Shown: positions 1 to 64,000 of the stretch, one piece after another | How positions within the stretch are numbered: position 1 is the first letter of the stretch | Layout of the letters: every line of letters starts with the position of its first letter | Assembly: GCA_002718415.1 (NCBI GenBank) | Contig: PBEM01000006.1 | Location: 208,350 to 272,349 of the forward strand | Reading direction: 5' to 3' | Source of the DNA: Chloroflexota bacterium | GTDB taxonomy: Bacteria > Chloroflexota > Dehalococcoidia > Lucifugimonadales > Lucifugimonadaceae | DNA: 64,000 nt | Notes under the pieces: model-generated | Seen by the model: the letters and a program-made list of their open reading frames with translations, nothing else | Told to the model about the DNA's origin: nothing | Database searches by the model: none | Position numbers and translations under genes: made by a program

Positions 1-405
1 TCCGATATTTTTTTTATTGAAATTTTTATACATTAAATGTGCAAGTATAAAAGGGGCTTTAAAATTTATGGCCATCATTTTATCCCATTCAGTGATTTCA
101 ATATTTTCAACAGTATCTTTATTAAATTTAGATGCATTATTAATTATGATGTCTAAACTACCATATTTTTTTTTAATAGAATCTACCATCATAAAGATTT
201 CATTACTATACTCTAGATTTGCTTTAATTGGATAAGCTGATCCACCGTTAGAATTTATAATTTCTACAGTCTCCAATGCTTCTTCTTCTGATTCATTATA
301 ATGAATAATGATTTTTGATCCTGTTTTGGCTAATGATATTGCTATGTGCTTACCAATTCTTTTTCCTGATCCTGTTACAAGAGTAACTTTATTTTTTGGA
401 TTCAA
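1..405 (-). CDS. Short-chain dehydrogenase/reductase (SDR), 3' part cut by window edge
   Basis: Minus-strand translation gives ...ILNPKNKVTLVTGSGKRIGKHIAISLAKTGSKIIIHYNESEEEALETVEIINSNGGSAYPIKANLEYS...GSLDIIINNASKFN..., with TGxGKxIG Rossmann and NNAS motifs. No ATG, likely TTG start at 405; absent from ORF track. Confidence 0.82.
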   Translation of the reverse strand, partial: MNPKNKVTLVTGSGKRIGKHIAISLAKTGSKIIIHYNESEEEALETVEIINSNGGSAYPIKANLEYSNEIFMMVDSIKKKYGSLDIIINNASKFNKDTVENIEITEWDKMMAINFKAPFILAHLMYKNFNKKNIG

Positions 406-424
406 TATATACTAACCCTTATAA

Positions 425-688
425 TCAACCACCTGATACTGCTGGAACAAAATGAACTTCAATATCTGGTTCTAGTTTTTGTCTTAACCCTTGTCTTGTA
501 GCAACGTAACCGACAACAGCAGATAATCCAGGCTTAATTTTTTCTTCTTCAACTAACTTATCTTTAATTCCAGGGAACATTTCATCTAATTTATCAATTA
601 ATTCACCCAAAGTATTAGCGGAAACTTCTACTTCAGATTTTCCTTCAGCTAATTTTCGAAGTTGAAATGGTATAAATACTCTTGCCAA
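425..688 (-). CDS. MoaD/ThiS-family sulfur carrier protein
   Basis: 87 aa beta-grasp-like sequence ending in the conserved C-terminal Gly-Gly (PAVSGG). Confidence 0.85.
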   Translation of the reverse strand: MARVFIPFQLRKLAEGKSEVEVSANTLGELIDKLDEMFPGIKDKLVEEEKIKPGLSAVVGYVATRQGLRQKLEPDIEVHFVPAVSGG

Positions 689-722
689 AATTCACCTTAG
701 ATTTTATGTTAATTTTTGATAT

Positions 723-2990
723 TTAATCACGTATAGCTTTTAATATTCTGCTAGGTTTGATTGGCTGTTCGAGAATTCTTTTATTTGTAGCATCTTTTAC
801 AGCATTAGACGCGGCTGCTATTGGAGGAGCTAATGTTACTTCTCCTACACCTCTGACCCCATAAGGATGATTAGGATTAGGCACTTCAACCATTATTGTT
901 TCTATCATAGGCATGTCTAAACAAGTAGGCATACGATAATCAAGAAAAGAATGATTTGCCATAGATCCATCTGGATGTAGATAATATTCTTCATTTAAAG
1001 CCCAACCTATACCTTGAACAACTCCACCTTGAATTTGTCCTTCTGCATAAGATGGATGGATTGCCTTTCCTACATCTTGAATAGCAGTATATCTAACCAC
1101 ATCAGTTTTTCCAGTTTCTGGATCAATTTCAAGATCGCAAATGTGCACGGCATATCCGTTTCCTCCAGCAGCCATGTTTACAGATGCTGTAGATGAGACT
1201 GGACCACCAGTGCTTTCTAATTTACCTGATAATTCTTTTATAGAAATTTTCAACTCTTGATCATTAGAAGTAAAAAATCCTTCATTAAAATCTATATCAT
1301 CTTCATTTAGTTCCCAAAGTATAGCTACTCGAGATTTAAGTTGATCAACCATAGATTGAGCTGCTAAATATGCAGCATAACCAGTTGCAAATGTTGTTCT
1401 AGATCCTCCAGTCATACCTGTATATCCAATTGAATCAGTATCAGGAATGGTTGGTTTTATATCTTCCGCAGATAATCCTAGAACTTCTGCAGCTTGCATA
1501 GCAATAGAAGCTCTCGTTCCACCAATATCAGCAGAACCTTCATTCATCATTACTGTTCCATCGTCAGTTAACATAAGATCACAGGTAGAAAGACCACCAC
1601 CATTCATCCAATACCCACAAGCTAAACCTCTTCCTCTTAATTTACCTTCTTTTGATTTTCCTATATCTGAATTCCAATGTTCTGATTTTTGAGCAGCTTG
1701 AAGAGATTCCTCAAAACCGATCTTTTCTAACAATACACCATCACCTCTTCGGGTGCCTTTTTTAGCTGCGTTATCTAAACGAAACTGAATTTTATCCCAT
1801 CCTTTTTGATCGCATATTTCATCAATTACTGTTTCTATAGCGAAGGCTGCTTGAGGAGATCCAGGAGCTCGATATGCAGCCGATTTAGGTTTATTTACGA
1901 CTATGTCATAACCATCTATTCTAGATGCAGGCATTTCATAACAAGCAAAGATACATATCGCTCCAGCATTTACTGCACTACCAGGGTATGCACCAGCTTC
2001 ATAACGAATAGTTGCATGAGCAGCTGTAATTTTTCCTTCGTTTGTTACACCCATTTTAACTCTGACTTTACCACCAGGGGCTGGACCCGTAGCTTGAAAA
2101 ACTGATGGGCGATCCATGACAATTTTCACAGGACGACCGTTGGATTTTTTTGAAAGAATTGCAGCTATTGGAGATAAATATACTTTTGTTTTGCCTCCAA
2201 ATCCACCTCCAATTTCACTATAATTTACCCTAACACTACTAGGGGGTAAACCGATAAATTTAGCTGTTTGATCTCTCACACCAAATGAACCTTGAGTACT
2301 AGACCAAACTGTAACCTTGTTGTCTTCATTCCAAATAGCTGTAGCATTGTGTGGTTCTATGTATCCTTGATGTACCATTTGTAGAGTAACTTCTTTATCT
2401 ACGATTAAATCTGCAGATTCGAATCCTTCTTCTACATTTCCAAATTCATGTCTAAAATGTGTAGCAATATTTGTATTTTTTACATCTTCTCCTAAGTGAT
2501 CTCCAATTAAATCATCTAATAAGATTGGAGCATTTTTTGCAACTGCATCATCTACATTGGTTACAGGTTGTAGTTTTTCATACTCAACTTTAATTTTTCT
2601 TACAGCTTCTTGAGCGGTATTTCTATCAATTGCAGCAACTGCGGCTATTACGTGCCCTTTATACATTACTTTATCTTTTGCCATAATATTAAAAAATTCT
2701 CTGTCTACATCATTCAAGCCGTTTCTAGTAGTGTCCCTACCAGGAGTAGCTAAATCATCGTGAGTCATTACAGCAATAACACCAGGAAATTTTTCCGCTG
2801 CAGAGGTGTCTATTGATTTAATTTTTGCATGAACTTCAGTGCTTCTTAAAACTTCCCCCCAGATTAGACCTGGAACTTTTACATCGGCACCGTATACAGC
2901 TCTACCTGTAACTTTATCTACTCCATCATGCCTTACTGGACGTGTACCAATTACTTTATAATTTGCTTTATTTTCAAATAATTCAACCAA
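723..2990 (-). CDS. Xanthine dehydrogenase-family molybdopterin-binding (large) subunit, paralog 1
   Basis: 755 aa; GTRPVRHDGVDKVTGRAVYGADV, IGGGFGGK, AYRAPGSPQAAFA, GVRGVGEV motifs. Confidence 0.93.
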   Translation of the reverse strand: MVELFENKANYKVIGTRPVRHDGVDKVTGRAVYGADVKVPGLIWGEVLRSTEVHAKIKSIDTSAAEKFPGVIAVMTHDDLATPGRDTTRNGLNDVDREFFNIMAKDKVMYKGHVIAAVAAIDRNTAQEAVRKIKVEYEKLQPVTNVDDAVAKNAPILLDDLIGDHLGEDVKNTNIATHFRHEFGNVEEGFESADLIVDKEVTLQMVHQGYIEPHNATAIWNEDNKVTVWSSTQGSFGVRDQTAKFIGLPPSSVRVNYSEIGGGFGGKTKVYLSPIAAILSKKSNGRPVKIVMDRPSVFQATGPAPGGKVRVKMGVTNEGKITAAHATIRYEAGAYPGSAVNAGAICIFACYEMPASRIDGYDIVVNKPKSAAYRAPGSPQAAFAIETVIDEICDQKGWDKIQFRLDNAAKKGTRRGDGVLLEKIGFEESLQAAQKSEHWNSDIGKSKEGKLRGRGLACGYWMNGGGLSTCDLMLTDDGTVMMNEGSADIGGTRASIAMQAAEVLGLSAEDIKPTIPDTDSIGYTGMTGGSRTTFATGYAAYLAAQSMVDQLKSRVAILWELNEDDIDFNEGFFTSNDQELKISIKELSGKLESTGGPVSSTASVNMAAGGNGYAVHICDLEIDPETGKTDVVRYTAIQDVGKAIHPSYAEGQIQGGVVQGIGWALNEEYYLHPDGSMANHSFLDYRMPTCLDMPMIETIMVEVPNPNHPYGVRGVGEVTLAPPIAAASNAVKDATNKRILEQPIKPSRILKAIRD

Positions 2991-3066
2991 TTTTTTGCCT
3001 TTCGCTAATTAGCTTGTATTAATATTATTCTTAAATAGTTAAGTAAGATTTAAAAATATCATATAT

Positions 3067-5358
3067 TTATTTTTTTGTTAGGGCCTTCACAATCTTTGCT
3101 GGATTCATAGGCAAGTCTGTAAATCTTATATCCAATGCATCTTTTAAAGCATTACCTATAGCTGCTAAAGGCGGGCAAATAGGAACTTCTCCGACCCCCC
3201 TAACACCATATGGGTGTAAAGGTGTTGGCACTTCGACAAGAATAGTTTCAATATTTGGTAAATCCAGAGATGTGGGCATTCTATAATCCAAGAAACTTGA
3301 ATTGACCATACCTCCTTCTTCCTTCATATAATATTCTTCATTTAAGGCCCAGCCAATACCTTGTGCTGACCCTCCTTGCATTTGTCCTTCTACATATGAA
3401 GGGTGAATAGCTTTACCTACATCTTGAACTGCAGTATATCTAATTACGTCAGTTTTGCCCGTAGATAAATCAATTTCAACATCAGCTATATGCATACCAA
3501 ATCCATCTCCTGCAGATTCTAAATCAACACTACCAACGGAATTGACAGGACCACAAAAATCATAAAGTTTTTCTGCTAATTCTTTAAACGAAATTGTCTT
3601 TTCAGGTTTTTCGTTTACCGTATCAGTTTTTACAGTAAAAACTCCAGAATCAAAACTTACGTCTTCTAGTTTACGATCAAAATATAAAGCTACTTGATTT
3701 TTTAGCTCTGAAACAAGATTATTTGCAGCTTTCCAAGCAGCAAATCCTGTAGCGTAAGTTGTTCTTGACCCTCCTGTTACGTCGGTATATCCAACAGAAT
3801 CAGTATCAACTATAGAAGGTCTAACATCTTCTGCAGGAATTCCTAAGACTTCTGCAGCCTGCATACTAATTGAGGACCTTGATCCCCCTATGTCTGTTGA
3901 ACCCTCAATTAAAGTTACAGTTCCATCTTTATTTACATTTAGATTCACTGAAGATTTCAGACCAATATTAAACCAATAACCATGCGAGATACCCCTACCT
4001 CTTACCTTACCTTCTTCAGGTTGTCCTATATCAGAATTCCAGTGTTCAGAATTTTTAGTAGCATTAATTACTTCTTTTGTTCCTATGACTGAAAACCTAA
4101 CACCGTCACCCCTTCTAGTACCTTGATCTGATGCGTTATTCATTCTGAATTCCATAGAATCCCATCCGGCTTTTTCACAAAGATCGTTGACTGCAGACTC
4201 CATAGCAAAAGCAACTTGAGGAGAGCCAGGTGCCCTATATGCAGCAACTTTTGGCTTATTTACAATTACGTCATATGTATCGATTCTAGTGTTCGGGATA
4301 TCATAAGGAGCATAAATACATTGTGCAGCAGGCCCAATCATCGAACCAGGATTACATCCTGCTTCAAACCATATTTTAGATTCAGCTGCAATTAACTTAC
4401 CGTTTTTATCAGCACCAATTTTTACCCAAACTTTTCCACCTGGAGTGGGACCTGTTGTTTCAAATACAGCTGTTCTTTCCATCACCATTTTAACTGGTCT
4501 TCCGGTTTTTTTTGAAAGTAAAGCTGCTATAGGTTCTAGGTAAACAGGAATTTTTCCTCCAAAACCACCACCAATTTCACATGGAGTAACTTTAATTCTA
4601 GAAACATCTAATTTTAGTAATCCTGAAAGGGCTGTTCTGGCTGTAAATGCACCTTGTGTACCAGTCCAAATTTTTACCCTATCTTCCTCATCCCAAAAAG
4701 CTGTAGCCATATGAGGTTCAATATATCCTTGATGGACCATTTGCATAGTATATGTATTTTCTTCAATAAATGCAGCTTCAGTGAAAGCTTTATCAACATC
4801 TCCAAAATCATGTTTTTCATGAGTTGCCATATTAGTATTTTTAACTTCTTCACCTAAGTCATCACCAACTAAAGTTTCTAATATTATAGTGGCATCTTTT
4901 TCTAAAGCTGAATCGACATCATTATGAGCTTCTAAAATCTCATATTCGACTTTAATTTTTGTAGCAGCTTGCTCTGCAGTGTACCTGTCAACGGCAGCAA
5001 TTGCAGCAACTGGATGACCTTTATATAAAGCTTTATCACCTGCCATTAGTTTATTACTAGTCCAACGTGGATTTTCATCACCTTCACCTAAATCTATCAT
5101 TTTATCTTCTGTTTCAGGCATATCTTTACTAGTAATTATGGCAAGGACACCATCTATTTTTTCTGCTACTGAAGTATCTATGGATTTAATCTTGGCATGA
5201 GCATGAGGGCTTCGTGCTAAAGCACCCCAAATTAATCCAGGAAGTTTAACATCTCCTGCATATATTGCTCTACCTGTTACCTTATCAAATCCATCATGTC
5301 TTACAGGTCTAGTACCAATAACTTTAAAATTAGATTGTTGCTTAAATGTTTGAACCAT
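3067..5358 (-). CDS. Xanthine dehydrogenase-family molybdopterin-binding (large) subunit, paralog 2
   Basis: 763 aa; same motif set (IGGGFGGK, AYRAPGSPQVAFA, GVRGVGEVPICPP). Confidence 0.93.
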   Translation of the reverse strand: MVQTFKQQSNFKVIGTRPVRHDGFDKVTGRAIYAGDVKLPGLIWGALARSPHAHAKIKSIDTSVAEKIDGVLAIITSKDMPETEDKMIDLGEGDENPRWTSNKLMAGDKALYKGHPVAAIAAVDRYTAEQAATKIKVEYEILEAHNDVDSALEKDATIILETLVGDDLGEEVKNTNMATHEKHDFGDVDKAFTEAAFIEENTYTMQMVHQGYIEPHMATAFWDEEDRVKIWTGTQGAFTARTALSGLLKLDVSRIKVTPCEIGGGFGGKIPVYLEPIAALLSKKTGRPVKMVMERTAVFETTGPTPGGKVWVKIGADKNGKLIAAESKIWFEAGCNPGSMIGPAAQCIYAPYDIPNTRIDTYDVIVNKPKVAAYRAPGSPQVAFAMESAVNDLCEKAGWDSMEFRMNNASDQGTRRGDGVRFSVIGTKEVINATKNSEHWNSDIGQPEEGKVRGRGISHGYWFNIGLKSSVNLNVNKDGTVTLIEGSTDIGGSRSSISMQAAEVLGIPAEDVRPSIVDTDSVGYTDVTGGSRTTYATGFAAWKAANNLVSELKNQVALYFDRKLEDVSFDSGVFTVKTDTVNEKPEKTISFKELAEKLYDFCGPVNSVGSVDLESAGDGFGMHIADVEIDLSTGKTDVIRYTAVQDVGKAIHPSYVEGQMQGGSAQGIGWALNEEYYMKEEGGMVNSSFLDYRMPTSLDLPNIETILVEVPTPLHPYGVRGVGEVPICPPLAAIGNALKDALDIRFTDLPMNPAKIVKALTKK

Positions 5359-5381
5359 TAAACTTCTCCCTTTTTTTAGAT

Positions 5382-5852
5382 TTAACTTTCTGAAGCTGCT
5401 TTTTGAACAGCTTTAACAATTTTGTCGTAACCTGTACATCTGCAAAGATTACCTGCTAACCAATGGCGAATTCTGTGTTCAGATGGATTCGGTTCGTTAT
5501 CCAATAATCCTTTAGCCGCAACCAAAAATCCTGGAGTACAAATTCCACATTGAAGAGCAGCCTCTTCAAGAAAAGCTTTTTGAAGAGGATGTAGTCCTTC
5601 AGATGTTGCCAAACCTTCAACTGTCTGTACGTCACATCCATCAATTTCCGCAGCAAGTACTAAACAAGAATCAACAATTCTTCCATCAATATTTACTGTA
5701 CATGCTCCGCAGTTACCATCTAAACAACCTTCTTTAGTTCCTGTAAGCCCCACTATTTCTCTTAGGGCATCTAGTAGACTCATGTAAGATGGAGCTAAAA
5801 ATTCATACGGTTGATTATTTATTTTAGTAGTTATATGTATATTTGTAGTCAT
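5382..5852 (-). CDS. (2Fe-2S)-binding small subunit of molybdenum hydroxylase
   Basis: 156 aa; GCLDGNCGACTV and CGICTPGF...NLCRCTGY iron-sulfur motifs. Confidence 0.95.
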   Translation of the reverse strand: MTTNIHITTKINNQPYEFLAPSYMSLLDALREIVGLTGTKEGCLDGNCGACTVNIDGRIVDSCLVLAAEIDGCDVQTVEGLATSEGLHPLQKAFLEEAALQCGICTPGFLVAAKGLLDNEPNPSEHRIRHWLAGNLCRCTGYDKIVKAVQKAASES

Positions 5853-5855
5853 TTC

Positions 5856-6725
5856 TTATCCTCTAGCTCGTTTTACGGATTCTTTTATCATCCTATTTGT
5901 TATAACTTCAATAAGGTGTTTTCTATGTTCAATTGTTCCTCGCATATCCGATATAGGTGAAGCTTCATCTTTTGCAATTGAAGCTGCTTCGGAAATAGAT
6001 GCATCATTGATCGGTTTACCTGCTAGGTAGTCAGATGCTTTTCTAGCTACAATTGGTGTTGGTCCTACTGAAGCAAGTGCAATATTTACAGATTCAAAAT
6101 TTTCTCCGGTATTGTCAATTACTACTGAAACTGCAACTGCAGCTACAGCAATATCCATTTCATTTCTAGGTATAAATCTTTCATAGGCTGCACCAGATCG
6201 TTTTGCTGGTTTAGGGACCGAAATACTTACTAATAATTCACCATTTTTAATGACGGTTTTACCTGGTCCAATGCAAAAATCTTCTACAGCAATTTTTCTT
6301 TCTCCATTAGGTCCAGCAATATTTGCTGTTGCTCCATATACAATTAAAGGACATATAGCGTCGCCAGAAGGGGCGGCATTACATAAATTACCACCTATTG
6401 CTGCTCTAGACTGAATTTGAATTCCTCCTATAATAAAAGCTCCATCTACAATGCCTGCGTAATGCTTTTTTACTTCTTCATTTTCATAAATTTGATAACA
6501 AGGAACTCCAGAACCTATTATCAAACCGTCATCTGAAGCTTCTAATTTCATAGCTTCAGGTATTTTTTTTACATCCACAACTGCTTCCAAATCCCATTTA
6601 TTTCCTCTAGCTTGTACTAGTAGATCGGTACCTCCGGCTAATGGCCTAGCTTTATCTCCATGTTTCTCAAGAACATTTACAGCTTCTTCAACAGTTTTAG
6701 GTGCGACATAATTAAAAGGGTGCAA
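5856..6725 (-). CDS. FAD-binding medium subunit of molybdenum hydroxylase
   Basis: 289 aa; RPLAGGTDLLVQ and AAIGGNLCNAAPSGD FAD-binding motifs. Confidence 0.93.
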   Translation of the reverse strand: MHPFNYVAPKTVEEAVNVLEKHGDKARPLAGGTDLLVQARGNKWDLEAVVDVKKIPEAMKLEASDDGLIIGSGVPCYQIYENEEVKKHYAGIVDGAFIIGGIQIQSRAAIGGNLCNAAPSGDAICPLIVYGATANIAGPNGERKIAVEDFCIGPGKTVIKNGELLVSISVPKPAKRSGAAYERFIPRNEMDIAVAAVAVSVVIDNTGENFESVNIALASVGPTPIVARKASDYLAGKPINDASISEAASIAKDEASPISDMRGTIEHRKHLIEVITNRMIKESVKRARG

Positions 6726-6880
6726 GAGTATTCTCCTTTTTTATATTTAAATTCTATGCTTCTAAAAAGACATAAAAATAATTTTAATAGTAAATTTATA
6801 TCTTTCATTGGTTAAGCTAACATAGTAAAAGTCAGTTTGCATCAATTTCACTTATGATTAGTAAATTTAATTTGAAGAAT

Positions 6881-8104
6881 TTACTTATTTTTTAAAAATT
6901 TTAATAACAAAGAACCTATAAATATAGCTGAAAAAATTATAAGTATCCCAGAAAGAATTAAAGTTTTTTGTGCCCCATAATTTTGAGCCAAAAACCCAGT
7001 AAAAATACCACCTAATGCTGCTGATCCCCATGCCCATTGTTGCATACTCATTGTTCTGCCTCTGAAGTTTTCTTCAACTAATGTTTGGACCATTGTTGTA
7101 TTAATTGTTCCTTTCCAAACAGAAGCCATTCCTATAAATGGAATTATCAATATAGCAAATGACAAATCATTAGTATTTGAAAATATTATGAGTAGAAAAC
7201 CAAATAAAATTGTTGAAAAAATTAAAAATATTAATTTATTAAAATATGCTCCTGAAAGACTTAATGCAAATGTTCCAAATAATCCTCCAAGGCCTAAAAA
7301 CAACAACAGCCTACTATATGTACTTGAATCTCCATAAAAAATTTCATCTGTAAAAACTGGTAGAAGAATCTCAAATGATGAACTAAATAAACCTACTACA
7401 ATACCTAAAATAATTATAAAAAGTATGTTTTTATTACTTCCAAGATATCTAAATCCTTCATAAAGACTTTGTATATAACTAATATCTTTTATCTGATTAG
7501 TTACATGTAAAGAGGAATCCATTTTATATAAAGTTATTACAGTAAAAATATAACTTAATGCAATCATATAAAATAAATATTCTAATCCCATTATTGAAAC
7601 AATAGGAGCAAAAATTAGTGGACCTAAAACAGCTGAACCACCAAAAATTATTGAATATAAAACTATTCCACCTGGTAGATCTTTTTTGGGAATTAACTTT
7701 GCAATCATAGCTGATCTTGCAGGTATATCAATAGCTAGAAAAGTTCCCGTGAAAATGGATAATAAAATAACATGCCAGGGTTCTATCCATTTTTGTTGGA
7801 TAAGAATTCCTGTTATTAATGTTACTAAAGCAAAAAGTAATCTTGTTGAACGAACAATTTGCAATCTATTATGTTTATCAGATATTATTCCTCCAAAAAG
7901 CGAAAATAGTAATATTGGAGCTAAATTTGCTGTTATTATTAAACCTAGCATTATCTCTGAATCCGTTAATGTTCTCATTAGCCAGAGTCTTCCGTATACT
8001 AATGACCACATTCCAATATTTGAAAATAATGCAGCTATCCAAAAAAATCTATATTCTTGGTACTTAAAACAGTGATATGCAGTTTTTGAGAAAAATGTAT
8101 TCAA
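6881..8104 (-). CDS. MFS transporter
   Basis: 407 aa polytopic protein; N-terminal FRFFWIAALFSNIGMW and GGIISDKHNR loop typical of MFS. Confidence 0.88.
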   Translation of the reverse strand: MNTFFSKTAYHCFKYQEYRFFWIAALFSNIGMWSLVYGRLWLMRTLTDSEIMLGLIITANLAPILLFSLFGGIISDKHNRLQIVRSTRLLFALVTLITGILIQQKWIEPWHVILLSIFTGTFLAIDIPARSAMIAKLIPKKDLPGGIVLYSIIFGGSAVLGPLIFAPIVSIMGLEYLFYMIALSYIFTVITLYKMDSSLHVTNQIKDISYIQSLYEGFRYLGSNKNILFIIILGIVVGLFSSSFEILLPVFTDEIFYGDSSTYSRLLLFLGLGGLFGTFALSLSGAYFNKLIFLIFSTILFGFLLIIFSNTNDLSFAILIIPFIGMASVWKGTINTTMVQTLVEENFRGRTMSMQQWAWGSAALGGIFTGFLAQNYGAQKTLILSGILIIFSAIFIGSLLLKFLKNK

Positions 8105-8113
8105 AAGATTTTT

Positions 8114-8461
8114 CTATTTTAAAGATGACAACTTATTACCACCAATTAAATGGCAATGTAAATGTTCTATTTCTTGTCCGGCGTCATTACCTTGATTGAT
8201 TACTAATCGATACCCTGAAGATGAAATCTTTAATTTTTTGGCTAATTGGCTTGCGGTATTTATCATTTGTCCTAATATTTCGTAATTTTTTAAATCAGAT
8301 AACTTTATAAGATGTTCTTTCGGAATTACAAGAATATGAGTTTTAGCAACAGGATTAATATCGTAGAAAGCATAAATACTATCATCTGAATATATTTTTT
8401 GGGAAGGAATTTCTTCAGAAACAATGGAACAAAATAGACAAGATTCATTAATTTTTTTCAT
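8114..8461 (-). CDS. HIT-family protein
   Basis: 115 aa; CLFCSIVSEEIPS N-terminus and HLHCHLIGG histidine triad. Confidence 0.93.
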   Translation of the reverse strand: MKKINESCLFCSIVSEEIPSQKIYSDDSIYAFYDINPVAKTHILVIPKEHLIKLSDLKNYEILGQMINTASQLAKKLKISSSGYRLVINQGNDAGQEIEHLHCHLIGGNKLSSLK

Positions 8462-8478
8462 GATAAATGTTATCTAAT

Positions 8479-8901
8479 TTACATAGGGAATTCTTTAAAT
8501 GTTACTGACCTTTGTCTGCTAGGCTGTTTTATTGTTTTCCACCAAAGGTTGTCATTATTTTCAAATTTTTTCTTTATTTCAGAATGTTCCTTATTATTTT
8601 GACTTCCTTTTACAAAGATATTAATAGAGTTGTTATTATTTTCAGAAATTGCTCTGAAATCATATCCAAAATCTACCGCTATCATATTTAACATCTTAAC
8701 AGAAGCACCTCTTGGTCTATATGTTTCTGTTTCCCATTCACTAATAGTTTGTTGTCTTACCCCTACTCTTTTTGCTAGATCTGTCTGAGACATATCTGCA
8801 TATACTCTGAGGGATTTTATTGTTGATGAGTTCCAAATAAAATTGGATGGAATGTTATTTAAAGTTGACATGAGGTATAGGTTACAAGAATTTAATATCA
8901 A
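8479..8901 (-). CDS. XRE-family HTH transcriptional regulator
   Basis: LRVYADMSQTDLAKRVGVRQQTISEWETETYRPRG helix-turn-helix; start codon uncertain (internal Met11 possible). Confidence 0.8.
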   Translation of the reverse strand: MILNSCNLYLMSTLNNIPSNFIWNSSTIKSLRVYADMSQTDLAKRVGVRQQTISEWETETYRPRGASVKMLNMIAVDFGYDFRAISENNNNSINIFVKGSQNNKEHSEIKKKFENNDNLWWKTIKQPSRQRSVTFKEFPM

Positions 8902-8954
8902 GAAACAATAACCATTTTTTACAAGATTAAACCATTTTAAAAAAATACAGGAGT

Positions 8955-10238
8955 TTATCTTAGTAATGAATAAATTTCTTCCTCATTGCATTTTGGACCT
9001 ATAATAGATAAAACCATACTTTTGGTGTTGATTATGTCATTGGAAATTTTTTTAATATCATTTAGAGAAACTGACTTTATTTTTTTTATAATTTCATCTG
9101 GAGTTTCTATATGATTTTTTAATAATTCTTGTGTTCCTAGATAGTTACTTATAGATCTACTATTTTCCATACGAAGCATCATTCTTCCTAAAGAAAGAGT
9201 TATAGAGTCATCTACTTCCTTTTGTGTAATGTCATGGCTTATTTTTGAAACTTCTGAAATTATAATTTTTATAGTTTCATATAATTTTTCAGGGGCTATT
9301 CCAGCTTCAATTGAAAATATTCCACAATCTGAAAAATATTGACAGGAACTATGAATATCATATGCAAGAGCTCTTTTTTCTCTGAGTTCAGTGAATAACC
9401 TACTGCTCATTGATTCACCAAGTATTACTGATAATAGAGATAATGCAAATCTATTTTTATTATGATAAGAAATTCCCTGAAAACCTAAAGAGATATTTGT
9501 TTGTTGAGTATCTCTTTTTTCATATATTATTTCGGGACCTTTAAAATTATTAATAAAAGGGAACATTTTTTGGATATTATTTTTTTGAAAATCTCGCATG
9601 TTTTTTTCGATTAAATCCACTACATCTTCATGAATAATATTCCCAGCGATTGATATTACTGTATTTGAAGATACGTATTGACTTTTTAAATATTCGAACA
9701 TTTCTTTTTTAGAAATTTTTGATACGCTTTCAACGGTCCCAGCTATATCTCTACCCATGGGCTGATTAGGCCAAATTTTCGATTCAAGATTCATTTGCAC
9801 TTTACTAGCAGGGGAATCTATTGAGGCTTTAATTTCCTCATATATGACTTTTTTCTCATTATCTATATCTTCATTCTTTAGTAAAGAATTTTGTATCATA
9901 TCTGCAATTACTTCTATACCTGATTTATAATGCAAAAAAGGCATTAAACTCCAATAGCCAGTTATTTCTCTATCAGTGAAAGCATTTATAATTCCTCCAA
10001 CATTTTCTATTTCCGAGGATATCTTTTTTGGGTCAGGACGATTTTTAGTTCCTTTAAATAATACGTGTTCAAAAAGATGTGAAGCTCCTGATAAAAATTC
10101 TTGCTCATATCTAGATCCAGCTCCAAATAAGAAATTTATGGAAACACCATTCGTGTTAGTGAGTTCATTTGATAAAATTCTTAATCCATTTGGGAGAACA
10201 GATTTTTTGTAATTTATAGGGATTAAGATATTAGTCAA
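8955..10238 (-). CDS. M16 family zinc peptidase
   Basis: 427 aa; HLFEHVLFKGT (HxxEH inverted zinc motif), typical mitochondrial-processing-peptidase-like layout. Confidence 0.93.
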   Translation of the reverse strand: MTNILIPINYKKSVLPNGLRILSNELTNTNGVSINFLFGAGSRYEQEFLSGASHLFEHVLFKGTKNRPDPKKISSEIENVGGIINAFTDREITGYWSLMPFLHYKSGIEVIADMIQNSLLKNEDIDNEKKVIYEEIKASIDSPASKVQMNLESKIWPNQPMGRDIAGTVESVSKISKKEMFEYLKSQYVSSNTVISIAGNIIHEDVVDLIEKNMRDFQKNNIQKMFPFINNFKGPEIIYEKRDTQQTNISLGFQGISYHNKNRFALSLLSVILGESMSSRLFTELREKRALAYDIHSSCQYFSDCGIFSIEAGIAPEKLYETIKIIISEVSKISHDITQKEVDDSITLSLGRMMLRMENSRSISNYLGTQELLKNHIETPDEIIKKIKSVSLNDIKKISNDIINTKSMVLSIIGPKCNEEEIYSLLR

Positions 10239-10373
10239 TTTTCACAATTTTTTATTTTAGTATCTATATTCAAATAAATTTTATACTCAAATAATCATTT
10301 TAATTGAATAAATAAATAGTTTTATAAGTAAAATTTATTCATAAGTTTCAGATTAGTATAAGTTTTTAAATTT

Positions 10374-13300
10374 TTGTATAAATTAGATAAAAAAATTTTT
10401 TTTAGCGGATATACGTTTTTTATTTTAATTACCTTTGTTGCTTTTTTCCTAAGATTATATGGTTTGAATTGGGATAATAGAACCTTATTTCATCCAGATG
10501 AACGTGCTTTGCTAATGCAGGTAAATAATATTCATTTTCCTGAGTTGTCAAAATTCACAGATATTTTCAATCCTAATTTAAGTCCTCTGCACCCGGGCTC
10601 TTTTAATTGGGGTAGTTTACCTCATTATTTACTAAAAATTGTGGCGTATATAATATCTCCGTTTAATGGGTTAGATATTTATGAATTAAGATATCCTGGT
10701 CGTATTATTATGGCTATTTCTGATGTAGTCACAATTGGATTTATTTACTTAATATGTCGAGAATATTTTTCTAGAAGAATAGCAATTATAGCCTCTATTT
10801 TTTCTACTTTTTCAGTAATAAATATACAATTAAGTCATTTTTTTGCAGTGGATATTCTAATGACAACTTTATCTGTTGTTACTATATATTTTTGTCTTAG
10901 GGTAATTAAATATTCTAGAGTAATTGATTCTGTTATGGTTGGTGTTTTTTTTGGATTAGCAATTGCCACCAAATTTTCTGTCTCTCCTTTAATAATTCCT
11001 ATTATCTTATCTCATGTGATATCAGGTAATTCTTTTGGGGTAAGAAATTTATCATTTAAAAATATACCTAATTACATTGAAATATTAAAAAAATTAATAA
11101 TTTTTGCGATTTCTACCTTTTTGGTTTTACTTTTTGTCCAACCTTACATGTTTCTTGATATTAGAGGATATTTTTCAGATATTTTTACACAATCTTCCAT
11201 GGTTCGAATGAATGTTGACTGGCCCTTTACGCGCCAATATATAGATACACCAAGATACTGGTATCAAATTATCCAATCAATAAAATGGGGATTAGGTCCT
11301 ATTTTAGGTATATTATGTTGGCTTTCCTTAATTCACATAATTTTTAATGCTTTTAAGACTAAAAGAAAAGTTGAAATAATTATTTTATCTTGGGTTATTC
11401 CATATTTTCTGATCACAGGATGGTTTGATGTTAAGTTTATAAGATATATGTTACCTATAGTGCCCTTTCTACTTATTTTTGCTAGTAGATCTTTAGTTAT
11501 TTTTAGTGAAAAATTTTTTTCTTATAACCGAATTATAAAAATAACTCCATTATTATTTGTTTTACTATTTACTATTCATTATTCATTATCATTTATAAAC
11601 ATATATTCCTCCCCTCATCCGTCTGTAGTAGCATCTGATTGGCTTAAAGAAAATTCAAAAAAAGGAGATATAGTTATACAAGAACATTGGGATGAAGGAT
11701 TTCCACCAGTAAATGGATTAATACTAAATGAGCGTTTAGAAATGTATAATCCGGATTCAATAAAAAAATTTTCAAAAATCACAAATCAACTTGAAGAATC
11801 AGATTTTTTAGTATTAATTACCAATAGATTATATGGAACTATTCCTAGATTAGAAGATAGGTATCCAATAAGTTCACATTATTACAGATTATTATTTGAA
11901 GAAAAACTAGGATATGAATTAGTTTTTCAACATTATAAAAATCCTAACTTTTTAGGAATTACCTACATAGAAGATCCTTTAGCTAGAGTTAATTTTGTTA
12001 TACCAGAAACTAATAATGATCAGGAAGGTATCATTATTTCTGGTTTAGGATGGGCAGATGAAAGTTTCAATGTTTATGATCATCCACATGTATTAATTTT
12101 CCAAAATACTAGCAATTTTAGTAGCGAAAAGCTACTTGAATTATTAGAGGTTGGTAAGTTTCATGAGCAAATTAAAAATAAAAACATTTTTGATCCTAAT
12201 GCGAATTGGTTAAATGAAATGCAAGGAAAAAAAATTTTTTTTAGTGAAAATTTTCCAATATTATTATTAATTTTGTTTTGGTATTTAGCTATACAAATTT
12301 TAGCTTTATCAGTTCTTCCTTTTGTCATGATATTATTTTGGAAATTACCAGATAAAGGCTACCTACTATCAAAAATTTTAGGTTTATTATTAGTATCAGC
12401 ATTTACTTGGCTAGTTGTTAGTTTAGATATAATACAATTTAGTTTAATTTCAATCAGTCTATCAATTTTATTTTTTACGCTAGTATCTTTGTTTTTTTTA
12501 CGTATTCGTTTTTATGAAACTATCAGGTGGTTATATGAATCGAGAAAAAAAATTCTAATATGGGAAAGTATCTTTTTAGTTACATTTATATTGTTTTTAT
12601 TAATTAGATTTTTTAATCCTGATTTATGGCATCCATATAGAGGTGGAGAAAAACCGATGGATTTTGCTTATTTAAATGCAATTATAAAAACCACTTCATT
12701 ACCTCCGTATGATCCTTGGTTTTCAGGTGGTTATATGAATTATTATTATTTTGGTCAATTTATGGTAGCCAATTTAGTTATCTTAACTGGTATTATTCCT
12801 TCAATTTCTTATAACCTTGCTGTTGCAATCTTTTTTTCTTTTTCTGCAATTATGGTATTTTCGATACTTTCAAATTTTCATTTTCTATTTTTAAGATCGA
12901 TTGGACGTCCTTTATGGTATAAAAAATTTCCATGGTTTATATCCATATTTGGAATTTTTGTTGTATTGATTTTTGGGAATATTGATGGGTTATTTCAATT
13001 TGGAGGTATTGTATCTGATTATATTTTTGGAGAAAAAATAAGAGGTTTTGATTATTGGAGAAGTTCTAGAATGATGGATCATTCTTCAATGGGATTTGAA
13101 ATAACAGAATTTCCATTTTTCACTTTTTTATTTGCAGATTTGCATGCTCATTTACTCGTAATTCCAATTACTTTAGCAGGAATATTGATGATTTTTTCTC
13201 ATTTTTTATCTATTGGAACTCTAGAGCATAGATATATAAAAATTTTTAGATTATTAACATTAGGTATATTGTTTGGGGTTATTTGGATAACTAATACTTG

Positions 13301-14624
13301 GAGTTACCCGACAATAATTATTCTTTCTATCATTGTGATCTTAGGGGGAGAATTATTGTTTGGTTATGGTCATATATTAAAAAGATTTATGAAAAGTATC
13401 ATAGATTTATCTGTTATTACATCTATAAGTTATCTTTTCTTTTTACCATTTCATAATAATTTTGAACTGTTCAACAATGGGATAGTTATAAGTAAATATC
13501 AAACAGATTTATGGAGATTTATTGGGATACATTTTTTCTTTATTTTTAGTATTTTATCTTGGATAGTGGTTAATCATATAGTCTATGCCCCAAAAAATTT
13601 AAATAGAAGTATATCAATTGATTTTGTATTTAAATTTATTACAAAATATTTGCTTATAATATCTTTTATCGTAATTTCATTACTTTTAGTTTTTACTTTC
13701 ATATTCTCCAATTGGATTACACTAATATTTTTATTATTTTTTGGATTAATTTTCGTGATGATATCTGTTCTAAGTTATATTAGACAACCAGGCAGGAATA
13801 GATATTTATTCCTTTTTGTTTCATTAACTTTTTTAGCTTTATGTATATCAATAGGTGTTGAAATAATTACCATTAAAGGTGATATAGGTAGAATGAATAC
13901 GGTATTTAAGTTTTATCTACAATCATGGATTTTATTTGGATTATCATCTGTTTATTTTTTAGGGGATATTTTTTATAAAAGAGATCTTTTAAAGCAGTTT
14001 AAGTTTTATGATATTTTTAAGTATATTTGGATTAGCTTATTTTTATTTTTTATATTTTCAGGTGTAATTTATTCATTTTATGCAATACCAACCAGGAATT
14101 CAGATCGTTTTATCAATATTAATCCTAGTCTAAATGGAAACGAATATATGAATGAAGCTTTATGTACTAACCATTGTTATCCCGGGCAAACGGATTCTTT
14201 GAGCCTTTATCATGATTTAAATACAATAAATTGGTTCCGTCAAAATGTTTCTGGGGCACCTGTTATTGTTGAAGGTGTTACAGATCTATATATGTGGGGG
14301 AATAGAATTTCAATTAACACTGGATTACCAGCAGTGATAGGTTGGGATTGGCATCAAAAACAACAAAGAGCAAATTATACTAGATCTATTGAGTCTAGAA
14401 TATTTGATGTTAAGAATTTTTATCTGACTGGTTCAACAGAAAAGGCAATAGAATTCTTAGATAAATATAGAGTTAAATATGTTGTAGTTGGAGAATTAGA
14501 AAGAAGAATTTATACTAAAGTAGGTATATTGAAATTTGAAACAATGGAATCTTTAGGATTAAAAAAAGTTTATTCTTCTGAAGCTGCATCTACCGAAACT
14601 ACAATAATTTATGAATATAAATAA
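10374..14624 (+). CDS. Giant membrane protein: GT-C (PMT/GT39-like) N-half fused to DUF2298 / Chlor_Arch_YYY C-half
   Basis: 1416 aa, TTG start; N-half LFHPDERAL and many TM helices; C-half PWFSGGYMNYYYFGQF 'YYY' motif and LHAHLLVIP. Confidence 0.85.
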   Translation: MYKLDKKIFFSGYTFFILITFVAFFLRLYGLNWDNRTLFHPDERALLMQVNNIHFPELSKFTDIFNPNLSPLHPGSFNWGSLPHYLLKIVAYIISPFNGLDIYELRYPGRIIMAISDVVTIGFIYLICREYFSRRIAIIASIFSTFSVINIQLSHFFAVDILMTTLSVVTIYFCLRVIKYSRVIDSVMVGVFFGLAIATKFSVSPLIIPIILSHVISGNSFGVRNLSFKNIPNYIEILKKLIIFAISTFLVLLFVQPYMFLDIRGYFSDIFTQSSMVRMNVDWPFTRQYIDTPRYWYQIIQSIKWGLGPILGILCWLSLIHIIFNAFKTKRKVEIIILSWVIPYFLITGWFDVKFIRYMLPIVPFLLIFASRSLVIFSEKFFSYNRIIKITPLLFVLLFTIHYSLSFINIYSSPHPSVVASDWLKENSKKGDIVIQEHWDEGFPPVNGLILNERLEMYNPDSIKKFSKITNQLEESDFLVLITNRLYGTIPRLEDRYPISSHYYRLLFEEKLGYELVFQHYKNPNFLGITYIEDPLARVNFVIPETNNDQEGIIISGLGWADESFNVYDHPHVLIFQNTSNFSSEKLLELLEVGKFHEQIKNKNIFDPNANWLNEMQGKKIFFSENFPILLLILFWYLAIQILALSVLPFVMILFWKLPDKGYLLSKILGLLLVSAFTWLVVSLDIIQFSLISISLSILFFTLVSLFFLRIRFYETIRWLYESRKKILIWESIFLVTFILFLLIRFFNPDLWHPYRGGEKPMDFAYLNAIIKTTSLPPYDPWFSGGYMNYYYFGQFMVANLVILTGIIPSISYNLAVAIFFSFSAIMVFSILSNFHFLFLRSIGRPLWYKKFPWFISIFGIFVVLIFGNIDGLFQFGGIVSDYIFGEKIRGFDYWRSSRMMDHSSMGFEITEFPFFTFLFADLHAHLLVIPITLAGILMIFSHFLSIGTLEHRYIKIFRLLTLGILFGVIWITNTWSYPTIIILSIIVILGGELLFGYGHILKRFMKSIIDLSVITSISYLFFLPFHNNFELFNNGIVISKYQTDLWRFIGIHFFFIFSILSWIVVNHIVYAPKNLNRSISIDFVFKFITKYLLIISFIVISLLLVFTFIFSNWITLIFLLFFGLIFVMISVLSYIRQPGRNRYLFLFVSLTFLALCISIGVEIITIKGDIGRMNTVFKFYLQSWILFGLSSVYFLGDIFYKRDLLKQFKFYDIFKYIWISLFLFFIFSGVIYSFYAIPTRNSDRFININPSLNGNEYMNEALCTNHCYPGQTDSLSLYHDLNTINWFRQNVSGAPVIVEGVTDLYMWGNRISINTGLPAVIGWDWHQKQQRANYTRSIESRIFDVKNFYLTGSTEKAIEFLDKYRVKYVVVGELERRIYTKVGILKFETMESLGLKKVYSSEAASTETTIIYEYK

Positions 14625-15323
14625 AAGTTATAAAAAGTTAATTATTTTTGATCTATACGGAACTTTAGCATGTTTCTCACCATCTAGAGATGTTATTCAA
14701 AAGAATGTTGTTTCTAAATTTGGATATAAATTGACTACGGAAGGAATTAATCGAGGTTATTTTGAAGCACAAAAATTTTTTGATTTGGTAAATTCCACTA
14801 CTCCGATTAGTAGACTAAATTCAAAAAAAAGGAACATTTTTTTTCTAAATATGAGCAGATCATATTAAAAGGTGATGGCATTGAAGTTAAGTTAAAAGAA
14901 GCGAGTGATATTTGGAAAATTATTAGTTTGCAACCATATGATATGGTTTTATATCCGAATGTGGTAGAAGTTTTATTGAAATTAAAAAAAGATAAATTTC
15001 TTCTTGGATTGGCTACAAATATTGACCAGACTTCAAAAGAAATTTCAAAAAAATTTAATTTAGAAGGAATTATGGATTTTGTATTTACATCAAAAGATCT
15101 AAAATTTAGAAAACCAGATATAAATTTTTTCAAAAAAATTATATCTATATCTAAAGTACCTTTTAATGATGTTGTTTTTGTAGGTGATCAAATTGAAAAT
15201 GATATTCAACCAGCTATTTCACTAGGAATTAGTACTATACTTATAGATAGATATAGTCAGTATGATAAAAAAAATATTTGTCCAGTAATTAGAGATATAC
15301 AAGATATAATTAAATTAGTTTAG
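14611..15323 (+). CDS. HAD-family hydrolase, interrupted by an apparent -1 frameshift near 14823-14844
   Basis: Frame 1 carries motif I (LIIFDLYGTLA); frame 0 carries motif IV (VVFVGDQIENDIQPAISLGI). Frame 0 is open from about 14823 (KKKEHFFSKYEQIILKGDGIEVKLKEASDIWKIISLQPYDM...). Confidence 0.8.
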
Positions 15324-15334
15324 AAAGAAAAAAT

Positions 15335-17881
15335 ATGAGCACAAAATCTTATAACCTTAGTGAAAATATAATTCCTTCTCATTATAAATTATTATTAAAA
15401 CCTAATTTAGAATCCGGGGAATTTATTGGTACTGTGGATATTGATATATCCGTTAAAAATGAAACATATTACGTAGAATTAAACGCCTTAGAACTAGACA
15501 TAAAAAATTGTGAAATTATAAGTACGCAAGAAGATAACAATCATCCAAAGAGGTTTACTTTAGACAATGAAAAAGAACGACTGAATATTGAATTTATGAA
15601 CCCTTTGAAAGGTTCTTACAAATTACACATAGAATTTTCGGGTAAATTAAATGATCTACTTCATGGATTTTACAGATCAAAATTTAAGGATGATTCAGGT
15701 GTTGAACATACAATTGCAACGACTCAATTTGAAAGTACTGATGCTAGAAGAGCATTTCCATGTTGGGACGAACCTTCATTTAAAGCCACATTTCAAATAA
15801 ATATGGAGGTTGAAAAAGATCAATTTGTTGTTTCAAATGCACCAATTAAAAATGAAAAGAATATTTCTACAGATATTCGCAGGATAGAATTTGAAAATAC
15901 TATTAAAATGTCAACATACTTAGTAGCTTTTATTGTTGGCCCTTTTGAAGCAACAGATCCCTTAGATGTTGATGGTGTCCCATTAAGAATTATTTATCCA
16001 AAAGGTAAAGGTCATTTAACTAAATATGCTCTTGATGCTGGAGCCCATGCTTTACGATTATTTACATCGTATTATGATATTAATTATCCTGGTCAAAAAT
16101 TAGACATGGTTGCTATCCCAGATTTTGCTTTTGGTGCAATGGAAAATCTAGGATGTATAACCTACAGAGAAGTTTTGTTGCTTGTTGATAAAAACAAAGC
16201 AACAGAGTCAGAATTATTACGTATAGCGGATGTTATCGCACATGAAATTGCACATATGTGGTTTGGAGATTTAGTTACCATGAAATGGTGGAATGGAATT
16301 TGGTTGAATGAAGCATTTGCTACTTTTATGGCTACATATTGTTCTGAAAGATTCAATCCTGATTGGCATAGATGGGACCAATTTAGTTTAGAAAGATCAA
16401 TGGCGTTTGATGTTGATTCTTTGGAAAATTCACGTCCAATTGAATATCCTGTTATTTCACCAAAAGATGCGGATGGAATGTTCGATCTTTTAACCTATGA
16501 AAAAGGAGGATCAGTATTAAGGATGCTTGAGCAATTTATTGGTCCAGATAAATTTAGAGATGGTGTTCGACATTATTTAAAAAAACATAGTTTTTCTAAT
16601 ACTGATACGAAAGATTTATGGGATTCTATTGAACATGTTACCAATCTTCCTATTTCTAAAATTATGCAATCGTGGATTTTTAGTAAAGGATATCCTTTGA
16701 TTGAAATGGATTTAAACTCTAAACAAAACGAAATTATTCTATCTCAAAAAAAATTTTCATATTTGCAATCTACGGATAATACTTTATGGGATATACCAAT
16801 ACTGATAAAAAATATTCAAGGGGAAGAAAGTAAGATTCTTTTATCTAATGCTTCAGAAAAATATCAGATTAGGAAAGATTTAAATCCATTAATGTTCAAT
16901 TCAGGAGGTAGTGGTTTTTACAGAGTTACATATACTAAAGAACAACTGAATTATTTAAGATCTATTATGTTTAAAGATCTATCACCTATAGAACGTTATA
17001 GTGTTTTAGACGATACATGGGCTTCTTTATTATCTAATAATACAACAGTTAGTAATTTTTATGAATTTTTATTAAATTTTAGTGAAGAATCCGATATGGA
17101 TGTATGGACTTTAGTTAGTGCTTGTTTGTATAAATTAGAAAAAATTACTGATAACAAAGCGAAAAGCACTTTTCAAAAACAAATTATAAAACTCGTGGAA
17201 CCTAAATTTTCTGAATTAGGATGGAAAGTTAATAATAAAGATAATTCTAGGAATAAAGAATTAAGAGGAGTACTTATACGTTTATTAGGTCTTATTGGGA
17301 ATGATAAAGAAGTAATAAAAATCTCAAAGGAAATTCATAAATCATTTATTTTAAAAGAAAATTCATATGATCCTAATATTTTGGCGGCTATCACATCTAT
17401 AGTGGCAGCAAATGGACAAAAATCTGATTATAAAATATTTTTTGATTGTTATTTAAATGCAGAAAACCCTCAAATTGAACGTAGATATTTAAATTCCCTT
17501 AGTTTATTCCCGGGGCAAGAAGAAATATCCTTAACATTAGAAAAAACTATAAATGGTGATATTAGAACCCAAGATTCTCCATATATATTAGCTGGGTGCC
17601 TTAGAAATCAAAATAATGGATGGATGGCATGGAATTTTATTAAGAATAACTGGAGTATAATTAACGAAAAATTTCCTTCTAATTCTATTGTGAGAATGAT
17701 ATCTCCTGTTTCAACTTTAGATGAAGAAGATCAGGCAAACGATATAGAAAATTTCTTCTCTGAAAATGATGTTCCTCAAGGTGAAAAGACATTAAATCAA
17801 ACATTAGAGAAACTAAAAGTTAATGTTGAATTTAAAAAAAGAGAATCTATAAACTTTACTGAATTAATTCAAGAATTATAG
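15335..17881 (+). CDS. M1 family metallopeptidase (aminopeptidase N / puromycin-sensitive type)
   Basis: 848 aa; GAMENLG and HEIAHMWFGDLVT...NEAFA zinc motifs. Confidence 0.95.
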   Translation: MSTKSYNLSENIIPSHYKLLLKPNLESGEFIGTVDIDISVKNETYYVELNALELDIKNCEIISTQEDNNHPKRFTLDNEKERLNIEFMNPLKGSYKLHIEFSGKLNDLLHGFYRSKFKDDSGVEHTIATTQFESTDARRAFPCWDEPSFKATFQINMEVEKDQFVVSNAPIKNEKNISTDIRRIEFENTIKMSTYLVAFIVGPFEATDPLDVDGVPLRIIYPKGKGHLTKYALDAGAHALRLFTSYYDINYPGQKLDMVAIPDFAFGAMENLGCITYREVLLLVDKNKATESELLRIADVIAHEIAHMWFGDLVTMKWWNGIWLNEAFATFMATYCSERFNPDWHRWDQFSLERSMAFDVDSLENSRPIEYPVISPKDADGMFDLLTYEKGGSVLRMLEQFIGPDKFRDGVRHYLKKHSFSNTDTKDLWDSIEHVTNLPISKIMQSWIFSKGYPLIEMDLNSKQNEIILSQKKFSYLQSTDNTLWDIPILIKNIQGEESKILLSNASEKYQIRKDLNPLMFNSGGSGFYRVTYTKEQLNYLRSIMFKDLSPIERYSVLDDTWASLLSNNTTVSNFYEFLLNFSEESDMDVWTLVSACLYKLEKITDNKAKSTFQKQIIKLVEPKFSELGWKVNNKDNSRNKELRGVLIRLLGLIGNDKEVIKISKEIHKSFILKENSYDPNILAAITSIVAANGQKSDYKIFFDCYLNAENPQIERRYLNSLSLFPGQEEISLTLEKTINGDIRTQDSPYILAGCLRNQNNGWMAWNFIKNNWSIINEKFPSNSIVRMISPVSTLDEEDQANDIENFFSENDVPQGEKTLNQTLEKLKVNVEFKKRESINFTELIQEL

Positions 17882-17884
17882 TAA

Positions 17885-17919
17885 TTACCAGGAGCATATT
17901 TTTCGTATACTCCTGGTAA
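17885..17919. terminator. Bidirectional intrinsic terminator between M1 peptidase and glnA
   Basis: TTACCAGGAG ... CTCCTGGTAA perfect 10-bp inverted repeat between convergent genes, A/T tracts on both sides. Confidence 0.75.
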
Positions 17920-17925
17920 ATTTAT

Positions 17926-19359
17926 TTACGCATCAAAAGATAGATAAAATTCATAAGGATGAGGCCTTAACTGAATTGGGACAACATCATTTTCTCTTTT
18001 ATAGTCAATCCATGACTCAATAACATCTTTAGTAAAAACATTACCTTCAAGTAAGTAATCATGATCATTTTCTAAGCTATTTAGAGCTTCGTCTAAAGAT
18101 CCAGGAACTTGAGGAAATTTAGATAATTCTTCAGAAGAAAGTTCAAATAAATCTTCTTCTAGAGGCTCTCCTGGAAGATAACCATTCTTTATACCATCTA
18201 ATCCGGCCATTAGCATTGCAGAAAAAGTCAAGTATGGGTTACATGTAGCATCTGCAGATCTAAATTCAACTCTTTTAGCTTTTGGGTTGTCAAAATAAAC
18301 TGGGATTCTACATGCAGCAGATCTATTTCTAGCAGATAATGCTAATATTGTTGGTGCTTCAAATCCTGGAGTTAATCTTTTGTATGAATTGGTTGTTGGA
18401 GCAGCTAGTGCCATAAGTGATTTACCGTGTTTAATCAAACCTCCAATGTAGTTAAGGGCTAATTTAGATAAACCTGCATATTCGTTTCCTGCCATTAAAG
18501 TTTTTCCATTTTTCCAAATAGATTGATGTGTATGCATACCAGTTCCATTATCATTAAAAATCGGTTTTGGCATAAATGTAGCTACTTTACCATGTCTCTT
18601 AGCTACATTTTTGACTATATATTTGTATGCCATAACACTATCAGCTGTTTTTAATAACTCATCGAAAACTATATCTATTTCACCTTGACCTGCTGTGGCA
18701 ACTTCATGGTGGTGTTTCTCGACAGGAATACCAAAATCATTTACTAAAATTCTTACCATTTCACTTCTCATATCATGTAAGGTATCAACTGGAGATACTG
18801 GAAAGTAACCTTCCTTATGTCGTGGTCGCATTCCTGTATTTAATGTGAATCCATCTAACATAGAATCTTCTCCAGAATTCCAAATTCCTTCATCTGAATC
18901 TACTTCATGATAACCATGGTTTGCTCCATAGCTGAATTTAATAGAATCAAAAATAAAAAATTCTACTTCAGGTCCCCAGTAAGATATATCTCCTACACCA
19001 GAGGATTTTAGGTGCGCAGCTGCTTTTTTTGCAATATTTCTTGGGTCCCTAGAATAATCTTCTCCTGTTTTAGGGTCTCTAATATCTGCAATTACTGTAA
19101 CGGTTCCATCTTGGAAAGGATCTACAGCAATTGTTTTAGCATCAGGGACTAGTAACATATCCGATTCTTCAATCGATTGAAAACCTCTTATACTAGATCC
19201 ATCAAATCCTGTTCCTTTTGTAAATAAATCATCAGTTACTTCACTAGTTGGAACTGCTACATGCTGCCATGTTCCAGGTAGATCAGTGAATTTTATATCT
19301 AAAATATCACAACCGTTTTCTTTCATTAATTTAATCACGGAAGCAGATTCATTAGCCAT
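17926..19359 (-). CDS. glnA: Glutamine synthetase, type I
   Basis: 477 aa; DGSSIRGF, VEFFIFD, NGTGMHTHQSIWKNG, RNRSAACRIP motifs. Confidence 0.97.
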   Translation of the reverse strand: MANESASVIKLMKENGCDILDIKFTDLPGTWQHVAVPTSEVTDDLFTKGTGFDGSSIRGFQSIEESDMLLVPDAKTIAVDPFQDGTVTVIADIRDPKTGEDYSRDPRNIAKKAAAHLKSSGVGDISYWGPEVEFFIFDSIKFSYGANHGYHEVDSDEGIWNSGEDSMLDGFTLNTGMRPRHKEGYFPVSPVDTLHDMRSEMVRILVNDFGIPVEKHHHEVATAGQGEIDIVFDELLKTADSVMAYKYIVKNVAKRHGKVATFMPKPIFNDNGTGMHTHQSIWKNGKTLMAGNEYAGLSKLALNYIGGLIKHGKSLMALAAPTTNSYKRLTPGFEAPTILALSARNRSAACRIPVYFDNPKAKRVEFRSADATCNPYLTFSAMLMAGLDGIKNGYLPGEPLEEDLFELSSEELSKFPQVPGSLDEALNSLENDHDYLLEGNVFTKDVIESWIDYKRENDVVPIQLRPHPYEFYLSFDA

Positions 19360-19497
19360 ACTATTTCTCCTTATAAAGTTTTTGATTTAAAATAAAAATT
19401 TTTTAAAAAGTTTTTAGAAACTTACACTTATTTATAAATCTACATTATGATTGTTTCAATTGTATTTCGCAATAACATTACAATACTTTATTTACAA

Positions 19498-19956
19498 ATG
19501 GATGATACTGAAATAAAAAAAATAATTAAATCTGGTAAAAAAGGTATGGATATTTGGCAAATGAAACACCCTTCCGAAAGATTAGATTTATCAAATTTAG
19601 ATTTATCAAGGAATAATTTTTCTGGATGGGACTTTTCTAGAGTGATACTTAATGGTTCAGATTTATCAGATAGTATTTTAGAAGGGACTATTTTTACTCA
19701 AGCTTCGCTAATAAAAACAAATTTGACTCGATCAATTATGATTTCATCTATTCTTTATAGAGCTAATTGTCGTGATGCTATTTTAGTAGATACAAATTTA
19801 AATAGATCTAATATGTATAGATGTATATTAAGAGGTGCGAATATTTCTAAAGCATCATTCAAAGGAGCTAATGTATTAAAAGTGTCTTGGCCAAATTCAG
19901 CAGACTTAAAGGAATTACGAGAACAAGGTATTGTTAATCCTGTCGTAGATTTTTAA
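19498..19956 (+). CDS. Pentapeptide-repeat protein
   Basis: A(D/N)LxxS-like repeats (LDLSNLDLSRNNFSGWDFSRVILNGSDLSDSILEGTIF...). ORF opens at 19447, but ATG at 19498 (MDDTEIKK) looks the better start. Confidence 0.82.
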   Translation: MDDTEIKKIIKSGKKGMDIWQMKHPSERLDLSNLDLSRNNFSGWDFSRVILNGSDLSDSILEGTIFTQASLIKTNLTRSIMISSILYRANCRDAILVDTNLNRSNMYRCILRGANISKASFKGANVLKVSWPNSADLKELREQGIVNPVVDF

Positions 19957-20962
19957 TTTTTCCTGTAGCTCTGAGTAAAGTTTCTTGAACAATCAATTCA
20001 TGCTCATAATTTCGTAGAGGTTTAGTTTTGCCTTTTATATTTTGTATGAAGGAATTAAATGTATCTACGTATCTTGGAGTATTGTTGACGTTTATATAAG
20101 AAACCCCTTTTTTATAATTCTCATTAGAATTTTTTAGTGATAAACGGATATTTTTTACAGGTTCAAATGGTTCCATTATGGCTGAACCTTCAGTGCCATA
20201 AACTTCGAATCTCCTTGCAAGAGGAGGAATTTCTAACGCAGATATTTCAACTGTAGCTATTGCTCCTGGATATTCACATACAGATAAAGTATTGTCGCTA
20301 AAGTTTTTATTTATTGAATTTGTATTTTGTAAAAAACTTGTAATTTTATTTGGCCTTCCAAGAATCCAAACAATTTGATCGAACATATGACCGGCCAGAT
20401 CAAATAAAATACCTCCTTGATGAATAGAAATTCCATCACGCGAAGTATTTTCGTTTTCTGGGTTATAATCAGGGATCCAAGTTGACATATGTGCTCTAAT
20501 TTGAAAAATTTTACCTAAAAGACCAGACTTACACCATTCAGAAATCTTTTTAAAACCTTCATGTTTTCGAAACATATATCCCATTTGTAAATGTAAGTCT
20601 TTTTTTTCAGCTAGTTTTAAAACTTTTTTAAATCTACTAAAATCTTCTCCACCAGGTTTATCATAAAAAACATGTTTATTATTTTGGATTAACATTTCAG
20701 TATGAGAGAGGCTTTCAGCATTAGATCCTTCTGACGCTACGGCAAGTATTTTTTTATTATTTAAAATATTTTTATTATTATCAAACCACTTTATTTGAGT
20801 CCAAATTTTTTCATTAGATCTTATTAGATATTCTTTTCTATTTTTATCTGGTTCCCATACTCCAACAACATTAACTTCTGGATGGGAGTTCATTACCTCT
20901 AAGACACCTTGAGCGTGTCCATGTTTTGTTCCAAATTGTGCTACATTTATTTTTTCAGACAT
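19934..20962 (-). CDS. Gfo/Idh/MocA-family oxidoreductase
   Basis: 342 aa; N-terminal NAD fold, HVFYDKPGG (EKP-like motif), GGILFDLAGHMFDQIVWILG. Confidence 0.9.
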   Translation of the reverse strand: MSEKINVAQFGTKHGHAQGVLEVMNSHPEVNVVGVWEPDKNRKEYLIRSNEKIWTQIKWFDNNKNILNNKKILAVASEGSNAESLSHTEMLIQNNKHVFYDKPGGEDFSRFKKVLKLAEKKDLHLQMGYMFRKHEGFKKISEWCKSGLLGKIFQIRAHMSTWIPDYNPENENTSRDGISIHQGGILFDLAGHMFDQIVWILGRPNKITSFLQNTNSINKNFSDNTLSVCEYPGAIATVEISALEIPPLARRFEVYGTEGSAIMEPFEPVKNIRLSLKNSNENYKKGVSYINVNNTPRYVDTFNSFIQNIKGKTKPLRNYEHELIVQETLLRATGKIKNLRQD

Positions 20963-20968
20963 AGAAAT

Positions 20969-21604
20969 TTATAGAAATTTAACTTTTTTTATAAATGAAC
21001 TAATTAAATTAATGTTTTTTTCTCCTTTATATTCAACTCCAGTTGATACATCTACTCCCCATGGAGTAAAGTTTTTAATGGCTTTTTCTATATTGTTTAT
21101 ATTTAGACCACCACCTAAAAATGTATTTTCTTTACTTGCTATTCCTGAAATTAAGTTCCAGTCAAAACTCTCTCCTGTTCCTCCAGGAGATCCTTTTTTA
21201 TAGGTATCTAATATAACACCTAAATTCATATCTAAATGATTATTAATTTTTGATTCAATTTCTATTTTTTTATCTGTATTTTTTACTCTGATTTGTTTGA
21301 AAATCTTCACATTTAAACTACTGATAAAATCTTCATTTTCATTTCCACATAGTTGGACACAATCTAAATTTATATTCTTGATAATATCCAATACATAATT
21401 AAGATGTTGGTTTTGAAATAAACCAACAATTTTAGGAGCAACTCGTAAACTATTTATGTAATTTGAAATTTCAATTGCTTTATTTATAGATATTTTTCTT
21501 CTGACACCGTCAACAAATACCAAACCTATATAATCCGCACCTTCATTAGCTGCAATTTTAGAGGCTTCGATCGTTTTTATTCCGCAAATTTTGATTTTAG
21601 TCAT
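20969..21604 (-). CDS. trpF: Phosphoribosylanthranilate isomerase
   Basis: KICGIKT N-terminus, FLGGGLNINN, GVDVSTGVE. Confidence 0.95.
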   Translation of the reverse strand: MTKIKICGIKTIEASKIAANEGADYIGLVFVDGVRRKISINKAIEISNYINSLRVAPKIVGLFQNQHLNYVLDIIKNINLDCVQLCGNENEDFISSLNVKIFKQIRVKNTDKKIEIESKINNHLDMNLGVILDTYKKGSPGGTGESFDWNLISGIASKENTFLGGGLNINNIEKAIKNFTPWGVDVSTGVEYKGEKNINLISSFIKKVKFL

Positions 21605-22397
21605 GTTTTTTTGTAATTTTTGAAATCATTTCAAATTTTGAATCAGATTTCATTAAAGCTTCACCCACAAGAACAGCATCTGCTCCTATATCTGACATTT
21701 TTTTTATATCTTCAAAAGATTTCATTCCACTTTCAGCTACCTTTAAAATAGATGAAGGTATTTTTGTTGATAAATGTTCAAATACTGATAAGTTTGTTTC
21801 TAAGGTTTTTAAATTCCTGTTATTTACTCCAATTAATTTTGGGGATAATTTTAGAGCTTTTTCTAATTCGGAATCATCAAATACTTCTACCAGTACATCC
21901 ATTTGTAAATCATGAGATAAATTATAGAACAATTGATAAGACTCTTCATCTAAAATCCCAATAATAAGTAGAATTGCGTCTGCTCCAGAAGCTCTTGCCT
22001 CATATATTTGATATTCATCAATAATAAAATCTTTTCTAAGGACAGGAATATTATATGAATGTGCAATTTTTGAAGCTATTTTTAAGTCATTTATTGAACC
22101 TTTAAAATAATCTTGTTCAGTTAATACTGATATTGCACTTGCACCAGCTTTACAATATGTTTCAGTTCTTTCTGAAGGGTCTAATTGTGAATCTAAAACT
22201 CCCGCTGAAGGAGAAGATCTTTTCATTTCAGCAATTAAGGCAGTTTGACTAGAGTTTCTAATCTTTTTGTATAAGCTAATTGTTTCAGGTAAATGTTGAC
22301 ACTTTTTTGAAAGATTTTTTAATGAGATCTTTGAGCGTGCTATATCTACAGATTTTATTCTTTTAGCTACTATCTGTTCTAGGATATTATTACTCAT
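21597..22397 (-). CDS. trpC: Indole-3-glycerol phosphate synthase
   Basis: LIAEMKRSSPSAG, VLRKDFIIDEYQIYEARASGADAILLI, GVNNRNLKTLE. Confidence 0.96.
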   Translation of the reverse strand: MSNNILEQIVAKRIKSVDIARSKISLKNLSKKCQHLPETISLYKKIRNSSQTALIAEMKRSSPSAGVLDSQLDPSERTETYCKAGASAISVLTEQDYFKGSINDLKIASKIAHSYNIPVLRKDFIIDEYQIYEARASGADAILLIIGILDEESYQLFYNLSHDLQMDVLVEVFDDSELEKALKLSPKLIGVNNRNLKTLETNLSVFEHLSTKIPSSILKVAESGMKSFEDIKKMSDIGADAVLVGEALMKSDSKFEMISKITKKHD

Positions 22398-23440
22398 TAT
22401 TTCATTTTAGTAGTTATATCAATTAGATTATTGAGTTTAAGTTTTGCTGAACCGGAATCAATTGAATCTGTAGCAACCAAAGCTGCATCTTGAAATGAAT
22501 CAGAAAGTCCAGAAACAAAAATAGCTGCTGCAGAATTAATGATCACACAATTTCTTCTAGATATCTCTTCTGCTGAACTATTAATATCTGAACCTGAGCC
22601 ATCGAAGATATCTGAAATAATTTTTGCACTTTCCTTTGAGGTATTTGATATAAGATGAGTATTTTTACCTTCAGGTAATCCAAAATCTGCAGGTCTAGTT
22701 CTTCTTCTCTTTAATGTATTTTTAGTAACTTGAAAAATAGTGGTATTACCCTCAATATCTATTTCATCAGCTCCTGAATTAGAATTTAATACTATTGAAT
22801 TTTCTGTATTCAATATTTTTAACGCTTTTGCTATTTTTTCAGCATTAGTAGCGTTAACAGTACCAATAATTTGCTTTTTTGCATTTGCAGGATTAGTTAA
22901 AGGTCCAAGTAAATTGAATATAGTTCTAATCCCAATTTCTGGTCTAAGTGGACCTGCAAATTTCATAGCAGGATGGAATTTTTGAGCAAACATAAATCCT
23001 ATTCCAATTTCTTCTAAACATTTCTTTACATTGGATGGATCTAGCATAATATTTACTCCTAAAACTTCAAGAACATCTGCACTTCCGCTGGATCCAGACA
23101 TTGCTCTATTCCCATGTTTCGCTACAGGTATTCCTGCCCCTGCGACTACGAAAGATACTGCGGTAGAAATATTGAACCAATTTTTTCCATCTCCACCTGT
23201 TCCACATGTGTCAATTACTGGTAGCTTTGTAATAATTTTTTCAGAAAATTCTCTCATAGCTTCAGCCATTCCAGCTATTTCTTCTGGGGTTTCACCTTTA
23301 ATTCTTAAAGCTGTAACAAATGATCCAAATTGAGCTGGGGTTATATTACCTTGCATTATTTCTCTCATTATCATATTAATATCATTTTTTGAAATGTCTT
23401 TATTTTCTACAAGTTCTGATATTCCCAACTTTATATTCAT
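22397..23440 (-). CDS. trpD: Anthranilate phosphoribosyltransferase
   Basis: DTCGTGGDG, KHGNRAMSGSSGSADVLE, FNLLGPLTNPA. Confidence 0.97.
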   Translation of the reverse strand: MNIKLGISELVENKDISKNDINMIMREIMQGNITPAQFGSFVTALRIKGETPEEIAGMAEAMREFSEKIITKLPVIDTCGTGGDGKNWFNISTAVSFVVAGAGIPVAKHGNRAMSGSSGSADVLEVLGVNIMLDPSNVKKCLEEIGIGFMFAQKFHPAMKFAGPLRPEIGIRTIFNLLGPLTNPANAKKQIIGTVNATNAEKIAKALKILNTENSIVLNSNSGADEIDIEGNTTIFQVTKNTLKRRRTRPADFGLPEGKNTHLISNTSKESAKIISDIFDGSGSDINSSAEEISRRNCVIINSAAAIFVSGLSDSFQDAALVATDSIDSGSAKLKLNNLIDITTKMK

Positions 23441-24012
23441 TTAATTTCCTTTATTTCTAAAAAGTTTTTTAGTATTTTTTTACCAGGTAAAGTAAGTATT
23501 GATTCAGGATGGAATTGAACTCCTTCAATAGGTAATTTATTATGCCTAATGCCCATAATAATTCCATTATCAGTCCAGGAAGAAACTATAAAATCTTTCG
23601 GGACATGATTTTTTTTAACAGACAAAGAATGATATCTTACAGCTTTGAAAGGATTTGTTATTCCTTTATAAACTCCATTTCCATCATGATGAATCAATGA
23701 AGTTTTACCATGTCTTATTTCGCCTGCATTAGAAATTATTCCACCATATGCTTGTGCGATACATTGATGCCCTAGACAGACTCCTAGAATTGGTATTTTT
23801 TCACCAAAAAACTTTGCCACTTTTACAGAAATTCCCGCATTATCTGGATTTGATGGTCCTGGAGAAATAACTATTTTTTCTGGATTTATATCAGAAATTT
23901 CTTCTAAAGATAATTCGTCATTTCTTATCACTTTAACTTCTGAACCTAGTTCAGATAAATACTGAAATAGGTTGTATGTAAAGCTATCATAGTTATCGAT
24001 TAATAGTAGCAT
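23437..24012 (-). CDS. trpG: Anthranilate synthase component II (glutamine amidotransferase)
   Basis: LLIDNYDSFTYNLFQYL, GVCLGHQCIAQAYGG, GVQFHPESILT. ORF extends to 24051, but MLLLIDNYDSF is the likely start. Confidence 0.95.
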   Translation of the reverse strand: MLLLIDNYDSFTYNLFQYLSELGSEVKVIRNDELSLEEISDINPEKIVISPGPSNPDNAGISVKVAKFFGEKIPILGVCLGHQCIAQAYGGIISNAGEIRHGKTSLIHHDGNGVYKGITNPFKAVRYHSLSVKKNHVPKDFIVSSWTDNGIIMGIRHNKLPIEGVQFHPESILTLPGKKILKNFLEIKEIK

Positions 24013-24025
24013 GACTAGATTTTTT

Positions 24026-25447
24026 TTAATTCCTAGATATATTATTTGCAATATTTATTGCTTGAATACAAGCTAGAATTTTATTCTCCGTTTCTTTATA
24101 TTCTTTTTTTGGGGAGGATTCTGATACGATTCCAGCACCACCATTTATAAATGCTTTTTGCTTTTTTATAATTATAGACCTGATCAATGTTCCTGTATCT
24201 ATATTGTATAGACTTTCAAACCATCCTATTGCTCCACAATAAGGGCCTCTACCTTCTGGTTCTAAGTCATTAGCTAATTCTATGGCTCTGATTTTTGGGG
24301 CTCCAGAAAGAGTACCTATAGGGAACCCTGACTTAAGAGCATCTATTCCGGAAAAATTTTCCCCTAATAAACCTGTAACCTTTGATACTAAGTGCATTAC
24401 ATGTGAATATTTTTCAACAGACATAAATTTTTCTACTTTTACAGATCCAATTTCACATATTTTCCCAAGATCATTTCGAGCTAAATCTACTAACATTAAA
24501 TGTTCTGCTTTTTCTTTTTCAGATAATAACATATTTTTTTCATTACATTTATCATTATTTTTATTAGTATCTCTAGGGTATGTACCTGCAATAGGATGAA
24601 TTTCAGTTATATTGCTTTTTGTTCTAGACATTAGCTCTGGAGAAGCACCTATAATTTGGAAATCTACAAAATTCACATAATAAGTGTAAGGAGAAAAATT
24701 TATTTTTTTTAATTCTCTGTAAATTGAACTTGGATCACACATAATTTTCATTTCAGCTTTTCTAGACAAGACTACTTGTATTAATTCCCCGTTATTTATT
24801 TCATAAATTGCATTTTCAACCATTTGAATATATTTTTTAATTCCAATATTAGATTTGTATTTTATTTTGGATTCATTTGAACTACTATTTTTTTTATTTA
24901 AATTTTTTGATAAATATATAATTTTTTCTTGTATTTCTTTTTGCCTTTTTTTTATTTCTTTTTTTAATCGGTTTTGTTTTAGACAAACAATATATATATA
25001 TAGTTTTTTATTATCAAAAATTAATAGTTCCTTAGGAAAAATAAATCCGGATTCTGGAGTATATGTTTTTGTATCTTTTATATTATTGATTGTTGGTTCA
25101 ATATACTTAAAACATTCATAACTAATGTACCCAAATCCTCCAGAATAAAAAGCTTCATTTAAATCTTTATATGCTGGGATAAGTTTATGTTTTATACGTT
25201 CATTTAGTTCTTTGGAAATAATTTTGAAAGGATCTGTTTCTCCAAGCAATTCTTTTTTTCCTGTACGAATTACTTTTTCAGCAGAAATACAAACATATCC
25301 TAATTTATTGTCTGAAATATTTTTTTGTTTGTAATTTTGTTCGAAGATGAAGCTGGCAGATTTTGGATTAGCAAGTAAATTATGAACATCTACTGCAGAT
25401 ACTCCTGGATTTATAAATCTCTTCACGTAATAAATATGACGTTTCAT
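24026..25447 (-). CDS. Anthranilate synthase component I-like (second trpE paralog)
   Basis: 473 aa chorismate-binding domain: [53 protein letters not shown]; lacks the N-terminal LLES motif. Confidence 0.85.
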   Translation of the reverse strand: MKRHIYYVKRFINPGVSAVDVHNLLANPKSASFIFEQNYKQKNISDNKLGYVCISAEKVIRTGKKELLGETDPFKIISKELNERIKHKLIPAYKDLNEAFYSGGFGYISYECFKYIEPTINNIKDTKTYTPESGFIFPKELLIFDNKKLYIYIVCLKQNRLKKEIKKRQKEIQEKIIYLSKNLNKKNSSSNESKIKYKSNIGIKKYIQMVENAIYEINNGELIQVVLSRKAEMKIMCDPSSIYRELKKINFSPYTYYVNFVDFQIIGASPELMSRTKSNITEIHPIAGTYPRDTNKNNDKCNEKNMLLSEKEKAEHLMLVDLARNDLGKICEIGSVKVEKFMSVEKYSHVMHLVSKVTGLLGENFSGIDALKSGFPIGTLSGAPKIRAIELANDLEPEGRGPYCGAIGWFESLYNIDTGTLIRSIIIKKQKAFINGGAGIVSESSPKKEYKETENKILACIQAINIANNISRN

Positions 25448-26938
25448 TTATGAATTTTCAGTATGTTCAATTGCTCTCATCAATGGAGCCATTTTATGTA
25501 AAGTTTCCTCGAATTCTTTCTCTGGATTGGAATCAGCAACAATTCCTCCACCTGCTTGTAAATAAGCTATACCATCTTTTAAAATCATAGTTCTTAAAGA
25601 GATAGCAGTATCCATATTGCCAGTATAGCTAAAATAGCCTATCGCACCGCTATATGGACCACGTTTATTAGGTTCATGTTCAGCTATTAACTGCATAGCT
25701 CGTATTTTTGGTGCCCCTGATACTGTTCCGGCTGGAAATCCTGATTTTAATGCATCAAAAGAATCAAATTGCTCTGATAATTCCCCTGTAACATGTGACA
25801 CTATGTGCATTACATGAGAGTATTTTTCTATTTCTAACTTTTGAGTTATTTCAACTGTTCCAGGTTTTGAAACTTTTCCAATGTCATTTCTTCCTAGATC
25901 TAGTAACATTACATGCTCTGCTAGTTCTTTTTCATCATTTAGTAATTCTTTTTCTAAGAAGTCATCTTCCTCTTTGGTTTTTCCTCTTGGTCTAGTTCCT
26001 GCAATTGGATGAACAGCTATTTTATTATCTATTACTTGTACTAATAATTCAGGGGAAGCACCTACAATTTCAAATGTATCCATCTGTAAATAGAACATAT
26101 ACGGTGAAGGATTTATCATTCTTAGTGATCTGTAAAGGTCAAAAGATTTAGCAGAAGTCTTTCTTTTTAGTCTTTGAGATAATACTACTTGGATTATCTC
26201 ACCTTCATTGATAGATTTTTTACAAGATTCAACCATTAAATTATATGATTCTTTTGACATATTTGGACTGTATGCTTTATTCGTAGATAAATCTATATTT
26301 GAATTTTTAGATTTATTTATAGGTATAATTTTCTTGTTTTTTGAAATTTTTGGTAAATCTGAATTTAATTTATTAATTAAATTTTCGATTTTATCTGTTG
26401 TTTTTGAATAGATATCTAAATCATTTTTAGTAATATCTGCGTGTGCTACTACAAAAATACTATTTCGCACATGATCAAAAATTAGTAAAGAATCTGTAAG
26501 CATAAAAGTAGATTCAGGAAGATCTAATCCTGAAGATTCATTACTAATCGGAGGAACTTTAGGTTCAAAGTATGAGATTGTATCATAAGCTAAGTAGCCT
26601 ACTAAACCTCCGTGAAATTTTGGTAGACCCTCTACGTTTGCATATTTTATTTTTGACATTCTATTCTTTAAAAATTCTAGAGGGTCAATGCAACCATAAT
26701 TAGTTTTTTGTCCAGTTGTTATTACTTCAGATGGATTTGTTCCAATGAAAGAATACCTAGCAACATTTTCACCTCCTTGAACAGATTCCAATAAAAAAGA
26801 ATATTGTTTTTCAGCTGTTTTTAAGTATGCTGAAACTGGAGTTTCCAAATCAGCAGAAATTTCTCTGTAAATTGGAATTAGATTGTAAGGTTTCTTTAAT
26901 TTTTCGAATGTATTTAAATTTGGTGTATATTCAATCAT
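25448..26938 (-). CDS. trpE: Anthranilate synthase component I
   Basis: 496 aa; [41 protein letters not shown]. Confidence 0.95.
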
Positions 26939-27990
26939 TTTGTGTAAGTTGAAATTTTCATCTTTTCTCTGACCATCATTATAGTTTCCGCTGCTATTAT
27001 TCTTGTTCTTTCGATTCCAGACATAAGGGCTTCTTCTACCATTGGCATGTTAGATTTTAATTTCTCTCTTTTTTCTCTAATGGGATTTAAGAATTCATTT
27101 ATAGAATTTGCGAGAGCAATTTTAACTTCAACATCTCCAATTTTACCCTGTTTATATCTTTTTTTAAAATCTTCAATTTGAGCTTTATCTGGGTTAAATG
27201 CGTCATGATATTGAAATACAGGATTTCCTTCTACTTTACCAGGAATATCTGATCTAATCCTATTTGGATCAGTAAACATCCCGCGGACTTTTTTATTTAC
27301 GATTTCTTCTCCATCTGAAAGCATAATTACATTCCCGCTTGATTTACTCATTTTTCCTTTACCATCAGTACCTAATAAACGTCCTACTTTACCAATTAAT
27401 GTATCTGGTTCAGGAAATACTTCTCCAAACATTCTATTGAATTTTCTAGCTATTTCTCTTGTCATTTCTATATGTGGGGCTTGATCTTCCCCAACAGGAA
27501 CAAGATGTGCTCTAGGGAGTAATATGTCTGCTACTTGACTCATTGGGTAATTATAGAATCCAACAGTTCTCCTTTCTATAGGGAGAGAATCCAATTCATT
27601 TTTTAAAGTAGGATTCCTTTCAAGCATTCCTATTGGTGTGATAAAACTTAACAACATTGAAAGTTCAGCAAATTCTGGGACATAACTTTGTATTACGAAA
27701 GATGATTTATCAGGATCCAACCCCACTGCCATCCAGTCTAATGTAACATCTAATACTGAACCTCTGATTAAGTCAATATCATTAAAATGGTCTCCTAAAG
27801 CTTGATAATCAGCAATTAGAAAGTAACAGTCGAATTGATTTTGTAAATCGATCCAATTTTTTAGTGCACCTACATAATGACCTAGGTGTAACGCTCCAGT
27901 TGGGCGAATCCCAGTTAAAATACGTTTTTTATGAGTTGAATCAGACAAAATTTTTAAAAATTTAATTGAATTTATATCAAAGGATATCAT
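26935..27990 (-). CDS. trpS: Tryptophanyl-tRNA synthetase
   Basis: [21 protein letters not shown] (HIGH-like) and GKMSKSSGN (KMSKS). Confidence 0.97.
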
Positions 27991-28041
27991 TATATTAAAA
28001 TTTTTTATTTATATATTTCTATTTTGATGATATCTTCATAA

Positions 28042-29997
28042 ATGATTATGAAGAAGAAAAATTCTCAATATGGTTCTTGGCTGTCTCCTTTATCAGCTAA
28101 ATTAGTAACGTCCGCAAGCTTAAAATTATCTGAAATTGTGATTGATGGTGACGATATATATTGGCTCGAGTGTAGGGCAAATGAAGGAGGAAGATATGTC
28201 ATAGTTAAAAAGAATAAAAATGGGAAATTACTTGATGTGTCAAGTTCTTCTTTTAATGTAAGAAATTCAGTTCATGAGTATGGTGGTGGTTCTTATGATG
28301 TTAAAGATGGAGTCGTATACTTTTGTAATTGGGACGATCAAAGAATTTATAAAGCTTTACCTAATAAATCACCTATCCCAATAACATCAGTATCTCAAAA
28401 AAATTACAAAGATAGATATGCTGATTTAAGAATTTCAAATGATTCAAAATGGATTATTTGTGTAAGAGAAAGACACCAAAATAATAGGGAACCAGAGAAT
28501 CAATTAGTTGCTATTAGTACAGATGGAGTATCTGAAATTAATGTTATTTCAAAAGGGTATGATTTTTATTCTTCTCCAAGATTAAATAATCGAGATGAAC
28601 AAATTTGTTGGTTGTCTTGGAATCACCCTAATATGCCATGGGATGGATGTGAATTATGGTCAGGGATATTTGATTCAAAAAATGGGAGAATAATTCAGCC
28701 TAACAAAATTACCGGAGATCAAGATATAAGCATCGTCCAACCTGAATGGTCTCCAAAAGGCGAATTGTTTTTTATTTCAGATGAATCAGGTTGGTGGAAT
28801 TTAACAAAATGGACAGGTTTTTCAACTGTAAATATAATTTCTGAAAAGTTAGATCATGGTGGCCCATCCTGGCAATTTGGGTTTAAGACTTTTTGTTTTA
28901 ACGATCAAAACGAGATTATTTTATCTGAAAAAGGATTATTAAACGGCAGTGTACGTAAGTTTGAATCAACCGGTAAATTTCTTAATAAAATAACCATACC
29001 TCATAATTCAATATCATATATTGTGAATTATAACCATTCTGTAATATATGTAGGATCATCTCCTAATTCGTTGCCTGAAATCTCAAAATTTTCACTAATT
29101 GATTCACAGATAGAAACCATTAAATCTTCAAATGAAATTCAATTACATGAAGAAGATATTTCTTATCCGAAAAAAATAAAATTTCCTACCACAAATAATG
29201 AAGAATCATATGCTTTTTATTACGCTCCGAAAAATAGTAAATATCAACCTATAAAATCCGAAAAACCGCCATTATTAGTTATATCTCATGGAGGACCTAC
29301 GAGTTCAACTAGTACTGATTTAAATTTATCTATTCAATATTGGACTACGAGGGGATTTAGTGTTGTTGATGTTGATTATAGAGGTTCTACTGGATATGGG
29401 AAAAAATATAGAAATTCTCTAAAAGGTAATTGGGGAATTTTTGATACAGATGATTGTGTTTCTGTTGTTAAATACTTATCAAAAAAATCTTTAATAGATA
29501 TAAATAAGGTAGCAATTAAAGGTGGGTCGGCTGGAGGATATACAACTATCAATGCTCTTACTTTTCATGATGTATTTGCAGTTGGAGCCTCATATTATGG
29601 GATAGCAGACTTAAGTGTATTTATCAACGATACCCACAAATTTGAATCTAAATATTTGGATAGTTTAATTGGTCCATATCCTGAAAAAAAACAAGAATAT
29701 TATGACAGATCAGCAATTAACTTTACCGAAAGACTATCTTGTCCAATGATTATTCTGCAAGGTACTGAAGATAAAATTGTTCCTCCTTCTCAGGCAGAAA
29801 TAATGGCAAAAGCTTTAAGGGAAAAGAAAATTCCTTTTACATTAATGATGTTTAAAGGAGAGCAACATGGATTTAGAGATTCTAAAAATATAATAGCTTC
29901 TCTTGAGGCGGAGTTATATTTTTATAGTAAAGTTATGAAATTTATTCCATCAGGAGAGATTAAACCAATTGTGATAGAAAATTCTGATTTTCTATAA
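28042..29997 (+). CDS. S9 family (prolyl oligopeptidase-type) peptidase
   Basis: 651 aa; beta-propeller N-half, VISHGGPTS, KGGSAGGYTT nucleophile elbow, EQHGFR catalytic His. Confidence 0.93.
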   Translation: MIMKKKNSQYGSWLSPLSAKLVTSASLKLSEIVIDGDDIYWLECRANEGGRYVIVKKNKNGKLLDVSSSSFNVRNSVHEYGGGSYDVKDGVVYFCNWDDQRIYKALPNKSPIPITSVSQKNYKDRYADLRISNDSKWIICVRERHQNNREPENQLVAISTDGVSEINVISKGYDFYSSPRLNNRDEQICWLSWNHPNMPWDGCELWSGIFDSKNGRIIQPNKITGDQDISIVQPEWSPKGELFFISDESGWWNLTKWTGFSTVNIISEKLDHGGPSWQFGFKTFCFNDQNEIILSEKGLLNGSVRKFESTGKFLNKITIPHNSISYIVNYNHSVIYVGSSPNSLPEISKFSLIDSQIETIKSSNEIQLHEEDISYPKKIKFPTTNNEESYAFYYAPKNSKYQPIKSEKPPLLVISHGGPTSSTSTDLNLSIQYWTTRGFSVVDVDYRGSTGYGKKYRNSLKGNWGIFDTDDCVSVVKYLSKKSLIDINKVAIKGGSAGGYTTINALTFHDVFAVGASYYGIADLSVFINDTHKFESKYLDSLIGPYPEKKQEYYDRSAINFTERLSCPMIILQGTEDKIVPPSQAEIMAKALREKKIPFTLMMFKGEQHGFRDSKNIIASLEAELYFYSKVMKFIPSGEIKPIVIENSDFL

Positions 29998-30004
29998 ATA
30001 TCAT

Positions 30005-31138
30005 TTAATTCTTTAATTCTTTAAATTTTTTTGCGTTCATTATTCTTTTAGATATAGAGGGATGAGAATAAAAAATAAATTCAATAATGGCATTTGGATT
30101 TTTTTTAGATAGATTTTGATCTGCTAATTTATTCATAGCAGATATGAATTCATCATGCATATCGGTTGTTTTTAGGGCAAACAGGTCTGCTGACATTTCA
30201 GCTTTTCGAGAAATCCAATTTGAAAAAGGTAAAGCCAATAAAGAAATAATTGCTGTTATAAAAATTATTAGAGGTAATCCTGCAATATCTGAAATAGATT
30301 TCAAATTAAATAAATCAATTAAATGAGAAAGACTTATATGAATTAAATAAAAACTTAATGAAATAAGAAATATGTTTATTAGTATCATTTTCCAGATATC
30401 TTTTTTAACTTGATGTCCTAATTCATGCGCCATTACAACTTCTATTTCTTTTTCTGTACTTGTTTGAATTAATGTATCTGAAATAATAATTCTTCTAGTT
30501 TTTCCCCACCCTGTAACAGCGGCATTTGACTTTGATGTTTTTTTTCCTAAATGCCATACATATACTGCTTCTATATTAGTACCTACTTTTTTAGCAAGTT
30601 TTAATAATCGAGTTTTTAATTCACCTTCTTCTAAAAGTTCGAATTTATAAAATAAGGGTAAAAAAAATATTGGCACCAATGCACTAAAAATTATAATAAG
30701 TACACTTAATGATATTGATGCCCATATCCACCAGAAGGATTGTTGATTTTCTAATAACCAATATATACCTAATACTATTAAGATAATGAAAGAATTGGAC
30801 ATTAATGAAGCTTTAATCCAATCCCATATCCAACTTTTTAGTGATTGTTTATTTAGTTTAAATTTTTTCTCTATTATAAATCCCGAAAGAAATTCTATAG
30901 GAAATTGAATAACTAATAATAATAAACAAAAAAAGACTAAATAAATTAATACGGTTATTTCAAAAATATTATAAATTCCATTAGAAAAATCTCTTAATTT
31001 TTCTGAAGCTCCACTGATAAAAAATATAATAGGTACGAAAAGATTGAGTGAGATCGAAATTATTGAAAAAAGTAATTGGATTTTTTGATATGAAGCAGCA
31101 TCTTTGTGATCTTTTGTCACTATAGAATTAGTATTCAT
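30005..31138 (-). CDS. M48 family membrane metallopeptidase
   Basis: 377 aa polytopic; VMAHELGHQVKKD (HExxH) and ADLFALK. Confidence 0.93.
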   Translation of the reverse strand: MNTNSIVTKDHKDAASYQKIQLLFSIISISLNLFVPIIFFISGASEKLRDFSNGIYNIFEITVLIYLVFFCLLLLVIQFPIEFLSGFIIEKKFKLNKQSLKSWIWDWIKASLMSNSFIILIVLGIYWLLENQQSFWWIWASISLSVLIIIFSALVPIFFLPLFYKFELLEEGELKTRLLKLAKKVGTNIEAVYVWHLGKKTSKSNAAVTGWGKTRRIIISDTLIQTSTEKEIEVVMAHELGHQVKKDIWKMILINIFLISLSFYLIHISLSHLIDLFNLKSISDIAGLPLIIFITAIISLLALPFSNWISRKAEMSADLFALKTTDMHDEFISAMNKLADQNLSKKNPNAIIEFIFYSHPSISKRIMNAKKFKELKN

Positions 31139-31150
31139 CTTATTAGAATA

Positions 31151-32068
31151 TCAGGTTAACTGCTTCCAGTTATCATCTAACTGATCAAATCTATTATAAA
31201 GTTCATTGAGAGTTGATTGATCTAATGGTTCAAGAGAATTAACTATATTAATATTACTAAGTAGATGATTAGGATTTTTAGTCCCTATTATAGCCACAGA
31301 TATATGTGGATTACTTAGAGTGAAAGCTATAGATGTTAGTATCCCATCACTATGTTCCCCTTTTACAGATCCTAAAGACTGCATTTTTATCGATCTTTCT
31401 AAATAAGTATTATCATATGCACGTAATTGGTTGTTTTTATCTTTTGCTTTTGCCCATGCACTTCCAGCTATAGGTCTTTTGATTATGATCCCTAATTTTG
31501 CTTTTGCAGCTTTATCTAGTAATTTAGTACTCCTTGCTCTTTGTTCGGCAATATTATAGCTAGTTTGTAAAGTTGAAAAAAGACCAGAATCAACCGCCCA
31601 ATGAGCATCTTTATTATCTCCAGAATAACCTATAAATCGTGTTTTACCTTCTTGTTTAGCATCTTGTATTGCGGTTATAACCTCTCCTTTTTCCAGAACA
31701 TCTATACCGCAGGAATGTAGTTGAACTAGATCGACATATTCTGTTTGTAATTTTCTTAAACTGTCTTCTATGGAACTTTTTATTGCATTGTATGACCAAT
31801 CTTTATATTTTGTGTTTTGTGAATGACCAGCTTTTGTTGCTAAAAAGTATTCTTCCCTACGCCGAGAAACACTTTTACCTATAAGTTCCTCTGATATACC
31901 GTAACAAGCAGCTGTATCTAAAAAGTTAATTCCGTTATCGATGGCTGAATTTAGTAATTTAGATGCAACATCTAATTCTTTATGATCTAATTCATAACCT
32001 ATTTCAGCTAGTCCAACACCAATTCTACTGACATTAAAACCTGTATTTCCAAATTTATTTTTTTTCAT
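31151..32068 (-). CDS. Aldo/keto reductase
   Basis: FGNTGFNVSRIGVGLAEIG, INFLDTAACYG, VDLVQLHSCG. ORF extends to 32089; internal Met (MKKNKFG) preferred. Confidence 0.93.
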   Translation of the reverse strand: MKKNKFGNTGFNVSRIGVGLAEIGYELDHKELDVASKLLNSAIDNGINFLDTAACYGISEELIGKSVSRRREEYFLATKAGHSQNTKYKDWSYNAIKSSIEDSLRKLQTEYVDLVQLHSCGIDVLEKGEVITAIQDAKQEGKTRFIGYSGDNKDAHWAVDSGLFSTLQTSYNIAEQRARSTKLLDKAAKAKLGIIIKRPIAGSAWAKAKDKNNQLRAYDNTYLERSIKMQSLGSVKGEHSDGILTSIAFTLSNPHISVAIIGTKNPNHLLSNINIVNSLEPLDQSTLNELYNRFDQLDDNWKQLT

Positions 32069-32087
32069 TTTTATAATTATTTTTAAC

Positions 32088-32118
32088 AAAAAAAGGCCCG
32101 TATATACGAGCCTTTTTC
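32088..32118 (-). terminator. Intrinsic terminator downstream of the DUF5679 gene
   Basis: On minus strand AAAAAGGCTCGTATATACGGGCCTTTTTTT: GC-rich hairpin followed by a T run. Confidence 0.75.
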
Positions 32119-32135
32119 CTTAATACAGAATCAGA

Positions 32136-32276
32136 TCACGATTTCCCTATTTTGAACATTTTCGTTCCGCAAACAGGACACTTTCCTTGAGTTGCGGGCC
32201 GACCATTTTTCATGGTGATCTGCTCGGCAGCCTGCATTTCCCGCTTTGCCTTGCACTTCATACAGTAGGCTTCCAT
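32136..32276 (-). CDS. DUF5679-type small zinc-ribbon protein
   Basis: MEAYCMKCKAKREMQAAEQITMKNGRPATQGKCPVCGTKMFKIGKS; two CxxC knuckles. ORF-track start at 32345 is probably an artefact. Confidence 0.85.
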   Translation of the reverse strand: MEAYCMKCKAKREMQAAEQITMKNGRPATQGKCPVCGTKMFKIGKS

Positions 32277-32296
32277 GTTGCCTCCTATGGCACTTA

Positions 32297-32316
32297 ACAC
32301 AACAATTAAGTTGTGT
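32297..32316. promoter_or_regulatory. Inverted repeat in DUF5679 upstream region (possible operator or UTR hairpin)
   Basis: ACACAAC-aattaa-GTTGTGT, perfect 7-bp arms, about 20 bp upstream of the likely ATG. Confidence 0.35.
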
Positions 32317-32426
32317 ATATTATAAGCACAGTCATACTGCACCAAAATTACAACTGACGAAATTCGTTTTATCAGTATTCATATTACACACTACTACAAA
32401 ATTATTAATTTGTCTCAGGTGTTTTA

Positions 32427-32592
32427 GATGAATTAGGTTGAAATTGGTAATTTTACAATATATTAGACTTTTTTAATATAGTTATATTTAACAAGTAGTG
32501 TCCGAATATCGTAATATTAGTATATAAAATTGCTTATTTAGTATAAATTATTGATAAATTAGTTGAAATTGGTAATTACAAACATATTTTAC
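32427..32592 (+). repeat. Two near-identical ~40-bp direct repeats in the pheS upstream region
   Basis: GATGAATTAGGTTGAAATTGGTAATTTTACAATATATTAGAC (32427-32468) vs GATAAATTAGTTGAAATTGGTAATTACAAACATATTTTAC (32553-32592); shared 16-mer GTTGAAATTGGTAATT. Confidence 0.75.
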
Positions 32593-32766
32593 TAAAATTA
32601 TTAAATATTCTCTTAAAAATTTCAAGGTTTAGTAAAATTTGTCTGTTTCCCATAAATTTCCTAGAGATAATAATTATATAAATTTATGTTTTGTATGTAT
32701 ATTTTAAATGAATTTTGTTTTATTTCAGTAAAATTTTATTAATCTATTTATATATGGAAGTTTTTT

Positions 32767-33738
32767 TTGATAGAAGAATTAAAAAATAAATCTTTAACTG
32801 AATTAGAATCAGTTAAATCTGTAGATTCACTTGAACAATGGAGAGTTAAATACTTAGGTCGTAAAGGTGAACTTACTAGTATTTTAAGAGGTATTGGTTC
32901 TTTACCTGATAATGAACGTAGATTAATTGGATCTCAATCTAATTCTCTAAGAGGTTTATTAGAAGAACAATATAAAAAAATAAAACCTACTTTAGAAAAA
33001 AACTTAACTCATGATTCTGTTGATATAACTTTACCTGGTAGAACTAGAACTAAAGGTAGGTTACATCCTATAACATCTATTATACGAGAAATTTCTGAGG
33101 CTTTTTCTGATATGGGTTTTTCAATAGTAGAGGGTAATGAGTCCGAATTAGAGCATTATAATTTTGATTTATTAAATATACCCAAAGATCATCCTGCAAG
33201 AGACCAATGGGATACCATATGGCTTGATAGGCCTAATAGAGATGATAATTTATTAAGAACTCATACTTCTCCAATGCAAGCCAGAATTATGGAAAATTCT
33301 AAACCACCAATAAGAGTTATTATTCCTGGTAAATGTTATAGGTATGAAGCTACTGATGCTACTCACGAATGGCATTTTCACCAGATAGAGGGTTTAGTAG
33401 TAGGAAAAAATATTTCTTTTTCTGACTTAAAGGGAACTTTATATGAATTAGCTCGAAGGATATTTGGGCCATCAAGAAAAGTTAGGTTTAGATGTGACTT
33501 TTTCCCATTTGTTGAACCAGGAGTAGATATGTCAATTGATTGGAAAGGCGAATGGATTGAAATCTTAGGTGCAGGTATGGTGCATCCTAAAGTTTTTGAA
33601 GGAGTTGGGTATGATCCAAATGTCTATTCTGGTTTCGCATTTGGAATGGGTCCAGAAAGAATAGCAATGTTAAGATATGATATAGAAGATATCAGACAAT
33701 TTTTTTCCAATGATTTGAGATTTTTATCTCAATTTTAA
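32767..33738 (+). CDS. pheS: Phenylalanyl-tRNA synthetase alpha subunit
   Basis: 323 aa, TTG start; RTHTSPMQAR, EWHFHQIEGLVV, GFAFGMGPERIAMLRY. Confidence 0.97.
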   Translation: MIEELKNKSLTELESVKSVDSLEQWRVKYLGRKGELTSILRGIGSLPDNERRLIGSQSNSLRGLLEEQYKKIKPTLEKNLTHDSVDITLPGRTRTKGRLHPITSIIREISEAFSDMGFSIVEGNESELEHYNFDLLNIPKDHPARDQWDTIWLDRPNRDDNLLRTHTSPMQARIMENSKPPIRVIIPGKCYRYEATDATHEWHFHQIEGLVVGKNISFSDLKGTLYELARRIFGPSRKVRFRCDFFPFVEPGVDMSIDWKGEWIEILGAGMVHPKVFEGVGYDPNVYSGFAFGMGPERIAMLRYDIEDIRQFFSNDLRFLSQF

Positions 33739-33753
33739 TTTACAGGAACGATT

Positions 33754-36183
33754 ATGAAGATTCCATTATCTTGGCTTAAGGACTATGTAAAATTTGATTT
33801 ATCTCTAGATGAGGTCGCTCATGCTTTAACTATGTCTGGAAATGAAGTAGAGAACATTAGAAGTATCGGAAATATTGACAAAGTTCTTGTAGCTAAAGTT
33901 ATAGAAATTAATCCTCATCCAAATGCAGATAAGTTACAATTAGTTGTTGTTGATAACGGTACTTCTAAATTAGAGGTAGTGTGTGGAGCTAACAATTTAT
34001 TTATTGGTCAAAAAGTCGCTTTAGCCTCTATTGGGGCGAAATTATTTAATCCTCATAGTGAAGATTCTGAAGAAGTATTTACACTTAAAAAATCAAAAAT
34101 AAGAGGTGTAGTTTCTGAAGGAATGATATGTTCAGAGAAAGAATTAGGAATAGGTTTAGATCATACAGGTATATTGAATTTAGATTCAAATACTGTAGTA
34201 GGCACTAAGATTGAAGATATAATAGGAGATTCAATCTTAGAATTTTCATTAACTCCAAATAGGTCTGATTGTTTAGGGATAATAGGAATAGCAAGAGAAG
34301 TTTCAGCAATTCTAGATGCTAAATTAAAATTACCTGAAACTAACTATATTTCTCAAAAACAGAAAGTGAATTCTGCCATATCTGTGAATATAGAGGCAAC
34401 TGATTTATGTGATAGATATATGGGTTCAATTATTACTGATGTCAGTATTAAGCCTTCACCTAAATGGCTTCAAGATAGGTTGACTGCAATTGGAGAAAGA
34501 CCAATAAATAATATTGTTGATATCACTAATTATATTATGTTTGAGACGGGACAACCTTTACATGCTTTTGATTATGAAAAAATCAAGAATAAAAAAATTG
34601 TTGTTAGAAGAGCAAAAAATAAAGAAAAGATCATTTCTATTGACAATACAGTAAGAGAATTAAATTCAAATATTTTGGTTATTTCTGACTCTGAAAAATC
34701 TATTGGTATAGCAGGTGTAATGGGAGGTAAAAATAGCGAAATTACCTCAAAAACAAACAGTATTTTTTTAGAAGCTGCTACATTCGATTCTTCAAATAAT
34801 AGAAAAACCTCTAAACAATTAAATTTAAAAAGTGAAGCTAATTTAAGATTTGAAAAAGGATTAAATCCTCAATTGGCTGAATTTGCTATAAAAAGAGCAA
34901 TTAGAATGATATTAGAGATTTGTGGAGGTGAAAGTTATAGCGGTTTGATTGATGAACCCAAAGAAAAAATTATCAGTAAAAAAATTATTTCCGTGGATAA
35001 AAATTATCTTAGCAATATTTTGGGACTTAAATTAGATGATTTTATTATTGAAAATACATTAACAAAACTAGGGTTTGAAGTAGTTGATAATAATGAAAAA
35101 TGGGATATAACAGTTCCTTACTGGCGAGAAGATGTAAATATTCCAGAGGATATAGTAGAAGAAATTGCGAGAGTTGTAGGTTATGACATTTTTCCTAGTA
35201 AAACAATTAGTGATAATCTCCCTATTTGGTCACCAACAGAAGATTTAGATTTAAAAAGAAAAATCACCGATTATCTTGTTGAATCAGGCATGCAGGAAAT
35301 TATTTCATATTCTGCTACTAATATGGAATCAGAATCTAGGATGGATTTTCCTAAAGATTATCCATCCCCTGTATTTATTAGAAATCCTATTTCTAATGAC
35401 TTTAATATTATGAGAAGGTCACTAAGAGAGTCTATTTTGAACTGTATTTCATACAATGTACGTTCCTGGAAAGATCCTATAGCGATTTTTGAATTAGGTA
35501 GAATATTTTTAGAAACAAATGATGATTTACCTAAAGAAAAAATTATGATAAATGGTGCTTTTGCCGGACCTAGAAATGCTATACATTGGGAACGAAAATC
35601 AAATGATCTATTTGATTTTTTTGACGCTAAAGGATCCGTAGAATACGTACTAAAAAAATTGAGAATTCCAATGAAATTCAGTAAATTTTCTGATGATCCT
35701 ACTTTTATTTCTGGAAGATGCGCAAAAATATTATCTGGAAAAAATTTAGATATAGAAATTGGTGTTTTAGGTCAAATATCTAATAAGATTATTTCAAAAT
35801 TTGGTTCTAATATTCCCGATATTTTTATGTTTGAAATTGATTTTGAATCCTTATTAAATATTTATATAGATGCTGATAAGTATAATTTTTATTCTCGTTT
35901 TTCAAGACATCAAAATTCCCAAAGAGATATTTCGTTAATTGTCGATGATTTTCAAGAAGTTCAAGAAATTATAGATATAGTGAATAAACATAACATAGTT
36001 TCACGTTCAGAAATCACCGATATTTATACTGGTGGAGATATAGTAGATGGGAAGAAGGTAATTACTGTGAGGATAGAATATCAATCATTTGATAAAACTT
36101 TAAAAGCTAGCGAAATTTCAATAATTGAAAAAAAAATTTTGTTGGATTTAAAAAAATTCATTGGTGCAGATTTAAGATCTTAG
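33754..36183 (+). CDS. pheT: Phenylalanyl-tRNA synthetase beta subunit
   Basis: 809 aa; HPNADKLQLVVVD, TPNRSDCLGIIGIAREV, GIAGVMGGKNSEI. Confidence 0.97.
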   Translation: MKIPLSWLKDYVKFDLSLDEVAHALTMSGNEVENIRSIGNIDKVLVAKVIEINPHPNADKLQLVVVDNGTSKLEVVCGANNLFIGQKVALASIGAKLFNPHSEDSEEVFTLKKSKIRGVVSEGMICSEKELGIGLDHTGILNLDSNTVVGTKIEDIIGDSILEFSLTPNRSDCLGIIGIAREVSAILDAKLKLPETNYISQKQKVNSAISVNIEATDLCDRYMGSIITDVSIKPSPKWLQDRLTAIGERPINNIVDITNYIMFETGQPLHAFDYEKIKNKKIVVRRAKNKEKIISIDNTVRELNSNILVISDSEKSIGIAGVMGGKNSEITSKTNSIFLEAATFDSSNNRKTSKQLNLKSEANLRFEKGLNPQLAEFAIKRAIRMILEICGGESYSGLIDEPKEKIISKKIISVDKNYLSNILGLKLDDFIIENTLTKLGFEVVDNNEKWDITVPYWREDVNIPEDIVEEIARVVGYDIFPSKTISDNLPIWSPTEDLDLKRKITDYLVESGMQEIISYSATNMESESRMDFPKDYPSPVFIRNPISNDFNIMRRSLRESILNCISYNVRSWKDPIAIFELGRIFLETNDDLPKEKIMINGAFAGPRNAIHWERKSNDLFDFFDAKGSVEYVLKKLRIPMKFSKFSDDPTFISGRCAKILSGKNLDIEIGVLGQISNKIISKFGSNIPDIFMFEIDFESLLNIYIDADKYNFYSRFSRHQNSQRDISLIVDDFQEVQEIIDIVNKHNIVSRSEITDIYTGGDIVDGKKVITVRIEYQSFDKTLKASEISIIEKKILLDLKKFIGADLRS

Positions 36184-36191
36184 GTATGTAA

Positions 36192-37478
36192 ATGTCATCT
36201 AATAATCATTATCATGAAGATATGTTAAGTGTTGAGGAAGCAAGGGACGCAATATTGAAAGAATTTTCTGTATTAGAAACTGAAAATATTTCTTTATTAA
36301 ATTGTATGGAAATGGTTCTAGCTGAAGATATTACTTCTACTATAAATATTCCTCCATTAAACAATTCAGCTATGGATGGATATGCAGTTTTAGCTGAAGA
36401 TTTAAAAAATCCTGAACTTAATCATGTAGAGCTAGATATAATAGATTCTGTTTCTGCTGGAGAGATTCCTCAAAAGACAATTACAACAGGAAAAACTATA
36501 AGAATAATGACAGGTGCACCTATTCCAGATGGAGCTAATGCAGTTGTACCTTTTGAAGAAACAGATGAATTAGAAAGAAGAGAAAAAGGGAAAGATACAA
36601 ATAAAATATCAATTAAATCTAAAATTTTACACTTTCAAAATATTCGTAAAAAAGGTGAGGATATTTTGAAAGATTCAAAAGTACTAAGAAAAGGTATATT
36701 AATAAAACCTGCACACATAGGAGTTGCCGCGTCATTAGGTCATGCACATCTTCCTGTTATTAGAAGACCCATTGTTACTATTATTTCCACTGGTAATGAA
36801 TTACAGCAACCAGGAACTAAATTATCTGAAGGAAAAATTTACAATTCTAACGCATATTCTATAGCTTCTTTAGTTCAGTTATATGGAGGAATACCAAAAA
36901 TAATTGGTATATCAAGAGATGATCTGTATGAATTAAAAAATATTTTAATTTTAGCAATGGAAGGATCTGATTTGGTGGTTACTTCGGCAGGAGTTTCTAA
37001 AGGGGATTATGATGTTGTTAAGGATGCTTTAAAGGACATGGGAAAAATGTCACTTTGGTCAGTAAGAATGAGACCAGCTAAACCGTTAGCTTTTGGAACT
37101 TTAGAATTCAAATCTAATAAAGTCCCTCATTTAGGTTTACCTGGGAATCCTGTTAGTGCAATGGTAGCATTTATACAGTTTGGTAGACCAGCTATCCAAA
37201 TTATGATGGGTAAAGAATTATCTCCAATACCTAGAATAAAAGCTATACTAGATAATGAGATTGAAAATTTTGATAAAAGAAGAGTATATTCTAGGGTACT
37301 TGTATATAAAGATGAAAATAATTTATATCATGCTAAAACAACAGGAAATCAGAGCTCAGGAGTCCTAACTTCGATGTCAATGGCTAATGGTTTAGCCATT
37401 TGTCCCGAATATACTGATAGAATTGATAAAGGGGAATTTGTAAATGTAGAAATGTTTGATTGGCCAGAGGTAATTTAA
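36192..37478 (+). CDS. moeA: Molybdopterin molybdenumtransferase
   Basis: 428 aa; NNSAMDGYAV, IMTGAPIPDGANAVVPFE, TSAGVSKGDYD, GLPGNPVSAMV. Confidence 0.96.
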   Translation: MSSNNHYHEDMLSVEEARDAILKEFSVLETENISLLNCMEMVLAEDITSTINIPPLNNSAMDGYAVLAEDLKNPELNHVELDIIDSVSAGEIPQKTITTGKTIRIMTGAPIPDGANAVVPFEETDELERREKGKDTNKISIKSKILHFQNIRKKGEDILKDSKVLRKGILIKPAHIGVAASLGHAHLPVIRRPIVTIISTGNELQQPGTKLSEGKIYNSNAYSIASLVQLYGGIPKIIGISRDDLYELKNILILAMEGSDLVVTSAGVSKGDYDVVKDALKDMGKMSLWSVRMRPAKPLAFGTLEFKSNKVPHLGLPGNPVSAMVAFIQFGRPAIQIMMGKELSPIPRIKAILDNEIENFDKRRVYSRVLVYKDENNLYHAKTTGNQSSGVLTSMSMANGLAICPEYTDRIDKGEFVNVEMFDWPEVI

Positions 37479-37498
37479 TAATAATATTGGAAAAGTAG

Positions 37499-37924
37499 AT
37501 GAATGACGTAGACAACAATAATAGTAACGAAAAATTATATAATATTAAAATAGAAGATTTTGAATCTAAAGGATATTCTTTTTCTTATTCTCTATATAAC
37601 AGAATGTCAGAAGAAGGTAAGAATGAAGCAGATAATTTATTTGATGGTATACCAACAGATATATCTTTAGCCTCGAAGTTTATGAAAATAATATCCGAAA
37701 AATGTTCTAAAAATGACCAATATGTTTTACCCGGAACAGCTATTTCAGAAGCTATATTTAGGATTTTAATTGAGAATGAAAATCGACCCATGTCAATTCT
37801 AGAAATACACTCAAAATTAACAAATGTTTGGTCTAGTGTGATTTATTTAAAAAATCTCTCTGAAACTGTAGTTACAAGAGTTTTGGAAGGTGATAATCAG
37901 TATGGATTTAGTTCAGAATCGTAA
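37499..37924 (+). CDS. Hypothetical protein
   Basis: 141 aa ORF immediately downstream of moeA on the same strand; no recognised motif. Confidence 0.7.
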   Translation: MNDVDNNNSNEKLYNIKIEDFESKGYSFSYSLYNRMSEEGKNEADNLFDGIPTDISLASKFMKIISEKCSKNDQYVLPGTAISEAIFRILIENENRPMSILEIHSKLTNVWSSVIYLKNLSETVVTRVLEGDNQYGFSSES

Positions 37925-37927
37925 ATT

Positions 37928-38761
37928 TCATTTCATTTTTTTTTCTTCAGAAAAAAACCATTGAAAAAATATTATGGTTATACAAATAAGATAAATCATA
38001 TTTCCTGGAAGCCACATTAACAAACCTCCTATTCTTTGATCATCAAACGCGTTTATACCAAAGTGATTAGGTGTATCAATATATCCTGTATAAATCACAG
38101 AACTAGATAAAGTAATAATTGCTGCTAATGCCGCATTTGGTGTAAGTATGATCAATAAATATAGTAATTTTTGAGGATGAGAAAGAGAAGTCCTTACGGG
38201 AGGAGGACCTAATATTGGCCACCAAAAAAATATTGAGGAAAGTATCATTGTAAAATGCATAGCAAAATGTATATATTCATTAAATAGAGAAGAATTATAT
38301 GCTTGAGGAATATGCCAACCCCATAAAATAATTATAAACATTGGTAGAGCTATTTTTGGATTAGAAAGCAAAACAACTAATTTTCTTACATATCCAGTCT
38401 TATTCAGGCTTATACCTATTCCATATCTTACGTACTTTGGGAAAGCCCAAAGTAAAATTGGAAGAGGATTAGAAAGCATTAATATTGGAATAGATATCAT
38501 AGCTATAAATATATGCTGTAACATATGAACCCAAAAAATCTCAGTAGAATAATAATCTAGTGGACCACATAAAGAAATTGCCAATAATAAATAACCTAAT
38601 AATGATAGGATAATGTTTTTTAGTGAATAAAAACTTAATTTTTTAGCTAGAAGAAATTTTATTAAACCCATGAAGAATAGAAATAAAAAAAACAAATAGA
38701 TTATTGATTGAACCCCTGAAAAATTCCATCCAGTTATAAATTCAGAAAAAGAATTTATCAT
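37928..38761 (-). CDS. ctaG: Cytochrome c oxidase assembly protein, CtaG/caa3 type
   Basis: 277 aa polytopic; ...HMLQHIFIAMISIPILML...LWGWHIPQAYNSSLFNEYIHFAMHFTMILSSIFFWWPI. Confidence 0.85.
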   Translation of the reverse strand: MINSFSEFITGWNFSGVQSIIYLFFLFLFFMGLIKFLLAKKLSFYSLKNIILSLLGYLLLAISLCGPLDYYSTEIFWVHMLQHIFIAMISIPILMLSNPLPILLWAFPKYVRYGIGISLNKTGYVRKLVVLLSNPKIALPMFIIILWGWHIPQAYNSSLFNEYIHFAMHFTMILSSIFFWWPILGPPPVRTSLSHPQKLLYLLIILTPNAALAAIITLSSSVIYTGYIDTPNHFGINAFDDQRIGGLLMWLPGNMIYLICITIIFFQWFFSEEKKMK

Positions 38762-38770
38762 AAAGTTCTT

Positions 38771-39208
38771 TTATGGTTTTAATCCTGCAAAAGACCATAA
38801 AAGTAATAATGATATAAATACTAAAATACCTAAAATCATACATGAAGAAAATATAATAGTAAAATATTTATTATCAAATCTTAAATGCATAAAAAAAGCT
38901 ACGACCCCAATAAATTTAAGTGCTGAGAGTATGAATAACAAAGGATTTAACCATCCTCCAAGAGTTTCAACAGTAAAAATCCAAAGTTCTATCAAAGTAA
39001 CAATAGCTAAAAATATGGCTACTATTGTATAAAACCCAGGTCCGGCATGTTCAACATTTCCATGTGAAATTATATTCCAAATCTTTTTTAGCCAAGGAAT
39101 GCTAATTGGACCTTCATTTTTCGGATTTATTTCAGATTGAGTAGTTTCAGGTAAATTCCACCATCCATTCCCTTTATGGGATGTTATATCTTTCCAAAAA
39201 TTAGACAT
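38771..39208 (-). CDS. Cytochrome c oxidase subunit IV-like
   Basis: C-terminal TM block with FIGVVAFFMHLRFD; ORF extends to 39250 but MSNFWKDI is the likely start. Confidence 0.8.
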   Translation of the reverse strand: MSNFWKDITSHKGNGWWNLPETTQSEINPKNEGPISIPWLKKIWNIISHGNVEHAGPGFYTIVAIFLAIVTLIELWIFTVETLGGWLNPLLFILSALKFIGVVAFFMHLRFDNKYFTIIFSSCMILGILVFISLLLLWSFAGLKP

Positions 39209-39224
39209 TTTTTCTCCTAAAATT

Positions 39225-39854
39225 TTATATACCTGGAGGTGCTCCATCACTAGCTGATACTAAATAAATAACTGTAAAAATAACAATCCAAACAATATCC
39301 ACAAAATGCCAATATAAACCAGCTAGTTCTAAATCTTCAGAATTATCCGAACGCAGCGCACCTTTTTTGTGGGCATATCCCATTATTGCTAACCAAATTA
39401 TTCCAATGGTAACGTGCCCGCCATGTAAACCTGTAAGAATGAAGAATGTTGTACCAAATAAATTTGTTCTCGGTGTTAGTCCATGAATTGCAAATTCAGT
39501 AAATTCTACTACTTGAAATCCCATAAAAATAATACCTAAAAAAACTACAGACCAAATCCAAAATTGAGTAAGACCTTTTCTGTTTTCATTAAGATAGTTA
39601 AGTGCTAACACCATAGCAAAAGAGCTCATAAGTAACACAAAAGTACTAATTGATGTGATTGGTATGTTCAATATCTCATTTGGATAAGGACCATTTAAAC
39701 TTTTACCCCGGTAAACGAGATATGTTGCAATAAATGCTCCAAAAAACATGACATCAGAACCTAAAAAAGTCCACATTAGTAATTTTCTATTACTAAGACC
39801 GGTAGATGTTATATGTTCTTCTGTATGATGATTATTAACTATTGTCTGGCTCAA
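39225..39854 (-). CDS. ctaE: Cytochrome c oxidase subunit III
   Basis: LLMWTFLGSDVMFFGAFIATYL, FFILTGLHGGHVTIG, YWHFVDIVWIVIF. Confidence 0.95.
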   Translation of the reverse strand: MSQTIVNNHHTEEHITSTGLSNRKLLMWTFLGSDVMFFGAFIATYLVYRGKSLNGPYPNEILNIPITSISTFVLLMSSFAMVLALNYLNENRKGLTQFWIWSVVFLGIIFMGFQVVEFTEFAIHGLTPRTNLFGTTFFILTGLHGGHVTIGIIWLAIMGYAHKKGALRSDNSEDLELAGLYWHFVDIVWIVIFTVIYLVSASDGAPPGI

Positions 39855-39867
39855 TTAGTATTTTCTC

Positions 39868-41757
39868 CTAATGTGATTCTGGGTCGTTTACTGGTTCAAG
39901 GGACCACCCTATAGCACCCCAGAAAATTCCAATACCACCAAGTACTATAACTGAAAAATGAGTCATCATTCCCACAGCTAGAATTGTTACACCTGCTGCA
40001 AGAATCAATGGGTAATAAGATAAATCTGGCAGATGTATACCATGATTTTTTCCTAGATCTTTTTCATCAGGTTTTATTGGTTTCATATTCTTAATTTCAT
40101 CATCGTCATAGTCGTGATAGTATTCTTTTATTGTTTGAGGATACTTTTTGAACCAAAAATCATCTCTAAACTTTACTTCTGGTACATCCTTAAAGTTATA
40201 TACAGGCACCGGAGAAGGGATTGACCATTCTAGAGTTCTTCCATCCCAAGGATCAGCAGAAGAAATGACATTTTGTTTTTTGCTAACAAAAATGTTAATC
40301 ACAAATACTAAAATACCTAAAGCTAAAATAAATCCACCCAATGTAGCATATAAATTAGAAACCTCCCAACCCATATTATCTGCATAAGTATAAACTCTTC
40401 TTGGCATACCATTCATACCTAGCCAATGCATAGGTCCAAATTGTATATTCATTCCTATAAACATTAACCAAAAATTTATTTTTCCTAGTTTTTCATTTAA
40501 GAAATGTCCATATGCTTTAGGCCACCAAAAATATATACCACTAAAAATTCCCATTAGAGCTCCACCAACTAATACATAATGAAAATGTGCAACAATAAAA
40601 TAGGTATCTTGTTGTTGTGCATCAGTAGGGACTGATGCATGCATTACACCACTTAATCCACCAATAGTAAATAAAGCTATAAAAGCAATAGAAAACCACA
40701 TTGCTGTTGTAAATTTTATAGCTCCACCCCACATAGTAGCCATCCAGTTGAAAATCTTTACTCCTGTGGGTAATCCAATAAGCATCGTCGATATAGCAAA
40801 TGCTGAATTAGCGGCAGGCCCTAATCCAACAGTAAACATGTGATGACTCCAAACAAACCAACCTAAAAATCCAATAACTATTCCAGCGAAAACCACAAAT
40901 GCATATCCAAAGAGAGGTTTTCTAGAAAAAGTTGGAAGAACTTCAGAAACTATTCCCATGGCTGGCAAAATTAATATATAAACTTCTGGGTGACCAAAAA
41001 GCCAAAACATATGTTGCCATAACACCGGATCTCCACCAGCTAATGAATTATAAAAATGAGTACCGAACAATCTATCAGATTGCAATTGAATACCAGCTAC
41101 AGCTAAAACGGGTAATGCAAGAACTATTAATATAGATGTAACCAATGTCATCCAAGTGAAAATTGGAAGTTTAAAGAAAGTCATCCCGGGGGCTCTCATA
41201 TTTACAATTGTGACTACAAAATTAAGTCCAGCAGCAATTGAAGCTATACCTAAGATATTTAATCCAACTATCCAAAATGTCATACCTGCACCTGGGCTAA
41301 AAGTGGCAGAGGAATTTGGAGCATATCCGAACCAACCACCATCAGGAGCTTGACCTATAAGCCAACTAAAATTCATTAACAAAGAACCAAATAGAAAAAT
41401 CCAATAACTTAAAGCATTTAATCGAGGGAAAGCAACATCTCTGGCTCCAATTTGAAGTGGTATCAACCAGTTAAAAAATGCTGCGGATAGAGGCATTATT
41501 ACTAAAAATACCATAGAAGTTCCATGCATTGTAAATAATTGATTATAAAAATCTGGAGATATAAATTCAGCTTCTGCATGTGATAGCTGAACTCTAATTA
41601 AAAGTGCTTCAATACCAGCTATTAAAAACCATATAAATGAGGTAATACCATACAAAGTCCCTATTCTTTTATGGTCCACTGTTCCTACCCATCCCCAAAT
41701 TCCTTTTGCAGATGGTCTAGAGAAAATTCTAGGTAATGTTAGAGATTTCGTTGTCAT
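39868..41757 (-). CDS. ctaD: Cytochrome c oxidase subunit I
   Basis: 629 aa; DHKRIGTLYG, WLFGHPEVYILILPAMGI, WSHHMFTVGL, HFHYVLVGG. Confidence 0.97.
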   Translation of the reverse strand: MTTKSLTLPRIFSRPSAKGIWGWVGTVDHKRIGTLYGITSFIWFLIAGIEALLIRVQLSHAEAEFISPDFYNQLFTMHGTSMVFLVIMPLSAAFFNWLIPLQIGARDVAFPRLNALSYWIFLFGSLLMNFSWLIGQAPDGGWFGYAPNSSATFSPGAGMTFWIVGLNILGIASIAAGLNFVVTIVNMRAPGMTFFKLPIFTWMTLVTSILIVLALPVLAVAGIQLQSDRLFGTHFYNSLAGGDPVLWQHMFWLFGHPEVYILILPAMGIVSEVLPTFSRKPLFGYAFVVFAGIVIGFLGWFVWSHHMFTVGLGPAANSAFAISTMLIGLPTGVKIFNWMATMWGGAIKFTTAMWFSIAFIALFTIGGLSGVMHASVPTDAQQQDTYFIVAHFHYVLVGGALMGIFSGIYFWWPKAYGHFLNEKLGKINFWLMFIGMNIQFGPMHWLGMNGMPRRVYTYADNMGWEVSNLYATLGGFILALGILVFVINIFVSKKQNVISSADPWDGRTLEWSIPSPVPVYNFKDVPEVKFRDDFWFKKYPQTIKEYYHDYDDDEIKNMKPIKPDEKDLGKNHGIHLPDLSYYPLILAAGVTILAVGMMTHFSVIVLGGIGIFWGAIGWSLEPVNDPESH

Positions 41758-41778
41758 AATTTTATTCTTTTTATATTA

Positions 41779-42930
41779 TTACTCCATATTTGGCTTAAGG
41801 GAAAGTAAATAATTTGATACATCTTGAATTTCTTTAGCACTTAATTTATTTTCTTCGTTTGTATATATGGAAGCATGTTTGTGCATTCTATTTCCAATTT
41901 TTATTGAAGAAGGATCTTTGATCCAATTAATTAAATTTTCTGGATTTTCTTTTGAAAACTCTTTTATTCCAGCTCCAATAGTATTTCTAAGGCCAAAGTG
42001 AGTTAAGTTTGGTGCAGATACTTGAGGTGCATTTTCAGTATCATTTAGCCAAATTTCCCATCTACTTTTTTGTGTTTTTATTTCTCTAGCATAACTTCCT
42101 GAAGAATATGAATCTTTAGTGTGGCACATACTACACTTACCCATAAAAACTTGCATTCCATTTTTTTCAGAATCTGTTATAGGAGGTTTTGGTTCTGTTC
42201 TCATGCCATCAACCCATTTATCAAAATCTTCCTCGGTTTCTGCAATTGCACGAAATCTCATTAATGCGTGTGCTACTCCACAAAATTCTGCACACTGCCC
42301 ATAATACATACCGGGTTCATCAGCCATCAACCACATATAATTTTCATTGAGAGGTATCATATCGAGCTTTCCTGCTAATTTAGGAATCCAAAAAGAGTGT
42401 ATTACATCATTAGAACCTAATTTAATACTTACAGGTCGATCAGTAGGGATATGAAGTTCATTAGCTGTAACAATTTCTAAGTCAGGATATCTGAATTCGA
42501 ACCACCATTGATGCCCTATTGCTTCAACTCTTAAAGGTTCCCCCATATCATCTGGAACTCCATTTTGTTGGTCCCAAATTACTTGTATAGTTGGCACAGC
42601 TATAACCGCTAAAATTATTGCAGGAATTATAGTCCATATAACTTCCAATTTTGTATTTCCGTGGCTCTGATATGGGAGTTTATCATCTTTATATCTGTAT
42701 TTAAACAATAAAAATATTAAAACACCTTCTACAGCTATGAAAACAAAAGCAGCAACCCAGAAAATTAAAATGAACAAATCTTTTTGCTGTTTTGCTATAG
42801 GTCCCTTATCTCCAAAAGTAGATTGAGGGTCTTCGGGATTACAACCAACAAGAAAAAGTAAGGATGTTATGGATAAGAGAGTAATCGAAATTACTGTATT
42901 AGCTGATAATTTTCCAGCAAAAATCTTCAT
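41779..42930 (-). CDS. ctaC: Cytochrome c oxidase subunit II with C-terminal cytochrome c domain
   Basis: CuA motif GQCAEFCGVAHALM and heme-c motif CSMCH. Confidence 0.95.
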   Translation of the reverse strand: MKIFAGKLSANTVISITLLSITSLLFLVGCNPEDPQSTFGDKGPIAKQQKDLFILIFWVAAFVFIAVEGVLIFLLFKYRYKDDKLPYQSHGNTKLEVIWTIIPAIILAVIAVPTIQVIWDQQNGVPDDMGEPLRVEAIGHQWWFEFRYPDLEIVTANELHIPTDRPVSIKLGSNDVIHSFWIPKLAGKLDMIPLNENYMWLMADEPGMYYGQCAEFCGVAHALMRFRAIAETEEDFDKWVDGMRTEPKPPITDSEKNGMQVFMGKCSMCHTKDSYSSGSYAREIKTQKSRWEIWLNDTENAPQVSAPNLTHFGLRNTIGAGIKEFSKENPENLINWIKDPSSIKIGNRMHKHASIYTNEENKLSAKEIQDVSNYLLSLKPNME

Positions 42931-43188
42931 ATATTTTTATTTGAAACTTTGATTTTATCTTATTGATGTTACTTTTGAATTTCATATTTATTTATATAAA
43001 TTTGAAATCTCATAAAGAAAGAATAGCATTTTATATTCATCTTCTGCAATTTAAAAAACAAACTTTATTTCGAAAATTTTTTCAATTAATAAAAAGTTCA
43101 TAAGTTCATTTTTGCCTAAGATAAATATTTTATAAATTTTTAAAATATAATCATATATAGATTTATTCTTTATTGTGATAAATTTTTT

Positions 43189-43788
43189 ATGAATACATTA
43201 TTAGTAGCAACACATAATATTGGAAAGATAAAAGAGATTAAATTATTTTTATCGGATTTAAATTTAAAAATCATTTCTTTATCAGATTTAAATATAACTA
43301 AAGTTGTGGAAGAAAAAGATGATACTTTCTTATCAAACTCATTACTAAAATCGAAGGAATACCATAGATTATCTGGTGTAATAACATTAGCGGAAGATTC
43401 AGGTTTAGAGGTTGAAGCTCTTAATGGTAGACCAGGAGTATTATCAGCAAGATATGGAGGTGAAAATTTAAGTGATTCAGATAGAAATGATTTATTATTA
43501 TCTGAAATGAAAGATGTTAAAGGTTTAGAACGTTCAGCAAGATATGTTTCAGTCGTAACATTAGTTTCTAATAATGAAATAAGTTCAAGTTGTGGATATT
43601 TAAACGGATATATTACACATCAAAGAATTGGGATAAAAGGATTTGGATATGATCCCATATTTTGGGTTCCGTCAAAATCTAATACTACTGCAAATTTATC
43701 GGTAAGACAAAAAAATGAAATAAGTCATAGAGGAAAGGCTTTAGAAGGAATTAAGCCTGTTCTTAAGAGATTATATAAAATAGTATGA
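43189..43788 (+). CDS. rdgB: XTP/dITP diphosphatase (Ham1/RdgB)
   Basis: LLVATHNIGKIKEIK, LAEDSGLEVEALNGRPGVLSARY, GFGYDPIFWVP. Confidence 0.96.
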   Translation: MNTLLVATHNIGKIKEIKLFLSDLNLKIISLSDLNITKVVEEKDDTFLSNSLLKSKEYHRLSGVITLAEDSGLEVEALNGRPGVLSARYGGENLSDSDRNDLLLSEMKDVKGLERSARYVSVVTLVSNNEISSSCGYLNGYITHQRIGIKGFGYDPIFWVPSKSNTTANLSVRQKNEISHRGKALEGIKPVLKRLYKIV

Positions 43789-43807
43789 AAGTCTATTTAA
43801 ATATATT

Positions 43808-44833
43808 ATGAAAAAAACACACACTCAATTAAAAGATAAATTTTCTAGATACCTAAGAGATATTAGGATTTCAGTTACGGACCGATGCAATTATAGATGT
43901 CCATATTGTATGCCAGAAGAAATATATGGAGAAAAATATTCTTTTTTAAATAGGAAAGAAATATTAAATTTTGAAGAAATACTAAGATTATTGAGAATAT
44001 TTGTTCAATTTGGAGTTGATAAGGTAAGAATAACAGGAGGAGAACCTTTAGTTAGACAGGATATAGATAAATTAGTAGCTGGAATTAGAGAAATAAATGA
44101 TGAATTAGATATTGCACTAACAACTAATGGTTATTTATTAAAACAAAAAGCGTTGAAATTAAAACAAGCAGGTTTATCTAGAATTACTGTTTCTTTAGAT
44201 TCAATTGATGATTTTACTTATACTAAAATGAATGGCGGAAAATATGGTCCAGCCAAAACTTTATCAGCTATACAAGAATTGGATAAAATTGGTTTTAAAA
44301 AAACTAAAATAAATGTTGTTGTACAAAAAGGTTTTAATGACCAAAACTTTATAGATGTTGCAGAATATTTTAGAGATACAAATAAAATTGTGAGATTTAT
44401 TGAATTTATGGATGTAGGGAATAAAAACAATTGGGAAAAAGATAAAGTAATTCCTGCTTCAAAAATATTTGAAATTATTAATGAAAAATATCCGATATCT
44501 CCTATTAGTAACAATTATTTAGGTGAAGTGGCTAATAGATATAAATATGATGATGGAAAAGGTGAGATAGGTATAATTTCATCAATATCTCAACCTTTTT
44601 GTCAAAATTGTACAAGAGGAAGATTATCAACAGACGGAAAATTTATCACATGTTTATTTGCTTCCGGTGGTGTCGATATAAAGTCTCCTTTAAGATCTGG
44701 AGCAACAGATGAAGAGTTAATTGAAATAATTAAATCCTCATGGACTTCTAGAATAGATAAATATTCAGAAGATAGATTAATTACATCAGCAAAAAATAAA
44801 AAAAAGGTGGAGATGTACTATATTGGTGGATAA
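43808..44833 (+). CDS. moaA: GTP 3',8-cyclase
   Basis: VTDRCNYRCPYCMPEE radical SAM motif, RITGGEPLVR, second cluster CQNCTRGRLSTDGKFITCLF. Confidence 0.97.
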   Translation: MKKTHTQLKDKFSRYLRDIRISVTDRCNYRCPYCMPEEIYGEKYSFLNRKEILNFEEILRLLRIFVQFGVDKVRITGGEPLVRQDIDKLVAGIREINDELDIALTTNGYLLKQKALKLKQAGLSRITVSLDSIDDFTYTKMNGGKYGPAKTLSAIQELDKIGFKKTKINVVVQKGFNDQNFIDVAEYFRDTNKIVRFIEFMDVGNKNNWEKDKVIPASKIFEIINEKYPISPISNNYLGEVANRYKYDDGKGEIGIISSISQPFCQNCTRGRLSTDGKFITCLFASGGVDIKSPLRSGATDEELIEIIKSSWTSRIDKYSEDRLITSAKNKKKVEMYYIGG

Positions 44834-45296
44834 TAATTTAGTTTATATCTACTCTGATGGTTCAGCTCTGGGTAATCCAGGGCCAGGTGGTTATGGAGTA
44901 ATATTGCAATATGGTAGCGAAGAGAAGGAACTACAAAAAGGTTTTAAGTACACAACAAATAATCGAATGGAATTATTAGGTGCAATTGTAGGGCTGGAAT
45001 TACTAAAAAAAAGTTATAAAGTAATTCTTTCAACAGATTCTCGTTATGTAGTTGATGGAATAAACCTTGGATGGGCAAAGAAGTGGGAATTAAATGGTTG
45101 GATGAGAAATAAAAAAGAGAAAGCAAAAAACCAAGATTTATGGGAGAGATTGTTATATCAAAATAGTAGACATGATATAACTTTTAGATGGATTAGAGGA
45201 CATGATGGACATAAGGAAAATGAACGATGTGATGAGCTTGCAAATACTGCAGCATCAAGCTCATCTTTAAATGAGGATTCAGGTTTTGAAGAATGA
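44823..45296 (+). CDS. rnhA: Ribonuclease HI
   Basis: VYIYSDGSALGNPGPGGYG, TTNNRMELLGAI, STDSRYVVDGI, WIRGHDGHKENERCDELA. Confidence 0.96.
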   Translation: MVDNNLVYIYSDGSALGNPGPGGYGVILQYGSEEKELQKGFKYTTNNRMELLGAIVGLELLKKSYKVILSTDSRYVVDGINLGWAKKWELNGWMRNKKEKAKNQDLWERLLYQNSRHDITFRWIRGHDGHKENERCDELANTAASSSSLNEDSGFEE

Positions 45297-45771
45297 AAAA
45301 AAATTATCTCATTTAAATAAACAAGGTGAGGCAAAAATGGTAAATATCAATAAAAAAATTATTTCAAACAGAGAAGCTGTAGCAATTTGTGAAGTAAAAG
45401 TATCTAAAGAAATAATTAAATTAATACTTGAAAATAATATAAAAAAAGGAGATGTTGTTCAATTATCAAAAATAGCTGGAATAATGGGAGCTAAAAGAAC
45501 ACATGAACTTATCCCTCTATGTCACAATATTCCTTTATCAGAAATAAATATAGATATTAAAATTTTAAGTAACAGTGCAAAATTATCTATTGAAGCTACA
45601 GTTAAAGCAGAATGGAAAACAGGAGTTGAAATGGAAGCATTAACTGCAGTTAGTGTTGCAGCTTTAAGTGTATATGACATGTGTAAATCAGTTGATAAAC
45701 ATATAGAAATTAATTCAATTAGGCTTATAAAAAAATCTGGAGGAAAAAGCGGAGATTTTATCAACCAATAA
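45286..45771 (+). CDS. moaC: Cyclic pyranopterin monophosphate synthase
   Basis: LSHLNKQGEAKMVNI, HELIPLCHNIPLSEI, TGVEMEALTAVSVAALSVYDMCK. Start uncertain: ATG 45271 or TTG 45286. Confidence 0.94.
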   Translation: MKNEKKLSHLNKQGEAKMVNINKKIISNREAVAICEVKVSKEIIKLILENNIKKGDVVQLSKIAGIMGAKRTHELIPLCHNIPLSEINIDIKILSNSAKLSIEATVKAEWKTGVEMEALTAVSVAALSVYDMCKSVDKHIEINSIRLIKKSGGKSGDFINQ

Positions 45772-45815
45772 GATCTAATAATTTTAGTAATATAATTTAC
45801 TTATACTATATTTTA

Positions 45816-45891
45816 GGCGACGTAGCTCAGCGGTTAGAGCGGGCGCTTCATAAGCGCTAGGTCGGAGGTTCAAGTCCTCCCGTCGCCACCA
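45816..45891 (+). tRNA. tRNA-Met (CAT), elongator-like, CCA encoded
   Basis: Cloverleaf: acceptor GGCGACG/CGTCGCC, anticodon loop TTCATAA, T-loop TTCAAGT. No GGG/CCC anticodon-stem initiator signature. tRNA-Ile2 not excluded. Confidence 0.92.
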
Positions 45892-45906
45892 TAAATTTAT
45901 TTTATT

Positions 45907-47694
45907 ATGAAGTTAATTTTTTTATATCCAAAACTTTTACCAAAAGGTTTGTTATTACCCTTGATTTTTTTGTCTTTTTTTGGAATTTTAGTTGGATTTT
46001 TGGATACTATAGCTTTAGCAATGATAGTACCTTTATCTGAAATGATAGTAAGTGCTGATATTGATTACAGTACAATACCGATACTTTCAGATTCTAGAGA
46101 ATATGCTGAAAATTTCAATATACCATTCAATATTACTTCAATAATAATAGCAATAATTTTTTTTCAAATTGTAAGAATTATCTCATTATTTTTACAAGGA
46201 TGGCTTGGGGCAAAATACTCGGCTAAATATGAACATAGTTCAAGGATTAATATGTTAAATTCATACTCTTATATGCCTTGGGTAAATTATGTTAAGGAGG
46301 ATTCGGGTGATGTCTTTTTTAATATATCTAGAGTAACTAGTATTGCCAGTACCACTTATAGTATTTATTGTAGGATGATTTCGGTAACTTTGACTATTAG
46401 TATTTATTTAATAACTGCTATTTATGCTACTTGGCAACTTTCATTAATTGCTTTAGCGTATTCATTAATTGCTGCATTTGCTTTAGTGTTTCTTCTTAAA
46501 TATGCAAAAAAACTTGGAGCCAAAAGACTTCAACAAGATGAATTAATTTTTAAATTGATAAATCAGTTATCTAATGGGATGAAATATATTAGGATTTCTG
46601 GTTTGATTGATCGACAACGTAGTATTATAACTAATCAGTCAAAAAAACTTGCCAAAGCAAATGAATCTATAGGAATTAATGAATCTCTTTTTAAAACTTT
46701 ATCTGAAGCTTTATTTTTTATTGCTTTAGTAGGGTTATTAGGTGTTTCAGCTATGATCTCAGTTTTATCAGCAGGAGGTATTTTACTTTTTTCTTTATTG
46801 TTTTTTAGAATTTTTCAGCAGGTTAGAACATTACAGTATTCTTTTCAAACTTTTTTACAAATAGAGCCATATGTTGAAAATATGAATGCAATTCATGATA
46901 AAAACAAAAAATATATTGATGAATTAATTAATACAAAATCTGGAAAAAGCATTTCAATATTAAAAAGCATTGAAGTTGAAAATTTATCTTATTCTTATTT
47001 GGAAGGTAAAAATGTTCTTAAAGATGTAAATATTTCAATTAAAGCTAAAAAACATACTGCTATTGTTGGATTATCAGGTGTAGGTAAAACAACTTTATTA
47101 GATTTAATTATAGGTTTAATTCTTCCTTCTTCTGGATCTATAAAATATGATGAAAAATTATTTAATGAGAATCAATTAAAAGATTTTAGAAAATCAATTA
47201 GTTATGTTCCTCAAGGGGGTGTTTTATTTTCTGGGACTATTTTAGAAAATATCACTTTTGGATATGAAAAGCATATTTCTGAACAACTAGATAAATCCTT
47301 AGAAATTTCAAATGTGAATTCATTTTTAGAAGATTTACCTAACGGTATAGATACTAATGTAGGAGAAGGAGGATTTGCTTTATCTGGTGGTCAAAGACAA
47401 AGAGTAATTTTAGCACGTGCTATATATAGAGATCCTAATATTATTATTTTAGATGAAGCAACAAGTGAACTTGATTCTATTTCTCAACATGAATTTATTG
47501 AGTCTGTGAATAAAATAAGTAAGGATACAACAATTGTAACTGTAGCGCATAGATTATCAAATATAGTTCAAGCTGATAAAATTTATGTAATGAAAAATGG
47601 TTCAGTAATTGAATCTGGGAACTTTCAAAGTTTGGTTGATATTAATGGAGAATTTTCTAAAATGTATAGAGCTGAAATAGGAAATAATGAATAA
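45907..47694 (+). CDS. ABC transporter, fused permease/ATPase (PglK/MsbA-like flippase)
   Basis: TM half then GLSGVGKTTLLDLIIG Walker A, LSGGQRQRVILARAIYRDPNIIILDEATSELD. Confidence 0.92.
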   Translation: MKLIFLYPKLLPKGLLLPLIFLSFFGILVGFLDTIALAMIVPLSEMIVSADIDYSTIPILSDSREYAENFNIPFNITSIIIAIIFFQIVRIISLFLQGWLGAKYSAKYEHSSRINMLNSYSYMPWVNYVKEDSGDVFFNISRVTSIASTTYSIYCRMISVTLTISIYLITAIYATWQLSLIALAYSLIAAFALVFLLKYAKKLGAKRLQQDELIFKLINQLSNGMKYIRISGLIDRQRSIITNQSKKLAKANESIGINESLFKTLSEALFFIALVGLLGVSAMISVLSAGGILLFSLLFFRIFQQVRTLQYSFQTFLQIEPYVENMNAIHDKNKKYIDELINTKSGKSISILKSIEVENLSYSYLEGKNVLKDVNISIKAKKHTAIVGLSGVGKTTLLDLIIGLILPSSGSIKYDEKLFNENQLKDFRKSISYVPQGGVLFSGTILENITFGYEKHISEQLDKSLEISNVNSFLEDLPNGIDTNVGEGGFALSGGQRQRVILARAIYRDPNIIILDEATSELDSISQHEFIESVNKISKDTTIVTVAHRLSNIVQADKIYVMKNGSVIESGNFQSLVDINGEFSKMYRAEIGNNE

Positions 47695-47699
47695 TTTTT

Positions 47700-49226
47700 T
47701 TAATTATCTTGTAATTCATACCCTCCCCAATTTTTTACAATAGTTTTTCTTTCCATTCGCTTCATATTATTGATTTTAGGGTCTTGATAAAATGAATCAT
47801 TGTTGTAATGAGTAGTTGAGAGTTCTTCAAATATCACGCCTGTTTTAGTAGTAAAAGAATGCCATACCATAGGTTGTACCACTAATTTATCTCCCGAGGA
47901 TAGTTTTTTTATTGAACCATTTAAATTTACCTCGAGATCTCCATGAAGAACAAAGTAAGTCTCCTCTTTTCTTTTATGATAATGATTTGGATGTACTTGA
48001 CCAGGTATTTGAACAATTATTTTTTTACAATAATCTCTATTAACTATAGTAATTAGAGCAGCACCTGTTTTTAGAAAATTTTTAATTCCAGTATGGTGTG
48101 AAAATTCTAAATCAAATTCAGTACCTATTATTGTTCTAGATTCATTTATTAAAGCTTTTATTTTATGTATAAAATGCTGGAGAATTAAATGATCTGGTAC
48201 TTTTGGAAATTTTAAATTTTCAATTAGTAAAGGTTCATTTGTTTTTATATCAGTTTTCGCAATAATATCGTTTTTCCAATTACCACTAAATAATTGCGCA
48301 TTTAAAAAAGGCATAGCAAAAAAAGTATCAGATGTTTTTATTGTTTCTCCTTTATTTATATTTTTATTTGCATAAACACCTCTCCATAGAGACTTTAGGG
48401 CTGTTTTTTCTTCTTCAGTTCTATTAATTTCTATATCTGATCCACATAATAATTTTGCTTTATTGTATTTTTCTATCCAGTTGCTTATCTGTTTTTTGTT
48501 AGCAGAATATTTATTTAATGATGTAATTTCTCCAGATAAACTTCCGACATGTTTTTCAAAAATTCTAGCTCCTTTAGAATAAGCGACCATAATTACATCA
48601 TTATCTTCGGGATCTTCATGTGTAGACCATCCGATAGTTATATTTGGATATCTTTTGGACATAAATTCTATTTGATTTAACTCACATAAATCAGTTGGTG
48701 TAGGATAAAGACTGACACAGTGCATTAAAGCAAAATCTAAACCTCTATGTTCTGAAAAACTAACAATTTTATCTATTTCATCGAGTGTTAATCCACCTGT
48801 TGAAATAATTAAGGGTAAATCTGAAAGTGATGCTCTTTCTAATAATGGCCAATCTGTAGCCGAACAACTTCCGATTTTTATGATATCGAAACCCATCTCT
48901 TCAATTTTGTCGACTGATCTTTCATCAAAAGGTGTGCAAATTGAGAATAAATTATTAGATTTTGTGTGATCTAATAATTCTTTAAATTGTTCATTATTTA
49001 GTTTTGTTGATAAGAATCTTTTAATATGAGTTGGTTCATCAGAATTTATATAGTCAGGATGTATAAAAGAATCTAACTGCCTAAATTGGAATTTTACGGC
49101 AGATTTTAGGTTATTATCAATAGAGATTTCGCTACATTCATTTATTATTTGTTTTCCGTGAGCGATATCTCCTTGATGGTTATTAGCCATTTCGAAAATG
49201 AATAAATCTTTAAAGTCAAATTTCAT
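47700..49226 (-). CDS. NeuB-type sialic-acid-like synthase with SAF region and C-terminal cupin
   Basis: EMANNHQGD, VKFQFRQ, STGGLTLDEI, RGVYANKNINKGETIK (SAF-like), then HPNHYHKRKEETYFVLHGDLEVNLNG cupin. Confidence 0.88.
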   Translation of the reverse strand: MKFDFKDLFIFEMANNHQGDIAHGKQIINECSEISIDNNLKSAVKFQFRQLDSFIHPDYINSDEPTHIKRFLSTKLNNEQFKELLDHTKSNNLFSICTPFDERSVDKIEEMGFDIIKIGSCSATDWPLLERASLSDLPLIISTGGLTLDEIDKIVSFSEHRGLDFALMHCVSLYPTPTDLCELNQIEFMSKRYPNITIGWSTHEDPEDNDVIMVAYSKGARIFEKHVGSLSGEITSLNKYSANKKQISNWIEKYNKAKLLCGSDIEINRTEEEKTALKSLWRGVYANKNINKGETIKTSDTFFAMPFLNAQLFSGNWKNDIIAKTDIKTNEPLLIENLKFPKVPDHLILQHFIHKIKALINESRTIIGTEFDLEFSHHTGIKNFLKTGAALITIVNRDYCKKIIVQIPGQVHPNHYHKRKEETYFVLHGDLEVNLNGSIKKLSSGDKLVVQPMVWHSFTTKTGVIFEELSTTHYNNDSFYQDPKINNMKRMERKTIVKNWGGYELQDN

Positions 49227-49269
49227 AATTTATTTATATAATGTTTTTATATTATTCAAAATCATATCA

Positions 49270-50568
49270 ATGAAAATATTAAAACATGTAAATAAACAAA
49301 TAAGATTAAAATTTTTTTATGGGTATAAGTTTTTTTTAATGAAATTTTTTTTCCTAAGTCTAAAGTTCAAAGTTTTAATCATTACAGTCTTTTTTCTTAA
49401 TTTATTAATCGATAGAAAGGAAAGAAAAAATATTCATGGATTAGCGTTAGGGAGAAGTATATTCAATGAAGATATTAAAGTTTTAAATAAAACTTCTGAT
49501 ATTGTTTCATATGATAATTTATCTGGTTCATTTTTCAATTATTTAATTACTGAATATATATCTAAGGACATTTTAAAAAAAAGTATTATTCAATACCAAC
49601 TTGACAATAAAAATCGAAAAAAGATCTATAAATTGATTAGTAAAGTAATTTATAGGTTATTGAAATTAAATAAATATGATTTCATTATTAATTGCAACTA
49701 TGATTATTTAAGACATCAAGAAATTGCGCAATATTGTGTGGATAACTCTATTCCTTATTTAGTTTTTTATAAAGAAGGTATAAATTCAAAAAAATACCAT
49801 AAAAATATTGTAGATAATCAAACTAAAATTAAATTTATAGGGACGAAATTACTTGTTCCTAGTAAGGGAATAAAAAGTGCTTTTGTAAATAGTGCAGATA
49901 AAGATTTAAATAATAATAATGTAGCTGTAGTTGGAGTACCTAGATTAAATAATTTAGTTATTGAGAATGAAGAAAAACTTATAAGAAAAAATACAAAAGT
50001 TAAACAGGTTCTTTTATTATCTTTTACACCAGAAGAAAAATTAACATATCATGATAAAATTTCTGAAAATTATATACATGAATTAGCTAAAAATATGCAC
50101 ATAGATATTTTTAATTGTGCGAAAAAATATCCTGATATTAATTTTATTATAAAAACTAAAGTACCTAATCATTACCAAGAATATGTTGAGGATTTATTAT
50201 CTAATAGTGGAGAGATTCCTTCGAATTTAATTATAACTTCCAAGGGTTCATCAATTAGGTATGTTTTTGATTCTGATATAGTTTATGGTTTTTATACTAC
50301 TGTTTTATTAGAAGCGTATATTGCCAATAAAATAATTTTAACAATAAAAGGAAATGATAAGATCGGGATTGAAGAATTTTTTAGTAAAGATCATTCTGGA
50401 GTGAATTTTAGGTTTGATGATTCAAGTTTATATAATTTAATTTATAGTTACAATTCCAACAAATTACAATCTAAAAGATCTATAGATGTAATGAATGAAT
50501 TTTTTGAAGTTTTAGATTCTCCAAATTTTTTAATTGACAAAGAACTTTTTAAGATTTTAAGAAAATAA
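49270..50568 (+). CDS. Putative surface-carbohydrate glycosyltransferase (GT-B-like / CDP-glycerol-transferase-like)
   Basis: C-half INFIIKTKVP...FDSDIVYGFYTTVLLEAYIANKIIL resembles a GT-B nucleotide-binding half; location in glycan cluster. ORF opens at 49198. Confidence 0.55.
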   Translation: MKILKHVNKQIRLKFFYGYKFFLMKFFFLSLKFKVLIITVFFLNLLIDRKERKNIHGLALGRSIFNEDIKVLNKTSDIVSYDNLSGSFFNYLITEYISKDILKKSIIQYQLDNKNRKKIYKLISKVIYRLLKLNKYDFIINCNYDYLRHQEIAQYCVDNSIPYLVFYKEGINSKKYHKNIVDNQTKIKFIGTKLLVPSKGIKSAFVNSADKDLNNNNVAVVGVPRLNNLVIENEEKLIRKNTKVKQVLLLSFTPEEKLTYHDKISENYIHELAKNMHIDIFNCAKKYPDINFIIKTKVPNHYQEYVEDLLSNSGEIPSNLIITSKGSSIRYVFDSDIVYGFYTTVLLEAYIANKIILTIKGNDKIGIEEFFSKDHSGVNFRFDDSSLYNLIYSYNSNKLQSKRSIDVMNEFFEVLDSPNFLIDKELFKILRK

Positions 50569-50587
50569 TTTAGATGGGAATAATTTT

Positions 50588-51301
50588 ATGAGTATAGTTG
50601 CATTGATTCCTGCAAGAGGGGGCTCCAAATCAATTCCTGATAAAAATATAGTAAATTTATTAGGTATTCCACTAATTGAATATACTATAAAAATTGCAAA
50701 AGAATCTAAATTAATAGATAGGGTTATAGTAAGTACTGACTCAGAAAAAATTTCTGAAATTTCTCGAAAATTAGGGGCGGAAGTACCTTTTTTGCGCCCA
50801 GCTGATATTTCAAGAGATGAAAGCCCTGATATTGATGTTTTTTCACATGCTGTTGATTGGTTAAAAAACCATCAAAATTATCAACCAGATCTATTGGTTC
50901 ATTTAAGAGTGACTTCTCCTTTTAGAGAAACTGAGATAATTGATGACGCTATAGATAAAATACTCAATAATCCTAACGCTGATTCTTTAAGATCAATTTC
51001 CATTCCAAGTCAATCTCCTTTCAAAATGTGGAAAATTCTTGATGATAAATTAAGTCCATTAATTCAAACTAATATTCTTGATCATCACAGTATGCCTCGC
51101 CAAACATTACCGGCAGTTTACTGGCAAAACTGTTATGTGGATATAGTAAGAACCAAAACAATAAAGAAATATAAATCTATGACCGGGAAAAATATTATCC
51201 CATATATTATAAAATCTAAATATATACTTGATATAGATGATGAAATTGATTTAAGTCTTGCTGAGATAATAGGAAAAAAATATTTCAATAAAAAAATTTA
51301 A
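50588..51301 (+). CDS. Acylneuraminate cytidylyltransferase-like (NeuA/CMP-sugar synthetase)
   Basis: ALIPARGGSKSIPDKNI nucleotidyltransferase motif; FLRPADISRDESPDIDVFSHAVDWL. Confidence 0.9.
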   Translation: MSIVALIPARGGSKSIPDKNIVNLLGIPLIEYTIKIAKESKLIDRVIVSTDSEKISEISRKLGAEVPFLRPADISRDESPDIDVFSHAVDWLKNHQNYQPDLLVHLRVTSPFRETEIIDDAIDKILNNPNADSLRSISIPSQSPFKMWKILDDKLSPLIQTNILDHHSMPRQTLPAVYWQNCYVDIVRTKTIKKYKSMTGKNIIPYIIKSKYILDIDDEIDLSLAEIIGKKYFNKKI

Positions 51302-51354
51302 TTTAATGTATTTATATTTATCAAAAGTTTAAATAAAATTTCAGGTATAAAATT

Positions 51355-52308
51355 ATGAAAATTTTAATTACAGGAGGAGGAGGATATGTAGGAAGTCTTC
51401 TGGTTGATAGATTATTGAAGGATGATCACGAATTAGTTATTTTAGATACTTTTTGGTTTGGTAATAATTTAAATAAACATAAAAACATAAAAATTATCAA
51501 GGCAGATATTCGTGAAAAAGATACTTATAACTATTTAGATGAAGATATAGATGTAGTATTTCATTTGGCTAATATAGCTAATGATCCAAGTGGTTTAATT
51601 GATTCAAAATTAACTTGGGAAACTAATGTTCTTGCTACAAAATTAATTTCTGAATGGTCAATAGATATGGGTGTGAAGAAATTTATTTATGCTTCTTCAG
51701 GAAGCGTTTATGGTGTAAAAGAAGAAGAAAAAGTTACTGAAGATTTGCCTTTAGAGCCTATATCTGACTATAACAAAACTAAAATGATTAGTGAGAGAGT
51801 TTTGTTGAGTTATAGTAATGAAATTCCTGTATATATACTAAGACCGGCAACAATATGTGGTTTTTCCCCAAGAATGAGATTAGATTTAACTGTAAATATT
51901 CTAACTTTTCATGCATTGAATTTTGGAGTAGTAAATGTTTTTGGTGGGGACCAAATTAGACCTAATATTAATATTAAAGATATGATTTCTACATATAAAC
52001 ACTTTCTCTATTCTGAAATTGATCCTGGGGTTTATAATGTAGGATTTGAAAATCTTTCTGTTAAAGATATTGCAAATATCATTTCAGAAAAATTTAATGT
52101 CCCAATAAATTTTTCTGATTCAAACGATCCAAGATCATATAGGCTAAATTCAGATAAATTATTATCTACTGGCTTTGTTCCTAAATTTTCAGTTAATGAT
52201 GCTATTGAAGAAATTGATTATATGTTTAAAAAGAATTTAATTAAAGATTATGATTTGAATTATAACGCTAAGATTATGGATAAATTAAAAAAAGATGGTG
52301 TTATTTAA
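51355..52308 (+). CDS. NAD-dependent epimerase/dehydratase (extended SDR)
   Basis: ILITGGGGYVGSLLVDRLL, YASSGSVYG...YNKTK. Confidence 0.92.
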   Translation: MKILITGGGGYVGSLLVDRLLKDDHELVILDTFWFGNNLNKHKNIKIIKADIREKDTYNYLDEDIDVVFHLANIANDPSGLIDSKLTWETNVLATKLISEWSIDMGVKKFIYASSGSVYGVKEEEKVTEDLPLEPISDYNKTKMISERVLLSYSNEIPVYILRPATICGFSPRMRLDLTVNILTFHALNFGVVNVFGGDQIRPNINIKDMISTYKHFLYSEIDPGVYNVGFENLSVKDIANIISEKFNVPINFSDSNDPRSYRLNSDKLLSTGFVPKFSVNDAIEEIDYMFKKNLIKDYDLNYNAKIMDKLKKDGVI

Positions 52309-52316
52309 ATATCAAA

Positions 52317-52868
52317 TTATTTCCAATTATTTTTATTTGCGATTTTATTAATAATTATTGAAGCATCCTTTAAGTTTTTACATGTAAAATTTTGGCCAAA
52401 ATTTAATTTTTTTGAAGATATAAGTATTGTGGGAATTTTTGCATTTATTCCAGTCTGAATATCACTTTTTTTATCTCCAATCATTATTGATTTTGTTAGT
52501 GGAATATTAAATTTTTTTGCAGCTAAAATTAGATTTAATATTTTTGGTTTTCTGCATTTACACTGATCTTTTTCTAAGTGAGGACAAATATATATTTCAT
52601 CAATTATTTTATTTTTATCATTGATTCGTTTTAGTAATTCTGTATTAAAATTATTTACTTCTTCAATATCAAAAAAACCTCTATTTATTCCAGACTGATT
52701 GGATATTATTGTTATTACTGCTCCAGATTTTTTAATTTTATTTAAACCTTCTTTCGAATTAGGCAATAATTCTAATTGGGAAATTTTGTGTGGATATCCT
52801 ACATCTTCTACGATTGTTCCGTCTCTATCAATAAAAACGATGAACGAATATTTATTATGATTTATCAT
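52317..52868 (-). CDS. gmhB: D-glycero-beta-D-manno-heptose-1,7-bisphosphate 7-phosphatase-like HAD phosphatase
   Basis: FIDRDGTIVEDVGYP, ISNQSGINRG, CPHLEKDQCKCRKP (Cys-rich zinc loop), MIGDKKSDIQTG. Confidence 0.88.
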   Translation of the reverse strand: MINHNKYSFIVFIDRDGTIVEDVGYPHKISQLELLPNSKEGLNKIKKSGAVITIISNQSGINRGFFDIEEVNNFNTELLKRINDKNKIIDEIYICPHLEKDQCKCRKPKILNLILAAKKFNIPLTKSIMIGDKKSDIQTGINAKIPTILISSKKLNFGQNFTCKNLKDASIIINKIANKNNWK

Positions 52869-52915
52869 ATTAACAATTGTTATAAAAGAGATTTATCTTT
52901 TTAGGGGAATCAATT

Positions 52916-54460
52916 TTGAGTAATCTGACTGAAGATCGAAAGAAAATACTTTCACTTGAAGAATTAAATAAATTATTAGGTGATTTAAAATTTAGTAACA
53001 AAACTATTGCTCATTGTCATGGAGTTTTTGATCTTTTACATATTGGTCATATAAGACATCTAAAAGAAGCATCTGAATTAGCTGATATATTGATAGTAAG
53101 TATAACTTCAGATAGATTTGTAAATAAAGGGATAAATAGACCTGAATTTAATTTTAATTTACGTGCGGAAGTAATAAGTTCATTAAGTTTTATTGATTTT
53201 GTTATTATAAGTGATTTTCCTACAGCGATAGAGATGATTTCAATAATTAAACCAAATTATTATGTTAAAGGCCCAGATTATTCAGATGATTCAAAAGATA
53301 TATCTGGTGGAATTATTGAAGAAAAGAGAAAAGTGGAATCTTATGGAGGTAAGATATATTTTACTAAAGACATCCAACATAGTTCATCAAATCTTTTAAA
53401 TAAATATTTCAGCAAACTATCTGATGAAACTATTATAGAAATCAATAAAATTAAATCTCGATTATCTTTTGAAAATATATATAATGAAATTGAAAAAATG
53501 AACAAGTTATCTGTGCTTGTTATAGGGGAAGCTATTATTGATGAATATCAATATTGTTCTGCTATCGGAAAATCTAGTAAAAGTCCTACTTTAGCCGTTA
53601 AATTAGATCATTCTGAATTATCTTTAGGAGGAAGTTTATCTATCGCTAAACACGTTGAGGATTTTATCAATAATGTTTCAGTTATTTCTACAGTAGGGGA
53701 TGATTACTATTCTAGAGAATTTATTCCTAAAAAAATTAGTCCTAATTTAGATTTAAATTTAGTCATATCAAAAGACCAAAAAACTATACTAAAAAGAAGA
53801 TTTGTGGAAACTTATTTTTTTCATAAGCTTTTAGAGGTTTATGATTCTACAGGTTGTAATTTAAGTAAATCAGAAAATAAATATTTATTAGATATATTAG
53901 AAAGATTGATTTCCAAATATGATATTGTATTAGTTTCAGACTTTGGACATAAAATGATGTCTAATGAAATAATAGACATAGTACAAAATTCTTCGAAATT
54001 TCTTTCAGTAAATGTTCAAATGAATGCAGCTAATACAGGTTTTAATACACTATCAAAATATTCTAAAGCAGATTATGTTTCTATTACCGAATCAGAATTA
54101 AGATTAGATTATAGAGATAAAGATTCGTATGTTAATGATTTAATTAATGATGCAGCCGATAGATTAGGTACAAATCTATTTTCAGTAACTCGAGGTAGTT
54201 TGGGGTCTATAGTTCATTCAAAGATTGATGGTATTTATAGTATTCCAGCTTTAATAAATAGTAATGATGTAATAGATAGAGTAGGTGCTGGCGATGCATA
54301 TTTTGCAATTACTTCAGTATTAGCTTCTTTGAAACCTCATCCTGAAATGCTTGGTTTATTAGGGAATATGTCAGCAGCTTATGCTACGCGTATAGTAAGT
54401 AATAATAAATCGATCAATAAATTAGAAATAATTAAATCAATAGAATCTTTATTAAAATAA
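52916..54460 (+). CDS. Bifunctional cytidylyltransferase-like (N-term) / PfkB sugar kinase (C-term)
   Basis: AHCHGVFDLLHIGHIRHL (HxGH nucleotidyltransferase) followed by LSLGGSLSIAKH...DRVGAGDAYFAI (PfkB catalytic motif). Confidence 0.87.
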   Translation: MSNLTEDRKKILSLEELNKLLGDLKFSNKTIAHCHGVFDLLHIGHIRHLKEASELADILIVSITSDRFVNKGINRPEFNFNLRAEVISSLSFIDFVIISDFPTAIEMISIIKPNYYVKGPDYSDDSKDISGGIIEEKRKVESYGGKIYFTKDIQHSSSNLLNKYFSKLSDETIIEINKIKSRLSFENIYNEIEKMNKLSVLVIGEAIIDEYQYCSAIGKSSKSPTLAVKLDHSELSLGGSLSIAKHVEDFINNVSVISTVGDDYYSREFIPKKISPNLDLNLVISKDQKTILKRRFVETYFFHKLLEVYDSTGCNLSKSENKYLLDILERLISKYDIVLVSDFGHKMMSNEIIDIVQNSSKFLSVNVQMNAANTGFNTLSKYSKADYVSITESELRLDYRDKDSYVNDLINDAADRLGTNLFSVTRGSLGSIVHSKIDGIYSIPALINSNDVIDRVGAGDAYFAITSVLASLKPHPEMLGLLGNMSAAYATRIVSNNKSINKLEIIKSIESLLK

Positions 54461-54470
54461 ATTATTAAAA

Positions 54471-55040
54471 ATGAAAAAAATTAGTCTAATCAAATATGCT
54501 TCAGATATAAATGAAGTAATAAATAATTTATTAGTTACTGATAACAATGGTGATAAGTTATCAATAAATCATGGCTGTGATCGATTTATTGAATTAGTAA
54601 AAAAAGTCAGAGAAGACAGAAAAAAAATTATTATTATTGCTAACGGTGGAAGTGTTAGTACCGCTTCTCATTTTCAAAATGATTTAGTTAAAGCTTGTAA
54701 TGTAAGAGCTCTTATATATTCTGATCAACCACTACTAACAGCATTGGCAAATGATTTAGGTTATGAACATATTTATGATGTTCCATTTAAATTATGGATA
54801 GATAAAGATGATTTATTAATCATAATTAGCTCTTCAGGAGAATCAAAAAATTTAATTAATGTATCTAATTATGCGCAAGATAAAGAAATTAAAATTATCA
54901 CTCTAACAGGATTTAAATCTGATAATTATATAAGAAATCAAGGCGACATTAATTTTTATTTAGATTCTTATAGTTATGGGATAGTTGAAAATGCTCATGC
55001 TATTATCACTCATTTTATTACGGATAAAATAAAGGATTAG
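54471..55040 (+). CDS. gmhA: SIS-domain phosphoheptose isomerase-like protein
   Basis: IIIANGGSVSTASHFQNDLVKA...IIISSSGESKNLINV. Confidence 0.8.
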   Translation: MKKISLIKYASDINEVINNLLVTDNNGDKLSINHGCDRFIELVKKVREDRKKIIIIANGGSVSTASHFQNDLVKACNVRALIYSDQPLLTALANDLGYEHIYDVPFKLWIDKDDLLIIISSSGESKNLINVSNYAQDKEIKIITLTGFKSDNYIRNQGDINFYLDSYSYGIVENAHAIITHFITDKIKD

Positions 55041-55045
55041 TATAA

Positions 55046-56146
55046 TTGCTATCTTCAAAATTAAAAAAGATTATTCCTACTCCTATAAAAATTTTAAAAA
55101 GAAAAACTTTCAATTATTTTGAGAATAATTTTATTAGTACTTATGGAAGTAAAGATAAAGATCTTTTTATTGGACCTTGGCTGGGTGATGTAGGAAAAGA
55201 ATTAATGTATTGGATTCCATATGTTCGTAAAATGAACAAAGATGGGAAATTATTATTTAGGAAAGCTTATGCTGTTTCTAGAGGTGGGGTGGAAGAATGG
55301 TATGGAGGTTTAGCAGATGGTTATGTAGAGATTCTTGATCATATTGATACAAATTTTTATAGACAACCTTTTGAAATTCAACAAAATAGAAATTCGGGTA
55401 AAGAAGTACCTGAGGTTTCTAATTTTGGAAATGAAGGTCAAAATCAGTTTAAAATATCCGATATAGAAAGGAAAATAATTTCTGATTATGCTTTAAAAAA
55501 TAATATTAGTAAATATGAGATTTTTCATCCTTCAGTTATGTGGAAAAATTCTAGAGATAGATTAATTAGAGATGGTAGAGTTTTGTCATTACAAGAAATA
55601 GATGCGATAAATTATTGGGAAAAATGTAATAGAACTACAGAAAAATATTCAAAAATAGTAGATAAATTAGATTTACCCGATAAATTTATCGCTTCAAAAT
55701 TTTATTTTCACCCTACAAATCTTTTAGAAACAGAAGAAAATAAAATTCATATTAATAAATATATTAATAAATTATCTAAAACACAAAAAATTGTTGATCT
55801 TTCCGCTCCTCTTTCAGTTGATGAATCAATACCACACATATTAGATCATGATAATAAAAATATTATAAATGTACCCATAATTTCTCAAGATAATATAAAT
55901 TTAGGGATTCAAACTGAAATAATTAGGAGATCTGAAGGATTTGTTGGCACATGGGGAGGTGTAAGTGTTTTACCTGCTTTACTGGGCAAACCTCATATAG
56001 GTTTTTTTTCTGGACACGTCAGAGATATTCATCCTGATTATTGTTATCATAATTTATTGTTCACATATTTATATGAAGAATTAAATGACGTTCCTATAAA
56101 ACTTATAGATATAAAAAAATCAGATTTATTAGGAAATTTATTTTAG
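55046..56146 (+). CDS. Hypothetical protein of surface-glycan locus, possible glycosyltransferase
   Basis: 366 aa; IGPWLGDVGKELMYWIPYVRKM N-terminus and SEGFVGTWGGVSVLPALLGKPHIGFFSG C-terminus; TTG start. Confidence 0.6.
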   Translation: MLSSKLKKIIPTPIKILKRKTFNYFENNFISTYGSKDKDLFIGPWLGDVGKELMYWIPYVRKMNKDGKLLFRKAYAVSRGGVEEWYGGLADGYVEILDHIDTNFYRQPFEIQQNRNSGKEVPEVSNFGNEGQNQFKISDIERKIISDYALKNNISKYEIFHPSVMWKNSRDRLIRDGRVLSLQEIDAINYWEKCNRTTEKYSKIVDKLDLPDKFIASKFYFHPTNLLETEENKIHINKYINKLSKTQKIVDLSAPLSVDESIPHILDHDNKNIINVPIISQDNINLGIQTEIIRRSEGFVGTWGGVSVLPALLGKPHIGFFSGHVRDIHPDYCYHNLLFTYLYEELNDVPIKLIDIKKSDLLGNLF

Positions 56147-56159
56147 ATAGATAAAAAAA

Positions 56160-57221
56160 CTAAAAAGGTCCTTTGAACCAATTTCCAGGGACATCATGTT
56201 TGAAATCATCAAATTTTTCAGGTAAATTAATTTTTTTAGATAACATTACGGATATTTCTTTTATAATTTCATTAGATTTCGGGTAAAAATTTTCTGTGAG
56301 TCCTGGACTTGTAGGTACCGGGAAATCCGGTAAGGTGATTCTTCTTGGAGATTGTTTTAATTTAGAAAAACATTCTTCAACAACGAAAGTTATTATTTCT
56401 GAAGATACTGATGCAAATCTGTTAGCGGTATCTAGAACTAAAAGATTGCCAGTTTTATTAACGGAAGAAATAATTGCTTTTGAATCAATTGGTTTAATAC
56501 TTCTTAGATCTATTAATTCACAGGATATATTATGTTCTGATAAGAGTTCAATAATTCTAATTACTTCTATTGTCATATATGACATACTCACAATCGTAAT
56601 ATCATTCCCTTTGTTAATGACATTTGCTTTGCCTATAGGTATTCTATAGTCTCCCTCAGGAACTATTCCGATTTGATTGTAGAGCCATCTATGTTCTATA
56701 AAAATCACTGGATCATTGTCAAAAATACTTGATAATAATAATCCTTTAGCATCATATGACGTACTTGGCATAATGACTTTTAATCCAGGAATATGAGAAA
56801 ATAATGCTTGTAAATTTTGTGAATGTGTTGGACCTTGCCCCCAACCTCTACCGACTATTAAGCGATTAGTAATAGGTACTGTATTCGCACCGTTAAACAT
56901 GTAATGCCATTTTGCTGCATTATTAATAATTTGATCTAATGTTAAAAGTGAAAAATCTGTTCTCTGATGTATAACTACAGGCCTAATTCCATCCATTGCA
57001 GCCCCTATAGCTATTCCAGTATTGGCATTTTCTGATGTGGGAGGATCTATTACCCTATCAGAACCATATTTTTCTTTTAATCCTAGAGTTGTCCCAAATA
57101 TTCCTCTAGGATCTGTTGCTCCTAATCCTAAACAAATTACATTATCATCAATAGACATAGCTGTATTTAAAGCATCATTAATTGCTTCTACGAAAGTAAT
57201 TTCTTTATTTTTTTTATTCAT
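56160..57221 (-). CDS. 2-oxoacid dehydrogenase-type E1 beta subunit
   Basis: TFVEAINDALNTAM, FGTTLGL, PPTSENANTGIAIGAAM, transketolase-like beta architecture. Confidence 0.88.
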   Translation of the reverse strand: MNKKNKEITFVEAINDALNTAMSIDDNVICLGLGATDPRGIFGTTLGLKEKYGSDRVIDPPTSENANTGIAIGAAMDGIRPVVIHQRTDFSLLTLDQIINNAAKWHYMFNGANTVPITNRLIVGRGWGQGPTHSQNLQALFSHIPGLKVIMPSTSYDAKGLLLSSIFDNDPVIFIEHRWLYNQIGIVPEGDYRIPIGKANVINKGNDITIVSMSYMTIEVIRIIELLSEHNISCELIDLRSIKPIDSKAIISSVNKTGNLLVLDTANRFASVSSEIITFVVEECFSKLKQSPRRITLPDFPVPTSPGLTENFYPKSNEIIKEISVMLSKKINLPEKFDDFKHDVPGNWFKGPF

Positions 57222-58183
57222 AATTTTTCTGAATATAAATTTTCATATGCTTCTTCCTGATTAGGAAAATTAGATTCTTCAGCGAATTTAAAAGCATTTT
57301 TTGTTAGAGTCTTTAGATTTTTTAGGATGGTATGTTTCTTTAATTTTATTAATTCGGGATATTTTTTTTCTAAAATTATTATAGGATCATTTTCTCTACT
57401 TTTTTTAATGTCATTAATAGTCCTATAACCAAGTTCATCATCATAATTAGGGCCACAATGTTCGAGCCATCTATAAGTATGTAATTCAAGAAATTTAGGT
57501 CCTTCTCCTTTTTTTATTTTATTTACAAGTTGTGCTGTTTTTTCTTGTACAGCAATAACATCATTACCATCACATTCGGAAGAGTCTATTCCTAATCCTG
57601 AAACCATTTCAAAAATTTTTCTATTTTGAGGCTGTCTTTCTGATAAATGCGTAAAGCACGAAAATTGATTATTTTCACATACGAATAGAACTGGTAAGTT
57701 TTTCAATATTGCAAAATTTACAGATTCATAAAAAACACCTTCTTCTATAGCTGCATCTCCAAAGAATATACATGTAATATTTTCACTATGTTTTAGTTTT
57801 TGAGAGAATGATAAACCGACACCTACCGGTATAGTACCTGCTACTATTGCCGTACTTCCCATAAATCCTACATTGGTATCAATTAAATGCATTGATCCTC
57901 CCTTTCCACCTGAACAACCTGTTTCTTTACCGTATATTTCAGCTATCAATTTCTTTATATTTCCACCTTTAGCAATATAATGATGGTGAGCTCTATGACC
58001 TGAAACAGCATAATCATTTTTATTAAGAGAGGCGCAAACTCCCACAGCTGCAGCTTCTTGTCCAATAGCTATATGTGTTGGGCAACGCATTTTTTCTTCG
58101 GAATACCGATATGAAATCTCTTCTTCGATTAATCGTATTTTTAAAAGTTCTTCGTAAAGTCTTTCAACAAGGGTTATATTCAT
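57218..58183 (-). CDS. Thiamine-pyrophosphate-dependent dehydrogenase E1 alpha subunit
   Basis: GHRAHHHYIAKG, GGKGGSMH, GDAAIEEGVFYESVNFAILKNLPVLFVCENN (TPP motif). Confidence 0.92.
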   Translation of the reverse strand: MNITLVERLYEELLKIRLIEEEISYRYSEEKMRCPTHIAIGQEAAAVGVCASLNKNDYAVSGHRAHHHYIAKGGNIKKLIAEIYGKETGCSGGKGGSMHLIDTNVGFMGSTAIVAGTIPVGVGLSFSQKLKHSENITCIFFGDAAIEEGVFYESVNFAILKNLPVLFVCENNQFSCFTHLSERQPQNRKIFEMVSGLGIDSSECDGNDVIAVQEKTAQLVNKIKKGEGPKFLELHTYRWLEHCGPNYDDELGYRTINDIKKSRENDPIIILEKKYPELIKLKKHTILKNLKTLTKNAFKFAEESNFPNQEEAYENLYSEKL

Positions 58184-58258
58184 GATTTAATTGTATAACA
58201 GTTTAGTTTTAATTTTTTTTATCAAGTAACATTTTATATGGAAACTAATATCCTTTTT

Positions 58259-58335
58259 GCGCTTGTAGCTCAGTTGGATAGAGTGCAGCCCTGCGAAGGC
58301 TGAGGTCGTGGGTTCGAATCCCGCCAAGCGCGCCA
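58259..58335 (+). tRNA. tRNA-Arg (GCG anticodon), CCA encoded
   Basis: Acceptor GCGCTTG/CAAGCGC, D-stem GCTC/GAGT, anticodon stem CAGCC/GGCTG with loop CTGCGAA, T-loop TTCGAAT. Confidence 0.92.
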
Positions 58336-58352
58336 ACTTTTAGGAAGATAAT

Positions 58353-59624
58353 ATGAATATAGCGAAATATTTTAGAATCTTAATTTTTTGGATAGGTCTT
58401 TTTTTTGTAGAATTAGTTCTATTATTTGTAATTATTGAATATTCTGGTATTTTTAATTTAACTAGATCAATTTATAGAATATCTATTGGTTATGAAGAGG
58501 CCCAGGATAAAAAATATCAGGATATAATTGAATATTATGGAAAAGATTATTCTCAATCTATAAATCCGATATCTGTTCATCCATATGAACCATTCAATAT
58601 TCAATATATTCATCCATTTTTTTTATTTTCTTCCGCATGGAGAGATAAACAAATTCAAATAACAAATAACTCTGTAGTTTCAGTTGAACCTGATGGATTT
58701 AGACCTTCTTATGATAATTTATCTTCATCAAAAGGGATTATTTTAGGGGGTTCTACAGCTTTTGGAGGAGGTGCTACAAGTGATTTAAATACTATTTCTA
58801 GTGTACTAAATCTTAAGCAAAGCTCTATTAATTTTAGAAATAGAGCTATACAGAGTTGGAATAGTCATCAAGAGCTAATTTCTTTAGTAAAAAGCATAAA
58901 TAACGAGGATGAGTATGTAATTTCCTTGACTGGATTTAATGATCTTGTTAATGGATGGGCTATTAAGTGTACCGATGAAGAATTACCATTAGATGCTCAA
59001 CATGATTTTTTACTTGTAGAAAAAGTTATTGGAGATATTAAAGATTTTCATACGTATACAAATTTTTCAGAAGTAGTAAGAACTTATTTACCAAAAACCC
59101 ATAGATTAGCAGTTAAAATCAATCAACATTTCTTTAATGATGGGAATATTAAAATTACTAGTTTCTGCGATTTAGAAGATCAAGATTTTTTTGATATAGC
59201 AGAAACTTTTATTGAAAATCAATTAAGGATGGTAAAAATTTCTGAATCTTATGGAGCAAATTTTTATACTGTTATTCAACCTAACGCTCATTTACATAAT
59301 ATTCCCTCTTCTCTCGTTGATTTTTCAGATCAATCTAAGGAGATTACATATAATTTAAATGGGGATTTGTACACTCTGTATGCGAATACATATAACCCTT
59401 TAGATGATTCTGAATATGATCCTAGATTATTAAACTACTCGGAGAAATATTTTTCTATAATTTTAAAATCTGATTATTGTAAAAATTACTGTATTGATGC
59501 TACCAATATTTTTGATAATCAAAATGAACCACTTTCAAATTTTCTAATAGATGCAGTTCACTTAAAAGATTCAGGAACTGAAACGTTAGTAGATTATTTA
59601 TTAGAAAATATTAATATTAAGTAA
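58353..59624 (+). CDS. SGNH/GDSL hydrolase-like membrane-anchored protein
   Basis: N-terminal TM helix; GIILGGSTAFGGG, SLTGFNDLV, and C-terminal DAVHLKDSGTE (DxxH). Confidence 0.72.
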   Translation: MNIAKYFRILIFWIGLFFVELVLLFVIIEYSGIFNLTRSIYRISIGYEEAQDKKYQDIIEYYGKDYSQSINPISVHPYEPFNIQYIHPFFLFSSAWRDKQIQITNNSVVSVEPDGFRPSYDNLSSSKGIILGGSTAFGGGATSDLNTISSVLNLKQSSINFRNRAIQSWNSHQELISLVKSINNEDEYVISLTGFNDLVNGWAIKCTDEELPLDAQHDFLLVEKVIGDIKDFHTYTNFSEVVRTYLPKTHRLAVKINQHFFNDGNIKITSFCDLEDQDFFDIAETFIENQLRMVKISESYGANFYTVIQPNAHLHNIPSSLVDFSDQSKEITYNLNGDLYTLYANTYNPLDDSEYDPRLLNYSEKYFSIILKSDYCKNYCIDATNIFDNQNEPLSNFLIDAVHLKDSGTETLVDYLLENINIK

Positions 59625-59626
59625 TA

Positions 59627-60778
59627 ATGAAACAAAATCACCATAATTATTTACCAGATCAGTACAAATCCACAGACGATTTAAAAATAAATCATAATTA
59701 TCTTAAAGAACAATTTTCGGATTCAGATGAGATATTTAATGAGATTAAGACTTTAGTTAGAACGGGTGATTTTACTTTAGGAAAAGTTGTTGATGAATTT
59801 GAAATAGAATTTTCTAAGGTTACTAAAACTAAATTTTGTGTAGGAGTAGGAAGTGGAACTGATGCTATTTTTTTAAGTCTTAAAGCATTGGGAATTGAAG
59901 ATGGAGATGAAATTATTACATCACCTTATACTTTTTATGCAACTATAGGGGCCATTGTCACCGCTGGTGCTAGACCCGTATTTGTAGATATTGGCTACGA
60001 TTATAATATCGATGTAAAAAAAATTGAATCTGCAATTACTTCAAAGACTAGAGCTATAATTCCTGTTCATTGGTCAGGTCATTTATGTAATATGGAAAAA
60101 ATTAATCAGATTGCAACAAAACATAATTTATTAGTGGTTGAGGATGCCTGTCATGCTATTAATGCAGAAAGAAATAAATATCGTGCTGGTAATTTTAGCA
60201 ATTCAGCATGTTTTAGTATGCATCCACTAAAAAACCTGAATGTTTGGGGAGATGGAGGGGTGATAGCTACAAATTCTGAAAATCTTTATAATAAATTACT
60301 TCTATATAGGAATCATGGGTTGATTAACAGAGATATATGTGAAGTTTTTGCGTACAATTCACGGTTAGATTCTATACAAGCTATTGTAGGTAAAAATTTA
60401 TTAAGAAGAATTGATTCCATAACAAATTCTAGAATAAATAATGCAAATTATTTTGACAAGAATCTTTCTAAAATCCCGCAGATTACTATCCCACAAAGGG
60501 ATAAAAATTTTAAACAAGTTTTTCATCTATATATAATTCGAGTTGAACAAAGAGATGAGCTTCAGAAATATTTAATTAGTAATGGGATTGATGCAAAAAT
60601 TCATTATCCTTTACCAATGCATCTTCAACCTGCAAGTAAAGAATATGGATATCAAGAAGGAGATTTTCCTATTGCGGAAGAAATTTCTAAGAGTATTATT
60701 TCATTACCTGTACATGAATATATATCTAAAAATCAACAAAATGAAGTTATTGAAAAAATATTAAAATTTTATGAGTAA
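59627..60778 (+). CDS. DegT/DnrJ/EryC1/StrS-family sugar aminotransferase, paralog 1
   Basis: VGVGSGTDAIFLSLKALGI, EDACHAINAE, SACFSMHPLKNLNVWGDGG (PLP lysine). Confidence 0.94.
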   Translation: MKQNHHNYLPDQYKSTDDLKINHNYLKEQFSDSDEIFNEIKTLVRTGDFTLGKVVDEFEIEFSKVTKTKFCVGVGSGTDAIFLSLKALGIEDGDEIITSPYTFYATIGAIVTAGARPVFVDIGYDYNIDVKKIESAITSKTRAIIPVHWSGHLCNMEKINQIATKHNLLVVEDACHAINAERNKYRAGNFSNSACFSMHPLKNLNVWGDGGVIATNSENLYNKLLLYRNHGLINRDICEVFAYNSRLDSIQAIVGKNLLRRIDSITNSRINNANYFDKNLSKIPQITIPQRDKNFKQVFHLYIIRVEQRDELQKYLISNGIDAKIHYPLPMHLQPASKEYGYQEGDFPIAEEISKSIISLPVHEYISKNQQNEVIEKILKFYE

Positions 60779-61874
60779 ATATTTAAAAGTAGATTATGTT
60801 AATTTAGGGTTGCAATTTCAAAATTTAGAACAAGAAATCACAGATAAATTCGTCGAGATTTCCTCTAAAGGTTCATACGTATTGGGCGAAGAGCTTAAAG
60901 ATTTTGAAGAATTATTTTCTGAATATTGCGGTACTAGTTATGCTGTAGGAGTAGGAAATGGATCAGATGCTATTTTTTTTAGTCTACTTGCATTAGGTAT
61001 CGGAAATGGAGATGAGGTTATTACTACACCCAACTCGTTTATTGCAACAGCCTGGACTATCATTAATATCGGAGCCAAACCGGTTTTTGTAGATATTGGA
61101 GATGATTATAATATTGATCCAAATAAAATTGAATCGGCAATAACATCTAATACCAAAGCTATAATTCCAGTACATCTTACAGGTAAGATTTCTAAAATGG
61201 ATGAAATACTAGAAATTTCTAAAAAACATAATCTTTATGTAATAGAAGATTCTGCTCAAGCGGTGGGTGCAACATTAGATGATAAAAAAGCAGGTTCTTT
61301 TGGTATTACTGGTTGTTTTAGCCTACATCCATTAAAAAATTTACATGTCCATGGGGATGGAGGTATGGTTACTACAAATGATAAAAAAATATATAACTAT
61401 CTTAATAAAGTAAGAAATCATGGATTAGTTAATAGAGATGAATGTGAATTTTGGGGATATAACTCTAGATTAGATGAAATTCAGGCTGCGATAGGAAAAA
61501 TTAAATTACCATATTTAAATCAATGGAATGAAAAATCACGCAAAATAGCTTATAAATATACCGAAAACCTTATGGATAATGTTGGTGTTCCTATAGATAA
61601 AGATAATGAAAAACCCGTGTATCAAACTTATGTGATTAATACGGATTATCGTGATGTATTACAAAACCATTTACATAAATTAGGGGTAGAAACAAAAATT
61701 CATTATCCGATTCCAATTCACTTACAAGAATCGGCCAAAAAATTAGGATATTCCAAAGGAGATTTTCCGATCACTGAAAAACAATCTTCAAGAATTTTAA
61801 GTCTTCCTATTTATCCAGAAATGAGAGAAGATCAGATTGATCATGTTATTAAAAGTGTCAATGAGTTTTTTTAA
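60771..61874 (+). CDS. DegT/DnrJ/EryC1/StrS-family sugar aminotransferase, paralog 2
   Basis: VGVGNGSDAIFFSLLALGI, EDSAQAVGAT, GCFSLHPLKNLHVHGDGG; 8-bp overlap with upstream gene. Confidence 0.94.
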   Translation: MSKYLKVDYVNLGLQFQNLEQEITDKFVEISSKGSYVLGEELKDFEELFSEYCGTSYAVGVGNGSDAIFFSLLALGIGNGDEVITTPNSFIATAWTIINIGAKPVFVDIGDDYNIDPNKIESAITSNTKAIIPVHLTGKISKMDEILEISKKHNLYVIEDSAQAVGATLDDKKAGSFGITGCFSLHPLKNLHVHGDGGMVTTNDKKIYNYLNKVRNHGLVNRDECEFWGYNSRLDEIQAAIGKIKLPYLNQWNEKSRKIAYKYTENLMDNVGVPIDKDNEKPVYQTYVINTDYRDVLQNHLHKLGVETKIHYPIPIHLQESAKKLGYSKGDFPITEKQSSRILSLPIYPEMREDQIDHVIKSVNEFF

Positions 61875-61946
61875 AAAGTAATAAATTATAATTAAAATTT
61901 TTTGAATAACTGAGTATACTTAAATACCTGCTCAAATATTTTATAT

Positions 61947-62023
61947 GGGCGATTAGCTCAGCTGGCTAGAGCGCCTGTCTTACAAACAGGAGGTCATAGG
62001 TTCGACCCCTATATCGCCCACCA
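61947..62023 (+). tRNA. tRNA-Val (TAC), CCA encoded
   Basis: Acceptor GGGCGAT/ATCGCCC, anticodon stem CCTGT/ACAGG with loop CTTACAA, T-loop TTCGACC. Confidence 0.95.
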
Positions 62024-62468
62024 ATCTCAATTCCTTCTCAAGCATTAAGCCTCTTAATTCATGGCTCTGGAAGAAGTTTCAAGTAAGTTTCAAGTAACCA
62101 GCATTTATAGACCCTATATTTATGGATTAAACCTCTACCAAAATGAATGTCATTAATAAGACCTTTAGTTGCTGGAGTTACATAGATACCCATATATCCT
62201 CCTGAGTGGCTTAAATGGTGTCCTCGTGTGCATATTAATGGGTAATAAATTAATGAATAACTACTGCTGGTAGAGTTAGCATGATAGAGAACATTATAAG
62301 AACGCCGATACACGCAGTCACACTATACTATTTATGGGTACACAGTCAGCGCGTTGAGCTATAAAAAGAGGTATCAAAATATCTCATTTTGTTGACATTT
62401 ATTGACATTTATTTATTTGAACTTGAGTTATTTAATTTTCTAAAAAAAATGACAATAAAACGCCCCTA

Positions 62469-62485
62469 GAAATTTAGTAAATTTC
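62469..62485. promoter_or_regulatory. Perfect palindrome upstream of 62551 ORF (possible operator)
   Basis: GAAATTT-agt-AAATTTC. Confidence 0.3.
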
Positions 62486-62550
62486 ATTGACAGGACTCAT
62501 TTTTAATTATTAGGTATGTGAATAAATAAAAATTTAATAAAGGAGTAAAA

Positions 62551-63060
62551 ATGATAATTTGTGATAAATGTCATGAAGAAATAAATAATAAGGAATTTAA
62601 TCCAGAACCTCATATAAAAAGAGGATACATAAATATAAATGATAACGTTACCTTTAAATACCAGAAAGATGCATTAAGGTGTTTTGGCTATAAAGGTGGA
62701 CACTACCAACAGGCAGTATGGAAGATACCAAAAACAAATAAGCGGGTATGGTTCCCTAAACTGGATATAGATGAGGATTGGAATAATTCTCTTAGTAATG
62801 ATGGTGAAAAAATTACCATGAAATTAAATAGTGGTGAAAGTTTAGATGATTGGTTCAGAAACAACAGAGGAGATAAGAATTGGTTAAAAAAGATAAAAAA
62901 TGGTGAAGACTTAAAAATTGACGTAGTATTCGGAAATGAAAAAAATCATCTTAACCAACGAGTTTATAAATTTATAGGAGAATTTGAAGTTTCTTCAGAA
63001 GAGACTGATGAATTTTCAATGGTATCTATTAGAAAGGCTACAAAAGTTTATTTAAGCTGA
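62551..63060 (+). CDS. Hypothetical protein with N-terminal CxxC
   Basis: 169 aa ORF preceded by AAAGGAG ribosome-binding-like site; MIICDKCHEEI; no family recognised. Confidence 0.75.
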   Translation: MIICDKCHEEINNKEFNPEPHIKRGYININDNVTFKYQKDALRCFGYKGGHYQQAVWKIPKTNKRVWFPKLDIDEDWNNSLSNDGEKITMKLNSGESLDDWFRNNRGDKNWLKKIKNGEDLKIDVVFGNEKNHLNQRVYKFIGEFEVSSEETDEFSMVSIRKATKVYLS

Positions 63061-63156
63061 AAAACTCCTCCTGCTCTATGCAGTACATCTGGATTCGCTT
63101 AGTTTCTTAATTCTTTTTAAAGTCCGAGCGTTGAGATTTTATATAATGTTTTCATT

Positions 63157-63855
63157 ATGAAAATCGTTGCTGTGTTTATAGTTACTATAATTTTGTTTCT
63201 TTTAGTCAGAGAAGTAGATGTTATAAGAGAAAAAATTCCTATTGATAATTTTATATCTCTATTTTCTGAATCAGAAATTCAAGACCTACCATTATTAAAA
63301 ACAACTGAAGAATTAGAGAAAGAAAAATTTCCAGAAGAATTATTTTCTATTACAGAGAAAGAAATGTCTGAACTGATAGAAAGTCTTAGCTTACAAGAAA
63401 AGTTAGATATGTATTGTGATGTAGATAATGTAATTGATGGAGATACGATAAGTGTAGATTGTGAGTATAATTCATGGAATATAAGATACCAACATATTGA
63501 TACTCCAGAAGCAAGAAAAAAAGTTGGAGGAAGGTGGATTGAAGACCCAGAATGTTATTCAAAAGAAGCTTCAGAATATAATAAAAAATTTGTTTCAAAC
63601 AGAGAAGTTATCCTAATTAATAAAAATTTTGAAAGAGATGTTTATGGGAGGCGTCTAGCGTATGTATATGTAAAAAATTATGAGGGTAATTATTTAAATA
63701 TAATTCCTATGATGGTGGCTAATGGATATGCAAAGGCTTATGAATATACTGGTAAATATATAGCCAAAACTTATGATAGTAATTATAAAAATATTAAAAA
63801 GCTAGAATCATATGCTAAAGATAATAATCTTGGTCTATGGGGAGAATGTAGTTAA
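63157..63855 (+). CDS. Membrane-anchored thermonuclease (SNase/TNase-fold) protein
   Basis: N-terminal TM helix; VIDGDTISVDC, IRYQHIDTPEAR, ERDVYGRRLAYVYV, SNase-like catalytic blocks. Confidence 0.9.
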   Translation: MKIVAVFIVTIILFLLVREVDVIREKIPIDNFISLFSESEIQDLPLLKTTEELEKEKFPEELFSITEKEMSELIESLSLQEKLDMYCDVDNVIDGDTISVDCEYNSWNIRYQHIDTPEARKKVGGRWIEDPECYSKEASEYNKKFVSNREVILINKNFERDVYGRRLAYVYVKNYEGNYLNIIPMMVANGYAKAYEYTGKYIAKTYDSNYKNIKKLESYAKDNNLGLWGECS

Positions 63856-64000
63856 TTTCCTATCTGAAAATTGAGTACCAAGCCAACAGTAATAATCAAT
63901 ACAGTTAAAAACCAAAAATTAGCTTCAATATCAACATTACTTGAGATAAATTTTTTATATAAATGGAAAGTAAATTTTAATGCCCTCCATAAACTGTGTA
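63852..64000 (-). CDS. C-terminal fragment of a possible membrane protein, cut by window edge
   Basis: Open minus-strand frame ...HSLWRALKFTFHLYKKFISSNVDIEANFWFLTVLIITVGLVLNFQIGN*, one hydrophobic segment; convergent with SNase. Confidence 0.35.
   Translation of the reverse strand, partial: HSLWRALKFTFHLYKKFISSNVDIEANFWFLTVLIITVGLVLNFQIGN

What the first reader, a model, noticed from the sequence alone, without database searches (positions are those of the whole stretch)
52317..55040. Heptose-type gene set with reversed-order nucleotidyltransferase-PfkB fusion
GmhA-like and GmhB-like genes flank a fusion in which the HxGH nucleotidyltransferase is N-terminal and the PfkB kinase C-terminal. 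This is the reverse of E. coli HldE. The kinase keeps GAGD, but its GG substrate motif is GGSLSIAKH and it contains NVQMNAANTGFNTLSKYSKADYVSITESELRL, unlike canonical HldE as I know it. This may be an NDP-heptose-like pathway with altered substrate or nucleotide. If the host is a Chloroflexota without LPS, the product would be used in another surface glycan.
Basis: partly seen in the sequence, partly recalled or inferred. Interest (0 to 1): 0.6.

Follow-up and report, generated by a model that had tools for sequence, protein, structure and literature searches.

The report
Reversed HldE-like sugar-nucleotide cassette
A marine Chloroflexota bacterium carries a widespread but biochemically uncharacterised gene set that resembles the heptose pathway of Gram-negative bacteria yet has a rewired active site and travels with thiamine-dependent carbon-joining enzymes, so it probably makes a different, possibly branched, surface sugar.

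Summary
52916-54460 is a 514-aa fusion with the HxGH nucleotidyltransferase first and the PfkB kinase second, with GmhB-like and GmhA-like neighbours. The architecture is not new: Coxiella CBU0678 has it, is needed for full-length LPS, and is published as 'function unknown' (PMC5843353). This is not a rearranged HldE. Of 41 fusion-bearing genomes, 32 also have a canonical heptose kinase, and both fusion domains form separate supported clades. Catalytic residues are kept, but the kinase pocket is switched at many positions. The GmhA-like partner has its metal ligands changed from H/E/Q/H to H/D/E/H. Across 80 loci in about a dozen phyla the fusion sits with this isomerase, an SDR, and either a split transketolase (37) or a PDH-E1-like alpha/beta pair (20; both in only 1). 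None of 20 canonical HldA loci has a TPP pair. Phages carry a reduced version. The window has the E1 form plus two DegT aminotransferases. Best reading: a dedicated NDP-sugar route parallel to, but distinct from, ADP-heptose; the TPP enzyme probably adds or supplies a two-carbon unit. Substrate, nucleotide and product are untested.

The parts
52916..54460 (+). NTase-PfkB fusion, 514 aa, TTG start: nucleotidyltransferase about aa 28-160, kinase about aa 195-514
54471..55040 (+). GmhA-like SIS isomerase with metal ligands H67/D71/E173/H181 (canonical H61/E65/Q172/H180)
52317..52868 (-). GmhB-like HAD phosphatase, divergent from the fusion; same set in the same-genus relative L005
51355..52308 (+). 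Extended SDR (SDR1), in 54 of 80 fusion loci and 0 of 20 canonical HldA loci
57218..58183 (-). TPP enzyme E1-alpha-like subunit with TYRWLEHCGP motif; third, most divergent E1-alpha of the genome
56160..57221 (-). TPP enzyme E1-beta-like subunit
59627..60778 (+). DegT/DnrJ aminotransferase 1 (E1-variant companion)
60771..61874 (+). DegT/DnrJ aminotransferase 2; solved relatives include nucleotide-sugar aminotransferases such as QdtB and WbpE
50588..51301 (+). PseF/CMP-NeuA-like cytidylyltransferase; same glycan island, link to the cassette uncertain
47700..49226 (-). NeuB-family synthase with C-terminal cupin; same island, link uncertain

Best explanation
The fusion is the activating enzyme of a dedicated NDP-sugar pathway that is parallel to, but distinct from, ADP-heptose synthesis, and feeds a surface glycan. 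Proposed steps: the GmhA-like SIS protein isomerises a ketose phosphate to an aldose phosphate; the kinase domain phosphorylates C1; GmhB, where present, removes the distal phosphate; the nucleotidyltransferase domain makes the NDP-sugar; SDR1 and partners oxidise or epimerise it; the TPP enzyme (E1 alpha/beta in the window, split transketolase elsewhere) joins a two-carbon unit, most likely as a branch on a keto-sugar; DegT enzymes may aminate it. Shown by sequence: gene content, fold, kept catalytic residues, paralogy to HldE, changed pockets, conserved cassette. Inferred: every reaction, the substrate, the nucleotide, and whether the TPP step comes before activation (making the ketose) or after it (branching).
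For: Paralogy: 32 of 41 carriers also have a canonical heptose kinase at 219-542 bits, against about 65-95 bits for each half of the fusion; 19 of 22 also have a canonical GmhA at 160-217 bits. Trees: kinase clade 100/100 with stem 2.1 changes per site against HldA; NTase clade 97/99 with stem 1.0 against HldC. Residue switches, canonical to cassette: kinase R218G, I219K, E222K, N242A, N246H, Q304K, R307E, K345H, a D to N at 370 within a new NxQxNxxNxG loop; kept G204, D209, GG238-239, K293, R295, D342, E394, GxGD. SIS: D in 37/37 and E in 36/36 cassette members where 19/19 canonical GmhA have E and Q. Cassette: TPP pair in 56/80 loci against 0/20 canonical HldA loci; SDR1 54/80 against 0/20. 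Tkt and E1 pairs are mutually exclusive (1 with both, p about 1e-5) and swap at least 8 times on the fusion tree. E1-alpha/beta (alphaKADH2) is known, and split transketolase proposed, to add C2 branches to keto-sugars (PMC12247030). In vivo: CBU0678, same architecture, is needed for full-length LPS (PMC5843353); Geobacter GSU2085-2087 insertions impair electrode growth (PMC5585712).
Against: No biochemistry was found for any member. 24 of 80 loci show no TPP pair, though some flanks are truncated. The window's TPP pair and DegT genes are not in one operon with the fusion (the TPP pair is on the opposite strand; a tRNA-Arg lies between it and the DegT genes). Fisher p-values ignore shared ancestry, and the control is 20 loci. 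NTase tree support is modest and L008 has a long branch. Foldseek still ranks HldA first, so a heptose-like substrate is not excluded.
Confidence: 0.7

Rival explanations
1. It is a true heptose pathway: sedoheptulose 7-phosphate to NDP-D-glycero-D-manno-heptose, with the split transketolase or E1 pair only boosting or modifying heptose supply, and the product used in a non-LPS glycan.
For: All four classical enzyme types are present; best structural match of the kinase is HldA, and a profile of the family ranks a bacterial 'putative cytidylyltransferase' (5x9q, which I take to be an HldC) first among PDB chains, HldA second; transketolase normally makes sedoheptulose 7-phosphate (general knowledge).
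Against: Many carriers already have complete canonical enzymes; sugar-side residues of kinase and isomerase are switched while catalytic ones are kept; GmhB is rare in the cassette.
Confidence: 0.22
2. The TPP pair acts first: it condenses a ketol unit with an aldehyde to make an unusual ketose phosphate, which the SIS protein and the fusion then activate. (A variant of the best explanation; not exclusive of it.)
For: The SIS plus kinase plus NTase chain needs a ketose phosphate; the cassette TktN/TktC scores best against transketolase models and keeps GSLGHG, GDGE and GPTH-type motifs; phage mini-cassettes keep SIS, TPP pair and rSAM with few SDRs.
Against: PDH-E1-type enzymes usually transfer acyl units from 2-oxo acids, not ketols; the known sugar roles of alphaKADH2 enzymes are branching steps on keto-sugars.
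Confidence: 0.3
3. The E1-alpha/beta genes are ordinary central-metabolism dehydrogenase subunits and their presence near the fusion is coincidence.
For: They score as pyruvate dehydrogenase subunits in NCBIfam; Coxiella counterparts were assigned to fatty acid metabolism (PMC5423948).
Against: 0 of 20 control loci have them; the genome has two other, better-scoring E1-alpha genes; the PDH-type motif at this site is replaced by EHCGP in most cassette members; phages carry them beside the fusion.
Confidence: 0.07

Closest known systems
Coxiella burnetii CBU0678 (reversed-order HldE-like protein) and its O-antigen locus
   Same: Same reversed domain order; linked phosphoheptose-isomerase gene CBU0674 and SDR genes CBU0676/0677; CBU0686, 0692 and 0693 annotated as pyruvate dehydrogenases in the region; a separate canonical HldE, CBU1655 (PMC5843353, PMC5423948)
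   Different: LPS-bearing pathogen; no LpxC was found in the window's host. I could not align the CBU0678 sequence here; function published as unknown
HldE / HldA + HldC (ADP-heptose synthase)
   Same: Same two folds and catalytic motifs; best solved relatives of the kinase by fold
   Different: Reversed order, separate clades, switched sugar-side residues, paralogous in most carriers
Geobacter sulfurreducens GSU2085-GSU2086-GSU2087
   Same: Same gene order as the GSU2086-type cassettes seen here (fusion, GSU2086 family, SIS); annotated hldE / hypothetical / gmhA; insertions impair electrode growth (PMC5585712)
   Different: Domain order of GSU2085 not checked here; the window lacks the GSU2086-type gene
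alphaKADH2 and split-transketolase sugar-branching enzymes of antibiotic clusters (aldgamycin, kibdelomycin, miharamycin)
   Same: The same two TPP enzyme types found, alternatively, in this cassette
   Different: Known from specialised metabolites; no homology test to those sequences was made here

Membership tests
HldE (NF008454, TIGR02198, TIGR02199) | Score above curated cut-off (521, 345, 181.5 bits) | tested here: not met
   128, 92.5 and 99.2 bits
HldE | Kinase N-terminal, nucleotidyltransferase C-terminal | tested here: not met
   Order reversed
HldE | Catalytic HxGH and GAGD present | tested here: met
   Conserved across the family
HldE | Domains group with canonical HldA / HldC | tested here: not met
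   Separate clades 100/100 and 97/99
HldE | Activity on heptose 7-phosphate and 1-phosphate | not testable with these tools
   Needs enzyme assay
GmhA (TIGR00441) | Score above 209 bits | tested here: not met
   71.9 bits
GmhA | Zinc ligands His61, Glu65, Gln172, His180 (E. coli-type numbering) | tested here: not met
   H, D, E, H in the cassette; H, E, Q, H in 18-19 of 19 canonical (ligands after PMC5387315)
GmhB (NF006506) | Score above 178 bits | tested here: not met
   134 bits, best family; D,D-heptose 1,7-bisphosphate phosphatases are the top PDB hits
Reversed-order CBU0678 group | NTase-PfkB order, paralogous to HldE, in an O-antigen or glycan locus | tested here: met
alphaKADH2 sugar-branching enzymes | Carboligation of a C2 unit to a keto-sugar | not testable with these tools
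   Only family-level resemblance and context
alphaKADH2 / PDH E1 | TPP-binding motif of E1-alpha and conserved Glu of E1-beta | tested here: met
   GD(G/A)...ENN in E1-alpha, Glu in 15/15 E1-beta

The most novel reading that the evidence does not exclude
The cassette is a widespread bacterial, phage-borne and occasionally archaeal route to C2-branched (acetyl- or glycolyl-branched) NDP-sugars for surface glycans. Two different types of TPP carboligase are interchangeable modules on one shared, non-heptose sugar-activation core, and the Coxiella O-antigen gene CBU0678 and the 'pyruvate dehydrogenases' CBU0686/0692/0693 belong to it.
Probability: 0.35. Interest if true: 0.72.

Novelty: new variant of a known kind. 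Interest (0 to 1): 0.5.

Why it matters
Hundreds of genomes carry this gene, and it is easily annotated as a heptose synthase. The evidence says those annotations are probably wrong in substrate, points to a defined set of enzymes to assay together, and offers a testable role for CBU0678, an O-antigen gene whose function is published as unknown. If the TPP step is sugar branching, it would move a chemistry known mainly from antibiotic sugars into ordinary cell-surface glycans and phages.

Tried and rejected
Swapped or broken HldE: rejected because HldE is present separately in most carriers and the two clades are distinct. Pseudo-enzyme: rejected because the catalytic residues are invariant. 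Chance neighbourhood: rejected by the canonical-HldA control. LPS core heptose in the host: disfavoured, no LpxC or Glyco_transf_9 in the 74% complete genome. A literature search for PfkB + nucleotidyltransferase + transketolase fusions found nothing relevant. The first canonical GmhA comparison was misframed for some loci and was redone with HMM-picked frames (one search replaced).

Full report
OBSERVATION. The three genes are real and placed as described. The fusion (52916-54460, TTG start with a good ribosome site) has CTP_transf_like at aa 35-130 and PfkB at aa 199-471. NCBIfam ranks HldE first but far below cut-off: 128 of 521 bits for whole HldE, 99 of 181 for the NTase domain, 92 of 345 for the kinase. 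The SIS protein gets 72 of 209 bits for GmhA and the HAD protein 134 of 178 for GmhB. AlphaFold gives a confident two-domain model (pLDDT 89); the closest solved folds are Burkholderia HldA entries.

HOST. The window lies in a 1.06 Mb MAG, 74% complete. A same-genus genome, G002, has a 40,744-base contig carrying the same gene set; the matching record is titled Chloroflexi bacterium NP1277. No LpxC, heptosyltransferase family, canonical GmhA or further HldE-like kinase was found in the recovered genome. The trait is patchy: only a few of about 200 relatives carry a full-length copy.

DISTRIBUTION. The best 80 are from about a dozen phyla by record title, including one Pacearchaeota archaeon. 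IMG/VR gave 33 loci; the two that I checked carry a portal gene, and one also a head gene, nearby. Plasmids of Solidesulfovibrio and Azospirillum carry it, annotated only as 'PfkB family carbohydrate kinase'.

NOT HldE. I searched 41 carrier genomes with the HldE model: 32 also hold a canonical heptose kinase (219-542 bits) beside the low-scoring fusion, 2 more hold a canonical NTase, and 7 hold neither. Likewise 19 of 22 carriers hold a canonical GmhA besides the cassette SIS protein. Trees with canonical sequences from the same genomes put the main fusion kinases in a 100/100 clade with a stem of 2.1 changes per site and the fusion NTases in a 97/99 clade. A more distant reversed-order group (L036-L038, L133, L135, L008) joins with weaker support in the kinase tree (92/86).

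RESIDUES. In 103 fusion kinases against 30 canonical ones, the catalytic set is the same (G204, D209, GG238-239, K293, R295, D342, E394, GxGD) but other positions, several of which I take to be sugar-side or lid, switch wholesale: R218G, I219K, E222K, N242A, N246H, Q304K, R307E, K345H, and a canonical D replaced by N370 in an NxQxNxxNxG loop. In the NTase, T34C, N35H, N64T, F99N and P104A switch (letters give the family consensus; the window itself has S at 99) while HxGH stays. In the SIS protein, the zinc ligands of GmhA (H61, E65, Q172/175, H180/183; PMC5387315) become H, D, E, H in essentially all 37 cassette members, and the Arg eight residues after H61 is lost; all 19 canonical proteins keep E, Q and R. 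This pattern suggests working enzymes with a different substrate.

CASSETTE. Clustering of neighbours and an HMM recount give a core of fusion, SIS (48/80) and SDR1 (54/80), plus a TPP pair in 56/80: split transketolase in 37, PDH-E1-like alpha/beta in 20, both in 1. Around 20 canonical HldA genes from the same genomes (fetched) there are 0 TPP pairs and 0 SDR1 (Fisher p 3e-9 and 1e-8, ignoring shared ancestry). The two TPP types exclude each other (p about 1e-5) and swap at least 8 times, up to 14, on the fusion tree. Each has its own companions: transketolase with an APH-like kinase, a 207-aa unknown protein and a methyltransferase; E1 with two DegT aminotransferases and SDR2. The window has the E1 form (SDR1, fusion, SIS, E1-beta, E1-alpha, DegT, DegT), the content also seen in Azospirillum oryzae. 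The window's E1-alpha is the third and most divergent in its genome; in the family the motif that reads GH in a canonical E1-alpha usually reads EHCGP. Phage contigs carry reduced versions: fusion, often SIS, E1 alpha/beta (12 of 33) and a radical SAM protein (20 of 33).

KNOWN BIOLOGY. The reversed order is published for Coxiella CBU0678: its loss gives shortened LPS, canonical HldE is the separate CBU1655, and the authors state that its function is unknown (PMC5843353). The same region holds CBU0674 (phosphoheptose isomerase), SDR genes CBU0676/0677, and three genes called pyruvate dehydrogenases that another paper assigned to fatty acid metabolism (CBU0686/0692/0693; PMC5423948). The cassette statistics suggest these belong together. 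If residue numbering is simply offset (inferred, not aligned), the damaging CBU0678 G369R lies in or near the signature loop and P74A near the family-invariant Pro76. Geobacter GSU2085-2087 (hldE, GSU2086, gmhA) give strong Tn-seq defects on electrodes (PMC5585712).

MECHANISM. E1-alpha/beta enzymes of the alphaKADH2 group attach acetyl branches to keto-sugars in antibiotic pathways, and split transketolases are proposed to attach glycolyl branches (PMC12247030). That these are exactly the two alternative TPP types here makes late branching my preferred role for them; early synthesis of the ketose phosphate is the main alternative. Neither is tested. The shared claim of both, a dedicated non-HldE NDP-sugar pathway for a surface glycan, I hold at about 0.7.

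CAVEATS. Sequence evidence only. Most relatives are MAGs and some titles are doubtful. Several loci have short flanks, so co-occurrence is a lower bound. The window's TPP and DegT genes are near the fusion but not in one operon with it.

Noticed in passing
window 47700-49226 (-): NeuB-family nonulosonate synthase with a C-terminal cupin domain (PF03102 + PF07883), weakly like D-lyxose isomerase.
   Followed up: no
window 49198-50568, 55046-56146, 58353-59624 (+): Three island proteins with no Pfam hit; the first two have no NCBIfam hit either. 55046-56146 has homologues in the same-genus relative (cluster 37).
   Followed up: partly
window 45816, 58259, 61947: tRNA-Met, tRNA-Arg and tRNA-Val genes punctuate the glycan island, possible anchors for gene exchange.
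   Followed up: no
L126, L128 (IMG/VR phage contigs): Phages carry the fusion, SIS and radical SAM genes (L126 also the E1 pair) near portal and head genes; PHROG 34187 (unknown function) matches the E1-alpha and E1-beta subunits.
   Followed up: partly
L080 (Pacearchaeota archaeon contig): Two fusion copies around one SDR1 in a small archaeal genome in which no canonical HldE was found.
   Followed up: no
L110: Record titled Klebsiella pneumoniae is probably a mislabelled MAG; its title should not be used as host evidence.
   Followed up: no
L036-L038, L133-L135, L008: A second, distant reversed-order NTase-PfkB group with more canonical-looking kinase motifs; could be an independent or older branch of the fusion.
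   Followed up: partly
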